From assembly GCA_949372875.1 (NCBI GenBank), contig CASIAW010000005.1:1-64000 (forward strand): DNA of 64,000 bases, in the 5' to 3' direction. This stretch comes from Candidatus Poseidoniaceae archaeon (GTDB taxonomy: Archaea > Thermoplasmatota > Poseidoniia > Poseidoniales > Poseidoniaceae). Every line of letters begins with the position of its first letter. Positions within the stretch are counted from its first letter, which is position 1. The position numbers and the translations under genes are program-made. Shown here one piece after another: positions 1 to 64,000 of this stretch. The notes below the pieces were generated by a model. The model had not been told where the DNA came from and searched no databases. It worked only from the letters and a program-made list of their open reading frames with translations.

Positions 1-1
1 T

Positions 2-457
2 ACGTTGATTATATGTACCGCAACCGCCCTGATGATTTTGATTGCAGGCACTTGGCAGGGTGAAGAAGCCCAAGGCGTGACACTCACCGCAAACGCTTTT
101 TCTCAACTACTGGGCCCTTTTGGTACCTTTATCATATTTGTCAGTGTAGTCAGCTTTGCTACCACGACCCTCTTCACCTATTCATTTTATGGCTCTCAAT
201 GTGCCAGCTTTGTATTTGGCACACGCTATACAAATGCCTACCGCATGGTGTTTGTTGCCTCCATCGTGTTAATCGCCGTGATTTCGATAGATGCAGCCGT
301 GAGTTTAATCGACGGCTCATTTGCCTTGATGGCAATTCCAACAATGGTGTCCGCCATCTGGCTTGCGCCCAAAGTAGTCGCCGCAGCCAAGGTCTATCTA
401 AACAAAGTGGATATCGGCACTTACGACACCCCAACAAATTCGACAAGCAATGACTAG
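2..457 (+). CDS. Sodium:alanine symporter (AGCS) family, C-terminal fragment
   Basis: C-terminal part of a secondary transporter; the reading frame is open to the left edge, so the gene begins outside the window. Family members move alanine or glycine with Na+ across the inner membrane. The fragment opens with an ICTATALMIL segment matching the conserved 'D-T-x-x-I-C-T' helix of the AGCS family. It continues with a hydrophobic helix ending in a S-x-Y-G-S-Q motif (family: S-Y-Y-G-E), the F-G-T-R-Y-x-N-x-Y-R loop, and two last helices ending near MAIPTMVSAIWLA. The hydrophilic tail (DTPTNSTSND) is cytoplasmic by family topology. It ends 12 bp before the alkylsulfatase gene and could share its transcript. 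The family call is sound; the substrate is inference. Confidence 0.8.
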   Translation, partial: TLIICTATALMILIAGTWQGEEAQGVTLTANAFSQLLGPFGTFIIFVSVVSFATTTLFTYSFYGSQCASFVFGTRYTNAYRMVFVASIVLIAVISIDAAVSLIDGSFALMAIPTMVSAIWLAPKVVAAAKVYLNKVDIGTYDTPTNSTSND

Positions 458-469
458 TGAGTAAATACA

Positions 470-2395
470 ATGGCTTATAAACCACTTCCGGAAAATCTGG
501 CCGCCAACAAACCCGCCACCAGCCATACTCAAGCGGCGCAAGAACAGGTTAAAAGCAGTTTAGATTTCAGCAACAGAAGAAGTTTTGCTGATGCAGAAAG
601 AGGTTTCATTGCAACGCTCAATCCTTTGACCCTTAGGCGAGAAGATGGCCATATCACCTTCGACCTAGCGCACATGGAATTCCTTAACGACGAAGCGCCC
701 ACAACGGTTAACCCAAGCCTTTGGCGACAGTCGCAACTTAATGCCCAGCATAACGGCTTATTCGAAGTGGTAGACGGCATCTACCAAGTCCGGTCCTTCG
801 ACATTGCCAACATGACCCTCATCCGCTCCAATGCGGGTTGGATCGTTATCGACCCGCTCACCTCGTCCGAATCCTCTGCTGCGGCATTAGCGCTGGCCAA
901 TGAGCATTTAGGCGAGAGGCCTGTAGTTGCGGTGCTCATCACGCACAGCCATGCCGACCATTTCGCAGGTGTATTGGGCGTTGTCAGCCAGGAGCAAGTT
1001 CGCTCAGGCAAAGTACCTCTTATTGCACCGGAAGACTTTGTTAACGAATCGCTAAATGAAAATGTACTTGCCGGCAACGCCATGAACCGCCGTGCCACCT
1101 ACATGTACGGCAATCTACTGCCAGCGTCTGCTACCGGCTATGTCACCACCGGTTTAGGCGCTGCTGTGTCTATGGGTAGCACCGGCTTCATAGTGCCATC
1201 AGATTTCATCTATAAAACTGGCGAGACGCGCACAATAGATGGCGTCGAAATAGAATTTCAAATGACTCCCGGCACCGAAGCCCCAGCAGAATTTGTATTT
1301 TACCTACCAGCCTTCAAAGCCCTGTGCATGGCAGAAATTACTTCTCACCACTTACATAACGTCTATACGCCAAGGGGCGCACAAGTGCGTGATGCCTTGG
1401 AGTGGTCAAGCCAAATCAATGAATCCATTGATCTATTCGGTCACCGCATAGACGTTCAGTTTGCCTCCCATCACTGGCCTATTTGGGGCCAAGCGGATGC
1501 AATTGACTACTTAGAGAAACAAAGAGACTTATACAAGTACATCCATGACCAAACATTACGCCTAGCAAACAATGGTTACACCAAAGAAGAAATTGCCGAG
1601 CAGGTACATTTACCTGATAGCTTAGGGCAGGAATTTTACAACAGGGACTACTACGGCACAGTGCACCACAACTGCCGCGCCGTTTACGTTAAGTACCTAG
1701 GCTTTTTCGACGGTAACCCCTCTACCCTTTATCAACTGCCACCCGTAGAACAAGCAAAGCGCTATATGGATTTCATGGGCGGCGCAGATGCCGTGGTAGA
1801 CAAAGCTCGCGGCTCTTTTGACAAAGGCGACTACCGCTGGGTCGCAGAAGTACTTAATCATGTTGTAATGTCGGACCCGGATCACATCGCTGGTAGAGCG
1901 CTATTGGCAGATACGTTAGAGCAATTGGGCTATCAGTCAGAGTCGGCACCTTGGCGCAATTTCTATCTGTGCGGTGCATTGGAGCTAAGACAAGGATTAC
2001 CGGAGACCAAGGCCTTTCAAGCCAGCGGTGGTATTGCGGCAGGTATGCCGATAGAAAACTTCTTCCAAACTTTAGCGGTTCGACTACTGCCCACAGCCGC
2101 AGACGGATTAGCTGTGAGCATCTTGCTAAATTTGACCGATATGGACGCTAACTATTTGGTCACTATCAAAAACAGCGTTTTCAATTACTTTAAAAACAAA
2201 GACACTGCGGCAGATACCACGCTGACAATTTCTTCCGCAGATTTTAAAAAGCTCATCATGGGGCTAACAGATGGCCCAACGTTAATGGCTGAGAAAAAGT
2301 TGGAAATTGCTGGTGACGCTGAGGTAATGCGCAGCTTATCGCAGCTATTCGATCAGTTCCCCCGACGCTTCCCGCTGGTTACACCACGAGACTAA
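470..2395 (+). CDS. Alkyl sulfatase, metallo-beta-lactamase fold (SdsA1/BDS1 family)
   Basis: Hydrolyses alkyl sulfate esters such as dodecyl sulfate to alcohol and sulfate, using two zinc ions. At 641 residues it has the usual family length. The zinc motif T-H-S-H-A-D-H lies at residues 158-164. The family-specific S-H-H-L-H-N-V-Y-T-P-R-G block and the later A-S-H-H-W-P-I-W-G block supply further ligands. An alkylsulfatase dimerisation region follows (about 370-510), then a C-terminal SCP2-like hydrophobic pocket (about 515-641). The first 35 residues are polar and contain no hydrophobic stretch, so I see no signal peptide, whereas several characterised members are exported. It sits 12 bp behind the symporter gene. 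Family call is firm; the physiological substrate is unknown. Confidence 0.93.
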   Translation: MAYKPLPENLAANKPATSHTQAAQEQVKSSLDFSNRRSFADAERGFIATLNPLTLRREDGHITFDLAHMEFLNDEAPTTVNPSLWRQSQLNAQHNGLFEVVDGIYQVRSFDIANMTLIRSNAGWIVIDPLTSSESSAAALALANEHLGERPVVAVLITHSHADHFAGVLGVVSQEQVRSGKVPLIAPEDFVNESLNENVLAGNAMNRRATYMYGNLLPASATGYVTTGLGAAVSMGSTGFIVPSDFIYKTGETRTIDGVEIEFQMTPGTEAPAEFVFYLPAFKALCMAEITSHHLHNVYTPRGAQVRDALEWSSQINESIDLFGHRIDVQFASHHWPIWGQADAIDYLEKQRDLYKYIHDQTLRLANNGYTKEEIAEQVHLPDSLGQEFYNRDYYGTVHHNCRAVYVKYLGFFDGNPSTLYQLPPVEQAKRYMDFMGGADAVVDKARGSFDKGDYRWVAEVLNHVVMSDPDHIAGRALLADTLEQLGYQSESAPWRNFYLCGALELRQGLPETKAFQASGGIAAGMPIENFFQTLAVRLLPTAADGLAVSILLNLTDMDANYLVTIKNSVFNYFKNKDTAADTTLTISSADFKKLIMGLTDGPTLMAEKKLEIAGDAEVMRSLSQLFDQFPRRFPLVTPRD

Positions 2396-2406
2396 GTCTG
2401 TGCAGG

Positions 2407-2426
2407 GCCGGTTATTAGAGACCGGC
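2407..2426. terminator. Hairpin between convergent genes
   Basis: Inverted repeat GCCGGT / ACCGGC with an 8-base loop, lying between the convergent alkylsulfatase and TRAP permease genes. There is no clear T-run on either side, so its use as an intrinsic terminator is only suggested by position. Confidence 0.35.
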
Positions 2427-2490
2427 TTAACGCGCTATGCCCAAGACCATAAGTTCTAAGGCCTAAGTCCTAGGAGAGAGAAAAGTTAGC

Positions 2491-4425
2491 CTACCGAGGG
2501 GCCTCAGTCTGAGAAATCTCAGGAACTTTTGAGAACAAGATAAAGTTAGCCAGCAAACCAAGCCCCACCAATACTGCACCGAACATTAAATGCTCGGTGT
2601 TAGCGGGCGCCTCAGGCCAGGCAATACCCATATAAGGCAGAGCAATCAACAGACCGCCCACAGCTAATGCTGTGCGTACAGAAAAATGGTTAAGCCGGCC
2701 GTAACCCGAAAGAAATCCCTGCAACCCACCACATATAAGCCAAACGCCAATTAACGCTTCCAGCACAACTTGGGTTGAAGAAAGCAGATCCGATTTAAGA
2801 ATAAACGCAGGATCTAGTACAAAGATAAACGGAATGACATAAATCACGCTGCCCATTGTCATTGCAGCAAAACCGGTCTTCAGTGGGTTTGCCTCAGCTA
2901 TAGAAGCAGCAGCGTAAGCACCCAACGCAACCGGTGGTGTTATATACGACAGCATTGCCCAATAAAGAATAAACAAATGCACACTCAGGGGATCTAAATC
3001 TTGGCTCACCAAAGCCGGAGCCAGCACTACCGCTAGAAAAATATAGGCAGCCGTCACAGTCATACCAATACCTAAAACAAAACTGGTCAGCGCGCCCATC
3101 AATAACAACAAGCCAACATCATCACCGGCCAGGCTCAACAGGTCATTCACCAACGTACCGCTTAAGCCAGTCATCGACAGTGAACCTACAATCAAACCAA
3201 CACCCGCTAATATGACCACCAACTCGATCAATAATTTACCCACGTTATAGAGCAAATCCAGCGCGCTCTTTGGGGTTAAACGATTACTCTTAGACATCTG
3301 ATTGAGAATGAGCAAAACCGCCGTTGCGTAATAAGGCGCAATAGATTCTCGTTGTAAAAAAATCAGCAAGAATATAAGCAGTGCAAAGGCACCCATATAA
3401 AACCACCCCTCGATAAGGGTTTGCTTAATACTGGGAATATCTTCGCTGGCTAAACCTTGCAAATTATTGCGCCCAGCATAGGCATCAATCTGCATATAGA
3501 GGCTGACAAAATAGAGAACCGCCGGTAAAGCTGCGGCCACCGCCACGTCGATGTAGGCAATGTCTAAAAGTGTCGCCATCACAAATGCGGTGGAACCCAT
3601 AATAGGCGGCAGCAGAACGCCACCGGTGGAGGCACAGGCTTCTATCCCACCCGCTACATGAGGCGCCATACCGGCTTTGCGCATGGCGGGTATGGTCAGC
3701 TGTCCTGTGGTCAAAACATTGGTCACAACGCTGCCGCTCATAGAACCCATCAGGCCACTGGAAACAATGGCAACCTTGGCCGGACCACCCCGCCGTTTAC
3801 CTAACAAAGCAAAAGCCAAATCAAGGAAAAATTTACCGCCACCGGTATGCTGAAGTACCACGCCAAAGACAACAAAGCCAATAACCAAACTAGCGAAAGC
3901 GCGAAACGGTAGGCCAAAAATACTTTCAATAGACAACACATGGTAAGCCGCAGCCTCACCCCAGGTTGCAGGCAAGCCATTTAGCGGTCCTGGCATGTAC
4001 TCGGTAACAATCGGTAACACAGAGAAAAACCCAGCAATTAGACAGAGCGGCCAACCCGCAGCTCTACGCAATGCTTCAAGCAATATTGCCCAGAATGCCA
4101 GTGACGCATAGACCGCATACTCAGGCGCTGCGAATTCCCAGGCTTCATCCAGCGCTTGCTCGGCGGTGACAAAAAACATAGCCAATATACCCAGAGCAAT
4201 GGCCACCAAGGGCCAATCGATCCAACGCTTTGAGGGAAAAGTGATATAAGCCCAAGGCGCAAGAAGCCCTAACAAGGCGTAAAAATACTGGGTTTCAACT
4301 TGAACAAGAAAGCCCAACCATTGAGAACCACCAAAGATACGCAAGGTATCCATAGCCAACACCAACGCAAGCAAAGCTAAAACAGCGACAAGAGATCGAA
4401 CAAACGGGTGAGGCTGGGCTGCCAT
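2491..4425 (-). CDS. TRAP transporter fused 4TM/12TM permease (TAXI type, DctQM)
   Basis: Inner-membrane permease of a tripartite ATP-independent periplasmic transporter. At 644 residues it is the fused form: roughly the first 160 residues hold the four-helix DctQ-like part and the rest holds the DctM-like transport helices. Typical DctM features include GLMGSMSGSVVTNVLTTG and the E-A-C-A-S-T-G-G-V-L-L-P-P-I-M-G block, followed later by Y-I-T-P-P-V-A-L-G-A-Y-A-A-A. The matching solute-binding protein is encoded just upstream on the same strand, so the two form one transporter operon. TAXI systems import carboxylates or small organic ions by Na+ symport; the ligand here cannot be read from sequence. 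Confidence 0.93.
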   Translation of the reverse strand: MAAQPHPFVRSLVAVLALLALVLAMDTLRIFGGSQWLGFLVQVETQYFYALLGLLAPWAYITFPSKRWIDWPLVAIALGILAMFFVTAEQALDEAWEFAAPEYAVYASLAFWAILLEALRRAAGWPLCLIAGFFSVLPIVTEYMPGPLNGLPATWGEAAAYHVLSIESIFGLPFRAFASLVIGFVVFGVVLQHTGGGKFFLDLAFALLGKRRGGPAKVAIVSSGLMGSMSGSVVTNVLTTGQLTIPAMRKAGMAPHVAGGIEACASTGGVLLPPIMGSTAFVMATLLDIAYIDVAVAAALPAVLYFVSLYMQIDAYAGRNNLQGLASEDIPSIKQTLIEGWFYMGAFALLIFLLIFLQRESIAPYYATAVLLILNQMSKSNRLTPKSALDLLYNVGKLLIELVVILAGVGLIVGSLSMTGLSGTLVNDLLSLAGDDVGLLLLMGALTSFVLGIGMTVTAAYIFLAVVLAPALVSQDLDPLSVHLFILYWAMLSYITPPVALGAYAAASIAEANPLKTGFAAMTMGSVIYVIPFIFVLDPAFILKSDLLSSTQVVLEALIGVWLICGGLQGFLSGYGRLNHFSVRTALAVGGLLIALPYMGIAWPEAPANTEHLMFGAVLVGLGLLANFILFSKVPEISQTEAPR

Positions 4426-4515
4426 TAATAATTCCTAATTCTTCTAAAGCGGTTCTTCAAAAACAATTCAAAGCGCGGGCACTACCTTGCGCTAAGCAAT
4501 CCTAACTAGCCGCAA

Positions 4516-5685
4516 CTAGCGCCAAATAGGGTCAAAGCCGTTGGCATCTAGCGCTATAATTCGTTCCTTGAGCCAGGCATCAGCAAAACCTTCTTTGCCA
4601 GGATAACTGGCTTTATGTACTTGCCACGCTTGGGCAAGCACCTCTTGCCTTTCTATCAGGCGCTCATTGTGAGCCTGAGTTTCATCGTCCCAAACACCAA
4701 TAGATTTGAAGTAGCGTACTGCACCTTCATGAAACGGCACCACCCAGCGAAACACTTGTCTGTCCATGGCCCAGCCAATGCTACCGGGGTCGGCGGTTTT
4801 ATATTCGTCATAGTGAATGTGAATGACCTTGGCTAAATCGTGCACTAGGTCTGCATCTCGCTCTGCCAGAGTAATCAATATTGGATACGGGTAAGTTGCG
4901 CCTTCGTGCGGATTGGTGTTAGAAATTCCCGCGCCACGCGTAGCCATGTGCGGGGTAAAAAACGGCACAATTTTGGCCATGCGCGCCCAGCATTCTGGGT
5001 CATCATGAGGCGCTGGCGGCCAGAAGATACCGCGAGGAGAAGCTTCTAGTTTACGCGTTGGACCAGACACCGTAGTGGCGTAGGCTGCATCCACCTGATC
5101 ATTAACTACACCGGTCCACATGGCGCTATATCCAGGAAAATCTACACGCTCCACGTCGTCCCACGTCAAGCCACCACAGGCCAAAAACGCCTCAGTGGTG
5201 ACATTCAAAGCCGGCGCGCCGCGCACGTAAGGTACCCGCTTGCCACGCAGATCACCGTAATTTGCAATGCCCTTATCGGCTGCCACACCCAAGGCTTGGT
5301 TACTCTCACCGTTAGAAGCCATAACAATGCGCAGCGGCATGGGCCCCCACTGCTTTTCTGCAAACTGAAAAACACCTTCTTGGGCAAAGTAAGTTGCCAC
5401 GCCGTTGGCAGAAAATTGCACCCGGCCGCGCTGCAATGGCAGTAGACGAGAAACATCATTCTTACCCGGCAAAACACGCAGGTTGGTGTCGTAATTATCT
5501 TTTAGCACTTTGCCAATAGCCACAGCTTGGTTATAGCCAGTGGTGCCTAAGTTATAGGCGCTCCAAGCCATAGTTGAAGGGAAATCAATCGGCTCTTCAA
5601 TCTGTGTCTGCGCTTGCTCAGCCCAAGCGACGCTTAGACTGCCCACAACCAATAAACCGCCAACCAGTGTTTTTGCAAAACTCAA
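4516..5685 (-). CDS. TAXI family TRAP solute-binding protein
   Basis: Periplasmic ligand-binding protein of the TRAP system. Residues 1-22 form a Sec signal peptide (hydrophobic core VGGLLVVGSLSVAWA, likely cleavage after A-W-A). TAXI family features follow: S-A-Y-N-L-G-T-T-G-Y-N near the mature N-terminus, N-G-V-A-T-Y-F-A-Q-E-G, and L-R-G-K-R-V-P-Y-V-R-G-A-P-A-L-N around the middle. At 389 residues it is a little longer than many TAXI proteins. It is the first gene of the two-gene operon, 90 bp ahead of the fused permease, and is divergent from the carboxylesterase gene. Confidence 0.92.
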   Translation of the reverse strand: MSFAKTLVGGLLVVGSLSVAWAEQAQTQIEEPIDFPSTMAWSAYNLGTTGYNQAVAIGKVLKDNYDTNLRVLPGKNDVSRLLPLQRGRVQFSANGVATYFAQEGVFQFAEKQWGPMPLRIVMASNGESNQALGVAADKGIANYGDLRGKRVPYVRGAPALNVTTEAFLACGGLTWDDVERVDFPGYSAMWTGVVNDQVDAAYATTVSGPTRKLEASPRGIFWPPAPHDDPECWARMAKIVPFFTPHMATRGAGISNTNPHEGATYPYPILITLAERDADLVHDLAKVIHIHYDEYKTADPGSIGWAMDRQVFRWVVPFHEGAVRYFKSIGVWDDETQAHNERLIERQEVLAQAWQVHKASYPGKEGFADAWLKERIIALDANGFDPIWR

Positions 5686-5884
5686 TCTATTCCCCTTTCC
5701 TTAACTACCGAAACTCGTGGATCTTTCAGTCATGATAGCAACCATTGGCTAGCGCAAGTAGACACTATGCGCTATTCACCCGAATCCGTTTACAATCTAA
5801 TTTCAAAAGCTACTGCAAATCAGGTAATACTAGGTACTAAACACACTTTAGATGTACAGCTTACAAATACCGGGAGCCAAGACA
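5686..5884. promoter_or_regulatory. Divergent promoter region
   Basis: About 200 bp between the start of the TAXI binding-protein gene (minus) and the carboxylesterase gene (plus). It must hold promoters for both, but I could not pick a convincing -35/-10 pair or operator by eye. Confidence 0.4.
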
Positions 5885-7375
5885 ATGGACACAAGCACGA
5901 TTAATGCACCATGCGGACCAATCCAAGGGCGCGAAAAAGAAGGCGCATTACTATTTTGTGGCATCCCTTACGCGCAGCCGCCCGTCGAAAATCTGCGCTT
6001 TAAAGCCCCACAACCATTAGCGGCCTTCAGCGAACCCTTTTCCGCCCTCAAATTTGGCCCAGCAGCGCCGCAACTTTCGGGTGGCGGTATGACGGACAGC
6101 GCCAGCGTACGCTGGGATGAAGATTGCTTAACGCTAAACATCACCACACCAAAGCAAGCCGGCGACATTGCGGACAATAGTAAACGCGCAGTTTTAGTCT
6201 GGATCCACGGCGGCGGCTACCGCACCGGTCAAGGCGCGATCCCTTGGTACAACGGCACCCGATTTGCCCTCAACGGTAACATTGTGGTGGTCTCCATAAA
6301 CTATCGGCTGGGCGCACTAGGCTTTGCAGATCTGACCCACTTGGGCGAAGAATTCGCCACATCTAATGTCAATGGCACACTGGATCAGATCGCAGCCCTG
6401 CAATGGGTACACAACAATATCGCCGCTTTTGGGGGCGATCCTAAAAGAGTCACAGTGGCAGGCGAATCCGCAGGCGCGTTCAGTGTCGGCACCCTACTGG
6501 CGTGCGAGGCTGCCCAGGGACTATTTCACCAAGCCATACCGCAAAGTGGGGCTGCCCAACACACGCTACCCAGTGAGGCGGCAGCCAAAGTCACCGAACG
6601 CTTTTTAGCCGACCTTGGCGAGGAAGATGCCATTGGTTTATTGGCGGCTTCACCAGAACAAATTCTGCAAGCCCAAGCCGCCACATCTAGCCACTTTGAA
6701 ACTGGCGCAGGTGTGATGAGCGAACTGGGCACCACGGTGGCACCCTTCTATCCAGTACACGGCACAGCGCTTTTACCCACAGATCCGCTGACAGCCATCA
6801 GCCAAGGCATGGGTAGCCAAGTCGCTGTGCTGACCGGGACCAATGCCGACGAAACCACCTTATGGAGCAGCGGCAGTGTGAGCGAGGGGAAACTTCACCG
6901 CATCAGCCAAGGTTTAGGTGCAGAAACTCCACTGGCAACTTATAAAGCCACAAGACCTGATGCTGACCTTGACGCCCTCTCAGTCGCGTTAACCACGGAC
7001 CACATGTTCCGCATCCCAGCGATACGTATGCTGGAAGCACGCACGCCTCATAGCACCAACAACTGGCTGTATCAGTTCAATTGGTGCTCCCGGGCATTTG
7101 GCGGCAAACTCAAAGCCACACACGCACTGGAAATACCCTTTGCGTTCGACAACTTAGATCGCGCAGGCGTAGACGTATTTATTGGGCCGGGAGAGAAACC
7201 CCAGCACGTAGCAGACACAATGCACCGCGCGTGGACACAGTTTATAAACGAAGGTACGCCAGGCTGGCCCGCCTACAACTTAGAGCAGCGTGCAACCATG
7301 TGCTTTGATGATGCGAGTGTTGTGCAAGACAATCCGGGGCAGATTGAGCGTGAGGCTTGGAGTGGATTGAGGTAG
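5885..7375 (+). CDS. Type-B carboxylesterase
   Basis: Alpha/beta-hydrolase of the cholinesterase/para-nitrobenzyl-esterase family, hydrolysing carboxylic esters. The catalytic triad is visible: Ser195 in G-E-S-A-G, Glu323 in N-A-D-E-T-T, and His413 in K-A-T-H-A-L-E. The oxyanion-hole motif H-G-G-G-Y and the E-D-C-L-x-L-N-I signature are present. The ATG at 5885 is preferred over one at 5852 because GGGAG lies 9 bases before it and the family's N-terminal strand starts there. There is no signal peptide from this start, so the enzyme should be cytoplasmic. Its length of 496 residues is normal. The substrate is unknown. Confidence 0.92.
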   Translation: MDTSTINAPCGPIQGREKEGALLFCGIPYAQPPVENLRFKAPQPLAAFSEPFSALKFGPAAPQLSGGGMTDSASVRWDEDCLTLNITTPKQAGDIADNSKRAVLVWIHGGGYRTGQGAIPWYNGTRFALNGNIVVVSINYRLGALGFADLTHLGEEFATSNVNGTLDQIAALQWVHNNIAAFGGDPKRVTVAGESAGAFSVGTLLACEAAQGLFHQAIPQSGAAQHTLPSEAAAKVTERFLADLGEEDAIGLLAASPEQILQAQAATSSHFETGAGVMSELGTTVAPFYPVHGTALLPTDPLTAISQGMGSQVAVLTGTNADETTLWSSGSVSEGKLHRISQGLGAETPLATYKATRPDADLDALSVALTTDHMFRIPAIRMLEARTPHSTNNWLYQFNWCSRAFGGKLKATHALEIPFAFDNLDRAGVDVFIGPGEKPQHVADTMHRAWTQFINEGTPGWPAYNLEQRATMCFDDASVVQDNPGQIEREAWSGLR

Positions 7376-7449
7376 CGCTGGATAAAGCAAACAACATATC
7401 TACGTTAGATTAGCACCCGCCAATTTTAGTGAAGCACAAGAACAGCGTA

Positions 7450-7469
7450 AGCCCAGTAATTATTGGGCT
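7450..7469 (+). terminator. Weak hairpin after carboxylesterase gene
   Basis: AGCCCA / TGGGCT arms of 6 bp around an 8-base AT-rich loop, followed by ATTTC, 75 bp after the esterase stop codon. A possible terminator; the stem is short and the T-run poor. Confidence 0.35.
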
Positions 7470-7533
7470 ATTTCGCTTCGATACTCACGCATACTTTTTC
7501 AGCAGAAACTGCCTGCACTAAATTTCAGGTCAT

Positions 7534-7851
7534 TCAACCCGACATCTCCATCAGTTCACCCACCTCCAGAGAGCCGCCCATTTTCAAAAACGGGCAAGCT
7601 TGAGCAATTGCCATTGCCTCTTCCATGGAGGCAACTTTAATGACAGTGAACCTGACATTTCGGTTGCGCTGCCTTTGGAGGCGCTACTGTCCGCTGATAT
7701 CGTTTGGGTATTCTTTAGCGGGTCGGCTGGACTAACGGCGGAATCGCCAAGTGAGGCCATCCACTGCCTGTACTCGTTCATATTCTTCGCGCCTTATTCT
7801 GCACTTGCGGGAAGGGTTGCCACCGAAATAGGTGATTACATACTCAGTCAT
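7534..7851 (-). pseudogene. YCII/DGPF-domain protein, disrupted by frameshifts
   Basis: Reading the minus strand from an ATG at 7851 gives MTEYVITYFGGNP, a typical YCII-family start. The middle of the domain (MNEYRQWMASLGDSAVSPADPL) then appears in a second frame. The C-terminal part (VIKVASMEEAMAIAQACPFL, then KMGGSLEVGELMEMSG and stop) is in another frame. So at least two single-base shifts (near 7813-7820 and near 7645) and an in-frame TAA break what would be a ~105-residue YciI-like protein. Such proteins are small alpha/beta-barrel dimers, often encoded near sigma factors; no sigma factor is seen here. It is either a real pseudogene or a patch of poor sequence. Confidence 0.75.
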
Positions 7852-8059
7852 GTTTCTCTCATCCTTGTATTCAAAAGCTACTAACTAAAAGCCAAAAGTC
7901 AAAAAACCATTTATCTAAAAAATAGTTAGTTTTGCGCTAGCTATGCGCTAGGCAATGGATATATGCAGAAGAATTTGGATACGAGGAAACCACAAGGGGC
8001 GAGAACCCATAGGCTACCTAATTGCTGACAAAAGGAAGCGCTAGGCAGGATGGCCGAGT

Positions 8060-9154
8060 TTATATAAGGAATTCTTGGGCATTGAGGTCTAGTGCGTGAC
8101 GAGCGTGACGGCGCGCCATGGTGGCAAACATTTCATCACCGCGCTCGGTGCGCTGAACCAACATTGAGGCAATAACAGTCACCGCAAAGCCAGCAAATGC
8201 GCCTCTGCGATAATTTTGCCAACAGGCTTCCCAACCAAAATCTCGCACGCCAGCGTTCAATAAATCTTGGTAGTAACCTTTCACCAAGTCTTCTTCCACT
8301 GGTCGCCTAACTTCCGGCTCGAGTCCTGCGCCTATAAAATAAGCCACATCGTTCATTGGCGCGCCTAGCGTGATGCTTTGCCAATCTAGGGCCGTGATCT
8401 TGCAACCTCCATCGCTGCGATCAATCATTAAATTATCCAAGCGATAATCTACGTGGATCAATGCAAAGGGCTCCGGGAAGCTTGCCGTAAAGGGAGAATT
8501 TTCAACCGCGCCCACTTGTTGAATGATCCACTGCTCGTCTTCAGTAAGGTGCGGGGCAAAACGCTCAATAAATCCATCAAGCTCCGCACGATACATATCC
8601 ATAGTGGCGGAACTTTGGGCGAGTTCTTCGTCTCGTAGCCAAGTCAGTCCGCGTAAACTTTGGTCACACCAACTAGGGGCATGGAGGCCAACCAATTCAG
8701 TTAACGCTGCGTTTGCAACGATAGGATCACAGCCGAGCAACTGATCGCCCTGCTCACCTGGCGCCAAATCTTCTAGTAAAACGAAAAACTCTGGGCCTTG
8801 ATCAATAATTTCAGAAAAGTAGCACTTGGGGGTTTTGATCTGCAAACGATCTTGTAGTTGCTGATAAAAACGCACCTCTTTGAGAAAGTTTTGCAGTGCT
8901 ACACCCGTCATTTGGCTGCTTTCATCATCAGCCGGATACTTGCCGATCACACTCAGCGGCACATCTGAGGTTTGTGCATCTGCGCTTTTGAAGTCAAAAC
9001 TGTAGCGAATACATTTACCAATTTGCCCGGTACCTATCTGCTTGGCCGAAAACCCAGCAACCTGAGTTTGCAAACCCAAACTGGCAAAACATTGGTTAAA
9101 CCAATCCACACTAATGCTGTCTTCTGTAGGTATTGCTAAACGTATTGCTGACAT
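8060..9154 (-). CDS. APH/choline-kinase-fold phosphotransferase (DUF1679/ecdysteroid-kinase-like)
   Basis: Protein-kinase-like small-molecule phosphotransferase. The catalytic H-V-D-Y-R-L-D-N motif (His234, Asp236, Asn241) and the metal-binding A-L-D-W-Q-S segment about 25 residues later are both clear. An early G-T-G-Q-I-G-K glycine-rich turn and the V-I-G-K-Y strand supply the nucleotide-binding lobe. The start at 9154 has GGGAG 8 bases ahead and is preferred to the ATG at 9172. It lies downstream of, and on the same strand as, the sulfatase gene with a ~50 bp gap. Relatives often sit in acyl-CoA or steroid degradation clusters, which suits the neighbourhood; the substrate is not known. Confidence 0.82.
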   Translation of the reverse strand: MSAIRLAIPTEDSISVDWFNQCFASLGLQTQVAGFSAKQIGTGQIGKCIRYSFDFKSADAQTSDVPLSVIGKYPADDESSQMTGVALQNFLKEVRFYQQLQDRLQIKTPKCYFSEIIDQGPEFFVLLEDLAPGEQGDQLLGCDPIVANAALTELVGLHAPSWCDQSLRGLTWLRDEELAQSSATMDMYRAELDGFIERFAPHLTEDEQWIIQQVGAVENSPFTASFPEPFALIHVDYRLDNLMIDRSDGGCKITALDWQSITLGAPMNDVAYFIGAGLEPEVRRPVEEDLVKGYYQDLLNAGVRDFGWEACWQNYRRGAFAGFAVTVIASMLVQRTERGDEMFATMARRHARHALDLNAQEFLI

Positions 9155-9204
9155 TTCATCTCTCCCGGCCATTGGTGGGCAAGTTGTATTAAGTACAGGT
9201 GCCT

Positions 9205-10758
9205 TTAACGAGGCATTAGTCGACGATCAAACAATGGCGGCTGTATATCTACACTTTGTTGGTGATCCGCCGCCGCCGCCAATAATTCAGCCATCACTTC
9301 TGGGTATTTTTCTGCCACGTCAAAACGCTCAGACGGGTCGCGCAACAAGTGATAAAGCTGCGGAATATTATGCTTTGTACGCTTCTCGCCCTGATCATAA
9401 GCCCCTTCAGTAATAAAGTGCATCTTCCAAGGCCCTTTGCGATAGGCATACAAACTCCCCCCGCGATAGAAAGGCATTTCTTGTCTTGGACTGGCCGTCT
9501 TCTCTAACAGCGTTGCAGTTAAATCAAAGCCATCAAGCCCTGTGGTCACGTCCACGTCTTCAGGCATTTTGGTCAGCGCCATGACGGTTGCGAATAAATC
9601 TAACGTTGAACCAATCTCACTAACAACACCGCTGGGCAGAGTTCCCGGCCAAGAAAACACTGTTGGCACGCGCATACCGCCTTCAAAGGTTGTGCCCTTT
9701 CCGTGTCGCAGCAATCCAGCTCGGCCACCCTCTTCATGCATCTTCAACCAAGGGCCATTATCACTAGAAAATACAACCAAAGTATTTTCTAACACGCCCG
9801 CCTTCTTCAAAGCGCCCTGAATAGCGCCCACGCTCCAATCAATTTCTTCTACCACGTCGCCATAACGTCCACCTAAACTTTTGCCATCAAATTCAGGGCT
9901 TCTGAACAATGGCGTATGTGGCATGGTGTAGGGCACGTATAAAAAGAAGGGTTCATCACCACTTTTGTTAATGAACTTAATAGCCTCTTCTGTATAGCGT
10001 TTGGTCAGCGTACTTTGCATAGCAGGCTGCTCTGTGGAGTCCACAAATTCACCAGCCTCCTTAGTGCTGGTGATCAAGGGCGCTTCCCAATAGGACTCTT
10101 CTGGCGCTGCGTACTTGGCAGAACGCCGCGCATAGTACATTGCCTGTTTTTCAACATCGCCAGACATGCTGAGCTTAACCAACGCTTCAAAATCAGGTTC
10201 ACCAACCCAATTCATATCATTGGAATACGGCACGCCAAACCACTCATCAAAGCCGTGCCTGGTGGGCAGTGCATCGGGTCCGTCGCCAAGGTGCCACTTA
10301 CCAAACATGCCGGTTTTGTAGCCACGGTCTTGCAGCGCCTCCGCGAGGGTGACCTCGCTACTGGGCATGCCCCAAGGCTCACCTGGGAAATAAACTCTAA
10401 TGGCGTTACCGTAAATGCCGGTACGCACTGGCAAACGCCCGGTCAGCAAAGCACCACGACTGGGCGAACAAACCGAGGACGCCACATAAAAATCTGTCCA
10501 GCGCTGACCTTGACGAGCAAGCTCATCAATCTCTGGTGTGCGTATATAAGGGTGTCCGTAGGAGCTAAGGTCGCCATAACCCATGTCATCAGCAAACAGC
10601 ACAACGATGTTTGGTCGTTGGGCAGGCGTCGTTTCACTCGAGTTAGAAGCTTTAGGTGCGCAGGCGGCGGTTGCGACTAATGCCGCTAGAAGCAGCCCGA
10701 GTTTGGCGCGAACATTCACTGGCGTTTTTATAGCTCTTTGCAAATAGACCGCCGGCAC
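9205..10758 (-). CDS. Sulfatase (arylsulfatase family), predicted lipoprotein
   Basis: Type I sulfatase hydrolysing sulfate esters in the cell envelope. The formylglycine motif C-S-P-S-R is at residues 97-101 (Cys97 is the residue converted). Metal ligands are in F-A-D-D-M-G-Y-G-D near the N-terminus and in F-S-S-D-N-G-P. The G-K-W-H-L-G-D block is also typical. A hydrophobic stretch LLLAALVATAAC ending in Cys near residue 33 looks like a lipobox, so the protein is probably a membrane-anchored lipoprotein. The first codon used is GTG at 10758; a second GTG about 14 codons later is also possible. No anaerobic or FGE-type activating enzyme is encoded in the window. Substrate unknown. Confidence 0.9.
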   Translation of the reverse strand: MPAVYLQRAIKTPVNVRAKLGLLLAALVATAACAPKASNSSETTPAQRPNIVVLFADDMGYGDLSSYGHPYIRTPEIDELARQGQRWTDFYVASSVCSPSRGALLTGRLPVRTGIYGNAIRVYFPGEPWGMPSSEVTLAEALQDRGYKTGMFGKWHLGDGPDALPTRHGFDEWFGVPYSNDMNWVGEPDFEALVKLSMSGDVEKQAMYYARRSAKYAAPEESYWEAPLITSTKEAGEFVDSTEQPAMQSTLTKRYTEEAIKFINKSGDEPFFLYVPYTMPHTPLFRSPEFDGKSLGGRYGDVVEEIDWSVGAIQGALKKAGVLENTLVVFSSDNGPWLKMHEEGGRAGLLRHGKGTTFEGGMRVPTVFSWPGTLPSGVVSEIGSTLDLFATVMALTKMPEDVDVTTGLDGFDLTATLLEKTASPRQEMPFYRGGSLYAYRKGPWKMHFITEGAYDQGEKRTKHNIPQLYHLLRDPSERFDVAEKYPEVMAELLAAAADHQQSVDIQPPLFDRRLMPR

Positions 10759-11079
10759 CCTTTAAATTTTCAGCGTTAACTTTAACCTTCACTCTAGCCA
10801 TACTCTCCCCCGAGATTGCATACCATTGATTAGTTTATAAAAAAGATTAACGGGCGTTTCACGACCGCCTAATGATTAGCCGAGATAGCATGCCACGCCG
10901 CGTCGACGCCGTCAGCCCACCCTTGAGAAAAAGAAATACCAAAAAGCGCTCTGCGTTGGCCAGCAAAATAGCCGGCACATCTCCAACACATCGCAAACCA
11001 ATCAACCAATCACTCCAAGCAACTTAACCAGTGATGAGGCCTCACTCGGCTCTTTTTAGCAAAGGCCTGAGTAGAACGT
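10759..11079. other. Intergenic region, no gene seen
   Basis: About 320 bp between the start of the sulfatase gene and the end of the beta-barrel gene (both minus). I see no convincing ORF. An AT-rich patch near 10830-10850 could hold the sulfatase promoter, and a GAGGCCTC palindrome lies near 11036, but neither is well supported. Confidence 0.4.
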
Positions 11080-12426
11080 TTAAAACACTTCGTTGACGCT
11101 TACGTACGCGCCTTTGTCGCTCCGGCCAAAACCTACATCAAAGCGTAAATTGATTTTTTCTTTAATGCGCAGGCGATATCCCACACCAACTGAGGGCAGC
11201 CAACGCTCTTCGCCTAAATCAGATATGTCTTCGGAAAGCGTACCAACGCCCGCCCAAGTCACCATGCCGTGGCGCCCGGTCAAAGGCTGACGCAACTCTA
11301 CTTGAGCCAATACCTTTTGATGCCCTCTATATCGACCCTGCTCATAGCCGCGCAATTGGCGGCTTCCGCCCAACAGTGTCAGCCGGTCCCAAGGCACATT
11401 GCCCTCGCTAAGATGGCCTTGTACCTGCCAAGCCAAAGTCGCCGTGCGCTGATTCAAAAAAGTGTCTATTGGGCGATACCCACTGTAGCGGAACTCAAGC
11501 TGATCAAAATCTGTATCTGAACCAAAAGACTCATTAAAGGTGGCGTAGTCGAACTGCAGCAACCAACCTTTCGAGGGGTTGTCTTGATGGTCACGGCTGT
11601 CGTGCAGCCAATGCCCGGTAATGCCCACACTGGTGCTGTCTGTCAGCACAGCCGCTGCGCTAATATTCGCTCCCCGAAAGTCTTCTGCCTCGTTGTCGTG
11701 GTAACGCACCCCTAGACCTAAAAAGGTGTCGCCAAATACCCGCTTCAAGCCGCGGGCTTTAAAATTTTGACCTTGGTGATTATAAATCAGCTCATTAACT
11801 TCATCTTGGCTAGGCTCAATCCCTAAGCCATAAAACACCTCAGGCGTATCAGCAAACTCAAGGTCTACATTTAAACGATAAGTATCTGCCTTCAACAAGC
11901 TGCGCAAGTTGGTTTCAAAACCCTTAGAACCATTGGTTGTACCAAAGCCCTTAAAGACGATTTTACTGGGCTTTACGTCTTCTACATTCTGACTTTCTTC
12001 ATCTGCCACAAACAAGCCAAATACCACCAAGCCTAGACCCAACTTTTTCTCGGATGAGTACACGGGGTTGGGCACATAGCCCCAATCAATGCCATCAGCA
12101 GGATCAAACTCGTTATCACCGCCAGCTCGATTAATTGTCCCTTGAAGCCATTTGTTGCCCCAAGCCCAAGGTATGATTTTTTCTTCCGGCGGAGATGCGG
12201 ATGCCTCACCGGACACCTCTTCAGTCCCTCGCTCAGATGGCACAGATGCCGCAACCTCACCCGCATTTACCGCGGCAACGGTTGCGACCTCAACGGATTC
12301 TCCGGCGACTTTCCTAACAGCGTCTAAGGTATCTGCATAGACGGCGGGCATAATCGAACATATCGACAGCAACGCAAGCCTGCCTGCGGTTTTAACTACC
12401 ATGGTGTGTATAGAACTAAACTGCAT
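11080..12426 (-). CDS. Omp85/BamA-like outer-membrane beta-barrel protein
   Basis: Outer-membrane protein of the surface-antigen (BamA/TamA barrel) type. It has a signal peptide (hydrophobic LALLSICSIMPAVYA, cleavage near residue 31) and a Ser/Glu-rich linker. A C-terminal barrel of alternating strands follows, with LLGGSRQLRGYEQGRYRG, the conserved G-x-R-G-Y/F loop motif of Omp85 proteins. The protein ends in Phe (VNEVF), as expected for BAM-dependent barrels. At 448 residues it lacks POTRA repeats, so it is a barrel-only relative. Its ATG overlaps the rdgC stop codon (TAATG), indicating translational coupling. Its function cannot be assigned; some barrel-only members are linked to lipid or protein export. 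Confidence 0.82.
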   Translation of the reverse strand: MQFSSIHTMVVKTAGRLALLSICSIMPAVYADTLDAVRKVAGESVEVATVAAVNAGEVAASVPSERGTEEVSGEASASPPEEKIIPWAWGNKWLQGTINRAGGDNEFDPADGIDWGYVPNPVYSSEKKLGLGLVVFGLFVADEESQNVEDVKPSKIVFKGFGTTNGSKGFETNLRSLLKADTYRLNVDLEFADTPEVFYGLGIEPSQDEVNELIYNHQGQNFKARGLKRVFGDTFLGLGVRYHDNEAEDFRGANISAAAVLTDSTSVGITGHWLHDSRDHQDNPSKGWLLQFDYATFNESFGSDTDFDQLEFRYSGYRPIDTFLNQRTATLAWQVQGHLSEGNVPWDRLTLLGGSRQLRGYEQGRYRGHQKVLAQVELRQPLTGRHGMVTWAGVGTLSEDISDLGEERWLPSVGVGYRLRIKEKINLRFDVGFGRSDKGAYVSVNEVF

Positions 12427-13328
12427 TAGGAAACATAACCTCCAAGTTGGGTTTTCAGTGCCTTAACCAGACTCTTCACACATCCGGCCATAATGACGAA
12501 CTCTGCATCATGCTTGGCAATTGGATCTTCTTCTGGCACATCGTCCATGTCATCCTGGCCCAATAAACGTACTTTGCGAAAAATCAGATCTTCGTCCATC
12601 ACCAAACTGCATACCTGATCAAAGGTAATGCCAAGCCGATCAATCTTTAGACCTTCGGTAACGTGGCGTCTTACGGCGGGATCTGACAACTCCATGTCCA
12701 ACCAATTTACAGACGCTTTGGTGTCGCTAGGATCGCGCATACGACACTCTCGGCCCAAGCGTAATGGCGGTTGCGCATTACCCAGAAACAACTTATTCAT
12801 AAGATCTAGCGGCGGCTGTTGGTACGCCAGTGGTGAGTACTGCAAGCCCACCATGGTGCGCTTCAATTGATCAAGAAAGTATTCCGCCACCGTGTCTGAC
12901 GCTGTACCCATAACCAAAAGCCCTTCTTCGCTCAGATAAAACGCCTGCACACGATCAGATTTGAGTAGCGCAAGAGGCAGCAACTGGGAGTAAACCTCTT
13001 CCTTCATGTCACGTCGCTCAGCGCGATTAGGCTCAGAGTTCATGCGCTGCTTAAACGCTTCAATACGCCCCGCCAACGCTTCTTGCACAGCCGCCGGTGG
13101 CAGCAAGCGAGTTTGCACACGCATTTGCAATAAATCAGCGCCAGATACCTTGCGGCACAAGCGGTCGCCAGCATTTTCTACCGGCGCCTCAAAGCCACCG
13201 CTACGCTCGCTAAATGCTCCACAGGGCTTGAATTCTGCCTCAGACAAAACATCGGAAAGTTCTTCTTCGGTTGACGGCCATTGGCTATGGATACGGTAAA
13301 TTTTTAGGTTGCGGAAATATCGATTCAC
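12426..13328 (-). CDS. rdgC: Recombination-associated protein RdgC
   Basis: Ring-shaped dimeric DNA-binding protein of beta- and gammaproteobacteria that modulates RecA filaments. At 300 residues it is the normal length. Family landmarks are the N-terminal F-R-N-L-K-I-Y-R-I strand, F-x-P-C-G about 30 residues in, a D-M-K-E-E-V-Y-S-Q-L-L-P helix, and the C-terminal D-A-E-F-V-I-M-A-G segment, all close to the E. coli protein. It is the first gene of a two-gene unit with the barrel protein. Its presence is good evidence for a gammaproteobacterial source of the left part. Confidence 0.92.
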   Translation of the reverse strand: MNRYFRNLKIYRIHSQWPSTEEELSDVLSEAEFKPCGAFSERSGGFEAPVENAGDRLCRKVSGADLLQMRVQTRLLPPAAVQEALAGRIEAFKQRMNSEPNRAERRDMKEEVYSQLLPLALLKSDRVQAFYLSEEGLLVMGTASDTVAEYFLDQLKRTMVGLQYSPLAYQQPPLDLMNKLFLGNAQPPLRLGRECRMRDPSDTKASVNWLDMELSDPAVRRHVTEGLKIDRLGITFDQVCSLVMDEDLIFRKVRLLGQDDMDDVPEEDPIAKHDAEFVIMAGCVKSLVKALKTQLGGYVS

Positions 13329-13579
13329 GGAGGCTCCAGGTAAATGGACAGAAGTCCATTGGGTGAGATGTTTGGCGAAAGAAGTTTACCGGTTCGCCCG
13401 AAAAATGTTAGCTAACATCTTGGATAAAAGCATAATAATTATGCCCACCGGCAGCCCACCTTTAACCCAGCTATCGCCCTTGGGTTGCGACAGGGGTTTA
13501 GCCAAAGCAATTGCAAGCCAATTGAATCTTTTGTCTAAGCGGGCGTATGATCAAGGTCTTCATTAATGAGGAGCCCGTT
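13329..13579. promoter_or_regulatory. Divergent promoter region rdgC / aldo-keto reductase
   Basis: A 251 bp stretch between two divergent genes, with an AT-rich patch around 13410-13440. Promoters for both directions are expected. Only the ribosome-binding site GAGGAG at 13568-13573 before the reductase ATG is clear. Confidence 0.4.
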
Positions 13580-14653
13580 ATGACTACGTCTTTATTAGAG
13601 CGACTATCCGCAACACGCAGAACACTCATTCAATACGGCACGCTGATGGGCGTGGGCGCAACCAGCCTAATCAAGTCAGGTGATGTCAAAGCATCGGTCT
13701 TCGACGGCAAAGCCGCTGCCGGCCTCAACCCAGCACTGCCGGCAATGCGCTACCAGACTTTAGGCCGTACAGGCCATAACTCAAGCCGCCTGATATTTGG
13801 CTGTGGTGCAACGCTCTCCGGTGGCCGCCAAGACCATCTGCTCAACGCAGCCTTTGATGCCGGGGTTAATACGTTTGATGTGGGCTTCCAGCACTACTAC
13901 AGCGACGCAGAAAAGAACCTTGCGCCGTTTTTACAACAACACCGAGACGATATTTTTCTTATCTCCAAAGCCTTGGTGCCAAGCAAAATTGAGTGGGATG
14001 AGGTCATCACCGTGAGCCAAGCCAAAGCAGCTGCCCAAGGCTGGCTAAAGTATATGGACGAATCTTTAACTGAACTAAAACAGGACCATGTAGACGCCTA
14101 CTACTTTATGGGCCAAAACAATGTCTCGACCATTCAGAGCGAGGAAATGCACAGAGCATTTGAGCAAGCCAAAGCTCAGGGCAAAGTAGATTACCTCGGC
14201 CTGTCTACCCACCAAAATGCAGAAAATGTTTTGGCTGCGGCCATTGAAACCAAGCAGTTTGATTTAGCCATGATCGCCATTACACCGGGCGGTTGGTACG
14301 ACTGGAATGACCGCTCAATTTTAGATGGGTCGCCAAAAATGAATGATCTACGCCCACTATTAGATAAAGCTCGAGCCGCAGGCATGGGTCTTATCGGCAT
14401 GAAGGCTGGACGTTTTCTTGCTGGCCGCAAGTGGCTGGGATGGGGCAATCCGGACGTGTTTAACAAATACTATGAACGACCACTATTGGAGGCGAAATTG
14501 TCTGAGTTTCAACGCAGCTATGCTTTTGTTTTAGAGCATGGACTAGATGCGGTGAATGCAGATATGCAAACCATGCAACACCTAACAGAAAACTTCACCG
14601 CTGCGGCCACATCAGCCGACTACTTCGCCGATCAAATCGCGAATACTGCCTAG
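13580..14653 (+). CDS. Aldo/keto reductase with Tat-like signal peptide
   Basis: NADPH-dependent oxidoreductase of the AKR superfamily. The N-terminus has a twin-arginine pattern (A-T-R-R-T-L-I-Q-Y), then a hydrophobic run (GTLMGVGATSLI) and a short A-rich region, suggesting export in folded form. The AKR body begins about residue 50 (Y-Q-T-L-G-R-T-G, with S-R-L-I-F-G-C-G). The catalytic-region pattern N-T-F-D-V-G...Y-Y-S-D-A-E-K follows, then L-K-Q-D-H-V-D-A-Y-Y in the barrel. The start at 13580 is chosen for the GAGGAG site 6 bases ahead; an in-frame upstream ATG at 13547 has none. It ends 3 bp before larC, so they are probably co-transcribed. Substrate unknown. Confidence 0.87.
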   Translation: MTTSLLERLSATRRTLIQYGTLMGVGATSLIKSGDVKASVFDGKAAAGLNPALPAMRYQTLGRTGHNSSRLIFGCGATLSGGRQDHLLNAAFDAGVNTFDVGFQHYYSDAEKNLAPFLQQHRDDIFLISKALVPSKIEWDEVITVSQAKAAAQGWLKYMDESLTELKQDHVDAYYFMGQNNVSTIQSEEMHRAFEQAKAQGKVDYLGLSTHQNAENVLAAAIETKQFDLAMIAITPGGWYDWNDRSILDGSPKMNDLRPLLDKARAAGMGLIGMKAGRFLAGRKWLGWGNPDVFNKYYERPLLEAKLSEFQRSYAFVLEHGLDAVNADMQTMQHLTENFTAAATSADYFADQIANTA

Positions 14654-14656
14654 TTT

Positions 14657-15901
14657 ATGCGCGCACTGTTTTACCAACCCAGCTGCGGTATCGCTGGGGA
14701 TATGCACATTGCCGCACTCATTGAACTTGGCGTACCAGAGCAACACCTTAGAGAACAACTGAACAAGTTGATGCTAAGCGCCGAGTTTCAGCTGACACTT
14801 AACCCTGCTGTAAAAATGGGCATCAATGGCACCCACGCCAAAGTGACCTCGGAAGATCAGCACGATCACCGTCACCACAGCACCATTGTCAAACTCATCA
14901 CTGCTGCAAACTTTGCGCCGGGTATTGAACAGCGCGCGTTGGACATATTCCAAGCAATCGCTGAAGCTGAGGGCAAAATCCACAATGTCACCCCAGACAA
15001 AGTGCACTTTCATGAAGTTGGGGCCATCGACTCAATCGTCGACATTGTTGCGGCGGCAATCTGTATTGAATATCTGCAACCCGACATTATTTTGTGCAAC
15101 GCAATCGAAGTAGGTTCCGGCATGGTCGACTGCGCCCACGGCCGCTTCCCCGTGCCCGCACCGGCCACTCAAGAATTGCTGGCCCAAGCGCCCTGCACCT
15201 ACGGCGGCACAGACGGCGAATGCACGACACCTACAGGCGCAGCCATTCTTGGTGTAAGCGTGGACGAGTTTTTACCAAAAGGCATTTTCCGACCAGAGAA
15301 AGTCGGCTACGGCGTAGGCTATAAAGATTTCGCCATTCCTAATGTACTTCGAGTAGTACTTGGAGAATACAAAGGCGAAAAAAAGAAAGAATACCAGGCC
15401 GATACCTCGGCCCAGCCAACTGGAGACGGTTTCTCAGTAGAAGACTTAGAACTGCACCATTACAAGATAGAAGCTAACATTGATGACATGAATCCTGAGG
15501 CCTACGAGCCATTGATGGATGCATTGTTTACCGCTGGTGCGGGTGACGTTTACTTGACCCCCATCATTATGAAGAAAGGCCGACCCGCCCATTGCATCAC
15601 GGCGCTGAGCCATAAGGATAAAGTAGCAGCCATCAGCGACACACTGCTGAATCTCTCCACCACCATTGGCTTGAGAATTGCGCCCTTTGCTAAACGCGTG
15701 TTGAGCAGGGAGTTGAAGCAAATCAACACCCGCTACGGCTCGATTCAGGTTAAAGAAGTCATTCAACCCAATGGGCAAAAACGTTGGAAAGCCGAGTACA
15801 GTGATGTAGCGCACATCGCAAAAGCTCAGAAGTTGAATTTTCAGCAGGTAAACAGCGAAATCATGTTAGATATCGCAGCGTCTTATGATGGCACTGCTTA
15901 G
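14657..15901 (+). CDS. larC: LarC-type nickel-pincer cofactor (DUF111) protein
   Basis: LarC inserts nickel into the pyridinium dithiocarboxylate mononucleotide cofactor used by lactate racemase and related enzymes. The 414-residue protein opens with the family pattern Y-x-P-S-C-G-I-A-G-D-M-H. It continues with K-V-H-F-H-E-V-G-A-I-D-S-I-V-D, G-S-G-M-V-D-C-A-H-G-R-F-P-V-P-A-P-A and T-P-T-G-A-A-I-L. The C-terminal half has A-N-I-D-D-M-N-P-E and I-I-M-K-K-G-R-P. It is one continuous ORF, whereas the Lactobacillus gene is split and joined by frameshifting. A His/Asp-rich segment (about residues 55-75) could bind metal. No larA, larB or larE is visible nearby. A truncated alpha-hydroxy-acid dehydrogenase lies 4 kb away, a loose thematic link. 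Confidence 0.9.
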   Translation: MRALFYQPSCGIAGDMHIAALIELGVPEQHLREQLNKLMLSAEFQLTLNPAVKMGINGTHAKVTSEDQHDHRHHSTIVKLITAANFAPGIEQRALDIFQAIAEAEGKIHNVTPDKVHFHEVGAIDSIVDIVAAAICIEYLQPDIILCNAIEVGSGMVDCAHGRFPVPAPATQELLAQAPCTYGGTDGECTTPTGAAILGVSVDEFLPKGIFRPEKVGYGVGYKDFAIPNVLRVVLGEYKGEKKKEYQADTSAQPTGDGFSVEDLELHHYKIEANIDDMNPEAYEPLMDALFTAGAGDVYLTPIIMKKGRPAHCITALSHKDKVAAISDTLLNLSTTIGLRIAPFAKRVLSRELKQINTRYGSIQVKEVIQPNGQKRWKAEYSDVAHIAKAQKLNFQQVNSEIMLDIAASYDGTA

Positions 15902-15936
15902 CTAGGTCTGCCTAACCTCAGAGATATATCGGCAAA

Positions 15937-15967
15937 AGAATAAGCTTCTCTAAGAGAGGCTTATTCT
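15937..15967. terminator. Strong bidirectional terminator hairpin
   Basis: Perfect 9-bp arms AGAATAAGC / GCTTATTCT, extended by a T-G wobble and TCTC / GAGA around a TAA loop, giving a ~14-bp stem. It lies between the convergent larC (+) and CoA-transferase (-) genes. On the minus strand the stem is followed by TTTTGCC, a short U-run; on the plus strand the tail is poorer. Confidence 0.72.
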
Positions 15968-16011
15968 CATACCTCTGACAGAAATCCTTTTAGGAATTCT
16001 TTTCCGCAAAA

Positions 16012-17148
16012 CTAAGCTACCGCACCAGATGCAATCAGTTCATAGATCTGCGCTTCACTCATACCCAGATCAGCAAGAATTTCCTTGCTGTGACTGCCTG
16101 GTGCTACTGGTGGATTAGGTAGCTCTGGCTCAGTGCGTGAAAAACGCGGCGCCGGACCTGCTTGGGTAACCCCACCTGACTCAACAAACGTATTACGCTC
16201 TTGGTTATGCGGATGGGCCACGGCTTCCTCAAAGTTCAGAATAGGCGCATAGCAAACATCGGTGCCCAGCATAATCGCATCCCACTCATCGCGAGTTTTG
16301 GTCAACATAATGGCCTCCAACTTCTCACGTATCGCAGGCCAGTCACCGCGGCTCATCTGTCTGGGTAGCTCGCCGTCTTTGTCCAAACCAGTCTTTTCTA
16401 GCAACAAGGCATAAAACTGCGGCTCAATAGAGCCAATGGAAACATACTTGCCATCTTTAGTCTCATAAGTCCCGTAAAAATGCGCACCACCGTCTAGCAG
16501 GTTGCTACCACGATCTTGACTCCAAACACCCTGCTCCATAAGCCCAAAAATAGAATTCATCAGCAGCGCAGAGCCGTCAGTCATAGCTGCATCAATGACC
16601 TGACCTTTGCCAGATTTAGCTTTTTCAAATAATGCCGCAACAATACCGAAGGCCAACATCATACCGCCGCCGCCAAAATCACCGACCAAATTCAGCGGCG
16701 GTGTTGGGCGCGAACCGGGTTCACCAATGGCGTGCAACACACCGGACAGTGAAATATAGTTAATATCGTGACCAGCAACCAAAGACATGTTGCCTGTCTG
16801 ACCCCAGCCCGTCATACGGCCATAAACGATGCCTGGGTTACGAGCCAAACATACGTCAGGCCCCAGACCTAAACGCTCGGTAACGCCGGGACGAAAACCT
16901 TCCAACAGCACATCTGCGCCTTCTACCAGTTTCAGTACAGTTTCTACACCGTCTGGGTGCTTAAGATCTACAGCAATACTCTTGCGCCCCCTAGCCAACA
17001 CGTCGTGCTTTTGCGCATCGCGCCCAACAGACACCGAACGGTCAATACGAATAATCTCAGCGCCCATATCTGCCAGCATCATGCCGCAAAATGGACCCGG
17101 CCCAATCCCTTGAAGTTCAACAACGCGCAATCCAGATAATGGTCCCAT
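16012..17148 (-). CDS. Alpha-methylacyl-CoA racemase-like class III CoA-transferase (CaiB/BaiF family)
   Basis: Family III CoA-transferase fold. The N-terminus (GLRVVELQGIGPGPFCGMML, then A-D-M-G-A-E-I-I-R-I-D-R) matches the alpha-methylacyl-CoA racemase branch, where the G-P-G-P-F-C segment is characteristic. A later G-H-D-I-N-Y-I-S-L-S-G-V-L and D-x-A-M-T-D-G are also typical. The racemase interconverts R and S 2-methylacyl-CoAs so that branched or sterol side chains can enter beta-oxidation. The ATG at 17148 is chosen over a TTG 6 codons upstream. It is divergent from the two hot-dog dehydratase genes, whose chemistry fits the same pathway. Racemase rather than transferase activity is inferred from similarity only. 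Confidence 0.85.
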   Translation of the reverse strand: MGPLSGLRVVELQGIGPGPFCGMMLADMGAEIIRIDRSVSVGRDAQKHDVLARGRKSIAVDLKHPDGVETVLKLVEGADVLLEGFRPGVTERLGLGPDVCLARNPGIVYGRMTGWGQTGNMSLVAGHDINYISLSGVLHAIGEPGSRPTPPLNLVGDFGGGGMMLAFGIVAALFEKAKSGKGQVIDAAMTDGSALLMNSIFGLMEQGVWSQDRGSNLLDGGAHFYGTYETKDGKYVSIGSIEPQFYALLLEKTGLDKDGELPRQMSRGDWPAIREKLEAIMLTKTRDEWDAIMLGTDVCYAPILNFEEAVAHPHNQERNTFVESGGVTQAGPAPRFSRTEPELPNPPVAPGSHSKEILADLGMSEAQIYELIASGAVA

Positions 17149-17278
17149 AACAAGTCTCTCACCCAATTTAGTTAGTTGAACATTGTATGGCTGGAAGTGC
17201 CGTTGTAAAAGAGTCAGTTTGCATTAAGCAGCAACGCCCGTATTATCTGGCGCACTAGAGGTTAGGAGAGAACCACCC

Positions 17279-17722
17279 GTGGTAGATATTGATGAACTAA
17301 AAAAGCAATTCCTGAATGCGGAATTCGACAGTAAAAACTTTGTGCTAGATGCCGAAAATTTACTCGTAGTTGCCAAAACATCCGGCGAGACCAGAGCCCA
17401 GTTTATTGACGCTGAGCACGCAGATTTCCAAGCCACACCGGCTTTTTTGTGTAGCTTGGCATCCGGCCGACATCTGCCGATAGACTTCCCCGCCCTCGGC
17501 GGTATTCCGATGGATGGCGGCAAAGCTGTGGAGTGTTTTGCACCCATACGGGCGGGACAACCCATCACCGGCAAATCGCACTTACACGACATTTACGACA
17601 AGCAAGGACGCTCAGGACGGATGATTTTTATTGTCGTGCGCATGGAGATTGTTGATGCCCAGGAGACACTTTTAGCCGTCTCGGATTCGCGCTTAGTTAT
17701 TAGGGAGAAACCTACCGCATGA
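17279..17722 (+). CDS. FAS1-like dehydratase (N-terminal hot-dog half of a MaoC hydratase)
   Basis: Single hot-dog domain of 147 residues matching the MaoC-dehydratase N-terminal (FAS1-like) family, with A-T-P-A-F-L-C-S-L, G-G-I-P-M-D-G-G-K-A-V-E-C-F and P-I-R-A-G-Q-P-I-T-G-K-S-H-L. The GTG start at 17279 has AGGAGA upstream. Its last four bases overlap the ATG of the next gene (ATGA), so the two proteins are made in step. In actinobacterial steroid degradation a similar pair (ChsH1/ChsH2) forms a heteromeric enoyl-CoA hydratase, and by analogy this pair may do so. That role is inference. Confidence 0.8.
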   Translation: MVDIDELKKQFLNAEFDSKNFVLDAENLLVVAKTSGETRAQFIDAEHADFQATPAFLCSLASGRHLPIDFPALGGIPMDGGKAVECFAPIRAGQPITGKSHLHDIYDKQGRSGRMIFIVVRMEIVDAQETLLAVSDSRLVIREKPTA

Positions 17723-18135
17723 GTATCGAAAATATTTTAGACGTAGAATTTGGTACCGAGCTGCCAGTCTTTGAACCAGACACCACGCTAGCGAACGTTG
17801 GCGCATTTGCCCGCGCAGTAGGCTGGGGTGGACCAAGATTTGAAAGCCACGAAGGTGCGCGAAAAGAAGGCTTTCCCGGCGCGTTAGTGCCAGGGATTAT
17901 GGGCATGGGTTTTTTGGTCAGCGCCATTCACCGATGGGCACCCACAGGCACCGTTGAACATATTGACGGCGTCTTTAGAGCGCCCATGATTGCCGATACG
18001 CCTGCCATTATCAGCGCCGTAGTCACGGACATTGATGAAGATGAAGGCTTGGTTGAACTGGACATGACCGTTAAAAACACCAAAGACGAAACCCGAGTTT
18101 TTGGCACCGCGCGACTGCGCTTACCCAAAGCCTAA
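17719..18135 (+). CDS. MaoC-like hot-dog hydratase (catalytic half)
   Basis: Single hot-dog domain of 138 residues, partner of the preceding gene with a 4-bp overlap. It carries G-A-L-V-P-G-I-M-G-M-G, corresponding to the helix region of MaoC-type hydratases, and ends with the strand T-R-V-F-G-T-A-R-L-R-L. The usual catalytic D-x-x-x-x-H motif is not obvious: the matching region reads E-S-H-E-G-A-R. It may add water to an enoyl-CoA together with its partner, or the active residues may differ. Hydratase family assignment is good; activity is inferred. Confidence 0.77.
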   Translation: MSIENILDVEFGTELPVFEPDTTLANVGAFARAVGWGGPRFESHEGARKEGFPGALVPGIMGMGFLVSAIHRWAPTGTVEHIDGVFRAPMIADTPAIISAVVTDIDEDEGLVELDMTVKNTKDETRVFGTARLRLPKA

Positions 18136-18253
18136 GCCTAAAGGCTGAGGCTTTGCTTCAGACAGGTCCGAGTCGAGAAAGATCTTGGATGCGCAGGCAT
18201 TACAACTGCCTCCCAAGGTCCGCTCTTTGCTCTTTTGAAGAAAAGATTTTGCG

Positions 18254-19130
18254 TTAAATCAGCCCAGGCTTGAACAGCTTTAGGCTGATTTCTGTACCTA
18301 CTTTTTTGTTGCCCTGCGCGTCATCTTTCAAAAGCGCCATGGCATTCCATCCAGACTTTTCATCAGCGCGGCTATACACGCCCACAGAATCATCCCAAAA
18401 AATAGGCCGGCGGAAATAGATTTCGGCATCAAATGCATGTGGTCCGCCACCTTGTTTATGCGCCTGCCAAAGCTCAGCCATTAAAAAATGCACGCCCATG
18501 CCACCGCCAATGAGTGGGGCGCGAAAGCCCGCTTTCTGCGCAGGTTCCATCTCATAGTGAATGCTATTGCCTTCCATACTGTAGGCTCTGACGCCTTCAG
18601 GAGTGAGTTGATAGCTGGCAAGAAACTCCAGGACACTGAGGTCTTCTACCACTGGTTGCGGACGCTCCCCAGCACCTCCTTTTGTGTCTTTGTCTTTGAC
18701 ATTCGAGGCGTCGCTTTTACTTTCAGCACGCTGAGGGTCTGGCCTGAGAGAGGTTCGAGGTGCGCTGATCACCCGCTGGCCTTGCAGCGTCTTCAAACCA
18801 AACGTCGGTGTCTACACGCAAGCCTCTGAGCACTTCGGTCACCGCCAAAATCTGACCCTTCACCGCCAGTTCCTCATCTAATAAAACTGGGCGATGCATA
18901 CGCAGGCTCTGCAACATGTTGATGTTGCCTTCGGCACTGATGCCGCTATTGATACCGGCATGGATAGCAATGCCAATAAAGAAAGCCGGATCTACATACC
19001 CCGCAAAAATATTAGCATCTATGCCGCAAGCAAGGAGCTTATCGACTTGGTGGGCTGCGGTTACAGCAACAGTATCTGGTAAGTAGTTGAAGCCTTTATA
19101 AGGCATCACCCAATTTTCAACATCGCTCAT
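18254..19130 (-). pseudogene. Double hot-dog MaoC-like dehydratase with one frameshift
   Basis: Two adjacent frames make up one protein of about 290 residues. The N-terminal part starts at 19130 (MSDVENWVMPYKGFNYLP) and runs to V-W-F-E-D-A. The C-terminal part continues in another frame as Q-G-Q-R-V-I-S-A-P-R-T-S-L-R-P and ends at 18254. Removing a single G near 18,785-18,795 would restore E-D-A-Q-G-Q-R-V. The first hot-dog has a G-I-D-A-N-I-F-A-G-Y-V-D-P segment and the second a G-F-R-A-P-L-I-G-G-G-M-G-V-H-F helix, as in MaoC-type hydratases. The shift is either a sequencing indel or a recent lesion; the rest of the sequence looks intact. Confidence 0.78.
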
Positions 19131-19213
19131 TACAGCCCTCCCTAAGCTATTTAAAGTCTGGGCAATGACCTATGCAAATACCCATGAACTTCAAATATGG
19201 CCTCAATAAAGGT

Positions 19214-19996
19214 CTAACGCCACATGTGCGTGCCGCCACAAACCGTCAATGCCTGACCGGTTATGTACGCACTGGCATCGGACGCTGCAAACACAGCAAT
19301 GCCTTTAAAGTCTTCGGCTTCACCAAAACGGCGCAAGGGCGTTTGTTCAGTTGCACGCGCGGCAGCTTCTGGGTTGTCCCACAAAGCCTTAGCGAAGTCG
19401 GTCTTAATCAAACCGGGACATAGGGCATTTACACGAACCCCTTTAGGGCCCCATTCCATAGCCAAATTACGTACCAAGCCGATATCTGCAAGCTTGGAGA
19501 TATTATAGGTACCTAAAGTATCCGAAGGACCGAAAGCACCCACACTGGCAGTGATCATGATGGAACCGCGACCTTTCTCCAGCATGTCCGGTGCAACCAT
19601 TTGGCACAGCCAATGGTTAGAGCGCACGTTGGAGTTGATAGTCTTATCAAAGGCATCGTCAGGGATATCAGACATTGATCCGTAAAACGGATTCACGCCT
19701 GCATTGGCAATTAACGTATCAATTGGCCCGAGTCTTTCCCGAGTTTCATCTACCAAGGCTTGAAGTTGTTCCTTGTAACCAATGTTACAAGCGATGGCGA
19801 TAGCGCGCTCTTCGCCGCAGGCGGCATTGATTTCAGCAGCGGTTTCTTCGCATTGATCCAGCTTACGGCTAGAAATAACCACCTTGCTGCCGTGTTCAGC
19901 AAGCGCGTGAGCCATAGCCTTACCCATGCCCTTGGAAGAGCCAGTGATTAAAGCGACTTGACCGGTTAGATCAAACAACTGAGTGGTAATGGACAT
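19214..19996 (-). CDS. Short-chain dehydrogenase/reductase (SDR)
   Basis: Classical NAD(P)-dependent SDR of 260 residues. The cofactor motif T-G-S-S-K-G-M-G is at residues 18-25, N-A-G-V follows the fourth strand, and the catalytic Y-N-I-S-K is preceded by the S of T-A-S-V-G. P-G-L-I-K-T near the C-terminus is usual. The R in S-S-R-K after the second strand could favour NADP(H), but this is weak evidence. It lies between the hot-dog genes and the alpha-hydroxy-acid dehydrogenase on the same strand and likely works on a hydroxyacyl substrate. Confidence 0.9.
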   Translation of the reverse strand: MSITTQLFDLTGQVALITGSSKGMGKAMAHALAEHGSKVVISSRKLDQCEETAAEINAACGEERAIAIACNIGYKEQLQALVDETRERLGPIDTLIANAGVNPFYGSMSDIPDDAFDKTINSNVRSNHWLCQMVAPDMLEKGRGSIMITASVGAFGPSDTLGTYNISKLADIGLVRNLAMEWGPKGVRVNALCPGLIKTDFAKALWDNPEAAARATEQTPLRRFGEAEDFKGIAVFAASDASAYITGQALTVCGGTHMWR

Positions 19997-20127
19997 TTGT
20001 AACTTCCCCTAATTAAAAAATTGCCAGAGAGAAGTCTAAATCAGATCAGCGGCATGCAAAAGCAGATTAGCCACATGGCTTAAAGGACTAACAGCTTGGT
20101 GCTCATCATCCTTCGGAGCGAGGGCAT

Positions 20128-20730
20128 TTACTCAGGCCAGATCACCTCACCGCCCACATTGGACAAATCGGTTTTGCCGCAGAAGGCCATGGTGAGGTCC
20201 AATTCTTTGGCGATAATCTCTAGGCATTGGGTAACACCGGGTTTGCCCAGGGCGCCTAAGCCATTCAAAAACGCTTTGCCGATCAGTGTGCCATCTGCAC
20301 CCAGCGCCTTGGCCTTAAATACGTCTTGGCCAGATCTTATGCCGCCGTCTAGCCACACCTCACAACGCTGGGCAACGGCTTCAATCACACCGGTGAGCAC
20401 GTCCATTGACGCCGGCGCACCGTCCAACTGGCGACCGCCGTGGTTAGAAACAATAATTGCATCCACGCCCAGGCCTGCAGCAATGGCCGCATCTTCTCGG
20501 TCCATAATGCCCTTCAAAATGAGCTTGCCACCCCACTGCTCTTTCACCCAGGCCACATCATCCCAGCTCAGTGCAGGATCTAATTGTTCCGCAGACCATT
20601 CAGAGAGCGAGGTCAAATTTTCAACACCTTTTGCGTGGCCCACAATATTACCAAAACTATGCCGCCGAGTTGCCAGCATGCCCATACACCAGCGCGGTTT
20701 AGTCGCCATATTGATCAGGTTAGTCAGCGT
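20128..20730 (-). CDS. FMN-dependent alpha-hydroxy-acid dehydrogenase (LldD-like), N-terminus missing
   Basis: C-terminal ~200 residues of an FMN-dependent L-lactate or 2-hydroxyacid dehydrogenase, about half of the usual ~380. The flavin and active-site block I-V-S-N-H-G-G-R-Q-L-D-G is present. D-G-G-I-R-S-G-Q-D-V-F-K-A-K-A-L-G-A-D and I-G-K-A-F-L follow. Upstream of the first Met the frame stays open and family-like (T-L-T-N-L-I-N-M-A-T-K-P-R-W). It then hits a stop 3-4 codons further, at 20,737-20,739, exactly where the sequence changes to archaeal coding on the other strand. The gene is cut by the join, not naturally short. Confidence 0.85.
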   Translation of the reverse strand, partial: TLTNLINMATKPRWCMGMLATRRHSFGNIVGHAKGVENLTSLSEWSAEQLDPALSWDDVAWVKEQWGGKLILKGIMDREDAAIAAGLGVDAIIVSNHGGRQLDGAPASMDVLTGVIEAVAQRCEVWLDGGIRSGQDVFKAKALGADGTLIGKAFLNGLGALGKPGVTQCLEIIAKELDLTMAFCGKTDLSNVGGEVIWPE

Positions 20731-20735
20731 TATAC
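20725..20735. other. Chimeric junction between bacterial and archaeal sequence
   Basis: To the left, family-consistent LldD coding (minus strand) continues to about 20,730. To the right, family-consistent TIGR01777 coding (plus strand, Y-T-L-P-M-G-I-L-G-R) begins at about 20,731. Both genes lack their N-terminal half. Base composition, gene style and taxonomic character change here. A short inverted repeat AGCGT-TAT-ACGCT spans the point. No transposase, integrase, tRNA or target duplication is visible. Confidence 0.85.
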
Positions 20736-21774
20736 GCTACCAATGGGGATACTTGGTCGAGTTTTTGGTAGTGGCAACATCAAACGCCGATTGAAAAGAA
20801 TGTTTCGTGCTCGTGAAATTCGTTTGGTTAAAGATGCAAAAAGATTTCAAGATTTTGCGCACATGAAGAGGAAAAAGATTCTCATTGCAGGCTCTTCAGG
20901 CCTCATTGGAAGACAACTTATCGCCTTTTTCGATACCGTAGGTCATGATGTTTGGCGACTGGTCCGTAAAGAGCCTAAAGGCAAAGAGATATTTTGGAAG
21001 CCAAGTGAAGGGAAAATAAACTCAGAAGACCTCGAAGGGTTTGATGCAGTAATACATCTTGGTGGAGCCGGAATTGGAGATAAGCGCTGGACTAAGAAAC
21101 GAAAAGTGATTCTCGAAGAGAGTAGAACCAAAAGTACAGAACTTCTCTCATCGACCTTATCAAAATTGGAAAAGAAGCCGGAAGTGTTCATTGTTGCTAG
21201 CGCCATTGGCTTCTATGGAAGTCGTGGCGATGAAGAACTCACCGAGAACTCGGACCTTGGTGAAGGATTTCTTCCAGAATTATGCCAGGCTTGGGAACAA
21301 TCAGCTCAACCAGCAATCGATGCTGGGATTCGTACGATTCATTGCAGGACCAGTTTAGTCTTGGATGCAACCGGCGGAGCCTTACAAAAGATGCTCCTAC
21401 CTGCGCAACTCGGAGCAGGTGGCCCTATTGGCTGGGGTAAGCAATGGTATTCTTGGATGTCAATGGATGACCAAGTGTATGGCATACATCACGTCATGAT
21501 GACTCAAGAATGCGAAGGAATCTACAATTTCTCATCCCCTAATCCCCTTCGCCAAAAGACTTTTGCAAAAGTATTGGGTAAGGTCCTATGGAGGCCTTCA
21601 TTCATGCCCGTTCCCCCATTTGGCATTTGGTTCTTGTTCGGTAAAATGGGTGTTACGCTTGCAACTGACAGTGCGAAAGTAATGCCAAACCGCCTCCTTG
21701 AAAGCGGATATAATTTTGAGTATCCAACTCTCGAACCAGCCCTTCGTGATGCACTCGGGAAATGGAACGATTAG
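20731..21774 (+). CDS. TIGR01777 family NAD-dependent epimerase/oxidoreductase, N-terminus missing
   Basis: Rossmann-fold protein of the YfcH-like TIGR01777 family. The nucleotide-binding motif is I-L-I-A-G-S-S-G-L-I-G. D-A-V-I-H-L-G-G-A-G-I, A-S-A-I-G-F-Y-G, R-T-S-L-V-L-D and N-F-S-S-P-N-P follow in family order. About 45 residues precede the Rossmann domain (LPMGILGRVFGSG, then RLKRMFRAREIRLVKD). This segment matches the end of the SRPBCC domain fused to many long TIGR01777 proteins, so the full protein probably began ~150 residues earlier, across the join. The biochemical role of the family is not settled. It is convergent with the DUF2817 gene. Confidence 0.83.
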   Translation, partial: YTLPMGILGRVFGSGNIKRRLKRMFRAREIRLVKDAKRFQDFAHMKRKKILIAGSSGLIGRQLIAFFDTVGHDVWRLVRKEPKGKEIFWKPSEGKINSEDLEGFDAVIHLGGAGIGDKRWTKKRKVILEESRTKSTELLSSTLSKLEKKPEVFIVASAIGFYGSRGDEELTENSDLGEGFLPELCQAWEQSAQPAIDAGIRTIHCRTSLVLDATGGALQKMLLPAQLGAGGPIGWGKQWYSWMSMDDQVYGIHHVMMTQECEGIYNFSSPNPLRQKTFAKVLGKVLWRPSFMPVPPFGIWFLFGKMGVTLATDSAKVMPNRLLESGYNFEYPTLEPALRDALGKWND

Positions 21775-21822
21775 ACCCGCTCATACGATGATTTTATTCT
21801 ACTCGATTACCGAAAGTAACCT

Positions 21823-22950
21823 CTAAACTTGCTCTCTCAATTCTGATACAGCAGAATTGAAGACGATGTTTCCACGATGCACCACCTTCTTTTGCCAAAC
21901 ACTATCTTTTGGATTAAAAGTTCTCAGCATTTCGAGCCGACTCCAGTGCCGTTTTGCCTCTTGTTCTGATGAATGGTTGCCCCATTGAGTCCAACGGTTC
22001 TCGGACCTGCTTGCCCGAATCACTTTGATCGGACTAAATGTTCCAAATTCTTGAGTGATTGAAGTCCAATTTATATCTTCATACCTGCCTTCTAGGCCTT
22101 GATGGAAATCGCCAACAATTTGGTATCCAACACCAGCATTAGGGTCAAGGCTTTCCACATGGCCTGGAAAGAGAACACTCAATGTGTCCAACTTAGATTT
22201 CGATGTATCGGGTGAAACAAGTAGTGTGTCATGTCCACTTGGACCTAGGCCGGTATGCAAGTCAATGGCCCAAACATGGGAGACTTGTTTGAGGTTTTTA
22301 TCAAGCCATTCAAGAAGAAGTTTCGGCCCGGGTTGTAAGCTCTTCCCACCAAATTGAAGGGCTTTAGGATACTCATATTGCCCTTCTGCAACCCATTGTT
22401 TAACATTGTTAAAACCATGACGCAAAACTAATTTCAAGGCTCTAAACATAAAGAATCGGTCCCTCTTTTTAGGTGGAGTTGTCGGATTAAAGAATTCCCG
22501 AATGTGTTCATAACCTTGAGGAACGCCTGAATATGATTGTTCAGACCGTAAGAAATTACGATTCAAATCAACATTGTTTTCATTAAATCGTCTCCACCAT
22601 GCCATGCCATATGGATTGACTGAATGGATGAAAATCACGGCATAATCATCAAAGGAATCCTGTTTTGAAATTTTATCCATAAGAGATAATTGAATTGCAC
22701 TACCAGGGTAGGCTTCCACACCATGAATACCAGAACTGGAGAGTAATACTTTGCCACTTTCCAATGAACCAATTACAGCCACATCGATGGCCAGTTGTGA
22801 TTTTTCAGGACATTCCAAATTTAGCATTAATCTTTCATGGCGAACGACATGGTTTACTTTAAGTTCATCACAAGCAATAGAAAATCTGCCGGCAGCCTCT
22901 GAGTAAGACTTGGAAAACCATCGATTCGACATTGATGATGTTACTCGCAT
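21823..22950 (-). CDS. DUF2817 zinc carboxypeptidase-like protein (M14 fold)
   Basis: M14-like metallopeptidase relative. Zinc-binding H-G-V-E is seen in S-S-G-I-H-G-V-E-A-Y-P-G-S, with the third ligand in A-I-D-L-H-T-G-L-G. N-N-V-D-L-N-R-N-F is another family hallmark (substrate-carboxylate region). The length of about 370 residues is normal, and there is no signal peptide, suggesting a cytoplasmic enzyme. The start is uncertain: a TTG at 22971, ATGs at 22950 and 22932 are in frame and none has a clear Shine-Dalgarno. Substrate unknown. Confidence 0.83.
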   Translation of the reverse strand: MRVTSSMSNRWFSKSYSEAAGRFSIACDELKVNHVVRHERLMLNLECPEKSQLAIDVAVIGSLESGKVLLSSSGIHGVEAYPGSAIQLSLMDKISKQDSFDDYAVIFIHSVNPYGMAWWRRFNENNVDLNRNFLRSEQSYSGVPQGYEHIREFFNPTTPPKKRDRFFMFRALKLVLRHGFNNVKQWVAEGQYEYPKALQFGGKSLQPGPKLLLEWLDKNLKQVSHVWAIDLHTGLGPSGHDTLLVSPDTSKSKLDTLSVLFPGHVESLDPNAGVGYQIVGDFHQGLEGRYEDINWTSITQEFGTFSPIKVIRASRSENRWTQWGNHSSEQEAKRHWSRLEMLRTFNPKDSVWQKKVVHRGNIVFNSAVSELREQV

Positions 22951-23010
22951 GAAGGTTTTGATGCTTCGCAATTTATGTTCGAAATGTTACACCGTGTGGG
23001 TAAAGAAAAA

Positions 23011-23982
23011 TCACTTCAGGTTTGGTGACAGTAATGTCGAAAAAGCGATTTGCATTTTGCGATAGAAGTTGAGTGTGAGTCGACGACTGAGAACATCTCC
23101 GTTACGACGAACTGCTTCACTAAGAATTGCGTTGTAAGAAGCAAACATCAACCGTGGTGATCGGCGGGCATCTTTGTCCAATAATGGCAAGAGGCCAAGT
23201 GCGTTTTTACGATGCGCTTGAATATGGTCGATGTAATGACGCATGAAATTTTGCCACGATTTGGTACCTGCGAGAGTTGGGTGTTTTAGGTCACTCTGCT
23301 GAATACCAAACTTCGCAAGTTCTTCTGAGGGAATGTAAATTCGGTTTCGTGACAGGTCTTCTTGTATATCCCTCAACACGTTTACCAATTGAAGGAAAAT
23401 CCCCATCTCGACAGCATGTCGACGTGCATTTGGATCATTGTATCCGTATATTTCAATCAAGCAGAGGCCCACAGTAGACGCAACACGGTAACAGTACTGG
23501 CGTAAATCTTCAAAACGTTCGTAAGAGGTATCGAACAAGTCGTCTTCCATGCCGTTGATCAGTTCACGCAAATGAATGACCTCAATGGGATAACGGTTCA
23601 ATGTGTCAGCAAGTGCGATGAACATCGGTTCCGACATTGGGGAGCCCGCTTCAATGAGGTCAAGGTTTTCTCGAAAAGAATTGAGAGCACGAAGTCTTTC
23701 GAAGTTTTCTCGTTTCGAATACAATGGATTGAAGTCGCGTAGTTTACGGAGTTCATCACAATGGGTTTGCGTCAACGAATCGAGATGACTCAAATCCCGT
23801 TCTGGTAGCCAGTCTCCATCCACAATATCATCAACCCGGCGACAGAATGCATACAGAGCATTGACGGCTTTACGCTTGGAGTCCGGGAGATGGCGGAATG
23901 AACGGAAAAAGGATGAGGAGGCTGCACGAGCGATACTTTCGCATTCGAGGTAGGCATGCTGAACGCGTTCCGACATCGCCAT
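23011..23982 (-). CDS. Squalene/phytoene synthase family prenyltransferase
   Basis: Head-to-head condensation of two prenyl diphosphates. The first Asp-rich motif is R-R-V-D-D-I-V-D and the second is L-R-D-I-Q-E-D, followed by N-R-I-Y-I-P-S-E-E-L. The G-M-E-D-D-L...Y-C-Y-R-V-A-S-T-V-G-L block is typical of the phytoene/presqualene branch. In planktonic euryarchaea a phytoene synthase would feed carotenoid and retinal synthesis for proteorhodopsin. A squalene or presqualene product is equally possible from sequence alone. The start is uncertain: an in-frame GTG at 24027 would add 15 residues. No other carotenoid gene is adjacent. Confidence 0.87.
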   Translation of the reverse strand: MAMSERVQHAYLECESIARAASSSFFRSFRHLPDSKRKAVNALYAFCRRVDDIVDGDWLPERDLSHLDSLTQTHCDELRKLRDFNPLYSKRENFERLRALNSFRENLDLIEAGSPMSEPMFIALADTLNRYPIEVIHLRELINGMEDDLFDTSYERFEDLRQYCYRVASTVGLCLIEIYGYNDPNARRHAVEMGIFLQLVNVLRDIQEDLSRNRIYIPSEELAKFGIQQSDLKHPTLAGTKSWQNFMRHYIDHIQAHRKNALGLLPLLDKDARRSPRLMFASYNAILSEAVRRNGDVLSRRLTLNFYRKMQIAFSTLLSPNLK

Positions 23983-24093
23983 GTCTTTTTCATCATTCAA
24001 CAGAAAACTCGAAGTCACAACATCCACCCAAATTTATCTCTTCTATGTCCATATATGAAGTGTGGTTTTTTCAAACTGACAAAAGCAGGTTAA

Positions 24094-25722
24094 TCAAGCC
24101 AATTGAGTCCAATCGACATCTGCTTCAGCCATTTCTACTTCGTCAACGTCCATTTGAGCGAGTTGTAATTTTCCTGAAAGTTCATCGTTGACTGCATGCC
24201 AATATGAATAAGCTTCAATGACCCAAATCCCGGATTCCCGAGTTCCGTTTCCCGAACCTTTGACACCGCCAAACGGCAAATGTGCTTCAGCACCGGTGGT
24301 AGAATTATTGATTCCAGTCATTCCAGCCTTGATTCCAGTCTTGTATCGGTATGCTTCCAACCGGTCGTTGGTGTAGATTGCCGAAGACAATCCGTAAGGG
24401 CTTGCGTTCGCAAGGTGAAGGGCGTGATCAAAATCATTTGCTTTACAAACGGTCACTGCTGGTCCAAAGACCTCTTCGTTAAAACAATCCATTCCTTCAG
24501 TGACTTCAGTGAATACGTGGGGCCACATGAACACTCCATCCTCCGGTGTGCCGAGGAAATTCGCTGGCTTGTTATCACTGGTAATCCGACCTTTGCCGAA
24601 AACTTGCTTAGCGCCTGAAGCATTGCACATTTCGACCCCTGTAAGGAAGTCTTTAGCGTATTTTTCGGAGAGCATTGGCCCGTATAATACTCCGTCATGA
24701 GCGAGAGAATCACCGATTGTAGTTGATTCAACTTTGGCCATGAACTTGGTCATGAAAGCATCGTAAATGTCTTTGTGGAGGATGAGGTTTCCGAGTGATG
24801 TGCAGCGTTGTCCTGCAGTACCGAACGCACCCCAATAAGCGCCTTCAACTGCATTGTCAAGATTTGCGCTGGGCATAACTACAAGTGGATTCTTGCCACC
24901 GAGTTCAAGAGAACACGAGACGAGGTTACGACCGCAAACTTCACCAATCATCTTTCCAACTTCTGTAGAGCCAGTGAAAGAAATCTTGTTGACGAGCCCT
25001 TCATCGACTGCATCAACCAAATATTGGCCAGCACCACTACCTTTACCATGAACCAAATTAATGACACCATCAGGCAATCCGGCTTCGTGCATAATTCGAG
25101 CAAGAGCAAAGGAGAGTAGTGGTGCATCTTGAGGGCTCTTCCAAACACATGTGTTACCACACATGATTGCTGGAATCATTTTCCAAAATGGAACTGCTGC
25201 AGGGAAGTTACACGCGTTGATAATTCCACAAACACCGAGAGGGCGCCGATAAGTGAACAATTCTTTGTCTGGGAGTTCGGAATTCACAGTTTGGCCATAC
25301 AAACGTCGACCTTCAGATTGGAAGAAAAGGCACGTATCAATTGCTTCTTGGACAGAACCCGCTGATTCTTTTAGGGTCTTACCAATCTCGCGTGTTTCAA
25401 GAGCAACGATAGCGTCTTTGTGATCCATTAACAGCCGTCCCATGTTTCCGATGATTTGACCCCGAGTAGGTGCTGGAGTTGCCGCCCATGAAGGGAATGC
25501 ATCGCGGGCTGCCTTCAATGCGGTGTGAACATCGTCACGTGTAGAGAGAGGGAACTCTCCGAGAGTGTCTTGTAGAATCGCCGGGTTAATCGAGGTGAAT
25601 GTAGCACCGTCGCTCGCTAAAGAGAGTTGACCATTGATGATATTATACCCTTTTACGGACGGTTTTCCGTTTGGATTTTCAGCAGCAAGGAATTCGAGAC
25701 CTGTTTCAAGAACATGAACCAT
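24094..25722 (-). CDS. NAD(P)-dependent aldehyde dehydrogenase
   Basis: ALDH superfamily enzyme of 542 residues, oxidising an aldehyde to the acid. The catalytic Cys307 lies in G-Q-R-C-T-S and the general-base Glu in L-E-L-G-G-K-N-P. The cofactor loop F-T-G-S-T-E-V-G and the C-terminal E-E-V-F-G-P-A-V signature are present. The I-N-A-C-N-F-P-A-A-V-P-F-W-K segment is the usual oxyanion Asn region. Pattern similarity recalls the ALDH7/semialdehyde groups, but the substrate is not determinable. It is divergent from cdc48, with a 178-bp gap, and precedes the prenyl synthase on the same strand. Confidence 0.92.
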   Translation of the reverse strand: MVHVLETGLEFLAAENPNGKPSVKGYNIINGQLSLASDGATFTSINPAILQDTLGEFPLSTRDDVHTALKAARDAFPSWAATPAPTRGQIIGNMGRLLMDHKDAIVALETREIGKTLKESAGSVQEAIDTCLFFQSEGRRLYGQTVNSELPDKELFTYRRPLGVCGIINACNFPAAVPFWKMIPAIMCGNTCVWKSPQDAPLLSFALARIMHEAGLPDGVINLVHGKGSGAGQYLVDAVDEGLVNKISFTGSTEVGKMIGEVCGRNLVSCSLELGGKNPLVVMPSANLDNAVEGAYWGAFGTAGQRCTSLGNLILHKDIYDAFMTKFMAKVESTTIGDSLAHDGVLYGPMLSEKYAKDFLTGVEMCNASGAKQVFGKGRITSDNKPANFLGTPEDGVFMWPHVFTEVTEGMDCFNEEVFGPAVTVCKANDFDHALHLANASPYGLSSAIYTNDRLEAYRYKTGIKAGMTGINNSTTGAEAHLPFGGVKGSGNGTRESGIWVIEAYSYWHAVNDELSGKLQLAQMDVDEVEMAEADVDWTQLA

Positions 25723-25862
25723 GGTCCACCCAAAGGAACGCCCCTCTTGAAATTGATGGACCGTTTCGAACGAAAAAATTCTCGCAATCTTTCATCGATT
25801 ACCGTCTTAAGGTTAAAAGGGGGGCGGCAAGAACGAACAGAGGAGAGACGGTTAGCCCAGCA

Positions 25863-25869
25863 TTAAATA
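25863..25869 (+). promoter_or_regulatory. Possible archaeal TATA box for cdc48
   Basis: TTAAATA at 32-38 bases before the ATG. A start of transcription ~25 bases downstream would leave a short leader containing GGAAGTGA just ahead of the ATG. Suggestive only. Confidence 0.35.
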
Positions 25870-25900
25870 GGCTCGACAGTTTATCCAAGGAAGTGAAAGT

Positions 25901-28126
25901 ATGGCTAAAGATGAAAAAACAATGTCGTTGCGTGTATCAAAAGCAATTCCGTCCGACGTAGGACACGGTAGAGCCCGTATTTCAGGGGAGAACGACCTCG
26001 GCCTGAAGCCAGGTGATATTGTCGAAATTAAAGGTGAAAAGCGCTCTACTGCAGCCATATATTGGCGGAGTCGTCCGGAAGATGCAAAGATGGAAATTAT
26101 CCGGGTCGACGGAATCATTCGGAAAAATGCTGGTGTAAGTCTCGGCGATCGAGTGACGGTAAGTAAAGTCGAAGCCAAAGAATGCACGAAACTCATCCTT
26201 TCACCGGTCATGGCCAACAAGCAGAAGGTCAAATTCGGACCAGGCATCGAAGGCTTTGCTCGAAGAGGACTCTCAAAGAGGCCAGTTGTTCAAGGCGACC
26301 GGATATTTATCCCTGGGATGACTTTGTTCGCAGAAGCTCTTCCCTTTGCTGTTATTCAAACGACACCCAAAGGTATCGTCAAGGTGACCAATGACACTGA
26401 TATTGTGATTAAAGACGAGGCTGTTGATGATGTCAATGTAGGTCAGTCCGAGGGAATCACTTACGAGGACGTCGGAGGCATCGGACAGCAATTACAAAAA
26501 GTTCGGGAAATGATTGAACTCCCGCTTAAGCACCCCGAACTTTTCCGCCGACTCGGTATTGACCCTCCAAAAGGAGTTCTCCTGCACGGTCCACCCGGAA
26601 CTGGAAAGACAATGATTGCGAAGGCAGTTGCAACGGAAGTGAACGCCCATTTCAAGAGCATAAATGGTCCCGAGATCATCTCAAAATACTACGGAGAATC
26701 CGAGAAACAACTTCGAGAGATATTTGATGAAGCCGCAGAAAATGCGCCGGCTATCATATTCATCGATGAAATTGATTCTATCTGCCCCAAGCGTGAAGAT
26801 GTAAGTGGAGAAGTTGAACGACGTGTTGTCGCTCAAATGCTGACATTGATGGATGGTATGCAAGGACGTGACAATGTCGTTGTCATCGGTGCAACCAACC
26901 GTCGAGATGCTCTTGACCCTGCACTTCGCCGACCTGGACGTTTTGACCGAGAAATCGAAATTGGAGTTCCTGACCGAGATGGGCGAAGTGAAATCATGGA
27001 TGTCCATACCCGACAAATGCCAATTTCTGACGATTTTGAAATTAACTGGGTACTCGACAACACATACGGGTTTGTCGGAGCAGACCTCGCAGCACTCGTT
27101 CGCGAATCAGCAATGAAGGCACTGCGAAGATATCTTCCCGAAATTGATTTGGAGGAAGAAACAATACCTCCCGAAGTTCTCGAAAAGATGGAAGTTCGAA
27201 TGGATGACTTCCGACATGCAATCAAGGACATCGAACCGTCAGCACTCCGGGAAATTTATGTCGAAATTCCAGAAGTCACCTGGGAGGAAGTTGGTGGATT
27301 GGAGGAAGTCAAAGACCGACTCAAAGAATCGGTTGAATGGCCACTCACCAAACCAGAATTATTTGAGCACTTCGGCATTAAACCGCCTCGTGGAATTGTT
27401 CTCTTTGGAGCACCAGGTACCGGTAAAACATTGCTCGCCAAGGCGATTGCGAATGAGGCACAAGCTAATTTCATCAGTATCAAAGGCCCAGAGATGATTT
27501 CCAAATGGGTCGGTGAATCAGAACGAGGTATTCGTGAAATCTTCAAGAAGGCCAAACAATCTGCTCCAGCGATAATTTTCTTAGACGAATTTGAGTCGAT
27601 TGCAAGCATGCGTTCATCATCGAGCTCTGAAGGTAGCGATGTCGGTAACCGGGTCGTCAACCAATTACTCGCCAGCATGGATGGCGTTGAGTCGCTTGAC
27701 GGCGTCATTATCGTCGCTGCAACCAACCGCCCAGAGATGATTGACCCTGCTCTTCTAAGAAGCGGTCGATTTGAACGCGTTCTTCACGTGCCTCCACCGG
27801 ATGCCGGAGCTCGTGAGACCATCTTCAACATCCATAGCGAAGGCATGCCGCTTTCGAAGTTTTCACTCAAAGATATCATCGGTGGCCTGGATGGCTTCAC
27901 AGGTGCAGACATTGAGGCTGTTTGTCGAGAGGCTGCACTCATCTGTATGCGAGCGAACAAGAAAAAGGTTACAAAAGCTCATTTCGAAGAGGCTATCAAG
28001 CGGGTCCGCCCAACTGTCAATGAGGAAATGCTCGCATACTATCAAAAGATGGAAACTCTGTTGACTTCTGGACTCTCCAACATCAAGAGATCCCGAGATA
28101 CTGGGTATGGCATGGAATCAATGTAA
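25901..28126 (+). CDS. Cdc48/VCP-type AAA+ ATPase
   Basis: Archaeal Cdc48/VAT, an ATP-driven hexameric unfoldase that feeds proteins to the proteasome or disassembles complexes. Its 741 residues hold an N-domain (about 1-185) and two AAA modules. The first has Walker A G-P-P-G-T-G-K-T at 230-237 and Walker B I-I-F-I-D-E-I-D. The second has G-A-P-G-T-G-K-T at 503-510 and I-I-F-L-D-E-F-E. Both second-region-of-homology Arg segments (R-R-P-G-R-F-D-R and R-S-G-R-F-E-R) are intact, so both rings should be active. It is followed on the same strand by a PRC-barrel gene after a 67-bp gap. Confidence 0.96.
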
Positions 28127-28193
28127 GGCTGTTTCCAGTATCGACGCATTGATGTGCTGAATCAATGTGGTTGACCTGTAACTGGGGTATTAT

Positions 28194-28433
28194 ATGGCGG
28201 TCTTTGCTCGTGAAATAGTTGGCCGAGATGTCGTTGATTCTCATAGTCAACTCTTGGGTATACTTCGAGACATTGTTTTTGATAAACAATCAGGCTCTAT
28301 ATCTGGACTCAGAGTGAAGATAGAGGAAAACCTTGACCCTACCGCCTTACCTTGGGAAATGTCCGAAGGATTAATGGAAATACCAATTGATGAAGTAGCA
28401 AGAATCGCTTCCAAAGTTCACTTAAAGAGATGA
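28194..28433 (+). CDS. PRC-barrel domain protein
   Basis: A 79-residue single-domain protein. The pattern F-A-R-E-I-V-G-R-D-V-V-D-S-H-S-Q-L-L-G-I-L-R-D-I-V-F-D matches the PRC-barrel (strand, 'G..V.D..G...G...D..'). It ends in I-P-I-D-E-V-A-R-I-A-S-K-V-H-L. Small archaeal PRC-barrel proteins include RNA-associated proteins and, in haloarchaea, the CdpB cell-division proteins that work with FtsZ. A link to division here is only a possibility. Confidence 0.82.
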   Translation: MAVFAREIVGRDVVDSHSQLLGILRDIVFDKQSGSISGLRVKIEENLDPTALPWEMSEGLMEIPIDEVARIASKVHLKR

Positions 28434-28545
28434 AAAGGCCTAGTTTTGACAGGAAAAAGACTGTTATCGAATGAGCATTTACCTTCCACCCAATGACAAC
28501 CTTCTAAACCCAATGGAATACGTAGTCGTGTCGGAACAGTGCTCT

Positions 28546-28554
28546 AGGAGGTGA
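28546..28554 (+). promoter_or_regulatory. Strong Shine-Dalgarno before DUF4350 gene
   Basis: AGGAGGTGA, nearly full complement to the 16S rRNA 3' end, 4 bases before the ATG at 28559. It fixes this start and shows that leadered, SD-driven translation is used in this genome. Confidence 0.8.
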
Positions 28555-28558
28555 CCTC

Positions 28559-30193
28559 ATGCTCGACAACATAAACATCAATTACAGAAGAATCGGCCTT
28601 CAAGCCGCCTTCTGGCTTGTAATGTCGCTTTTATTGATGAGTATATTGATCAATTTTGTCAATCTTTCCAATACCAATCAACTTTCCGCCTATGATGATG
28701 ACTGGAATGACATGTCGGCATTCCGGCAAGACATCAAAGACATGGGGATTCAAACCAATTCTTTAGTGAGCAGTCCTCTTCTTTTGGCCGATATTGAAGA
28801 CCCTCGCAATACCACTTACATCCTTGCTGGTGTCGAACGAGATACTCTTTCGTTACCACAGTTTGACAGTGATGGATTCATTACAATTGCTTCTGAAGAC
28901 GGTTATTCACCCTCGGAAATTGACGCTATTGTAGAATTTGTTGACGCAGGTGGAACTGCATTAATTCTCGATGATTACGGTTTTGCAGGTAGTATTGCCC
29001 AAGCCTATGGAGTCCGCTACACAGGCTACCAACTTTATGACACGACCTACGTACAGGAACTTGATTACAACTACATTTGGATGTGCATTCAAGCGACACC
29101 CTGCGGTATGAACGGGACCAGCGTCGATCCTGAGACCATTTCAGTTCATGAAAGATGGAGTGGCTCGAATGGTGAAGGAGCCCATCCTTGCAGCCTGCTC
29201 AATGGAGAAAGCATGCCACTTGAAGACGCAGGTTTGTGTGCTCAACACTGGGCAAATGGTGAGATACAATACAATGCTACATACCAAATGTTGCTGAATA
29301 ATATCACGGCACTGGAGCTTATTCCTGGGGTCAATGGAGCACTCTCAGAAGTTTCAATCCGTGCAGTGACAAGTAACGAAGCAACCGTCGATGTAAACGG
29401 TGACGGTGAAATATGGGTCGGTAATGAAGTGACGAAAGAAACTCCAGATTTGTGGGGCCAATTTAATCTCAGTATCGAAGCATGTGCTCGGAAATCTTGT
29501 GATCCGAATGATGGAGGAAGAATTGTGTTCATGTCTGACGGTTCAGCTCTAATCAATGCTATTTACGATTATGAAGGTTTTAACGATCCAAATAATCCAT
29601 TGTATGGAAGTAATGATTGTGTCACCAGTAATGAAAAGTGTATTCCTAAAAACGACAATAAAAAGTGGGCGATGGATTTCATCGCTGAAGCCTTAATGTC
29701 GACAAACCTCGGTGAAGAAGGGCAGCCCGCGGAAAATGCCATGGTTATTTTTGATGAATCGCGTCACCCACAAAATGCATTATTTGCTGACTCTTACAAC
29801 ACTGTTTACTTCTTACTGGTCTACTTCACCGGAGAAGGATTAGCAATGCTGTTGTTGTTTTTGGTTCTTTTTATCACCTTTGAGGCTGTTCTGATTAAAA
29901 AGCGAGATCCTGAACCTTGGCGCCACGTCTTCAGCATTATTTACTACGGGTTTGGAGATGCGAATCGATACACTTACTATGCAAAGACCGACAAAATTCG
30001 ACAAGTATTCCTCTCAAAGGTTCGAAACCAAAATGGTTTGAGTCGTGAAGAATTCCACGCTATGCCAGCTCGAGAATTGGTATCACTCATCAATGACCCA
30101 GTGCTAGCGAAGTTTGCTATTGAACCGACGAAATATTCCCTAGAACAGACGGTGGCTGTTGTCAAACGAATCAAGGCGTGGGGACGTACCTGA
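28559..30193 (+). CDS. DUF4350-like membrane-anchored protein
   Basis: A 544-residue protein with one N-terminal membrane helix (about 15-34) and a large extracytoplasmic-looking domain. The domain carries a D-A-G-G-T-A-L-I-L-D-D-Y-G segment, typical of DUF4350/GATase-like folds. A second strong helix (VYFLLVYF...AMLLLFLVLFITF) near residue 425 is followed by a ~100-residue cytoplasmic tail. Several Cys pairs (C-I-Q-A-T-P-C, C-A-R-K-S-C, C-V-T-S-N-E-K-C) lie in the outer domain and may form disulfides. It heads a tight operon: DUF58 starts 9 bp later. Related DUF4350-DUF58 sets usually sit with a MoxR ATPase; here the nearest AAA+ gene is cdc48. Exact function unknown. Confidence 0.72.
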   Translation: MLDNININYRRIGLQAAFWLVMSLLLMSILINFVNLSNTNQLSAYDDDWNDMSAFRQDIKDMGIQTNSLVSSPLLLADIEDPRNTTYILAGVERDTLSLPQFDSDGFITIASEDGYSPSEIDAIVEFVDAGGTALILDDYGFAGSIAQAYGVRYTGYQLYDTTYVQELDYNYIWMCIQATPCGMNGTSVDPETISVHERWSGSNGEGAHPCSLLNGESMPLEDAGLCAQHWANGEIQYNATYQMLLNNITALELIPGVNGALSEVSIRAVTSNEATVDVNGDGEIWVGNEVTKETPDLWGQFNLSIEACARKSCDPNDGGRIVFMSDGSALINAIYDYEGFNDPNNPLYGSNDCVTSNEKCIPKNDNKKWAMDFIAEALMSTNLGEEGQPAENAMVIFDESRHPQNALFADSYNTVYFLLVYFTGEGLAMLLLFLVLFITFEAVLIKKRDPEPWRHVFSIIYYGFGDANRYTYYAKTDKIRQVFLSKVRNQNGLSREEFHAMPARELVSLINDPVLAKFAIEPTKYSLEQTVAVVKRIKAWGRT

Positions 30194-30202
30194 GGTGAGA
30201 CT

Positions 30203-31456
30203 ATGTGGACACGCAAGGCATCTTTCACATTTACCGGCGGCATTGCGCTGATTCTCATCGGGATGATGATTGCGAATCTTCAAATGATGATTCTTGGAAT
30301 CTCCTTTATCGCATTCATTGTTGTAAACTCGTGGATATCTGGCCATGGTGATGTCGAAGTGCAGCGTACCCTATCCGCAGATAACCTCTACAAAGGCGAT
30401 GATTTGTATGTTGAACTCTTGGTCACAAACCGTTCAAACCGGAACACTCAGCTGCTCGAAGTCTACGATAACATTCCTCACGAGATGAAACTGAGAAGTG
30501 GTTTGAACCAAATGCGTTTGAACCTAAAGCCCGGAGAAAGTGCTCGTATTCGATATGTTCTGCGTTGCCCATTACGAGGCCACTACTCAATAGGCCCCGT
30601 TTCACTCCGTTCACGAAATACATTCAATCTCGGAGTCGATGAAATGTATGTTGACCACCACAGTGACATCGTGATTTTCCCACAGATTAAGGAAGTGGAA
30701 GAGGCATTCTTACGCTCCCGCACTCCGAAGATGTATACGGGTGCCACGACATTGAGGACACCGGGCCAAGGTTCTGAATTTTACTCACTCCGCGAATATG
30801 TCCCAGGAGACCCTTTCAAGAATATCAATTGGAAGGCTTTTGCCAGAACTGGCGAACTGATGGTGAACGAGAAGTGTCGAGATGCTGTGACTGACCTGTA
30901 TATTCTCTTAGACAGCCGAGACATTGCTCGTATCGGAACTGTCCTGAAGAATCCTCTCGAGATGGGAACTGTTTCTGCAGCCAGTCTGGCTGCCTTTTTC
31001 CTCAAGCGTAGGGATTCTGTAGCACTCGCTATCTTTGATGACAATCTCTCCTACCTCCCACCAGATACTGGAGATAAGCAGTATTTCAAAATCCTCAGTG
31101 CACTTGCTGGAGTTTCTCCGAAAGGAACCATGCCTCTTCAAGCTGTGACCAATTCACTGAGCGGCCGATTTAGTCGAGGTAGTCCAGTGTTCATCATCTC
31201 CTCATGTGAAGGAGATGGAACCATTCCAGCAGCAGTTCGAGACCTCGTCGGGCGTGGTCATGAAGTGACCGTTCTCTCACCATCGAGTATTGACTTTGAA
31301 CGACTCGTGAGCCGAATTCCTAGGATGTCCTATGAAGTGCTCAAACTTGAACGCCAAAACCGACTAACAACGCTTGCAGGCTCTGGAGCCATGGTTATTG
31401 ATTGGATGCCTGACATGGATTTATCGCAAGCACTTATGCAAGTGAGGGGGTATTAG
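30203..31456 (+). CDS. DUF58 domain protein (von Willebrand A-like)
   Basis: A 417-residue protein with two N-terminal membrane helices (about 9-45) and a beta-rich domain. The DUF58 signature reads F-Y-S-L-R-E-Y-V-P-G-D-P-F-K-N-I-N-W-K-A-F-A-R-T-G-E-L at about residues 190-220. A vWA-like core follows, with L-Y-I-L-L-D-S-R-D in place of a full D-x-S-x-S MIDAS. DUF58 proteins commonly work with MoxR-type ATPases and transglutaminase-like membrane proteins in envelope maturation. It is the second gene of the operon, 9 bp after the DUF4350 gene and 1 bp before the next. Family sure, role not. Confidence 0.85.
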   Translation: MWTRKASFTFTGGIALILIGMMIANLQMMILGISFIAFIVVNSWISGHGDVEVQRTLSADNLYKGDDLYVELLVTNRSNRNTQLLEVYDNIPHEMKLRSGLNQMRLNLKPGESARIRYVLRCPLRGHYSIGPVSLRSRNTFNLGVDEMYVDHHSDIVIFPQIKEVEEAFLRSRTPKMYTGATTLRTPGQGSEFYSLREYVPGDPFKNINWKAFARTGELMVNEKCRDAVTDLYILLDSRDIARIGTVLKNPLEMGTVSAASLAAFFLKRRDSVALAIFDDNLSYLPPDTGDKQYFKILSALAGVSPKGTMPLQAVTNSLSGRFSRGSPVFIISSCEGDGTIPAAVRDLVGRGHEVTVLSPSSIDFERLVSRIPRMSYEVLKLERQNRLTTLAGSGAMVIDWMPDMDLSQALMQVRGY

Positions 31457-31457
31457 A

Positions 31458-32672
31458 ATGGCAGATGATGTTGGACTTCAAGGAGACGTCACCATAAGTG
31501 GGGAAGTTCGTCCACGGACACTTCACCTCAAAATGCTAAGAAAGCAATGGCAAATCGTAACTTTGCAAATTATTGCTACTGTTGCGCTCGTTGGCATGTA
31601 TCTGGAAGTTGTTTCCACCTATGTTGTTGGTTCGATAGATCACACCATGCTTTTTGATACCATTGAAATTCTCATTGGGGACCAATTACCGATTGGAGAT
31701 TGGCTAACTGGTGAAGGAAGAACTGGTTTAGCACGTTTCTTTGTCCCATTGATTCTCGGTTTAGCTGTTGGTGGAGGTATGGCACTTCTTGCATTCCAGA
31801 CTCCAGTCGTTCAACAGCGAGTAAAATTAGGTTTCATCATCACCCTCATTGTCGTCTTAGTCGGACAACTCTTACTCTCTTGGCTCACGGGAATGCTCTT
31901 CAGTTTTGATTTGCGCCTGCCGAATACCAGCGAACTGAGTACGCTTGAATGGCCCCTACTCATGATTCTCTCACTCATGATTCTCTTCCTTTACCTCCTA
32001 CCGGTAATCATGGGAGCAAGGGGTATCTGGGGCCTTTCCCGCCGCTCAATCGCTTGGGCGATTGGATTTACGCTCCTGTTCCTCGGAGTCCATGCAATAC
32101 TCGCATTCCCACTCATCAATGGTCAACTCGGCGATTACGGGAATTCAGTGAGTGTAATTGGAGCGCAGTTCAGTGAACCGACGGTTGGAATTTTGGGCTT
32201 GATGTTGGTTACAAAGGAACAATTCGCCCTCATCATGATTGCAATTCTCATCATGGTATTCCAGGAGTCATCTTACGGAGTTATTCGATACTTAGAATAC
32301 GCATACCGCCTCCCTGAATCTTGTAAGCGAGATCCCGAATACGTTCGTCAAATGGATAATGTTCTGAACACTCACCTCAAGCATACTTTTGGTTTCCTAG
32401 GATTAACCGGTATTGCAACCATGGTAGCACTCGGATTCCACAGCGTACTTTTGGATATTGTCAAAGACTCTACTGGTAGCCAATGGGCTGGGCAGGTTTC
32501 CGAATCAATTGAGTTGTCTCTTACCTATGGATTGGTAATATCTGCTGCAATGTTCCTGAGCATTATGGCTCTGCTAAGATTCTTTGTTCCTTGGGAGCGT
32601 ATATGGGGATTAATCTATGCGCGAAACACGCAAGAAGCGCCACCTCAATCAAAAGAAGTCGTTGACATTTGA
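31458..32672 (+). CDS. Polytopic membrane protein, function unknown
   Basis: A 404-residue protein with about eight or nine hydrophobic segments (for example LQIIATVALVGMYLEVV, LILGLAVGGGMALLAF, LGFIITLIVVLVGQLLL, LLMILSLMILFLYLLP). Positions between helices have few charges. I do not recognise a family. It starts 1 bp after the DUF58 stop with GAGGGGG as its ribosome-binding site, so it is surely the third gene of the DUF4350-DUF58 operon and probably the membrane component of the same system. It ends 1 bp from the stop of the convergent small gene. Confidence 0.75.
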   Translation: MADDVGLQGDVTISGEVRPRTLHLKMLRKQWQIVTLQIIATVALVGMYLEVVSTYVVGSIDHTMLFDTIEILIGDQLPIGDWLTGEGRTGLARFFVPLILGLAVGGGMALLAFQTPVVQQRVKLGFIITLIVVLVGQLLLSWLTGMLFSFDLRLPNTSELSTLEWPLLMILSLMILFLYLLPVIMGARGIWGLSRRSIAWAIGFTLLFLGVHAILAFPLINGQLGDYGNSVSVIGAQFSEPTVGILGLMLVTKEQFALIMIAILIMVFQESSYGVIRYLEYAYRLPESCKRDPEYVRQMDNVLNTHLKHTFGFLGLTGIATMVALGFHSVLLDIVKDSTGSQWAGQVSESIELSLTYGLVISAAMFLSIMALLRFFVPWERIWGLIYARNTQEAPPQSKEVVDI

Positions 32673-32673
32673 G

Positions 32674-32922
32674 TTATTTACTCGACGCATGCAAAGATTG
32701 GATTATTCGACCAATCATCTCTACACAGAAAAGTAGGAAGAGAGGTAGGGCACAGAAAGATACAACGATACCCAAGGCTCCATCAAGCGAATCAAGAATG
32801 TAGGGTTGAAGAAAAAAGAACCCAATCACTGCGGATACGAGAAGAAAGCGTTCAAGAATCAATGGATATCGCTTTCCAATGGACTCTTCTCTAAGAGTCA
32901 ATGTTTCCGTTTCAGAAGACAT
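32674..32922 (-). CDS. Small two-helix membrane protein, unknown
   Basis: An 82-residue protein with two hydrophobic helices (ILERFLLVSAVIGFFFLQPYIL and ALGIVVSFCALPLFLLFCV), an acidic-start N-terminus and a basic tail. It lies 11 bp downstream of the giant coiled-coil gene on the same strand, so it is probably co-transcribed with it and could anchor it to the membrane. No family recognised. Confidence 0.6.
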   Translation of the reverse strand: MSSETETLTLREESIGKRYPLILERFLLVSAVIGFFFLQPYILDSLDGALGIVVSFCALPLFLLFCVEMIGRIIQSLHASSK

Positions 32923-32933
32923 GTTTCTTCACC

Positions 32934-35900
32934 TCAAAAGTCAAGGCCGGATAATCGTGCTTCAAGAGCTGCTAAAGCAGGATCTACTGCTTGTTCTGCT
33001 ACGGGTTCCTGCCGGTGGTTCCAAGAAGCGTCTAACCGTGCAAGTTCTGCTTCAAGTTCTGCTCGTTCATCACTTTGGTGAGTTGAACCTTCAATTGGAG
33101 TCGTAACGACTTCTTTGGGGGCTGCACTTACGTTTACTTCTGTTTGGTCTATTGGAGTAGGTAAATTCTCCCAACCGGCTTCATCTGTAGTTACCTCATT
33201 AGAAACAACGTCCAAGGAAACTGGAATTGTTCCAGCAAGTGTTGATTCCATATCGGCTAACATCTCCTCCTCAACCGGAGTACGTTGGGCTGCAGGAACG
33301 GTATTTCGTTCATAGGGTAACAATCCATCACGCTGAAATTCCCAAAGCATGCCTCGAGGAATTCCATCAGCTAAACCTGATGCATCTAATTGGGTAATTA
33401 ATTCTTCTAAGACCCGGGCCGTTTCTTCAAGAGCAATTGCTTCACCTGCGTCTCTTTGATCAGCCTCGAGGTAGATATCATCAAGAGCAACTTGAATCAG
33501 TTTACGTGTTGCTTGAGCAATACTGGGGAGTGCTTCCGGTCGAGTACAATTGTTGAGCAACGCTTCAACCTCTTGCGGTGGAGCGCCTAAGTGGACAAGC
33601 TGTTCGAGAACATTTCGTAGACGACGAAGCATGGTAATTGAACGGTCGAAATCTTCCAACAAGTGTTCTAAATCAATGACTACATGCCCCACCGTCTCAC
33701 CGAGTTGATGCTCAAGTCTTTGTTGAACTGACCAACGGGCAAGTCCACGAACTGCACCTGCTGTTTGAGGAACTTGGCGTTCAAGTAAGGTCATAACTTC
33801 ACTTGAGAGAAGATGTCGAGGGGTTGCAGCAACATGATCAACAGTCGATTGGATAACTTGCAAACCTCTCTCGACTGCTCGATCAAGAAGCGTAACGGAA
33901 TAACCGAGTGCTCGAGCATTTTCAAGCCGTTCTAAAACTGGTCCAAGTCCGTCAAAGGTCGAAGCATCATCGAGTAATGCTTGTGCCAATGGTTCTTCGG
34001 CCAGTCGAGCACGAAGTCGTTCAGCTTCTTGGATATCGGAAAGCGCATCTTCGTGTGCTTGTGAAAGTGCTTCTGCACGTTCAATCAAGGAGATTAATTC
34101 CGCCTCAGCATGCCCTCGGCGGGCCCCGAGGTCTCCCAATTCGCGTAGCGTTTGACGGCGTTCTGTCATTAATTCGCGTAATTCAGCCTGAACTTGGGCC
34201 TGACGAGCTTCATCAGTTGACAGACGAGTTCTATCTTCTTCAGAACGACGCCGAGAAGCTTTTGCTTCAGCATCAATGGATTCTAATTCCGATGTTTGTG
34301 TATGAATTTTTTCTTCCAACAACATTGATTCTGCTTGAACACGAGTATGACGCTCACGAGTCGCCTCGACTTGTTCTTGAAGAACTCGCAATCTGCGCTC
34401 GTCGTCGTCAGATTGTTGACGAATCGTAGCGAGCCTTTCGCTTCCTGCGAGTAATTCCGCATTTAATTCAGATTCTTTTAGAGCCAATTCTTCAATATCA
34501 GAACGTAATGCTTCGCTGGAAGTGGCATCGCCGAGTGCTTTCGCAAGTTCTGATGCTCGAACACTCACTTGATGTTCAAGTTCGTTAATACGCTTCACCA
34601 GTCGTTCAGCACGGTTTTGTGCTAGTTCACTTGCTGCTCGTGATTCAGCGAGGTCAAGTTGCATCTTGTCAAGTGAAGAATTGTTTTCTTCTATTTTGGT
34701 TACTGATTCCATTCGTGATTCAGTGGCCTCACGAGCAAGTATTTGCGCGGCATTCTTGGCGGTTTGTGATTCGTCAAGACGGCTTGCAAGTGCAGCTTTT
34801 TCTTTAACTAATTCATCGATACGATGGTCGGCGGCTTCTAAGCGTCGGCGAAGCCCTGAGTCAATAGCCATTGGTTGAGCAACTTCGCTACTTATTCCCT
34901 CACTCACTTCTTCAAAAGTGTTCGAGAATTTGACTGATGCACGACTTGAACGCAAAATGTCCATGTCTATTTCAAATCCAAACAAATCATTGAGTTTGAC
35001 ATTGAGGTTTGCTCTTCGACTTTCAGAGCGGGTTCGGAGTGTGACCAGTAATTCACGGAATATTTCAAGACTGAAAGATTCAACAGTGCCAGACTCACGT
35101 GAAACGATACTCCCGACTGGCAAACGATGTAGTTTCAAAACCCACTTCGAGTCGGTAAATTTGAGCATGGCCTCTTCCAAAGAATCACCTTCTGGTGCAG
35201 AAATGCCAACAGGTATGCCCCTTGAAAGAAGAAGAGACACCGATTGGGCAGACTGGCCAGATTGTAAATGTCCAGTTACTTCTTCTGTGACCGCAGCAGT
35301 TAGCATTGAAAGAATGGCATCGGGTCCACCTCTGCCCTCTCTTAATACGAAACCTTCCGGAATGGCTCCACCCTGAGAACCAATTGCGCCAACTTCGCCA
35401 TCGAGGAGAGAGGCGGCAGCAGTGATGAGACGAGAGTGGTTGGTATTGGCTTCAGTCCAAACACCGAGAGAGATGTCACCTGATTCTGCAAGAAGAAGCG
35501 CTCCGTCGTTCGTGTGAAGAGTCCAATGACTTGAACCATTCAGTCCGAGTCTTTCATTGAGAGGTTCCATTCGAATATCCGAAAGAGTGGAATGAATTTG
35601 AGTGGAGAGACTTTCCGGCTCTGCAGGTAAATCACCAACTGAATCAATGAGCATTCCTTGGTCGACTACGACTCCTCCACGAACGGTCTCCTGCTCGATA
35701 AGTACGCGTAATACTGCTGAGAGATCTCGGCTCATCAAACGCTGAAGGGCATTTCCACGAGGTAACAATCCTTGACGGTCTGCTGCAAATTCAAAAGCCT
35801 CGGGAACTGTTTCTGCAACACTTCCTAAACCAGCAAGTGAATAGGAACCTGCAGTGAATCTATACGAGTCATCCTGTTCAATTTTAGCAAGACGCAAACG

Positions 35901-36119
35901 TGCTTCCTTTCCACCGAGCAGAACCTTCCCCTTACTTGGTTCAGCAAGCCAGCCAACAATACGTCCAGCGCGAACTAAACGATGGCCAGCAGGAGTTTTT
36001 CTCCGACCGACCCAGGTTGTAATCACTCCATGGTCGAATGGCTGTATTGTGCCATCGGCAACGTCAATGTTCGCTTCAATCTGGGTTCCTTCTGGTAGGT
36101 TAAACATGGTATCACTCAC
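32934..36119 (-). CDS. Large coiled-coil protein, possible internal Roadblock-like region, unknown
   Basis: A 1061-residue protein. Residues 1-100 form a small beta-rich domain. A region at about 130-235 (VLRVLIEQETVRGGVVVDQG, later G-A-L-L-L-A-E-S-G-D-I-S-L-G-V-W) resembles a Roadblock/LC7 fold in layout. About 260-400 is globular. About 430-720 is heptad-rich coiled coil with Glu, Arg and Leu, lacking Walker motifs, so it is not an SMC ATPase. A helical region (730-920) and an acidic, low-complexity tail ending in A-L-E-A-R-L-S-G-L-D-F follow. Its ATG overlaps the upstream Roadblock gene by 4 bp. A structural or polarity role with its partner is inference. Confidence 0.7.
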   Translation of the reverse strand: MSDTMFNLPEGTQIEANIDVADGTIQPFDHGVITTWVGRRKTPAGHRLVRAGRIVGWLAEPSKGKVLLGGKEARLRLAKIEQDDSYRFTAGSYSLAGLGSVAETVPEAFEFAADRQGLLPRGNALQRLMSRDLSAVLRVLIEQETVRGGVVVDQGMLIDSVGDLPAEPESLSTQIHSTLSDIRMEPLNERLGLNGSSHWTLHTNDGALLLAESGDISLGVWTEANTNHSRLITAAASLLDGEVGAIGSQGGAIPEGFVLREGRGGPDAILSMLTAAVTEEVTGHLQSGQSAQSVSLLLSRGIPVGISAPEGDSLEEAMLKFTDSKWVLKLHRLPVGSIVSRESGTVESFSLEIFRELLVTLRTRSESRRANLNVKLNDLFGFEIDMDILRSSRASVKFSNTFEEVSEGISSEVAQPMAIDSGLRRRLEAADHRIDELVKEKAALASRLDESQTAKNAAQILAREATESRMESVTKIEENNSSLDKMQLDLAESRAASELAQNRAERLVKRINELEHQVSVRASELAKALGDATSSEALRSDIEELALKESELNAELLAGSERLATIRQQSDDDERRLRVLQEQVEATRERHTRVQAESMLLEEKIHTQTSELESIDAEAKASRRRSEEDRTRLSTDEARQAQVQAELRELMTERRQTLRELGDLGARRGHAEAELISLIERAEALSQAHEDALSDIQEAERLRARLAEEPLAQALLDDASTFDGLGPVLERLENARALGYSVTLLDRAVERGLQVIQSTVDHVAATPRHLLSSEVMTLLERQVPQTAGAVRGLARWSVQQRLEHQLGETVGHVVIDLEHLLEDFDRSITMLRRLRNVLEQLVHLGAPPQEVEALLNNCTRPEALPSIAQATRKLIQVALDDIYLEADQRDAGEAIALEETARVLEELITQLDASGLADGIPRGMLWEFQRDGLLPYERNTVPAAQRTPVEEEMLADMESTLAGTIPVSLDVVSNEVTTDEAGWENLPTPIDQTEVNVSAAPKEVVTTPIEGSTHQSDERAELEAELARLDASWNHRQEPVAEQAVDPALAALEARLSGLDF

Positions 36120-36466
36120 ATTCTGGGGGTTGTCGCAAGAATACGACGGTCTCGGTCAAGGGCATGGCGCCATCGGGCTAATCGCCCTCCTTCGCCACTG
36201 AGCACTGCTATTCGATTTGGGGCAGCCACATCGAGGATCATACGTTTGTCACCTTCGCTCCACACTTCATAGACTTGGCCAAGACCAAGTGCATGCCCTG
36301 TTTCTTGAGCCACGTGTATCATTTCAACCGCTTCTTCGAAGGGAGGCAGAATCCCCTCTTCTCCGACACTTGCCAATAATTGGCCGGTATCGTCGATAAG
36401 CATCGCTTGTTCAACCCCTTCAAGTCGAACGAATCCAGCGAGTACTCGTTGCAGCATGGCCCTCAA
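36116..36466 (-). CDS. Roadblock/LC7 domain protein
   Basis: A 116-residue protein with the Roadblock/LC7 pattern: an initial helix (LQRVLAGFVRLEGVEQAML), a strand-turn-strand I-D-D-T-G-Q-L-L-A-S-V-G, a middle helix, and the hairpin V-Y-E-V-W-S-E-G-D-K-R-M-I-L-D-V with R-I-A-V-L-S-G. In bacteria and archaea such proteins (MglB-like) pair with small Ras-like GTPases or form regulatory dimers. No GTPase gene is adjacent. It overlaps the coiled-coil gene by 4 bp, so the two products are very likely partners. Confidence 0.72.
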   Translation of the reverse strand: MRAMLQRVLAGFVRLEGVEQAMLIDDTGQLLASVGEEGILPPFEEAVEMIHVAQETGHALGLGQVYEVWSEGDKRMILDVAAPNRIAVLSGEGGRLARWRHALDRDRRILATTPRM

Positions 36467-36509
36467 ACTTTCTGTCTACGCTGTAGCCTTCAAGTAGTTT
36501 TGCGCTTTT

Positions 36510-36527
36510 ATCCCCCTAAAGGGGGAT
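36510..36527. repeat. GC-rich inverted repeat upstream of Roadblock gene
   Basis: ATCCCCC / GGGGGAT, perfect 7-bp arms around TAAA, 44 bp before the Roadblock start codon (minus strand). It may be an operator or a hairpin in the leader. Confidence 0.5.
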
Positions 36528-36666
36528 TTGAAGGCCTAAATGGATTTTCCAACTGGAGATTCAAAATATGAGGACGCGGAGAGCCTAACATGCATTCATT
36601 TCCGCGCCCAAAAGCCGCAAGATATATTTTGATTGAGTGAGGTATCGTAGATATTAATGAGTAAAT

Positions 36667-36706
36667 ATTTCAATTAAAAAAGTGAAATTTCAATTAAAAA
36701 AATGAG
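36667..36706. repeat. Two tandem 20-bp AT-rich repeats
   Basis: ATTTCAATTAAAAAA followed by GTGAA, then the same 15 bases followed by ATGAG: two copies in register with a 20-bp period, differing at three bases. They lie in the ~335-bp gap between the divergent Roadblock and TtuA genes, where promoters for both must be. They could be TATA-like elements or paired regulator sites. Confidence 0.65.
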
Positions 36707-36801
36707 GACAGGAGTGAGAACAAATCGGTTAAACATCGAGTAAGCGGTGAACTCAAACCATAGTGGCGCACGCAGGGTACATGGCGAAGGAGGTGAATCC
36801 G

Positions 36802-37782
36802 GTGTTTTCCATACCCACATGCGACAGTTGTTCGAAACCAGCAATCCTCGAACAAGCCTACTCAGGACGCATACTATGCGGCGAGCACATGGCCAAATCA
36901 GTTCGCAAAAAAATCGGTAGAGAAATGCGGCACCAATTAAAACTCCCTCGCGACAAGGAAACCACTATTTTCGTAGCGATATCTGGGGGCAAGGATTCAG
37001 CCGTCTTACTGGATAGTTTAGTCGACCGACTCGGAAAACGGCCCGACGTAACAATTATTGCAGGAACTGTCGATGAAGGAATTGAAGGATACCGCCCTCC
37101 ATCTCTACTGTGCGCTCAAGAGTTGTGTGAGCGTCTCGGTGTTGAATTTGTAACCGTATCCTATCCGGAATTAAGTTTCAAAGAAATGGATGAAGTTGCA
37201 AGTCGAATACCTGGACTGGTCAAAGAAAATAAGCAAGCTCCACGTATGCCTTGTTCCTATTGTGGAGTATTTCGCCGACAGGGAATTAACCACCTCGCCA
37301 AGAAAGTAGGAGCAGATTACATAGCTTTAGGGCATAATCTTGACGATATGGCGCAAACGGTTCTCATGAACATGACAAATGGCGACTTAGAACGAACACT
37401 TCGACTCGCACCCCATACGACAACGCCGGTTGATGGCCTTGCGCCGCGAATTGTGCCATTGCGATGGATCCCTGAACAGGAGATTCACCTCTATGCACTG
37501 CATCGTGACCTACCCCTCCATCATGAAGAATGCCCGCATGCAAAAGGTGCCTTACGCTGGCGCCATCGAGAAATGGTCGCTCAAATGGAAGCAGATGTGC
37601 CAGGCACTCGACACGGATTATTGAGAATGGCAGATAACATCAAAGAATTACGCGACCAAGTGATTGAACTGGGTGGTGCAGAAGCAAGACCTGCGCCACC
37701 AACACCTTGTGAATTGTGTGGCGAACTCACATCGAGTAAACAATGCAAAGCATGTGATTTACGAGCGCTCATGAACGATTAA
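36802..37782 (+). CDS. tRNA thiolation enzyme, TtuA/NcsA (Ncs6) family
   Basis: PP-loop ATPase that adenylates and thiolates a tRNA uridine. The P-loop is S-G-G-K-D-S. Zinc-finger Cys pairs occur at both ends (C-D-S-C with C-G-E-H, and C-E-L-C with C-K-A-C). P-C-S-Y-C-G in the middle and E-E-C-P-H-A later supply the three Cys that hold a [4Fe-4S] cluster in TtuA. G-H-N-L-D-D-M-A-Q is also conserved. The GTG at 36802 is preferred because a perfect AAGGAGGTGA sits at 36787-36796, 5 bases ahead; an upstream GTG at 36763 lacks one. Whether it modifies U54 (TtuA) or U34 (NcsA) cannot be told by eye. Confidence 0.88.
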   Translation: MFSIPTCDSCSKPAILEQAYSGRILCGEHMAKSVRKKIGREMRHQLKLPRDKETTIFVAISGGKDSAVLLDSLVDRLGKRPDVTIIAGTVDEGIEGYRPPSLLCAQELCERLGVEFVTVSYPELSFKEMDEVASRIPGLVKENKQAPRMPCSYCGVFRRQGINHLAKKVGADYIALGHNLDDMAQTVLMNMTNGDLERTLRLAPHTTTPVDGLAPRIVPLRWIPEQEIHLYALHRDLPLHHEECPHAKGALRWRHREMVAQMEADVPGTRHGLLRMADNIKELRDQVIELGGAEARPAPPTPCELCGELTSSKQCKACDLRALMND

Positions 37783-38262
37783 TCACAACACGTTATTCGC
37801 TAATTCGCTCAAAGTTTGCGGGCGTCCACAGTAATGGCATCGAAGTTGTAGTGGGTCCCTGTTGACTACTTTCAAACGATGATTGAGTGGCTCCCTTAAA
37901 TTGGTCGTAATGCAGTTTGAGAAAGTGCAGCGTACAACATTTACCACCTCGTCGCCAAGGTTGATCGTTAATTTTTCTGCAACTGAATAAGCTCGAATGA
38001 TGGCCACATGTGCGTCAGGAGCAACTAATGCAAGTCTGTCAAGTTCAGATTGCGTGAGTTCTCGATCTTCAACTTTGATGATATCCTTAGAGCCAAGTTT
38101 CTTTGAGGGCACGTTCATGACAAGTGAAATCGGGACTGCAGTAGCCCCGCCAATTCCAAGCATTTCCAACACACGCATGGCTTGTCCTGAAGGGATGTGG
38201 TCAATGACTGTCCCATTACGAATCGCTGTAACTCTCCTCATACTGTGTTCATTTGACATCAC
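37783..38262 (-). CDS. pyrI: Aspartate carbamoyltransferase regulatory chain
   Basis: Non-catalytic regulatory subunit that binds nucleotides and a structural zinc and shapes the allosteric response of the pyrimidine enzyme. N-G-T-V-I-D-H-I-P-S-G-Q-A near the N-terminus is the classic start of the nucleotide-binding domain. The zinc ligands are in C-T-F-S-N-C and C-H-Y-C near the C-terminus. It overlaps the end of pyrB by 4 bp, in the order pyrB-pyrI. Its stop directly abuts that of the TtuA-like gene on the other strand. Confidence 0.95.
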   Translation of the reverse strand: MMSNEHSMRRVTAIRNGTVIDHIPSGQAMRVLEMLGIGGATAVPISLVMNVPSKKLGSKDIIKVEDRELTQSELDRLALVAPDAHVAIIRAYSVAEKLTINLGDEVVNVVRCTFSNCITTNLREPLNHRLKVVNRDPLQLRCHYCGRPQTLSELANNVL

Positions 38263-39203
38263 AAAGCACCCCCTTCGATGGTTGCAGGGACAGTAACCCC
38301 GAGCAATCGACAGAGAAGAGCCATTCGAGCCACGACGCCATTGAAAGCTTGCTCAAAGTATCGTGCATGACGAGTTGAGTCAACCGATGGGTCAATCTCA
38401 TCAACACGAGGGAGTGGGTGCATGATGATCATGTCTTGCTTAACTTCAGTAAGATGACGCGCATGGAGTTTGTAAGCACCAGCACATCGTGTATATTCAT
38501 CTTCGTCCGCAAAACGCTCTTTTTGAATTCGAGTCATGTAAACAACATCTGCGTTCGCCATCGAACCATACAAATCTTCAGTTTCAACAACATTCGCCCC
38601 TTGCAAACGTAAGTCCGAGACAATTTCCTCTGGCATCTTCAACAAATCTGGGCTTGCAAAAATCAATTCGCAACCAAACCGAGTAAGAGCATGAGAAAGA
38701 GAATGCACTGTCCGGCCATAGCGAAGGTCGCCTGCAAGTACAACGGTCAATCCTTCAAGACGGCCGTGGGCTTGCTTGATAGTAAACAAGTCCAACATCG
38801 TCTGGGTTGGGTGATGACCTGCTCCATCTCCGCCGTTGAGAATAGGTACGCGCGCTGCATCTTGTGCATATTGTGCTGCTCCTTGTCGTGGGTGCCTCAT
38901 GGCAATAATATCGGTATAGCCATCGACCATTTGGATCGTATCATACAATGTTTCACCTTTGACAACTGAAGAGGTCTTCACATCTCCAAGGTTGACGACA
39001 TCGCCACCGAGTCTTTTCATTGCAGTTTCAAACGACATTCGGGTGCGAGTGCTAGGTTCAAAAAATAAGTTACCAAGAATTCGACCTTGTAAAAGAGGAA
39101 GATAAATCTCTCCCCGTGCCACGGGAAGAAGGCGTTCAGCATCCGCAAGAATATCGAGAATCTGTTGGTTTGTCAAGTCGTCCATAGTAATGAGTCCAGC
39201 CAT
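38259..39203 (-). CDS. pyrB: Aspartate carbamoyltransferase catalytic chain
   Basis: Forms carbamoyl aspartate from carbamoyl phosphate and aspartate, the committed step of pyrimidine synthesis. The carbamoyl-phosphate loop F-E-P-S-T-R-T-R-M-S-F, the 80s-loop region with V-V-K-G-E-T-L, H-P-T-Q-T-M-L-D and the C-terminal M-H-P-L-P-R-V-D-E-I-D-P are all intact. The 314-residue length is normal. It leads the pyrB-pyrI operon. The CTP synthase gene is ~10 kb away in the same window. Confidence 0.96.
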   Translation of the reverse strand: MAGLITMDDLTNQQILDILADAERLLPVARGEIYLPLLQGRILGNLFFEPSTRTRMSFETAMKRLGGDVVNLGDVKTSSVVKGETLYDTIQMVDGYTDIIAMRHPRQGAAQYAQDAARVPILNGGDGAGHHPTQTMLDLFTIKQAHGRLEGLTVVLAGDLRYGRTVHSLSHALTRFGCELIFASPDLLKMPEEIVSDLRLQGANVVETEDLYGSMANADVVYMTRIQKERFADEDEYTRCAGAYKLHARHLTEVKQDMIIMHPLPRVDEIDPSVDSTRHARYFEQAFNGVVARMALLCRLLGVTVPATIEGGAL

Positions 39204-39291
39204 ATGCTCTCTTCCTTCATCTAAAGGCAGTCAAAGACACCCATGAACATTACCATTGAAATGACTGCGTTTAGCGTTTCAAATTATCATT

Positions 39292-41124
39292 ATGAAGAGC
39301 GAGAAAGAGAATCGAAATAGCGGAGTGGTTATGACCGTGATGTCCCCAACGCTCCTTATGGCTCTTGATGCTTGGGCGGATGTTGATGCGGCACTCCTTG
39401 CTGCCCGGGAGTCCAGACAACAACGCCTCGACCGACTTACCAGTGGCTCTGCTCTACTTATCCTAGCGGGCGCTGTTTGGTTGATGTGGCCAAGTCTTCA
39501 GTCCGCAATGAAAGGAGAATCTGGGCTTCTCGAAGGACTTGGATACCCACTTTTGATCATTGCATATGGTTTGATATTGCAAGACACAATTGTCGATAAC
39601 GGCAAAGCAAGAACGAGAGTGGGTTCTTTTGCTTGCATTGCGTGGCCTGTGCTCTTAATTCTTGCTTCAAAACACTTCAATATATCAGATACTGATTCAG
39701 CCCTTGGGTCAGGTTTCCTGCTGATTGTCGCTTATTCTTGCTTTACGGCATCCAGCAGGGTTTTGCAAGGAGGGTTGGACGTTATGCGGTGGCGGGCCAT
39801 TATGACAGGCCTCGGAGTTGTGGCAGCGTTTTCGCTTTTCATCGGGCAAATACCTGAATCTATGACGTATGAATGGCTCGCTTCCATCGGCTCTCTTACT
39901 GTTGGATCTGTGGTGACGGGATACATTTGGTTTGTTGGTGACGACCAACGTGCTGAAAGAAAGAAATTCGTAAATCGTCTTGATGGGCTTGAAACTCAAT
40001 TATTAGAACTCAAATCTCAAGGTGCTGCAGTCGACCAAGCAGCCAGTTTAGTAATGACTGCGAAAGAAGAAGGGCACATTGACCCAAGTTATGGTATGAA
40101 ACTTCTTCAAGAGGCAGAGGAAGATATCGAACGAACATTATCCCTTACTGGTGATGTCGAGATTATTCAAGCAGACGCAATCCAAGCGATCGAAAAAGCC
40201 GAATCAATAGCACCAACGGCCAAGCGCCCGCGGAAATCATTTGAAATGGGTTCTCGTGAAGTGAAACTCGGTTCTTTACGCGAGGGAGAAATGTTATTCC
40301 GCCAATCAAAGAAACTGGCACTGGACATCATTGAATGGTGGGGTCTTGCTGAGCAAGCCATTACTGAGGGTAGTCGGTTACTTGCAGGTAATCAAGCGGA
40401 GAGTGTGCAACACTTGAGAGAATTACTCGCTGATGCAAAGAAGAAAATGAATGCTGAGGCACCCCGCGAGGCGTATGAATATGCGAGCGTAATACCTGCA
40501 CAATTGTTGGCAGATGAAGACGCTCAAGAGCGTGCAATGGAATCTGTGAAAGAAGCGCAAAGGCAGTTGGAACAAACTGATGGGCTGGATACTCGTGAAA
40601 TGGTTCAGCGAATTAAGCAGGCAGAACAAGCCATTGAATCAGGCAACCCAAGTCAAGCAATTGGGCTGGCGGATGGAGTTGTCCGGGCCATAGAAAACGA
40701 GCGCTCTGCTATGGACAATGTTCGTCGTGCCCTTCGTCAACGCAAGAAATTGGTTTCGCAGTACAAAGACAGAGACGACAAAAGTGATTGGGACCAACGC
40801 CTTACAGAACTTGAAAAGGCTGCAGACTCAAAACAATGGTCCCAAGCAAATGCATTACTCAACGCTATGACAACTGACCTGGACAATGAAGGTCAAGCTG
40901 GTGATGAAGCTCTAGAGTTATATGATTTTGTTTCAGAAGAATGGCAAGTTCTACGTAATCAGTGTGATGCAAGCGGAATTTCAATCGAGGATGACAACCG
41001 TAGAGGTTGCGAGAAAGCGATTGCCCTCGCTGCTGAATCATTGGCAGGTGGCCGTATCGAGGACTGTCTAAAGCATCTCTCCGATGCAGATTCCTTCATG
41101 GAAAAACTTCGAAGAAAAATCTAG
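39292..41124 (+). CDS. Membrane protein with long helical cytoplasmic region, unknown
   Basis: A 610-residue protein. About five or six membrane helices lie in the first ~215 residues (for example ALLILAGAVWLMW, YPLLIIAYGLIL, FLLIVAYSCF). About 390 residues of charged, Gln/Glu/Ala-rich helix follow, with repeat-like A-I-E-K-A-E, A-E-Q-A-I-E-S-G and L-E-K-A-A-D motifs. It resembles a helical-repeat or coiled-coil scaffold rather than an enzyme. The start is uncertain: ATG at 39292, ATG at 39331 or GTG at 39337 (GGAGTGG 8 bases ahead). Its stop lies 2 bp from that of the convergent membrane/TPR-like gene. I recognise no family. Confidence 0.68.
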   Translation: MKSEKENRNSGVVMTVMSPTLLMALDAWADVDAALLAARESRQQRLDRLTSGSALLILAGAVWLMWPSLQSAMKGESGLLEGLGYPLLIIAYGLILQDTIVDNGKARTRVGSFACIAWPVLLILASKHFNISDTDSALGSGFLLIVAYSCFTASSRVLQGGLDVMRWRAIMTGLGVVAAFSLFIGQIPESMTYEWLASIGSLTVGSVVTGYIWFVGDDQRAERKKFVNRLDGLETQLLELKSQGAAVDQAASLVMTAKEEGHIDPSYGMKLLQEAEEDIERTLSLTGDVEIIQADAIQAIEKAESIAPTAKRPRKSFEMGSREVKLGSLREGEMLFRQSKKLALDIIEWWGLAEQAITEGSRLLAGNQAESVQHLRELLADAKKKMNAEAPREAYEYASVIPAQLLADEDAQERAMESVKEAQRQLEQTDGLDTREMVQRIKQAEQAIESGNPSQAIGLADGVVRAIENERSAMDNVRRALRQRKKLVSQYKDRDDKSDWDQRLTELEKAADSKQWSQANALLNAMTTDLDNEGQAGDEALELYDFVSEEWQVLRNQCDASGISIEDDNRRGCEKAIALAAESLAGGRIEDCLKHLSDADSFMEKLRRKI

Positions 41125-41126
41125 GT

Positions 41127-43679
41127 TCAAGACTCGAGCAAGCCTTTCTTTTCGATTGACTTCAAGTCAAGTGTACCTGGGAAACCGAGATCCACCGGCA
41201 TACCAGAAACGGTGATCACGATACCAGTTAAATGAGTGTGGATACACATTGGCAATCCATCTGGCCAGACCTGTTGAATCACTTTCCATCCGTTGGATTT
41301 CTTCTTGATTGCTTCAGCAAGGCTCCCTAAGCCGTTTAGAGCTGTCCAGCCGTTTGAGTTCCATGCGTGTTGTATCAACGGCTTCTTTCCGAAAGTAGGA
41401 GGAGGCGCTACAACGTGTTTACGTGCCCATCCATCCAACCAGTCAAGTCCAGAATCATTGAGCCATTCTATAGGGGTTGTTTCAGAGGGTAACATCGTGG
41501 TATGACCTTCACGTGAGAGAGCGCCGATGAGATTCCTTACGTGTGGGTGACGAGCATTCGTAGATGCGAGCTTTTCAGCCATCGTAACGCCGGTATTGAT
41601 TCGGCCTGCATCAATGTGAAGAAGAGCTCGTACGACCTCCCCATGGGTCCATTCTGTTACTTCATGAGTCTTGATGAAGTCCTCAAGCAGATTGAGCGCT
41701 TTATCGGGGGTCCCTGCCAGCCGCATTCGAGCAATATCACTCAACAAGAATATTCGACCTGGGGGGGTATCAAGATACTTCAGTTTACTTTGAGGAATAC
41801 CTTCTTTGTATCGCTGAACCAAGTCGATATTACGTTTCATCACCGAATCGATAGAGAGTAACGCTTTGAATTCCGGTTTGAGTGCTCGGTGCTTTGGATT
41901 AAACAGCGAAGCCGCCCATTGTAGGCGAGCGGATTCAATGTCATCGGAATTGAGTAACTCAAGGCGGGGCTTTGCTTCCGCATAATCTCGCTGAGATAAA
42001 CTGGATGATGCGAGTACTAAGCGAGCGACTTGGGCTTCACGCCCACCTCGTAGGGCAAGTAATGAAACCGCTTCTTGCTCGGCCTCATTCCAACGACCCA
42101 AACCCGCATACAATTCCATCATGGCATCGGTTCTACGTGCTAATGTCAAACCTTCCAATTGTTCACCATGACCTTCATAGATCTTATCCAACCGGTCAAG
42201 AGCTTTCGACCACTGGTCATTAGAGATCAGTTCAGTGAATGGCATTTGTTTGAGATAAATGATATCTTGCATTTCTGAAAGTCGAGCTCTGTTTTCGCCA
42301 ACAGCTGCATCAAATGTAATGTCCTCAAGTTTCAAACCAATACGTCGTGAAGTTAGCCAAACGGCGAGGAAAGCAATCTGACCACCTGATGCGAGCATCC
42401 AGGTAAGTTCTTCCAATGCGTCTTTTTCTAAGACTGAACACACCGTATTTTCCCATTCTCCACATTGTGAACCCTGTGGAAGGAAACTTGAATCCCAAAA
42501 GGTAATCATTGCGAGCGCTAACAGAAGCATTGATTGTCCTGCAAAGCCGGTAAAACAGAAATTGAGAACCTTCGCTTGTTGACTGGGTTCTGCCCTTAAC
42601 AAACGACTGTCGGCTAGTTTAATTCCGCCTTTACCAGAAACATCTTGAACATCGAGGAAAAGTATCCGAGCGACTTCATAGACAAAGAGGAAACCAATAA
42701 GAGCAACGTTCAACAGCAAAAAGAGGAGAACAAAGGACACGATTGGAACACGTATTCCCGGTTGTGGAATAAAAGAGAATAATTCAATAAGGCCAAATCC
42801 AAGAATTCCGCCTTCCTCCATAAAAGTCGTTTGGACTCGATATTCCGGCAAGTCAAGTACTCGGTCTGAATGAATAAGCATGTCCGGGTCATAGAGCAGG
42901 AGGAGAAGGGAAAGCAACGTATTCAATGCTACATAAGGCATGACAATCAAGTTGAGATTAACGATTTGTGCAACAGCCTGTTGTTGTGCATTTGGAACGT
43001 GGTTGTGGAATGGAGAGGGTTCTCCACCTGCAATCTTCCGTGATGATTGACGCAGGGCCTGCCAAGAAGAACCAAGAATTCGTCCATAGGCGAGAATAGA
43101 GGGTGCAAACATTGCAAAAGCTGCGATGCTAAACCTGCGAGAGGGTGGGACATCTGCTACATCTAAGAGGAGGTAGAGAGAGAAAACCAATGCGATCCAA
43201 AGAATCATCAACATCACGAAAGTATAGGTCCGCCAAACACTGGATTCTTGCAGAGAAGCACGATCTTGCCCTATTGGTTTGATGACTTGAGCACCGAGCG
43301 AAGTTCCTGAAGAAATCAGTGCTGGAAGGGCTATGAAAATGAGAGCAATACTCAATGAAGGTGCATGGTAACCTTCTGACAAATCAAAACGAATCATCAT
43401 GAACTCAAAGAATAACAATAACGCACCAACCAGAGCAAAAATATAGGTTGCAACACCTGAAAACATTCCGCGTGAGGAGAGTAAATCACGTGCGTCTTGG
43501 GTTGTAGAGGTGACTTTGTGAACTTCATATCTCTTAATACCAGTTTCAAAAGCAACTTGTAAACCTCGTAATTGCCGAGGAACAACCCGTGTCCAGAACA
43601 GCCAAGCAGTCGCAGCGGCGAGAATATACGGAATCAAAGCCGCAGGAGTCAATCCGCTTACGATAGGTGGTGCTGACAT
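41127..43679 (-). CDS. Large membrane protein with TPR-like C-terminal half, unknown
   Basis: An 850-residue protein. About nine or ten membrane helices occupy residues 10-445 (such as ATYIFALVGALLLFFEF, FVMLMILWIALVFSLYLLL, IVSFVLLFLLLNVALIGFLF). A ~400-residue soluble domain built of helical pairs follows, with TPR-like features (R-R-T-D-A-M-M-E-L-Y-A-G-L-G-R-W-N-E-A-E-Q-E). The final 60 residues contain a short beta segment (IVITVSGMPVDLGFPG). The ATG has GAGGT 6 bases ahead. It is 9 bp downstream of the ThrRS gene on the same strand. The layout suggests a membrane platform with a protein-binding domain; function unknown. Confidence 0.68.
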   Translation of the reverse strand: MSAPPIVSGLTPAALIPYILAAATAWLFWTRVVPRQLRGLQVAFETGIKRYEVHKVTSTTQDARDLLSSRGMFSGVATYIFALVGALLLFFEFMMIRFDLSEGYHAPSLSIALIFIALPALISSGTSLGAQVIKPIGQDRASLQESSVWRTYTFVMLMILWIALVFSLYLLLDVADVPPSRRFSIAAFAMFAPSILAYGRILGSSWQALRQSSRKIAGGEPSPFHNHVPNAQQQAVAQIVNLNLIVMPYVALNTLLSLLLLLYDPDMLIHSDRVLDLPEYRVQTTFMEEGGILGFGLIELFSFIPQPGIRVPIVSFVLLFLLLNVALIGFLFVYEVARILFLDVQDVSGKGGIKLADSRLLRAEPSQQAKVLNFCFTGFAGQSMLLLALAMITFWDSSFLPQGSQCGEWENTVCSVLEKDALEELTWMLASGGQIAFLAVWLTSRRIGLKLEDITFDAAVGENRARLSEMQDIIYLKQMPFTELISNDQWSKALDRLDKIYEGHGEQLEGLTLARRTDAMMELYAGLGRWNEAEQEAVSLLALRGGREAQVARLVLASSSLSQRDYAEAKPRLELLNSDDIESARLQWAASLFNPKHRALKPEFKALLSIDSVMKRNIDLVQRYKEGIPQSKLKYLDTPPGRIFLLSDIARMRLAGTPDKALNLLEDFIKTHEVTEWTHGEVVRALLHIDAGRINTGVTMAEKLASTNARHPHVRNLIGALSREGHTTMLPSETTPIEWLNDSGLDWLDGWARKHVVAPPPTFGKKPLIQHAWNSNGWTALNGLGSLAEAIKKKSNGWKVIQQVWPDGLPMCIHTHLTGIVITVSGMPVDLGFPGTLDLKSIEKKGLLES

Positions 43680-43688
43680 GAAATAACC

Positions 43689-45716
43689 TCATTCTTGGAC
43701 GACTTCAACCGCTAATGAGGGCTGAGCCACCTTTTCATCTATCTCGTTTCTCAAATCTTTGAGGAATGTGTCAAGAGGAATGTCACTGACTTGGTCGCCA
43801 TTACGTGCCCTCAAACTTACAGTTCGGTTTTCAACTTCACCGTCCCCAAGAATAACCATGTAAGCAGGCTGCATCTTGCGGTGTGTTCGGATTTTCTTAC
43901 CGATTGTGTCATCACCATTGTCGACTTCAACCCGTATTTCATTCGCTCGAAGTAATTGGGAAACCTCATCAGCATACGCTGTATGTTTCTCAGAAATAGT
44001 GATGATATGACAGTGGGTTGGGGTGAGCCAGGTAGGAAATTTACCAGCGAAATGCTCAATGAGTACGCCACAGAACCGCTCCATTGAACCAAACGGTGCT
44101 CGATGAATCATGACAGGTCTGTGAATTTCTCCATCACTGCCTTTGTATTCCAGACCAAAACGTTCAGGAAGGTTATAGTCAACTTGAACAGTTCCAAGCT
44201 GCCATTCCCGTCCGATGACATCCTTAACGACGAAATCAATTTTCGGCCCATAAAAGGCTGCTTCGCCCTCTTCTTCAGACCAGTTAACGCCGAGGGACTC
44301 AGCAGCCGCACGGCAGGCGTTTTCAGCTTTATCCCAGCGTTCTGGCTCTCCAACATACTTGTCGGAATCTTGGTCTCGTAATCCGACTCGGACACGATAA
44401 TCATCCATTCCCAATTTATCAAAAATAATCTGCACTAATTCGATACACCCGAGAACCTCTTCAGCGATTTGATCTTCTGTGACAAAGAGGTGGGCATCGT
44501 CTTGGGTAAAGCCTCGAACACGAGTCATACCTGAAATTTCACCAGATTGCTCCCAACGATATACTGTTCCAAATTCGGCGAGCCGAAGAGGTAAATCTCG
44601 ATATGAGCGCATCTGTGATGCATAGATTTTCACATGGTGTGGACAATTCATCGGCTTGAGCATGTATCCATCGATATCTCCGCTTTTCATCATATTGGAA
44701 AGTTCTCCACATGAACATCCCTCATCAGCCAACTTCTTCATCAGATCACGTTCGATAAGTGGCGGGTATTGAGAATCTTGATAATAAGGGAAATGGCCTG
44801 AAGTTCGATATAAATCTAATTTGCCAACATGAGGCGTAAAGACTTGAGAATACCCTTGTCTGCGAAGATGAAACGAAATGAAATCCTGTAACTCTTGACG
44901 AATTATAGAGCCTCGAGGCGTCCAGAGGATCAGTCCTTGACCGACCTCTTCATCGATGTGAAATAATTGAAGGTCCTTTCCTAATTTGCGATGATCTCTT
45001 TTCTTGGCTTGCTCAAGCCGGTCCAACGTTGCTCGTAGCGCTTCTTTACTTGATTCAACAATTCCATAAATACGGACTAATTGTTCTCGATCTTGGTCTC
45101 CGCGCCAATAAGCCGAAGAGATACTGGTCAACTTGACATTCATCAAACGCGAGGTATTTGGAACGTGAGGTCCAAGACACAAGTCATACCATTCGTCTTG
45201 CTTGTAAATGGTCGAGCCACCACCGTCTTCGATTTTGTCATTGATAATTTCAAGTTTGTAGGGATTATGGGCAAAGTGTTGTTGCAGTTGCTCATCATCC
45301 AACTCGATTCGTTCTACCGTGAAATTTTTACGAGCAATTTCTTGCATCTTTTTCTGAATCTGCTTAAGGTCGGATTCTGCAATAGGCTCCATAGCAAAGT
45401 CGTAGTAAAAACCTCGATCAATCGCTGGACCAATAGTTGGTTTGGCATCTGGATAAATCGCCATGACTGCTTGAGCCAAGAGATGCGCAGCACTGTGCCG
45501 AAGAATGTGAATACCTTCATCCGAATCTGTGAGAATACCTTCAACTGAACAATCTTCTTCAATTACTTGAGAAAGGTCGCAATCATCCCCGTCAATCCGG
45601 GCGGCTAAACATCCGTGTTTACGGCCCAATGCATCGGTAATCACCTCTGCACAGGTAATACCTGCGGCATATTCGTTTACCGTTCCGTCGGGTAAAGTGA
45701 CGTTGATGAGTGACAT
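43689..45716 (-). CDS. thrS: Threonyl-tRNA synthetase, bacterial type
   Basis: Charges tRNA-Thr. The 675-residue protein has an N-terminal TGS domain (residues 1-60), a second additional domain with the editing motif H-S-A-A-H, and the class II core. The core has the zinc Cys in M-N-C-P-H-H and motif 2 around Y-R-W-E-Q-S-G. The anticodon-binding domain ends the protein. This is the bacterial/eukaryotic architecture; most archaeal ThrRSs have an unrelated DTD-like editing domain instead. The start at 45716 is chosen for GGAGAG 5 bases ahead and because the TGS domain begins there; a start 5 codons earlier is possible. Confidence 0.95.
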   Translation of the reverse strand: MSLINVTLPDGTVNEYAAGITCAEVITDALGRKHGCLAARIDGDDCDLSQVIEEDCSVEGILTDSDEGIHILRHSAAHLLAQAVMAIYPDAKPTIGPAIDRGFYYDFAMEPIAESDLKQIQKKMQEIARKNFTVERIELDDEQLQQHFAHNPYKLEIINDKIEDGGGSTIYKQDEWYDLCLGPHVPNTSRLMNVKLTSISSAYWRGDQDREQLVRIYGIVESSKEALRATLDRLEQAKKRDHRKLGKDLQLFHIDEEVGQGLILWTPRGSIIRQELQDFISFHLRRQGYSQVFTPHVGKLDLYRTSGHFPYYQDSQYPPLIERDLMKKLADEGCSCGELSNMMKSGDIDGYMLKPMNCPHHVKIYASQMRSYRDLPLRLAEFGTVYRWEQSGEISGMTRVRGFTQDDAHLFVTEDQIAEEVLGCIELVQIIFDKLGMDDYRVRVGLRDQDSDKYVGEPERWDKAENACRAAAESLGVNWSEEEGEAAFYGPKIDFVVKDVIGREWQLGTVQVDYNLPERFGLEYKGSDGEIHRPVMIHRAPFGSMERFCGVLIEHFAGKFPTWLTPTHCHIITISEKHTAYADEVSQLLRANEIRVEVDNGDDTIGKKIRTHRKMQPAYMVILGDGEVENRTVSLRARNGDQVSDIPLDTFLKDLRNEIDEKVAQPSLAVEVVQE

Positions 45717-45811
45717 AGGCTCTCTCCTCAATCCCTACGGTGTTGTTCTCCCTTCATCAAACCATCACTCGATAAAGAGATGAAAGCGTCAACCTTTGCC
45801 ACTAAATATCG

Positions 45812-46363
45812 TCACCAAGGGAACTTGAGATTCCAATAAATCCCGTCAAAGAGAATGCATTGGATTCCGAGTAAAATCGAGCCAAGGAGCATTTTTCCTC
45901 CGCCTGGGAACTTGTCCAAATATGCTGAATAAGCCAACAGCCCCATCATGACATTCCCGATGCACGCAAGAAGTAACACTCCAACTACGAGGATCGGAGA
46001 CCAACTGTATTCGTTTTCGAGGTGGAAAATCGTGGCTTCCAGCCACAATGCTGAAGGTATCACGAGCAAGGCAAAAGCCAGTAACAGTCGGGCACCTCCA
46101 CCGCCGTCGGATTCGCCCCATGGCCAGCGTAATGATTCCATTACTGAGGCTTCATTTTGATAGAGAATTATCCACCAATACATCAAAAATCCAAAGGCGG
46201 CTGAGAACATGAAAGGAACAATGAATTGGGCTTGTGACCATGGGATTCCACCCCATAGTGCATCCTTATCAGAAGCATGGGAAAGGCCGTATACATAGGA
46301 TACGAGAACCAGTGTTCCGAAGATGGAAATAAATATTCGAACAAAGTTGCGGGAGACTGTCAT
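45812..46363 (-). CDS. Membrane protein, about five helices, unknown
   Basis: A 183-residue protein with hydrophobic segments at about 10-28, 47-68, 92-112, 124-150 and 158-176 (for example FIVPFMFSAAFGFLMYWWII and LLLAFALLVIPSALWLEA). It is Trp-rich. I do not recognise a family. It lies ~100 bp upstream of thrS on the same strand and ~45 bp after the small acidic protein gene. Confidence 0.6.
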   Translation of the reverse strand: MTVSRNFVRIFISIFGTLVLVSYVYGLSHASDKDALWGGIPWSQAQFIVPFMFSAAFGFLMYWWIILYQNEASVMESLRWPWGESDGGGGARLLLAFALLVIPSALWLEATIFHLENEYSWSPILVVGVLLLACIGNVMMGLLAYSAYLDKFPGGGKMLLGSILLGIQCILFDGIYWNLKFPW

Positions 46364-46407
46364 ATGCCATGGTTAACCTTTACACACATAAGGACCTGTA
46401 CTCAATC

Positions 46408-46740
46408 CTACCATGCAACATCGAAATCATCCCCAATGGTCGTACTCGGACGGTCGAGTATTTTCACCTGATAAACTTCCGATTTTTCAGTATCCTCGAC
46501 ATCTCTATCTGAGTCGATCTGTTTCTTTGCACTGACAACAAAACTCGTTTGCTCTGCAATATGTTGAGATGGACGGCCATATTCTGGTTTTGAGGCGGCC
46601 TCAACTTCTTGTTCAATGACCTCAATATTTTCGGGAACTTCCTCAACCGTTGGGGTTTCTACTTGATCTGCTTTGAGGTCTGCGAAACCTTTAGCCAGTG
46701 CATCTGCAAGAGAGGGAACCTCTGTTTTCCTTCGACTCAT
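46408..46740 (-). CDS. Small acidic protein, unknown
   Basis: A 110-residue, mostly polar, Glu/Val-rich protein starting MSRRKTEVPSLADALAKGF, with no hydrophobic helix and little predicted fold. It sits between two membrane-protein genes on the same strand (~45 bp on each side). The regular spacing and matching codon style support it as a real gene. No family recognised. Confidence 0.5.
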   Translation of the reverse strand: MSRRKTEVPSLADALAKGFADLKADQVETPTVEEVPENIEVIEQEVEAASKPEYGRPSQHIAEQTSFVVSAKKQIDSDRDVEDTEKSEVYQVKILDRPSTTIGDDFDVAW

Positions 46741-46787
46741 GATTTATCCAAAGCATGTAGAGCACATCAAACCTTGCGCCAAATGAT

Positions 46788-47528
46788 TCATTCCTCTTCT
46801 ACTAAAATATCATCAAAATCTACTTCCGGCCAAAAAGACAGAATGGTTCCAATAATTCCGAACACCAAAACGTATTCCCACACTGCTGAAACATTGAGCA
46901 TAGGATAGGGGGAACTCGTACAAAACTCCATCATATCTGATGTAAGTGAATTGTATGCATCCCATTCAAAATTCGCATCCCATACTTGAGACTGCGTTGC
47001 AATGAGCTGATAAAGCCCAATAAATGCTGATAACGCCGCAATGATTCGAAGACTGATTACAGTTCTAAATCGGTCATGCCCCCACCAAATTCGAACAGTT
47101 ACTGCTGTTACCAAAAAACACCAATAAACGCCAAATGTAAAGATATCAAAAGCGTAATGACCATGCATTGGTCCGTCTGTGTCCCAAGGAACACTCCCAA
47201 TACGAATACAAGAAAAAGCACCCACTAATCCGGGAAATACTGCAAGATGATTCAATCCATGCCAGAGAGAGTGATGTTTTCCTTCAGAAATCCTCTTCAT
47301 GTTCATCGAATGGATTTCCATGATAATCCAAAAAACGAGATAACCGGTTATGAATGTCCCCACTGTGAAGATTGTATCGCCTGGCTCATAGAGGTCAAAA
47401 TCGGAAATAAACGGCATGTAGGCTTTACAACCATTCCAAACCCATGTAGCATATCCGGCTATTAGCCATGCTAGAGTGAAACTTACCATCAAGAAAATAG
47501 CAAGGCGCCGCCGGCGAACAGTGTCCAT
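46788..47528 (-). CDS. Membrane protein, about six helices, unknown
   Basis: A 246-residue protein opening with a basic tail (MDTVRRRRLAIFLMVSF) and then hydrophobic segments near 10-30, 50-72, 88-106, 124-146, 155-175 and 208-230. A C-terminal acidic stretch (DFDDILVEEE) faces the cytoplasm by the positive-inside rule. Scattered His and Trp residues are present but no clear cofactor motif. It is divergent from the ATP-NAD kinase gene. No family recognised. Confidence 0.6.
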   Translation of the reverse strand: MDTVRRRRLAIFLMVSFTLAWLIAGYATWVWNGCKAYMPFISDFDLYEPGDTIFTVGTFITGYLVFWIIMEIHSMNMKRISEGKHHSLWHGLNHLAVFPGLVGAFSCIRIGSVPWDTDGPMHGHYAFDIFTFGVYWCFLVTAVTVRIWWGHDRFRTVISLRIIAALSAFIGLYQLIATQSQVWDANFEWDAYNSLTSDMMEFCTSSPYPMLNVSAVWEYVLVFGIIGTILSFWPEVDFDDILVEEE

Positions 47529-47607
47529 GATTCTCCGCCTTTACCACTGCTTTTTGATGCCATCGCTCCAATACTCGACAATGCAGGTATTCTTGAAGGT
47601 GAAACGC

Positions 47608-48816
47608 TTGGTTGAATTGATGCGCATCGGAATTGTGGTAAATCCAGACGCTGGCCTAGGAGGCCGCCTTGGATTCAAAGGCAGCGATGGCAGGGCTGCT
47701 GAAGCTCGTGCTGCAGGTGCTGAAGACCGAGCAGGACCACGTATGAACCAAGCTCTTGAAGCGTTAAAGTCGCTTCTTTCCGGTTCGCTCAATCGAGCAA
47801 ATGTAGAACTTGAATGCATTGGATGGAAAGGCAGAATGGGCGAGACTTGGATGCCATCCCACCATGAAAAAATGAGTTTCACTTCGATTGGCGAAACACC
47901 CACAGAAACTTCGGTCACCGAAACAAGCCAACTGGTGAAGGATTTGATAGATTCAGGAGCGGAGGCTATTCTCTATGCCGGCGGAGATGGAACTACCAGA
48001 GACATTGCCAATACACTTGCGAGTATTAGTAACAAAGCACAAGAAATACCACTGATCGGTGTTCCTGGTGGAGTCAAAATGCACTCGGGATGTTTTGCAA
48101 CTACACCAAAAGCGGCTGCGGAAGTCACTCTTGCATTCCTCTTAGGAGATCTGCGATGTGCAATAACTGAAGTTATGGACCTGGATGAGGAGATCTATCA
48201 AGAAGGTGTTTGGAAAGTTCGAATGTATGGAGAGGCATGGACACCATCGAGTCCACGGTTCATGCAAGGTGCTAAAGAACAAGTCGAACGAACAAGTGAA
48301 GCGGATACAATCGAAGGTTTGGCCCAGCACGTTAAATCACTTCTTGCAAGCGAAGAAGATTTGTTAATTATCTGGGGCAGTGGAGGAACTTTGCGACGAA
48401 TGGGGGATTTTTGTGGTGAAGAACTTACTCTGCTCGGCATCGATATTCTCGGACCCGTTCAGAATGGAAAACGCGAACTTTACAGCGATTTGAATGAACA
48501 ACAACTCTTGGAAACCATAGCACTGCATGTTGATGAAAAGGGAGATCCACGTCCACGTGTACTGTTACTTTCGCCCATGGGTGGGCAAGGCTTTCTCATC
48601 GGAAGAGGGAATCTGCAACTCTCACCTGATGTATTGAGAATGGTTGGCATTGACAACATTCTTGGCGTTGCAACACCCGCTAAATTGATTGGACTCAATG
48701 CAGTTCGGATTGATACAAGCGATGTTGAACTCGACCAAGTGTTCCAAAAGAAGCGATTTATCAAAATCTTACAGGGGTTCAGAACAACACGACTCATTCG
48801 AATTGAAGAGGCGTAA
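47608..48816 (+). CDS. ATP-NAD kinase family protein (archaeal type)
   Basis: Phosphorylates NAD to NADP, or belongs to the related COG3199 group. N-P-D-A-G-L-G-G-R-L-G-F-K-G-S-D near the N-terminus and Y-A-G-G-D-G-T-T-R-D, the G-G-D-G-T motif of the diacylglycerol/NAD-kinase superfamily, are diagnostic. P-G-G-V-K-M-H-S-G-C-F-A and the C-terminal S-P-M-G-G-Q-G-F-L-I-G-R-G follow. The start is not certain: the TTG at 47608 has AAGGTGA 5 bases ahead; ATGs at 47581 and 47620 are in frame without such a site. It ends directly against the stop of pyrG. Confidence 0.88.
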   Translation: MVELMRIGIVVNPDAGLGGRLGFKGSDGRAAEARAAGAEDRAGPRMNQALEALKSLLSGSLNRANVELECIGWKGRMGETWMPSHHEKMSFTSIGETPTETSVTETSQLVKDLIDSGAEAILYAGGDGTTRDIANTLASISNKAQEIPLIGVPGGVKMHSGCFATTPKAAAEVTLAFLLGDLRCAITEVMDLDEEIYQEGVWKVRMYGEAWTPSSPRFMQGAKEQVERTSEADTIEGLAQHVKSLLASEEDLLIIWGSGGTLRRMGDFCGEELTLLGIDILGPVQNGKRELYSDLNEQQLLETIALHVDEKGDPRPRVLLLSPMGGQGFLIGRGNLQLSPDVLRMVGIDNILGVATPAKLIGLNAVRIDTSDVELDQVFQKKRFIKILQGFRTTRLIRIEEA

Positions 48817-50448
48817 TCACAGAAGTCCCGCTGCTGCTTTAAGAAGTCCAAGGAATGGTGGGCTTGGGCGATTGGGACGACTCTTGAACTCCGGATGGTA
48901 TTGAACACCTACGTAATACGGGTGGCCATCGAGTTCAAAGATTTCACATCGTTGTCCGGTTTCATCTTTACCGACAAACTTGAGCCCTGCAGATTCAAGG
49001 GCTTCAATCATATCTGGGTTCACTTCGTATCGATGGCGATGGCGCTCATCTACCGATTCGCCTTCACCATAAAGCCGACGGATTTTACAATCATCCACTT
49101 GCCATAATGTAGGCCGACTGCCAAGTCGCATGGTGCCTCCAAGATGAGTTTTGGATATTTCAGGCATGAATATCACAGCTGGATTTTTACAATTCTCATC
49201 GAATTCGGTTGAGTTTGAATCCTTGAATCCAAGAACGTTACGAGAGAACTCAATAGCAGCAACTTGCAAACCAAGGCAGATTCCAAGATAAGGTGTCGAA
49301 GAAGTTCGGGCATATTCTGCTGCAAGGATTTTACCTTCAACTCCTCGGTCGCCAAATCCACCTGGCACCAAAACTCCTGATGCTTGTTTCAGTGACGTCC
49401 ACGCATGTTCCCGCTCATCCGAGTTATCCCAATCGGATTCAAGGTGACTTGCTTCAATCCAATCGATAATTAATTTTCGATCAACTGCCATTGCTGCATG
49501 TTGTAAACTCTTGATGACTGAGAGATAAGCATCAGAGAGATTGGTGTATTTACCGACCATTGCGATGTGGATTTCTTCAGTCAATGTATCGAGATTGTGA
49601 GCCATGACGCGCCATTGTTCAAGTAAATCCGTTGCATTACAGTCAAGTTCAAGAATATCGCAAAGACCTTGCTCTTGTAACATCAAGGGGACGTGGTAGA
49701 TGTTTGGGACATCGTGAGTCGACATGACTGCTCGAGGTGCTACATGACAAAATGCTGCCAACTTTTCTCGTGTCTCCTCCGTAAGAGGCGTCGAAGAACG
49801 ACATACAAGAATATCGGGGGTAATTCCCAAACCTCGTAACTCTTTTACAGTATGCTGAGTAGGTTTGGTCTTTTGTTCACCAACTGGCCCCATTACTGGG
49901 ACCAGAGATACATGGACAAAGGTGATGTTTTCTCGCCCAACACGGAATTGAAATTGTCGGAGAGCTTCGATGTAAGGAGCGGATTCAATGTCACCAACCG
50001 TCCCACCCAATTCAATGATGCAGGCATCTGGCGCTTGGTCAATACCGTCTGCTGGTTGATGAGCGACTTCTTCAAGCCAATCTTGGACTGCTCCAGTAAC
50101 GTGAGGAATGACTTGAACAGTTTTTCCCAGATAGTCTCCGCGACGTTCTGCTTCGATAACTTTGGAATAGATTTTACCGGTTGTAACATTGTTGTTACGA
50201 CCGAGGTTAATATCCAAGAAACGCTCGTAGTTTCCAAGGTCAAGGTCAACCTCGCCGCCATCATCTAAAACGAAAACTTCTCCGTGTTCAAACGGAGACA
50301 TTGTGCCTGCATCGCTGTTGAGATAGGGATCGATTTTCAAAGAAGTGACTCGCAGTCCAGCGCTTTTCATCAAGACCCCTATGCTACTTGCAGTGACGCC
50401 TTTCCCTAAACCAGAAAGGACTCCTCCGCTAACAACAACGTACTTCAT
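48817..50448 (-). CDS. pyrG: CTP synthase
   Basis: Aminates UTP to CTP using glutamine. At 543 residues it is a normal length. The synthase half begins [13 protein letters not shown] and contains [13 protein letters not shown]. The glutaminase half has the nucleophile Cys in G-I-C-L-G-L-Q and the His-Glu pair in Q-Y-H-P-E-F. The start MKYVVVSGG at 50448 matches the family; upstream in-frame codons add unrelated residues. It is divergent from tdh with a ~130-bp gap. Confidence 0.96.
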
Positions 50449-50578
50449 GCACATCAACGGGCTTTTAGGCCGTCGCGCCTCCCATATCAACATACCTCTT
50501 AATTCAAAAAATCCGAGTCATTACGAAATGAGCGAAGAATCAAAGAGTGGGTGCGCTGAAACACAAGGGAGGGGGAGT

Positions 50579-51634
50579 ATGAGCGAAGTACCTGCAACAA
50601 TGTTCGCCTGGACAAAAACAGCAGATTCGGTTGGGGGATTCTCGCGAATCGAACACCAAGTACCTCAACCAGGTCAAGGAGAGGTCCTCATCAAAACCCA
50701 TTCAACATCCGTATGTGGAACGGATATTCACATTTGGAAGTGGGATGAATGGAGCCGAAACAACGTCCCGCTCGGTACGATTACCGGACATGAGACATGT
50801 GGCGAGGTCGTTGGTTTAGGCGCAGGAGTTGATTCACACGTGATTGGCGATTTGGTTGCCATTGAATGCCATTTAGCTTGCTGGAATTGTCCGAGATGTG
50901 ATGAAGGAAATGCGCATATTTGTGAAAATGGTTCGATATTTGGAGTCCATACTCACGGCGCTTTTGGGCCATATTTTGTCGTACCTGCGGTGAACGCTCG
51001 GCCAATACCTGCCGGACTTGAACCCGGTTTTGCATCAATACAAGATCCTCTAGGAAATGCTATTCATACCCTTACTGGAGGGCCTGTAAAAGGCGCAACA
51101 GTTGCCATTCATGGACTCGGTCCAATTGGCTTGTTTGCTGTAAATGCAGCGAAAGCGATGGGTGCAAGCAAAATTATTGCTGTCGATTGGGACAACACCT
51201 ATCGGATGAAACTGGCAAAATCTTTGGGAGCAGATATCGTTCTTGGCAAAGAACATGATGTGGTTGCAGAGATTTTAGCAGCGACTGAAGGGCGTGGCGT
51301 TGACAATTCTTGTGAATTTTCTGGCTCCGCTCAAGCATTGAGCAATACAATTCACAGCACACGTATGGGAGGATATGTGAATATACTCTCAGTCTATGGT
51401 AACTCGATGCCAGAAGTTCCAATGAATGAAGTTGTATTTCGCTACCTACACTTGAAAGGAATCAACGGCCGGAAAATGTGGTCGACGTGGGACACAATGC
51501 ATGAATTACTCGAGCAAGGGCTTATTGACGTCAATGCAGTACTTACTCACCGAATGTCGATTGATGACTTTGAGCAAGCAGTAGAACTCGCTATTGATGG
51601 GAACTGTGGAAAAGTCGTTCTTGATTTCCCTTAA
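50579..51634 (+). CDS. tdh: L-threonine 3-dehydrogenase (zinc MDR family)
   Basis: NAD-dependent zinc enzyme oxidising threonine to 2-amino-3-ketobutyrate. The catalytic Cys is in S-V-C-G-T-D, with H-E in T-G-H-E. Structural-zinc Cys residues are in C-W-N-C-P-R-C...H-I-C. The Rossmann motif is G-L-G-P-I-G. W-K-W-D-E-W-S and G-R-K-M-W-S-T-W are TDH-specific and resemble the E. coli enzyme. The ATG at 50579 follows GGGAGGGGGAG; an in-frame ATG about 50 bases earlier is less likely. Its TAA overlaps the TAA of the HMG-CoA synthase gene on the other strand (shared TTAA). Confidence 0.92.
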   Translation: MSEVPATMFAWTKTADSVGGFSRIEHQVPQPGQGEVLIKTHSTSVCGTDIHIWKWDEWSRNNVPLGTITGHETCGEVVGLGAGVDSHVIGDLVAIECHLACWNCPRCDEGNAHICENGSIFGVHTHGAFGPYFVVPAVNARPIPAGLEPGFASIQDPLGNAIHTLTGGPVKGATVAIHGLGPIGLFAVNAAKAMGASKIIAVDWDNTYRMKLAKSLGADIVLGKEHDVVAEILAATEGRGVDNSCEFSGSAQALSNTIHSTRMGGYVNILSVYGNSMPEVPMNEVVFRYLHLKGINGRKMWSTWDTMHELLEQGLIDVNAVLTHRMSIDDFEQAVELAIDGNCGKVVLDFP

Positions 51635-53202
51635 GCGCCGACCCACTTGTATCGGCGAGCGCCTTCATCAACGCCTTCGTCACCAATCTCGACCAAAGCG
51701 AATTCACTCTTTGGCGTAACAACGCTGTCATCTTGCAGACCCTTGTGGAGATTTTCATACGTGATGTGGTCGATTGCAACTCGACCTGCAAGGCGTTCAA
51801 ACAAATGCCAGCGTGAAACAACTTCTCGCCATCGTGGACTCACTTTCCCTTCAAACACCTTCGCTTTAGCACCAGACCCGTAACCACATAGTCCGAAAAG
51901 GCAGTTGTCTAGGTTGCTGTTTTCTTCTAAATCCGATTCAAAAGTAGACATGAGTGCAAGGAAGATAGAGCCAGTATATTGATTTCCGATGAGACTACTT
52001 GCCCGCTGTCCCTTTTCAATTCGGCTTGCATGGAAGTCGAGATATTCAGGCGTCTTTGAGATTGCTCTTCGGTATCCGTCCATCGCTTTCTCCCAGATTT
52101 CAATAATCAAAGGATCTTCAGAATTATGTTCAGCAGGCATTGGGCCTAGTTGCTCTGCAATCGATTCCCAATATTCTGTATCTTGACGGTCGTGCCTGAA
52201 AATATCCGGGAACATTCTCTTGGCTTGGAATGCATAAGGCAAATGCATAATGATGCGAGACCATTGTTCAGTAAGACGTTTGTCTGTGTCGTAACAATAA
52301 CGCCCTTGCTTTTCGGCTTTCTTCGCAAAATTGTGGAATGCCTGCCTTACGGCATCTTGGTAGCAACGGTTCGAATATTGGCCATCAAAAATTGGATCAT
52401 CACGATGAACACTCACTTTCTCTTCACCATGAGCAAAGATTCCTAATTTGCGGACTGTCGATTCTGGAAGATGACGAATCATACGTTCAATCAAACCTTT
52501 CTTCATCGTTTGGCCTGTTTCTTGGGCGAGTTGCATGACATTCGTGATTACTGAACGTATGCTGACTTCTCGACGTGGTTTGAAAAAATCGTGAACCGGC
52601 GTGGTTGAGACACCGATGCAATCTGGGATTTCAAGAAGACGCGGATTTCGACGAACAAGTAGCGCACCTCCACCAGCGCCTTGGGTATATTCTCCTGATG
52701 ATTCAAGAGCATATTTGGCATTGTCCGAGAAAATAACGATGCCAGTTCGCTCATCATGATCTGTTGAACGAGCAACCCAATCAAGCGTTGTGTGTAATGC
52801 GTCTACTGCACCAATACAAGCAAAAGTCATATCGACGACATCGCAATTACGGAAACAATCAGAGCCGTATCGTTCTTCATATCGTTGAGTAAGCATATCG
52901 AGAATGTAGGTCGCCGTAGGTTTGGCACCGTCAAGTGCTGATTCAGTTCCAAGATACATTCGACCGATTTGATTCGGGTCAAGCCCATTTCTGTCAATGA
53001 TTTGCATGACAGCCATTGCACCCATTGTTGCAGTGTCTTCATGGACATCTGGAATCGACATTGCTTCAAGACCAAGGCCTTTGTTTAATTTGCCAAAGTC
53101 AGCACCTCTCAACTCCGCAAAATCCTTCATATCCATATACAATCGAGGGAAATGAATTGCGATATCGTCGATACCAACACAGGCTTGACTCTCAGTTCCC
53201 AT
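51631..53202 (-). CDS. Hydroxymethylglutaryl-CoA synthase
   Basis: Condenses acetyl-CoA and acetoacetyl-CoA to HMG-CoA for the mevalonate route to archaeal isoprenoid lipids. The catalytic Cys129 is in M-T-F-A-C-I-G-A, the Glu in G-T-E-S-A-L-D-G-A-K-P (Glu87), and the His region in P-V-H-D-F-F-K-P. Q-G-A-G-G-G-A-L-L is the usual glycine-rich turn. At 523 residues it is much longer than the ~350-residue enzyme of most archaea and closer in size to eukaryotic and some bacterial enzymes. The start at 53202 (MGTESQACVGIDDIAI) is chosen by similarity to the family N-terminus. Confidence 0.9.
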   Translation of the reverse strand: MGTESQACVGIDDIAIHFPRLYMDMKDFAELRGADFGKLNKGLGLEAMSIPDVHEDTATMGAMAVMQIIDRNGLDPNQIGRMYLGTESALDGAKPTATYILDMLTQRYEERYGSDCFRNCDVVDMTFACIGAVDALHTTLDWVARSTDHDERTGIVIFSDNAKYALESSGEYTQGAGGGALLVRRNPRLLEIPDCIGVSTTPVHDFFKPRREVSIRSVITNVMQLAQETGQTMKKGLIERMIRHLPESTVRKLGIFAHGEEKVSVHRDDPIFDGQYSNRCYQDAVRQAFHNFAKKAEKQGRYCYDTDKRLTEQWSRIIMHLPYAFQAKRMFPDIFRHDRQDTEYWESIAEQLGPMPAEHNSEDPLIIEIWEKAMDGYRRAISKTPEYLDFHASRIEKGQRASSLIGNQYTGSIFLALMSTFESDLEENSNLDNCLFGLCGYGSGAKAKVFEGKVSPRWREVVSRWHLFERLAGRVAIDHITYENLHKGLQDDSVVTPKSEFALVEIGDEGVDEGARRYKWVGA

Positions 53203-53274
53203 CAATAGCACTTTTACCAGCCGACTATTTGAATCAACTACCTATCAAAAGAGGATAGAATCTGATTTCAAGAC

Positions 53275-54864
53275 TCATTCCATTTCGGGGACATCCGCCA
53301 TAGAAGGGTCTTGTTTTGCCCACAAAACATCATCAATACGAAGAATAGAAATCGCTGCTTCTGTTGCTCCAGCAATAGATTGACGGGCAATCAAATAGGG
53401 TTCAAGAACTCCACTTTCAACCATATCCGCCGGCTTTCGATTCAAGAGATCAAGACCAAGATGATGGGAATCCTCGCCTCCATTGACTTGAGCTGCTACT
53501 AATTGCAACAGCGTGTCGATAGGATCAAGTCCAGCATTTTCAGCAAGAACTCGAGGGATGACTTCCAAAGCATCTGCAAAAGCTTCGGCACCGAGTTGTT
53601 CACGGCCTGGTATGGTTTCTGCAAACCGTCGTAACCGGCGAGCAAGAGCAACATGTGTCGCCCCACCACCTGCCAATAAGCGTTTATCTTCGAGCATTCT
53701 ACATGCGACACCGAGAGCGTCAGCGAAACTTCTCTCAACTTCTCCGAGAACCGTTTCTGTACTTCCGCATGCGATCAGAGTTGCACCGCCTTCCTCTGTT
53801 TCAACAATCCAATGCGCTACACTACCCCAAGTCTCATTTTTACTCGAAATAAATGCACCTAAGTCTTTGGATGTGGCTCGCTTGACGTCGGAAATAAGGG
53901 TCGCACCGCAACCCCGAGCAAGCAGGTCCAAATCAGAACGCGCTACCCTTCGGAATGCTTGGATACCTTCATTAGCGAGCATAATTTTTGCCTCTTCATC
54001 AATTCCCTCTTTGCATGCTAACAAGCCTATACCAAGCGTTTTGAGATGGTCTATTTGCTCTTGAAGGAGTTCGACTTCTTTTGCTCGAAAACTCTCAAGA
54101 ACTCCAGGCGATGTGACATTAATCTTCATGTCGTTTTTCATCGAACGCCGTTCAATACCTCCATCGATAAGCAAGATTTTACCAGCACCAGCAACCCTTG
54201 GCATGTCTTCATGAATTCGGTTTTTAGCCAAGACAAGCCCTGTTACCAATCGAGTGTCGCTTATACTGCCACCCGATTGTGGCAATATCTTGACTCGAGT
54301 AGGGTCAGCGATAATGCCGTTTTCAGTTTCGACTTGAATAGCCTCAGCAGCCTCAACTGCGAGTTCTGAAAGTAAAATCTGCATTGAGTGGTGCCCTTTA
54401 CCAGCAAGAGAAGTTCGGGTTGCGAGTAAACGGTGCTTGAATTCTGATTCAAGGGTCAGTTCCATGAGGACTTCATGCGCATGAGTCTCAGCCATTCTGA
54501 AACCTCGTGCAATAATGGCAGGATGAACATCTTGTGTAACCAAATGCCACGCGTTTTGCAGCATTTCAGCCGACATGAGGACAGTCGAAGTTGTTCCATC
54601 GCGGGCTATCTTGTCTTGAACAGATGAAGCGTTAATCATCATTCGAGCAACAGGGTGTTCTACTTTGGCAGACTCCAAGACAGTCACGCCATCGTTGGTG
54701 ACAAGTGTTCTGCCATCATCATCGATTAACAGTTTGTCAAGGCCTCGCGGACCGAGGGTAGAGCGGACTGCACCGGCGAGTGCCATTGCAGCCTGAATGT
54801 TGTTTTGTAGAGCACTGCGCCCAGTAGTACGCTCGGTATCCCTGAGAATAGGCGCATCGCTCAT
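53275..54864 (-). CDS. Thermosome subunit (group II chaperonin)
   Basis: Subunit of the archaeal double-ring chaperonin. T-L-G-P-R-G-L-D-K-L-L and T-N-D-G-V-T-V-L at residues ~35-65 bind nucleotide. The ATPase motif D-G-T-T-S-T-V-L follows. Later landmarks are the C-G-A-T-L-I-S-D loop region and A-G-G-G-A-T-H. At 529 residues it is near normal but lacks the Gly-Gly-Met tail. It is the last gene of a minus-strand chaperone run (Hsp20-like, DnaK, thermosome), 51 bp after dnaK. Confidence 0.95.
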   Translation of the reverse strand: MSDAPILRDTERTTGRSALQNNIQAAMALAGAVRSTLGPRGLDKLLIDDDGRTLVTNDGVTVLESAKVEHPVARMMINASSVQDKIARDGTTSTVLMSAEMLQNAWHLVTQDVHPAIIARGFRMAETHAHEVLMELTLESEFKHRLLATRTSLAGKGHHSMQILLSELAVEAAEAIQVETENGIIADPTRVKILPQSGGSISDTRLVTGLVLAKNRIHEDMPRVAGAGKILLIDGGIERRSMKNDMKINVTSPGVLESFRAKEVELLQEQIDHLKTLGIGLLACKEGIDEEAKIMLANEGIQAFRRVARSDLDLLARGCGATLISDVKRATSKDLGAFISSKNETWGSVAHWIVETEEGGATLIACGSTETVLGEVERSFADALGVACRMLEDKRLLAGGGATHVALARRLRRFAETIPGREQLGAEAFADALEVIPRVLAENAGLDPIDTLLQLVAAQVNGGEDSHHLGLDLLNRKPADMVESGVLEPYLIARQSIAGATEAAISILRIDDVLWAKQDPSMADVPEME

Positions 54865-54915
54865 AGCACAGCCACCAAACTCTTGGCAATAAGGTCAACT
54901 CTAATCTAAAATGAC

Positions 54916-56808
54916 TCAATCTTCGTCATCTTCGACGACTTCGAAGTCTGCATCAACCACGTCATCGCCGCCAACATCAATATCGCCGTCTTCAGTGGAA
55001 CCATCTTGTTCAGCCATTTCAGCTGCTGCTGCTTCGTAGAGTTTAGCAGAAACTGCATGCATTGCTTCTTCGACTTCCTTGACCTTTGCTTGAATCGCTG
55101 CATCGTCTATTTCATCGATTTCGAGAGGTTTTCCATCATCATCTTGAACCATCTTTTCGAGTTCATCCAAGTGTTGCTTTACCGGATCGACTTCCGCATC
55201 ATCGAGTTTGTCTGCAGATTCATCGAGTGTTCGGCGGGTCTGATAGACCACTTGGTCTGCCATGTTGCGGAGTTCAACTTTGCTCTTACGGAGTTGGTCT
55301 TCTTCGGCAAATTTCTCTGCTTCACTGATTTTAGCTTGTATTTCATCTTCGGAAAGAGAAGTTTGGGATTCGATTTTTACCGATTGTTCTTTTCCAGTAC
55401 CCATGTCTTTCGCACTCACGTCAACAATTCCGTTTGCATCGATGTCAAAGGTGACTTCGATTTGAGGGGTTCCTCGTGGAGCTGCTGGGATGCCCATCAA
55501 GGTAAATTCACCAAGAGTCACATTGTCTTTGGCAAAGTTTCTCTCACCTTGAAGTACGTGAATTGTGACAGCAGGCTGGTTGTCACTCGCTGTCGAATAG
55601 ATTTCAGAGCGGCGAGCAGGGATGGTTGTATTACGTTCAATCATTGTAGTCATGACGCCACCGAGAGTTTCAATTCCGAGAGTGAGGGGTGTAACATCGA
55701 GTAACAAGATATCAGATACGCCTTCATCACCGGAAATAATACCGGCTTGAAGTGCAGCGCCCATGGCAACCGCTTCATCAGGATTGATTCCTTTGTATGG
55801 TGCCTTTCCTGCTTCTTTTTCAACAGCGCTTTGAACTGCTGGGACACGGGTTGAACCGCCGACTAGGATAACTTTGTCAACATCTCCTTTCTTTACGCCA
55901 GCATCCTTCATTGCTTGCCGGGTTGGACCCATTGTGTTTTCAATTAACTTTGAAACTAAATCCTCGAATTTTGCACGACTTAATGTCATGTCCATGTGTT
56001 CCGGTTGGCCATCGCGCATTGTGATAAACGGTAGATTGATTTGTGTTTGTTGAGTTCCAGACAGTTCAATTTTCGCTTTTTCAGCCGCTTCCTTGAGTCG
56101 AGACATGGCTTGAACATCTTTCGACAGATCGATTCCTGTGTCACGCTTGAATTCAGCGACCATCCAGTCAATTACCTGGTCATCAAAATCATCGCCACCG
56201 AGTTTATTGTTTCCTGCTGTAGCTTTAACTTCAATTTGAGGTTGGCCGTCTACTTGGTATATTTCAAGAACGGATACGTCAAAAGTTCCACCGCCTAAAT
56301 CGTAGACAAGGATGGTCTGGTCTTCGCCTTTGTCAACACCGTAAGCGAGAGCTGCTGCTGTTGGTTCGTTAATGATACGGAGAACTTCGAGGCCCGCAAT
56401 ACGACCAGCGTCCTTGGTCGCTGTCCGTTGTGCATCGGTAAAGTAAGCAGGGCATGTAATGACTGCTTGCTTAACATCATGTCCAAGATAGGCTTCGGCA
56501 TCAGCCTTCAACTTTTGAAGAATGAACGCTGAGATTTCTTGAGGCGTGTAGTCGGTATCGTCAATGGTGGTTTTCCAATCAGTACCCATGTGACGCTTCA
56601 CAGAAAGTAATGTTCGGTCTACATTGGTCACTGCTTGTCGCTTTGCAGTTACCCCAATCATTCGTTCACTACCGTCTTTTGCAAAGGCAACAACCGAGGG
56701 GGTGGTTCTTGCTCCTTCCGCATTCGCAATGACAACGGGTTCACCGTTCTCAATGGTCGCTACACAACTGTTTGTCGTTCCAAGATCTATTCCTATTACT
56801 TTACTCAT
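54916..56808 (-). CDS. dnaK: Molecular chaperone DnaK (Hsp70)
   Basis: ATP-dependent Hsp70. The phosphate loop [11 protein letters not shown] is at the N-terminus, Y-D-L-G-G-G-T-F-D is phosphate 2, and L-V-G-G-S-T-R-V-P precedes the linker region. The substrate domain begins near [14 protein letters not shown]. The C-terminus is acidic ([10 protein letters not shown]). The 630-residue length is normal. The ATG at 56808 is preferred to one 7 codons earlier. The gene follows the Hsp20-like gene by 17 bp; grpE and dnaJ are not in the window. DnaK in archaea is of bacterial ancestry. Confidence 0.97.
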
Positions 56809-56825
56809 TTTTTCACTTCCATTCT

Positions 56826-57548
56826 TCAAAATATTGGGATTCCGCCGTCGCCATCATCATCTCGGTCATCGCCGAGGTCGATACGCACATCTGGAATTTC
56901 CGGTGCTTCATCATCATCATCATCACCCTCATCTTCGTCGCCCTCATCGGATGATGGGACTGCAGAGCCTTGAGGCGTGAGTTTGAGAGTGACATCGAGA
57001 ATGCCATTGTTGAGTGACCACTCGACCACGTCATCGCATGGGTGAGGTAGCGGAACACGTGCGAGGGGAGAGGTTTGAGTGCTCTTTAAGACCTCTAACT
57101 GGTTTCCATTTCGGATGAGTGAGAGTTCCACTTCTGTTTCTTCAACCTCGCCTTTGAGCGTGAAGTCGATGGTTACGGACATATTCCATCCATCAAGATA
57201 TACATCATCAGCGGGAAGTTTGTAGAGCTCATCGTTGAGGTCATCGATGTCAGGTGTTTCAACTTCAATGGGATTCGCATCAACTTGGACATCAACACCC
57301 AAGTTTTGCAAGATGTCTTCCATGGACTTACCTTTCTCGAACATCTTCGCCAGTTGGGAGAGATCGAAATTAAAATTAACATCCCCTTTCGCAATCTTTT
57401 CTGCGTCTATACCTAGGTTTTCAAACTGGGAGCGGAATTGTTCCATGAGTGCTCGGATTTGTTTTTTGTCGAGATTCATGCCCATATTTTTGAACATTTC
57501 AGTAATCTGTTCGATTAGTTTTTCTTCAAAATCATCGGCACCTGACAT
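56826..57548 (-). CDS. Hsp20-like domain protein with acidic tail
   Basis: A 240-residue protein. An N-terminal helical part (1-105) is rich in Met, Lys and Glu. A beta-sandwich-like region (about 115-195) follows with V-D-W-N... type strands ([28 protein letters not shown]) resembling the small heat-shock or GvpH group. A ~45-residue Asp/Glu tail ends it. The final N-G-x-L-x-V-x-L-x pattern is the best evidence for Hsp20 kinship. Start at 57548 with GAGGT upstream. It lies 17 bp ahead of dnaK, so it is likely a DnaK-linked co-chaperone; the exact role is inference. Confidence 0.65.
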
Positions 57549-57729
57549 CTTCAAACCTCACTACTTAACCAACGGTTACATACTGTCCAGTTAGTTACCC
57601 TATATGAAGTTCACGAGGTCAGATCAACGGAAGACTGAATCGAAACAACAGAAAGATACCTTCGAGGCTGGGCAGAATACATGCTTTCAAAAGCCAAAAG
57701 CATAATCACAACACATGGAGGAGGCGGTT

Positions 57730-58167
57730 GTGAGCGGAACTGAGAGTCCAAAACCCATAGTTGCTCTATGGAAATACATTGTTGGCTCCTCACTCATTGC
57801 TTCGATGTGCTGCCTCCCTTCTGTCGTCATGGTTATGCTCGGACTGGCAACTGTTTCAACAGGAGCTGCCCTTTCGAACACATTGTATTGGGGAGAAGAC
57901 GGGTTTGGATGGTTTCGAGGCTCCATGTTACTCGTCGCATTAATCAGTGTCGTCATCGGCTTAGTACTGTATTTCCGCAACCAAGGTATTTGCAGCCTAG
58001 ATGAAGCGAAAAGAAGCCGTCGAAAGATTGTCAACACCTCGATCCTCGTTCTGTGCACCTCTTATGTCCTCTACCTCGTCTTCAACTACGTCATTCTCAC
58101 CGAGATTGGGATTGCCCTTGGTTTACCATGGGAGTCAAGCCGAGATGCCTACATGTTTTGGAAGTAA
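57730..58167 (+). CDS. Small membrane protein, three helices, unknown
   Basis: A 145-residue protein with hydrophobic segments near 16-45, 62-85 and 100-125 (IASMCCLPSVVMVMLGLA, MLLVALISVVIGLVLYF, ILVLCTSYVLYLVFNYVIL). A double Cys sits in the first helix, followed by a loop R-N-Q-G-I-C-S-L-D-E-A-K-R-S-R-R. MerT-like or DUF-type small membrane proteins have similar shapes, but I cannot assign a family. The GTG at 57730 has GGAGGAGG 4 bases ahead and is preferred to the ATG at 57715, which overlaps that site. Its stop abuts that of the phosphopantetheinyl transferase gene. Confidence 0.6.
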   Translation: MSGTESPKPIVALWKYIVGSSLIASMCCLPSVVMVMLGLATVSTGAALSNTLYWGEDGFGWFRGSMLLVALISVVIGLVLYFRNQGICSLDEAKRSRRKIVNTSILVLCTSYVLYLVFNYVILTEIGIALGLPWESSRDAYMFWK

Positions 58168-58923
58168 TCAGACTTTTCCGGAGGTCGTCTTGCATCCTAC
58201 GCCCCATTCACCTTCTTGCATGGCTTCTCGAGTTGCATCTAATAAGGCATCTTCGGGAGAACGAATGCGCACTGGATCATCATGCCAAGCGAGAGAAATT
58301 CTGGCACCGTCAAAAACCCAACTTTGCAATTGAATAATTGATTTTTCAATTGGAATATTCTTTACACCTTTTCCAATAGGAATTTCAATTTTACGAGGGT
58401 TGAGGTGCATGCCCAATTGGAGTGCTTTCTGAACCGATTCTTTTCCAGTCCACAACTCAATAGCGCGAGAAGGGTTTTGTTGTAACCAAGTCAATTCCTT
58501 ACCCCGTGACATCATATCAAAAGCATTCTCGGCAATACCTCTGTTTGCAAGTTCAGCATCGATGCCAACTGACCAGTCCGCCTCAATCAGTGCCACATAA
58601 GCCCACCCTGAGGAATGACCAATACTAATTGACGGCAAAGGAGTGTTAATCCAAAGTCCCGAAAGGTAGGAGAGTACTGGGGCACGCTGCTCGGTCCGTT
58701 GAACTTCAACTTGGTTCGGATGAATCCCCCATTGCTCCAGGGCTTGTGCCAGAAGCCAACGGCCTGTCAAATGCTCTCGTCTCCTCTTCTCTACTGCAAA
58801 AGAGGAGACTTCATCCACGGATGCGAGTAATACCTGTTCCAATTCGAAGTCTTGTATTGGATGACGAAAACACAGCGCTCGTACTGGAAGCGGGTATGGA
58901 GGAATCAACTCCTCGATAATCAA
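58168..58923 (-). CDS. 4'-phosphopantetheinyl transferase, Sfp type
   Basis: Transfers phosphopantetheine from CoA to carrier proteins. The 251-residue protein has the Sfp-type motifs: S-I-S-I-G-H-S at 98-104, V-G-I-D-A-E at 119-124 (Asp122 and Glu124 bind Mg), and W-T-G-K-E-S-V-Q-K at 158-166. It lies 9 bp downstream of the megasynthase gene on the same strand, so it is almost surely the activating enzyme for those carrier domains. The stop abuts the stop of the small membrane-protein gene on the plus strand. Confidence 0.9.
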   Translation of the reverse strand: MIIEELIPPYPLPVRALCFRHPIQDFELEQVLLASVDEVSSFAVEKRRREHLTGRWLLAQALEQWGIHPNQVEVQRTEQRAPVLSYLSGLWINTPLPSISIGHSSGWAYVALIEADWSVGIDAELANRGIAENAFDMMSRGKELTWLQQNPSRAIELWTGKESVQKALQLGMHLNPRKIEIPIGKGVKNIPIEKSIIQLQSWVFDGARISLAWHDDPVRIRSPEDALLDATREAMQEGEWGVGCKTTSGKV

Positions 58924-58932
58924 TTTCTCACC

Positions 58933-61900
58933 TCACCGTTCAAGGACGAACATCTGTTCTTCAGGGACAGGGGCCATGCTCTTGAGACGTAAGCCCTTGA
59001 GAGAGAGTACAGGAGCATCATCGTCACCAACAATCATCACATCGTGGACTGTAATTCCTGCCTCCTCTACAGCAATCCGTAGACTTCGCATCCGAAGAAC
59101 TTCATCTCGTTCAGGGACTCTGAGCATCGATGACCACTCGATACCAACCGGCAGGGAGGAGAAGCCCTCAGACTCCATAGCGACCAAACCAGCATTTTGG
59201 AAACCTGCCTCAATAAGCATTGGTAGACATTCCAAAAGTACAGATTCACCATTGGTTTCCAAAGAGAACTGATCTAGTTTTGGCAATTGGTGGCGCATAA
59301 GGGCAATTCCATCTGCACCAGGGGTATCGGAATCACCTATTCCTCGAAGCACTCCACCATGGGATTGGAAGCGAGGCCCATGGAAATAACGCCGGTAGAT
59401 GAAGGAGGGTAGTTCCGATAATTCCCCTAATGCAGGGGTGCCAAGTTGCGGTAATGATTCGACTTCGGATTGCAAAAAGGGTCCAAGATCGTCCCGGCGT
59501 TCGACTAATCGCACCACTGCTTTGTGATGCTCTCGTTCACCAAAGACTTCTCCTTTCGAATTTGAAAGGTCGGAAAGTAATCGACAGGCAACCCAGCTCA
59601 TTTCCCCATCTCCACGAATGAGCTCTGAATCGACGCGGAGCGTCATTTCTCCTTTCAAAAGTTTTACAGGAAGGCCAAATGTTACCTGTTCAAATCCTGC
59701 AAGGCAAGCGGAAGGCCGTAGTAAGAGTGCGTTTTCAGCGAACATCTCCAATGCCATAACTCCGGGATGGTATGGCACTCCTTCAATGGCATGATCGGAA
59801 AGGAATGGGTGGTCTGCGACTGAAAGTGTTGTTTGTGTCGTCAAGGACTGGCGCTCATCAACTTGGAGAACCTTATCGACAAATGGGAAGCGATAGGGGT
59901 CGGCGATGATACCGGCCATTTCTGCAGGTAAGCGGAGAGGTGATTCGCGGAATGCATCAAATGCATCCATTGTCCCGAGATTCCCACATCCGAGTACTCT
60001 GCGTTTGCCACCTTGTAAGGCCTCACCGATAAAAATCTCAACGCCTTTCTCGACTGAAATTGTATCAATTCCAGCTGCATCAAATACTGCTTGGAATGAA
60101 CCACGTGTGGCCATTCCAACATCTCGCCAACCCGTCCATGCAATGGCAACAGCCCTGCATGAACCACTGGCAGTTAATCGAGCCATTTCGGCATCGAGAA
60201 CACTGTTTGCTGCTGAATAATCCGTTTGGCCGTTATTTCCAAAGCGACCTGAAACGCTAGTGAAACACGACGCAAATCGAAGTTCACCGCCGGATGCTTC
60301 AGTCGCTGCCAAGAGTGATTGCCATCCATCAATTTTCACGCGAATAACTTTGTCAAATACATCGTAATCTTTTGCAGCCACTAATTTAGAATCTTCAAGA
60401 CCAGCACCGTGAATGATTCCAGTGATTGGGCGGCCTAAGGAGGCTCCAAGGTGCTTCATTCCATCACAATCCATGACGTTAACCGAATGATACGATGCAT
60501 CGTTACCTGTTTCTTGAATCGTTTTTATGGTAATGTAGACATCACGACTACGAGAATACTTCTGCCATGCAGTATTCCATTCAACCATCGTTACCTTTCC
60601 TGATTCGCTGGCTGCCATCAATTCTTCTCGTAGAGCAGACTTGCGTTCATCTAATTGGGCATCGGACCATTCAACCCATGCCTCGGTTTCTTCTAAGAGA
60701 CTTGAACGCCCAAGTAAAGCAAAATGAGCGCCGGCATTGAGTGAGTTACATGCCACGCCAATTACGGATGCGGCGGTCACCCCTGAACCTCCACCAGATA
60801 CAATCCAAGTATCATCCGATTGGAGCGGAGAGGGTTCTGCTTCAAGGTCTTCAGCAAAGGCTACAAGTGTCCATCTGCGACCATCACGATCCAAACCAAT
60901 CTCGATTTCACCACCTCTTTCAAAGAGGTCAGTATCGATAGATTCAGCAGCCTGACTTGCTTCTAGAATTATTTCTGGATGAAGGTCAAGTGCTCTCATT
61001 CGCAGATGGGTTTGTTCAAAATAGTAGGATTTTGTAACACCAGATGCTGCACATTGGACTGAGTTGAAGCGTTCGCCAATGTTTCCATGGCGACCATCCA
61101 ACGCAGTGATTGATGCTACAATACCATCTTCACGAGATGAGAAGTGAGCATCGAGTCCTTGCAGGAGTGAAAAATAACCGTGGGCGGAGAGAGCAATTTG
61201 AGAAGATGGTTGGGTATCGTCGTTCCAAGTCGCACCAGCGAGCTTTAGCGGAGCCATGTGGACCAATCCGGCAACATTCGAATGTTCAAGTTCCTTACAA
61301 ACTAAAGCGATATGTTCTGGATTTGCAGGGTCTGCGCGATAAACCGTTCGACCCGCTTCTTGATGAATCGACATGTCTCTGATTTCACTTTCAAAACCAA
61401 TACGTACTGCTGTCATTCCTCGTGCTTCAACACGCTGACAAAATTCTTCGGCAATTCCCCAGCCATCATCAGTCACAACAATGGTCCCTTCAAGCGATAA
61501 GAGAGAGACGGTTCCCGGGCAGTTTTCAACTTCGACTTGCCATCGACGGCAATTTTCTTGGCGTTGTTGAGTCGGTTCAGGCGTCTTTACTTGGGGTTCA
61601 GCAACTGAGATTACCTCCGCAGCAACCACAGGCACACGTTCAGGAACCTCATCACCCTTCATTCGAAGGATGTAGGCGGTGAAATGGTTCAATGTAGGAT
61701 GGTCAGATAAGACGAACTCTTCATCTACTGGAAGTTCGAATATGTCTCGAACATCTGCCATAATCTCGGCTTGTTTTACCGTATCAATTCCCAATTCACC
61801 TTCGAGATCTTGGTCAAGTTCAATGAAATCATTTGGGTATCCTGTATGACGAACAACCACTTCAATCAATTGCTCTTGGATGTTTAAATCGGTTGCTAGA

Positions 61901-64000
61901 GGAGCCGTTGGTTGTGAGATTTTCACAGAAGGAGCAATCGTTTGAGGCACGGATTGTGCCGGTTCACTTGCAGTAATAGGTGTGACCTTGCCGCCCTTCA
62001 TTCTTTGAATATAGCCAATCATGTGATTGAGGGTAGGGTAATCTGAAAGAACAAACTCTTCATCAAGTGGTAAAGTAAAACGTTCACGAATATCAGCCAT
62101 GATTTCGGCTTGCTTCACCGTATCAATACCGAGTTCTCCTTCGAGGTCTTGGTCAAGTTCAATGAAATCACTTGGATAACCTGTATGTTGGACAACCACA
62201 TCCACAACAATGTCAGTGAGTTCTGAATCATTCACCGGCACAGGCGCTGGCGTAGGTGGTGCTGGCACAGGAGATGAATCTGGTGTTACTGAAGGAACAA
62301 CTGTCGGTGATTGGGCAATAGATGCTCCACCCTGCATACGTTGGAGATACCCAACCATATGATTCAAAGTTGGATAATCTGAAAGAACAAATTCTTCATC
62401 AAGTGGAAGAGAAAATTGTTCGCGAAGTTCTGCCATGATTTCGGCTTGCTTCACCGTATCAATTCCCAATTCACCTTCAAGGTCTTGATCTAATTCTACA
62501 AAGTCAGCAGGGTAACCCGTGTGGTTAACAACCACTTCAATCACCGACTTTACCAATTGCTCTGCATCCACAAGAGTCACTGGTACCGATGCTTGCGATA
62601 TAGGTTCGATTACCGTAGATGGGGCTTCTACAACCGACGAACTTACTTCGAGAGTCGGTGTCACCACCAGTGGTGCTTCATCGGTGGTCATCTGTTGGAT
62701 ATATCCAATCATGTGATTCAATGTAGGATAATCGGAGAGAACAAACTCTTCGTCAAGGGGTAGTGAGAATCTCTCTCGAATTTCCGCCATGATTTCAGCT
62801 TGCTTGACCGTATCAATACCAAGTTCTCCTTCAAGGTCCTGGTCCAATTCAACGAAATCAGCGGGATAGCCTGTATGATTCACCACAACTTCGATGACAA
62901 TTGACGTCAAACTGGAATCTGTGATAGGTGCCTTAGTTGGTTCTGGTTGAGCAACAGCTTGAGCCGTAACAGGCGCAGCCTTAGGGGCGACTTGATCAGG
63001 CGCTGTATTGACTGCAACAGACGGCTTGCCTTCCCAAGCAGAAGTGACATCCCATGGCTCACCTTGGACACCGCCGTGAAGATTCTCATCTCCGTCGACA
63101 TATGCCACTAATTTGTTATCAAGAATACGAAGCACAACGTCATCACTCTTAGCGAGATTACGACTCCAAGCCAGGAAACGTTGACCGTCAATTCGGTCTC
63201 CACTCACCGGCCACTTGCGTACTAAGGAAAGAGCAATTTGCGAGCCAAAACCTGCAGCAAAACGTAGTCCATATTGAATGTTTGAATAATCACCACCCTT
63301 TGATAGATTGAGGTTTCCGAGTTCCGGATCAGTTTCTTTGTGATTAGCAATTGGTGGGATTCGTCCCGTTTTCATACCGTGGAACATGCTTGCATCTTCA
63401 ATCCCAACACCCATTGGGTGCCCGGTGAATCCCTTCGTATTGGCAATAACCAATTTGTCGGTACTCTCGCCAAAGGTTTCCCGTAATGCCCGAACCTCTG
63501 ATTGAGCTGAACCTCCTCGAGCGGGAGTGTATGTTTCATGAGAAAAGAACACTGTATCCGGGGCAATTTCATGTCGATCAATATCCCAGTTTTCCTCCAT
63601 TGAACCAATAAAAGAATTGACCGTTTGGGCAACGTGTTCTACATCAAGCCGAGTTCCATGGAAAGCGGAATTCGCAGTATGCGTTCCAAGGAGTTCTGCA
63701 ATCGGTTGAACACCACGGCGTTCCGCTTCAGAATGACGTTCAACAACAAATGCTGCTGCACCCATTCCAAGAACCAAACCGTTTCTACGGCGATCGAAAG
63801 GTAATGCAGCTTCCTCGACAACATTACCTGTTGCAGCCGCACCTGAAGCGGCGAATCCACCGCCAATCCATTCCCATAAGTCATCACCAGTGACGTCATC
63901 AGACGAAAGAATGACCACTCTATCAACGCGGTCGCTGTTAAGCCAATCTTCCGCTACTCCGAAAGCAGCAGTTGCGGAGGCGCATGCCAAATTGATGGTC
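58933..64000 (-). CDS. PfaA-like polyketide/fatty-acid synthase: KS-ACP4-KR-DH, N-terminus beyond window
   Basis: Large multidomain synthase; ~1685 residues are visible and the frame is open to the right edge. From the visible N-terminus there is a ketosynthase C-terminal half: active Cys in L-A-C-A-S-A, first His in S-H-E-T-Y-T-P, second His in G-F-T-G-H-P-M-G. Four carrier domains follow, with D-T-V-K-Q-A-E motifs at Thr394, 512, 624 and 737, separated by Pro/Ala/Val linkers. A ketoreductase comes next (V-S-G-G-G-S-G-V-T near 1065, active Tyr in T-D-Y-S-A-A-N near 1257), then a hot-dog dehydratase (H-A-I-E-G-V-P-Y-H-P-G near 1400). No acyltransferase fits between KS and ACP. The order matches PUFA-synthase PfaA without its MAT. 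The product is unknown; numbering is from 63990. Confidence 0.88.
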   Translation of the reverse strand, partial: TINLACASATAAFGVAEDWLNSDRVDRVVILSSDDVTGDDLWEWIGGGFAASGAAATGNVVEEAALPFDRRRNGLVLGMGAAAFVVERHSEAERRGVQPIAELLGTHTANSAFHGTRLDVEHVAQTVNSFIGSMEENWDIDRHEIAPDTVFFSHETYTPARGGSAQSEVRALRETFGESTDKLVIANTKGFTGHPMGVGIEDASMFHGMKTGRIPPIANHKETDPELGNLNLSKGGDYSNIQYGLRFAAGFGSQIALSLVRKWPVSGDRIDGQRFLAWSRNLAKSDDVVLRILDNKLVAYVDGDENLHGGVQGEPWDVTSAWEGKPSVAVNTAPDQVAPKAAPVTAQAVAQPEPTKAPITDSSLTSIVIEVVVNHTGYPADFVELDQDLEGELGIDTVKQAEIMAEIRERFSLPLDEEFVLSDYPTLNHMIGYIQQMTTDEAPLVVTPTLEVSSSVVEAPSTVIEPISQASVPVTLVDAEQLVKSVIEVVVNHTGYPADFVELDQDLEGELGIDTVKQAEIMAELREQFSLPLDEEFVLSDYPTLNHMVGYLQRMQGGASIAQSPTVVPSVTPDSSPVPAPPTPAPVPVNDSELTDIVVDVVVQHTGYPSDFIELDQDLEGELGIDTVKQAEIMADIRERFTLPLDEEFVLSDYPTLNHMIGYIQRMKGGKVTPITASEPAQSVPQTIAPSVKISQPTAPLATDLNIQEQLIEVVVRHTGYPNDFIELDQDLEGELGIDTVKQAEIMADVRDIFELPVDEEFVLSDHPTLNHFTAYILRMKGDEVPERVPVVAAEVISVAEPQVKTPEPTQQRQENCRRWQVEVENCPGTVSLLSLEGTIVVTDDGWGIAEEFCQRVEARGMTAVRIGFESEIRDMSIHQEAGRTVYRADPANPEHIALVCKELEHSNVAGLVHMAPLKLAGATWNDDTQPSSQIALSAHGYFSLLQGLDAHFSSREDGIVASITALDGRHGNIGERFNSVQCAASGVTKSYYFEQTHLRMRALDLHPEIILEASQAAESIDTDLFERGGEIEIGLDRDGRRWTLVAFAEDLEAEPSPLQSDDTWIVSGGGSGVTAASVIGVACNSLNAGAHFALLGRSSLLEETEAWVEWSDAQLDERKSALREELMAASESGKVTMVEWNTAWQKYSRSRDVYITIKTIQETGNDASYHSVNVMDCDGMKHLGASLGRPITGIIHGAGLEDSKLVAAKDYDVFDKVIRVKIDGWQSLLAATEASGGELRFASCFTSVSGRFGNNGQTDYSAANSVLDAEMARLTASGSCRAVAIAWTGWRDVGMATRGSFQAVFDAAGIDTISVEKGVEIFIGEALQGGKRRVLGCGNLGTMDAFDAFRESPLRLPAEMAGIIADPYRFPFVDKVLQVDERQSLTTQTTLSVADHPFLSDHAIEGVPYHPGVMALEMFAENALLLRPSACLAGFEQVTFGLPVKLLKGEMTLRVDSELIRGDGEMSWVACRLLSDLSNSKGEVFGEREHHKAVVRLVERRDDLGPFLQSEVESLPQLGTPALGELSELPSFIYRRYFHGPRFQSHGGVLRGIGDSDTPGADGIALMRHQLPKLDQFSLETNGESVLLECLPMLIEAGFQNAGLVAMESEGFSSLPVGIEWSSMLRVPERDEVLRMRSLRIAVEEAGITVHDVMIVGDDDAPVLSLKGLRLKSMAPVPEEQMFVLER
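61690..62900 (-). repeat. Four tandem acyl-carrier domains in coding sequence
   Basis: Four copies of a ~70-residue domain spaced 118, 112 and 113 residues apart. Each has H-T-G-Y-P, E-L-D-Q-D-L-E-G-E-L-G-I-D-T-V-K-Q-A-E and S-D-x-P-T-L-N-H. Protein identity is very high while the DNA differs at many third positions, so the copies are kept alike by selection or old duplication rather than being fresh copies. In all four the modified residue position is Thr (codon CGT on the plus strand at 62809, 62455, 62119 and 61780). Confidence 0.9.

What the first reader, a model, noticed from the sequence alone, without database searches (positions are those of the whole stretch)
58933..64000. PUFA-synthase-like megasynthase in a planktonic euryarchaeon
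Archaeal membrane lipids are isoprenoid, and long iterative polyketide or fatty-acid synthases are not part of standard archaeal metabolism. Here a KS-(ACP)4-KR-DH protein of PfaA-like order lies with its own phosphopantetheinyl transferase in a stretch otherwise archaeal (chaperones, HMG-CoA synthase). No acyltransferase lies between KS and ACPs, so it would need one upstream of the window or in trans. It may make a polyunsaturated or secondary lipid, or a polyketide.
Basis: partly seen in the sequence, partly recalled or inferred. Interest (0 to 1): 0.85.

Follow-up and report, generated by a model that had tools for sequence, protein, structure and literature searches.

The report
Archaeal giant fatty-acyl synthase operon
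A common group of ocean archaea carries a three-gene operon for a very large enzyme that looks able to build fatty-acid-like chains on its own, which gives a concrete lead on the unsolved question of what their membranes are made of.

Summary
The window's last ORF (58933-64000, minus) is the C-terminal 1,688 aa of a 3,045-aa protein whose gene runs to 68070 on the same contig. Order: KS1-AT-degenerate ACP-KS2-4 ACP-KR-DH. A FabI-type enoyl reductase gene lies just upstream, a PPTase gene just downstream. The "missing" AT is in the same protein, beyond the window edge.

No misjoin: the synthase is in 153 of 243 Poseidoniales genomes, ER, synthase and PPTase adjoin in 20 of 20 full-length loci mapped, and six synthase-less genomes show the empty site.

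Not a PUFA synthase by the tests made: TIGR02813 926.4 bits, cut-off 1010.1; no FabA-type match over cut-off in 19 genomes. Its anatomy resembles bacterial "Type R" synthases (PMC3098273), with DH and FabI added.

In 8 synthase-bearing Poseidoniales genomes, near-full-length KS, ACP and PPTase matches lie only in this operon; 8 synthase-less genomes have none. ACPs mostly carry Thr, not Ser, at the phosphopantetheine site (137 Thr, 6 Ser). Most likely a self-contained iterative acyl-chain synthase for a structural lipid; the product is unknown.

The parts
58168..58923 (-). 4'-phosphopantetheinyl transferase (251 aa), last gene of the operon
   Evidence: Pfam 4PPT_N and ACPS over their cut-offs; D and K columns kept in 12 of 12 relatives aligned (the 13th, L074, was not caught by phmmer); directly after the synthase in 20 of 20 loci
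58933..64000 (-). in-window part of the megasynthase gene (whole gene 58933-68070 on contig C5; 3,045 aa)
58936..59973 (-). dehydratase (DH) domain, aa ~2700-3045
   Evidence: PKS_DH_N; His column kept in 13 of 13 relatives; the whole HxxxGxxxxP pattern in 11 of 13
59971..60813 (-). ketoreductase (KR), catalytic half, aa ~2420-2700
   Evidence: Pfam KR E 1.1e-22; Tyr column and TS[VI] in 13 of 13 relatives
60811..61518 (-). SDR-like stretch, aa ~2185-2420, read as the structural half of the KR
   Evidence: adh_short 2196-2332, below its cut-off; the reading as structural KR half is inference
61669..61875 (-). ACP4 (Thr codon 61780-61782)
   Evidence: PF00550 match; GIDTVKQ at aa 2094
62008..62208 (-). 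ACP3 (Thr codon 62119-62121)
   Evidence: PF00550 match; GIDTVKQ at aa 1981
62344..62544 (-). ACP2 (Thr codon 62455-62457)
   Evidence: PF00550 match; GIDTVKQ at aa 1869
62698..62898 (-). ACP1 (Thr codon 62809-62811)
   Evidence: PF00550 match; GIDTVKQ at aa 1751
62971..64000 (-). C-terminal two thirds of KS2 (whole KS2 62971-64575 on the contig)
   Evidence: PF00109 match at C5:63724-64599; Cys-His-Lys-His columns kept in 66 of 66 KS2 rows. Outside the window, upstream on C5: degenerate ACP, AT, KS1, then the FabI-type ER at 68083-68874

Best explanation
The operon (FabI-type ER, megasynthase, PPTase) encodes a self-contained iterative type-I acyl-chain synthase. The PPTase puts phosphopantetheine arms on the tandem ACPs, in most genera on Thr instead of Ser. 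AT loads malonyl units, KS1 (with or without KS2) condenses them, KR and DH process the beta-carbon, and the separate FabI-type ER saturates it in trans, repeatedly, giving a mostly saturated or partly reduced long acyl chain. The chain most likely goes into a structural lipid through PlsC-like acyltransferases. SHOWN here by sequence: domain content, intact catalytic motifs, operon conservation, a shared site in most loci, and no other near-full-length KS, ACP or PPTase match in the tested Poseidoniales genomes. INFERRED: activity, iteration, product saturation, Thr as attachment residue, lipid destination.
For: The activities of a fatty-acid cycle are encoded: KS, AT, KR, DH, ACPs, FabI-type ER, PPTase. 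Motifs in 13 relatives: AT GHSLGE and HAFH 13 of 13; ER Tyr-x6-Lys columns 13 of 13; KR Tyr and DH His 13 of 13, PPTase D and K 12 of 12; KS1 set 67 of 67 and KS2 set 66 of 66 rows, repeated loci included. HAFH as a malonyl signature is recalled. ER-synthase-PPTase adjoin in 20 of 20 loci; they are absent as a unit in 6 of 6 readable synthase-less loci (a 7th, L126, ends at a contig edge). Present in 115 of 121 family-1 genomes and 38 of 122 other genomes of the order (counted); the 18 Poseidoniales KS1 rows form one clade (100/100). Near-full-length KS, ACP and PPTase matches lie only in this operon in 8 synthase-bearing Poseidoniales genomes, and 8 without it have none. A PlsC-superfamily acyltransferase (534 aa in G000) occurs in 13 of 16 synthase-bearing genera and 0 of 6 others. 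Of three other Thermoplasmatota genomes searched for carboxyltransferases, two have such a gene beside the synthase, one of them a single-chain acetyl-CoA-carboxylase-like gene.
Against: No product, transcript or assay. No thioesterase or other release domain was found in the synthase by Pfam. PlsC-like genes are also in all 8 synthase-less genomes, so acyl lipids may be made from scavenged fatty acids, and the co-occurrence of one acyltransferase could reflect general genome reduction. Carboxyltransferases are in all 19 genomes and none lies beside the operon in G000, so malonyl-CoA supply is not specific. One synthase-bearing genome, G001 (L074), has the operon in another neighbourhood, its TatD-like gene on another contig, an Ala in the KR nucleotide loop and Thr in place of a Glu kept in the other 12 DHs. 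A published lipid survey of MGII-dominated water saw no unusual intact polar lipids in high abundance (PMC6962369, passage).
Confidence: 0.6

Rival explanations
1. It is a polyunsaturated fatty acid synthase (PfaA-like) giving EPA/DHA-type chains.
For: Best NCBIfam model is TIGR02813 PfaA, 926.4 bits; tandem ACPs; marine host; one published sentence naming MG-II genes for polyunsaturated fatty acids (PMC4660358, passage).
Against: Score is below the curated cut-off 1010.1. FabA-type dehydratase/isomerase domains (their role in Pfa systems is recalled) have no match over cut-off in 19 genomes; one sub-cut-off match, with a stop, in synthase-less G024 (PF07977). Most ACPs read GIDTVKQ; the bacterial single-KS relatives fetched read G[IV]DSIKR. 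No PfaC-like gene among the neighbours listed; PfaD not searched.
Confidence: 0.12
2. It makes a secondary metabolite: a highly reduced polyketide or a signalling/defence compound.
For: Type I PKS-like domain order; many Pfa-like cluster types in bacteria have uncharacterised products (PMC3098273, section 7); a survey classes archaeal hits as T1PKS (PMC10304266, passage).
Against: No tailoring gene in the operon; present in 115 of 121 family-1 genomes, in most mapped loci at one site with ER and PPTase only.
Confidence: 0.2
3. It makes a hydroxy- or keto-acyl chain, or a wax, storage or surface lipid, not a membrane lipid.
For: Type-R-like relatives have uncharacterised products (PMC3098273); the ER is a separate protein and may act only on some cycles.
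Against: The co-occurrence of a PlsC-like acyltransferase favours glycerolipids, weakly.
Confidence: 0.25
4. Assembly artefact or bacterial contamination.
For: A bacterial relative exists: Nonomuraea gerenzanensis KS2 is 47.7% identical, with the same KS-AT-KS-ACP-KR-DH order.
Against: 22 loci of 21 named MAGs; 153 of 243 genomes; a genome in a single contig, G002, has it; shared flanks and empty site.
Confidence: 0.01

Closest known systems
Type R pfa-like secondary-lipid synthases (Shulse and Allen 2011, PMC3098273, section 7 read)
   Same: One protein KS-MAT-CLF-ACP(3-6)-KR followed by a PPTase gene; product uncharacterised in that paper; an acetyl-CoA carboxylase complex gene lies between the two in Koribacter.
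   Different: Here a DH is fused at the C-terminus, a FabI-type ER gene precedes, KS2 keeps Cys-His-Lys-His, a degenerate ACP sits between AT and KS2, and the hosts are archaea ('archae' has 0 occurrences in that paper's main text). Type R sequences themselves could not be fetched for comparison.
Nonomuraea gerenzanensis KS-AT-KS2-ACP-KR-DH protein (L085)
   Same: Same domain order, same SHETYTPAR and NTKGFTGH KS2 motifs, Thr ACP.
   Different: One ACP motif found; AT-KS2 gap about 78 aa; bacterial.
PfaA of omega-3 PUFA synthases (TIGR02813)
   Same: KS-AT, tandem ACPs, KR order.
   Different: Below the model's cut-off; second KS in the same chain; no FabA-type match over cut-off in the genome; FabI-type ER.
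Megasynthases of other Thermoplasmatota (L066-L073)
   Same: KS1-AT-KS2 and KR in 8 of 8 by phmmer, ACP motifs in 8 of 8, DH by phmmer in 6 of 8 and by Pfam in a 7th (L069); Thr in 27 of 28 ACP copies counted.
   Different: PPTase domain inside the synthase ORF in the three genomes searched for it, G269, G275 and G296; ER gene beside it seen in two of eight (L066, L067).

Membership tests
Omega-3 PUFA synthase PfaA (TIGR02813) | whole-protein score at or above the curated cut-off 1010.1 | tested here: not met
   926.4 bits
Omega-3 PUFA synthase PfaABCDE | FabA-type dehydratase/isomerase domains (PfaC) | tested here: not met
   PF07977: 0 of 19 genomes over cut-off, one sub-cut-off match in G024; control rings in 9 of 14 genomes
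Omega-3 PUFA synthase PfaABCDE | PfaD-type enoyl reductase | not tested
   The operon's ER is FabI-type; PfaD model not searched genome-wide
Type R secondary-lipid synthase (PMC3098273) | single protein with KS-MAT-second KS/CLF-ACP(3-6)-KR | tested here: met
   4 ACPs in the window's protein, 2-4 across the 20 relatives, so some relatives fall below three
Type R secondary-lipid synthase | downstream PPTase gene | tested here: met
   20 of 20 loci
Type R secondary-lipid synthase | second KS is a chain-length factor (classically without the active Cys; recalled) | tested here: inconclusive
   KS2 keeps Cys-His-Lys-His in 66 of 66 rows; whether bacterial Type R does too is unknown here
Type R secondary-lipid synthase | proximal KS groups with Type R KS sequences in a tree | not testable with these tools
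   Type R reference sequences not reached; one bacterial KS-AT-KS relative among the plasmid-collection hits examined
Dissociated type II FAS | separate FabD/FabF/FabG/FabZ/AcpP proteins | tested here: not met
   No FabA/FabZ match over cut-off; near-full-length KS and all ACP matches only inside the megasynthase in 8 Poseidoniales genomes; FabD and FabG not searched

The most novel reading that the evidence does not exclude
Poseidoniales carry an ancestral, complete and only ACP-dependent fatty-acyl synthase of a type-I kind, with chains tethered to phosphopantetheine on threonine, and they esterify its product with PlsC-like enzymes into chimeric archaeal/bacterial membrane lipids. It would be a de novo fatty-acid synthase feeding archaeal membranes.
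Probability: 0.3. Interest if true: 0.9.

Novelty: new variant of a known kind. Interest (0 to 1): 0.68.

Why it matters
A 2020 lipid study of MGII-dominated waters states that MGII do not seem to make known archaeal membrane lipids and asks which lipids they do make (PMC6962369, passage). MGII lack G1P dehydrogenase and nearly all genera have a bacterial-type G3P dehydrogenase (PMC6461757, section read). This operon gives that question a defined, expressible three-gene target, present in 115 of 121 genomes of the window's family (Poseidoniaceae by inference). It also offers a natural comparison, synthase-bearing against synthase-less genera of one order, and a testable biochemical oddity, threonine in place of serine as phosphopantetheine attachment residue. 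Megasynthases of this kind also occur elsewhere in Thermoplasmatota (17 sampled genomes outside the order), in two of three genomes searched for it beside a carboxyltransferase gene.

Tried and rejected
PUFA synthase as the specific reading: rejected on the model cut-off and the lack of FabA-type matches. Misjoin or contamination: rejected on synteny and prevalence. KS2 as a Cys-less chain-length factor: rejected, residues intact in 66 of 66 rows; a first version of that alignment was wrong because the KS2 rows had caught KS1, and was redone. A structure model of KS2 failed (mean pLDDT 38.6) and is not used. A first ACP regular expression was faulty and was replaced by a corrected pattern and an HMM. 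The first ER check used a generic pattern and was repeated on aligned columns. Donor of the operon: not resolved. Co-occurrence of a PlsC-like gene as proof of lipid fate: kept as weak support only, since the family is in all 19 genomes; two of the 132 acyltransferase matches (G038, G076) are paralogue-level, and without them the counts are 122 both, 31 synthase only, 8 acyltransferase only, 82 neither. Literature: 10 searches; among their listings and the 13 papers opened I saw one sentence on MG-II genes for polyunsaturated fatty acids, mentions of putative fatty-acid genes in MGII, and survey counts or transcripts of PKS in Thermoplasmatota, and no description of this operon. Papers: passages only for PMC8430335, PMC4660358, PMC6336850, PMC9723583, PMC6741140, PMC6864105, PMC6962369, PMC7852524, PMC10304266, PMC12144867 and PMC9902471; passages plus one section each for PMC3098273 (section 7) and PMC6461757 (section 24); the rest as listings. 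Thr-linked phosphopantetheine was not searched in the literature.

Full report
OBSERVATION. The ORF at 58933-63999 (minus) runs off the window and holds four PP-binding stretches, KR and a PKS-type DH; a PPTase lies at 58168-58923. The window is the first 64,000 bases of contig C5 (170,830 bases). On that contig the gene continues to 68070 and encodes 3,045 aa. Pfam on the whole protein: KS1 19-427 with its C-terminal extension, AT 640-969, a second ketoacyl-synt stretch, four ACPs, KR, PKS_DH_N. A 263-aa FabI-type enoyl reductase gene ends 12 bases before the synthase start, and the PPTase ORF starts 9 bases after the synthase end.

ANATOMY. KS1 and KS2 both keep Cys, His, Lys, His (67 of 67 KS1 rows and 66 of 66 KS2 rows; rows include repeated loci of the same genomes; KS1 rows include four bacterial single-KS relatives). 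KS2 has signatures of its own (..AC, SHE[TP]..TP.R, and NTKGFTGH or a near variant). Between AT and KS2 lie 156-189 aa in 20 Poseidoniales loci against about 50-140 aa in nine other proteins (read; boundaries are those of local alignments). That stretch holds a degenerate ACP: profile-profile comparison with the family's ACPs gives probability 71%, E 3.7e-5, against 0.1% for a reversed control; an ACP HMM picks it up in five loci from four genomes, with D, E or S at the attachment column. An AlphaFold2 model is modest as a whole (mean pLDDT 65.2, pTM 0.46) but its core, residues ~55-140, has block means of 72-91. The 50 Foldseek rows shown are acyl carrier proteins or chains of complexes that mostly name one (best E 0.087, none under 0.001; probability up to 1.00). 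Catalytic motifs of AT, ER, KR, DH and PPTase are kept, with these exceptions: the full HxxxGxxxxP pattern of DH in 11 of 13 (its His in 13 of 13), and in L074 an Ala in the KR nucleotide loop and a Thr where the other 12 DHs have Glu.

THREONINE ACPs. After a crude duplicate filter (62 distinct ORFs), Poseidoniales ACP copies carry Thr at the Ser position of the PP-binding motif in 137 and Ser in 6. Per protein it is Thr only in 45 and Ser only in 3 (L074, L076, L082, three different genera). Other Thermoplasmatota: 27 Thr, 1 Ser, the Ser copy being one of four in a single protein (L069). The one bacterial KS-AT-KS protein has Thr; 11 copies in four bacterial single-KS relatives have Ser. No other residue occurs in the copies that match the motif, which argues that the residue is functional and not decayed. 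Thr as attachment residue is inference; that Ser is the usual one is recalled.

DISTRIBUTION AND DESCENT. 153 of 243 Poseidoniales genomes match: by my count of its rows 115 of 121 in family 1 (the six misses are 67-83% complete) and 38 of 122 outside it, in 16 of 22 genera. A class-wide search found matches in 191 of 339 genomes and 16 of 25 genera, all listed matches in families 1 and 2. The 18 Poseidoniales KS1 rows form one clade (100/100), with deeper forks partly open. In 20 full-length loci ER, synthase and PPTase adjoin. A TatD-like gene lies just upstream, with at most one further conserved gene between, in 18 of 20; L022 could not be read by my ORF calls there, and L074 (G001) has another neighbourhood, its TatD-like gene being on another contig. 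In six synthase-less genomes the same upstream genes are followed, after about 390-470 bases, by the gene that follows the PPTase directly in L079 and after one more ORF in L076. So the operon most likely sat at this site in the common ancestor, was lost as a unit in several family-2 genera, and moved or was regained in G001's genus.

SOLE ACP SYSTEM. In eight synthase-bearing Poseidoniales genomes, PP-binding and PPTase matches lie only in the operon, and near-full-length KS matches only in the synthase. G007 has its synthase split over contigs and shows no ACP match; G001's PPTase was not caught by Pfam but is seen by synteny (L074). Six of the eight also have short KS-model matches over the Pfam cut-off in ORFs of 384-440 aa, probably thiolases (inference). 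Eight synthase-less genomes have no PP-binding or PPTase match; one of them (G036) has one weak short KS-model match. FabA-type domains have no match over cut-off in all 19 genomes.

OTHER THERMOPLASMATOTA. A search of 292 genomes of the phylum with TIGR02813 gave 72 with matches, 17 of them outside the order; one (G275) is over the model's cut-off. Controls also ring, for 10 of 14 genomes, none over the cut-off, so eight loci were fetched and mapped: KS1-AT-KS2 and KR in eight of eight, ACP motifs in eight of eight. In G269 the synthase ends in a PPTase domain and the next gene is a single-chain acetyl-CoA-carboxylase-like protein; its best PDB matches are named Acetyl-CoA carboxylase 1 (animal enzymes; recalled). 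In G296 a carboxyltransferase gene lies just before the synthase.

FATE. A PlsC-superfamily acyltransferase of G000 (534-aa ORF; AGP_acyltrn domain model, below its cut-off; one PDB match, a 1-acyl-sn-glycerol-3-phosphate acyltransferase, E 0.00095) is found in 132 of 243 genomes: 124 with the synthase and 8 without, the 8 all in synthase-bearing genera; 13 of 16 against 0 of 6 genera, Fisher p 0.0011, not corrected for descent. PlsC-like genes as a family are in all 19 genomes searched.

KNOWN CONTEXT. Li et al. 2015 mention in one sentence MG-II genes for polyunsaturated fatty acids (PMC4660358). Rinke et al. report no G1P dehydrogenase in 270 MAGs and a G3P dehydrogenase in all genera but one (PMC6461757). 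A 2020 study reports, citing Villanueva et al., putative fatty-acid genes and PlsC homologues in MGII and leaves the lipids open (PMC6962369). Shulse and Allen define Type R (PMC3098273). A marine survey gives T1PKS as the next largest archaeal cluster class after terpenes (PMC10304266); another reports PKS transcripts from Thermoplasmatota MAGs, not said to be Poseidoniales in the passage seen (PMC9902471).

VERDICT. A real, conserved archaeal megasynthase operon with intact catalytic motifs; best described as a Type-R-like acyl synthase with DH and FabI added; not a PUFA synthase by the tests made. Its product is unknown; a structural lipid chain is most likely.

Noticed in passing
L069:10776-17000 (G269) and G275:C132:16146-17417: Single-chain acetyl-CoA-carboxylase-like proteins (ORFs over 2,000 aa) in two genomes of another Thermoplasmatota family; in G269 the gene lies directly after a megasynthase with a fused PPTase domain.
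   Followed up: partly
AT-KS2 linker of the synthase, e.g. L006:12956-13513: Degenerate acyl carrier domain, conserved across the Poseidoniales loci examined; relatives outside the order have shorter linkers there and were not tested for it.
   Followed up: partly
L074, L076, L082: Three genera have Ser in the ACPs where the others have Thr; L074 and L076 also have an altered KR active-site neighbourhood (GYCAAN).
   Followed up: partly
L074 (G001:C39): The operon sits in a different neighbourhood from the other mapped Poseidoniales loci: moved, or gained again.
   Followed up: no
G000:C4:187722-189320: 534-aa PlsC-superfamily acyltransferase whose genus distribution is nested in that of the synthase.
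   Followed up: partly
   Followed up: no
window 51631-53211: HMG-CoA synthase matching PF01154 and PF08540, next to a chaperonin-like gene; two genes of these sizes follow the operon in five other loci.
   Followed up: no
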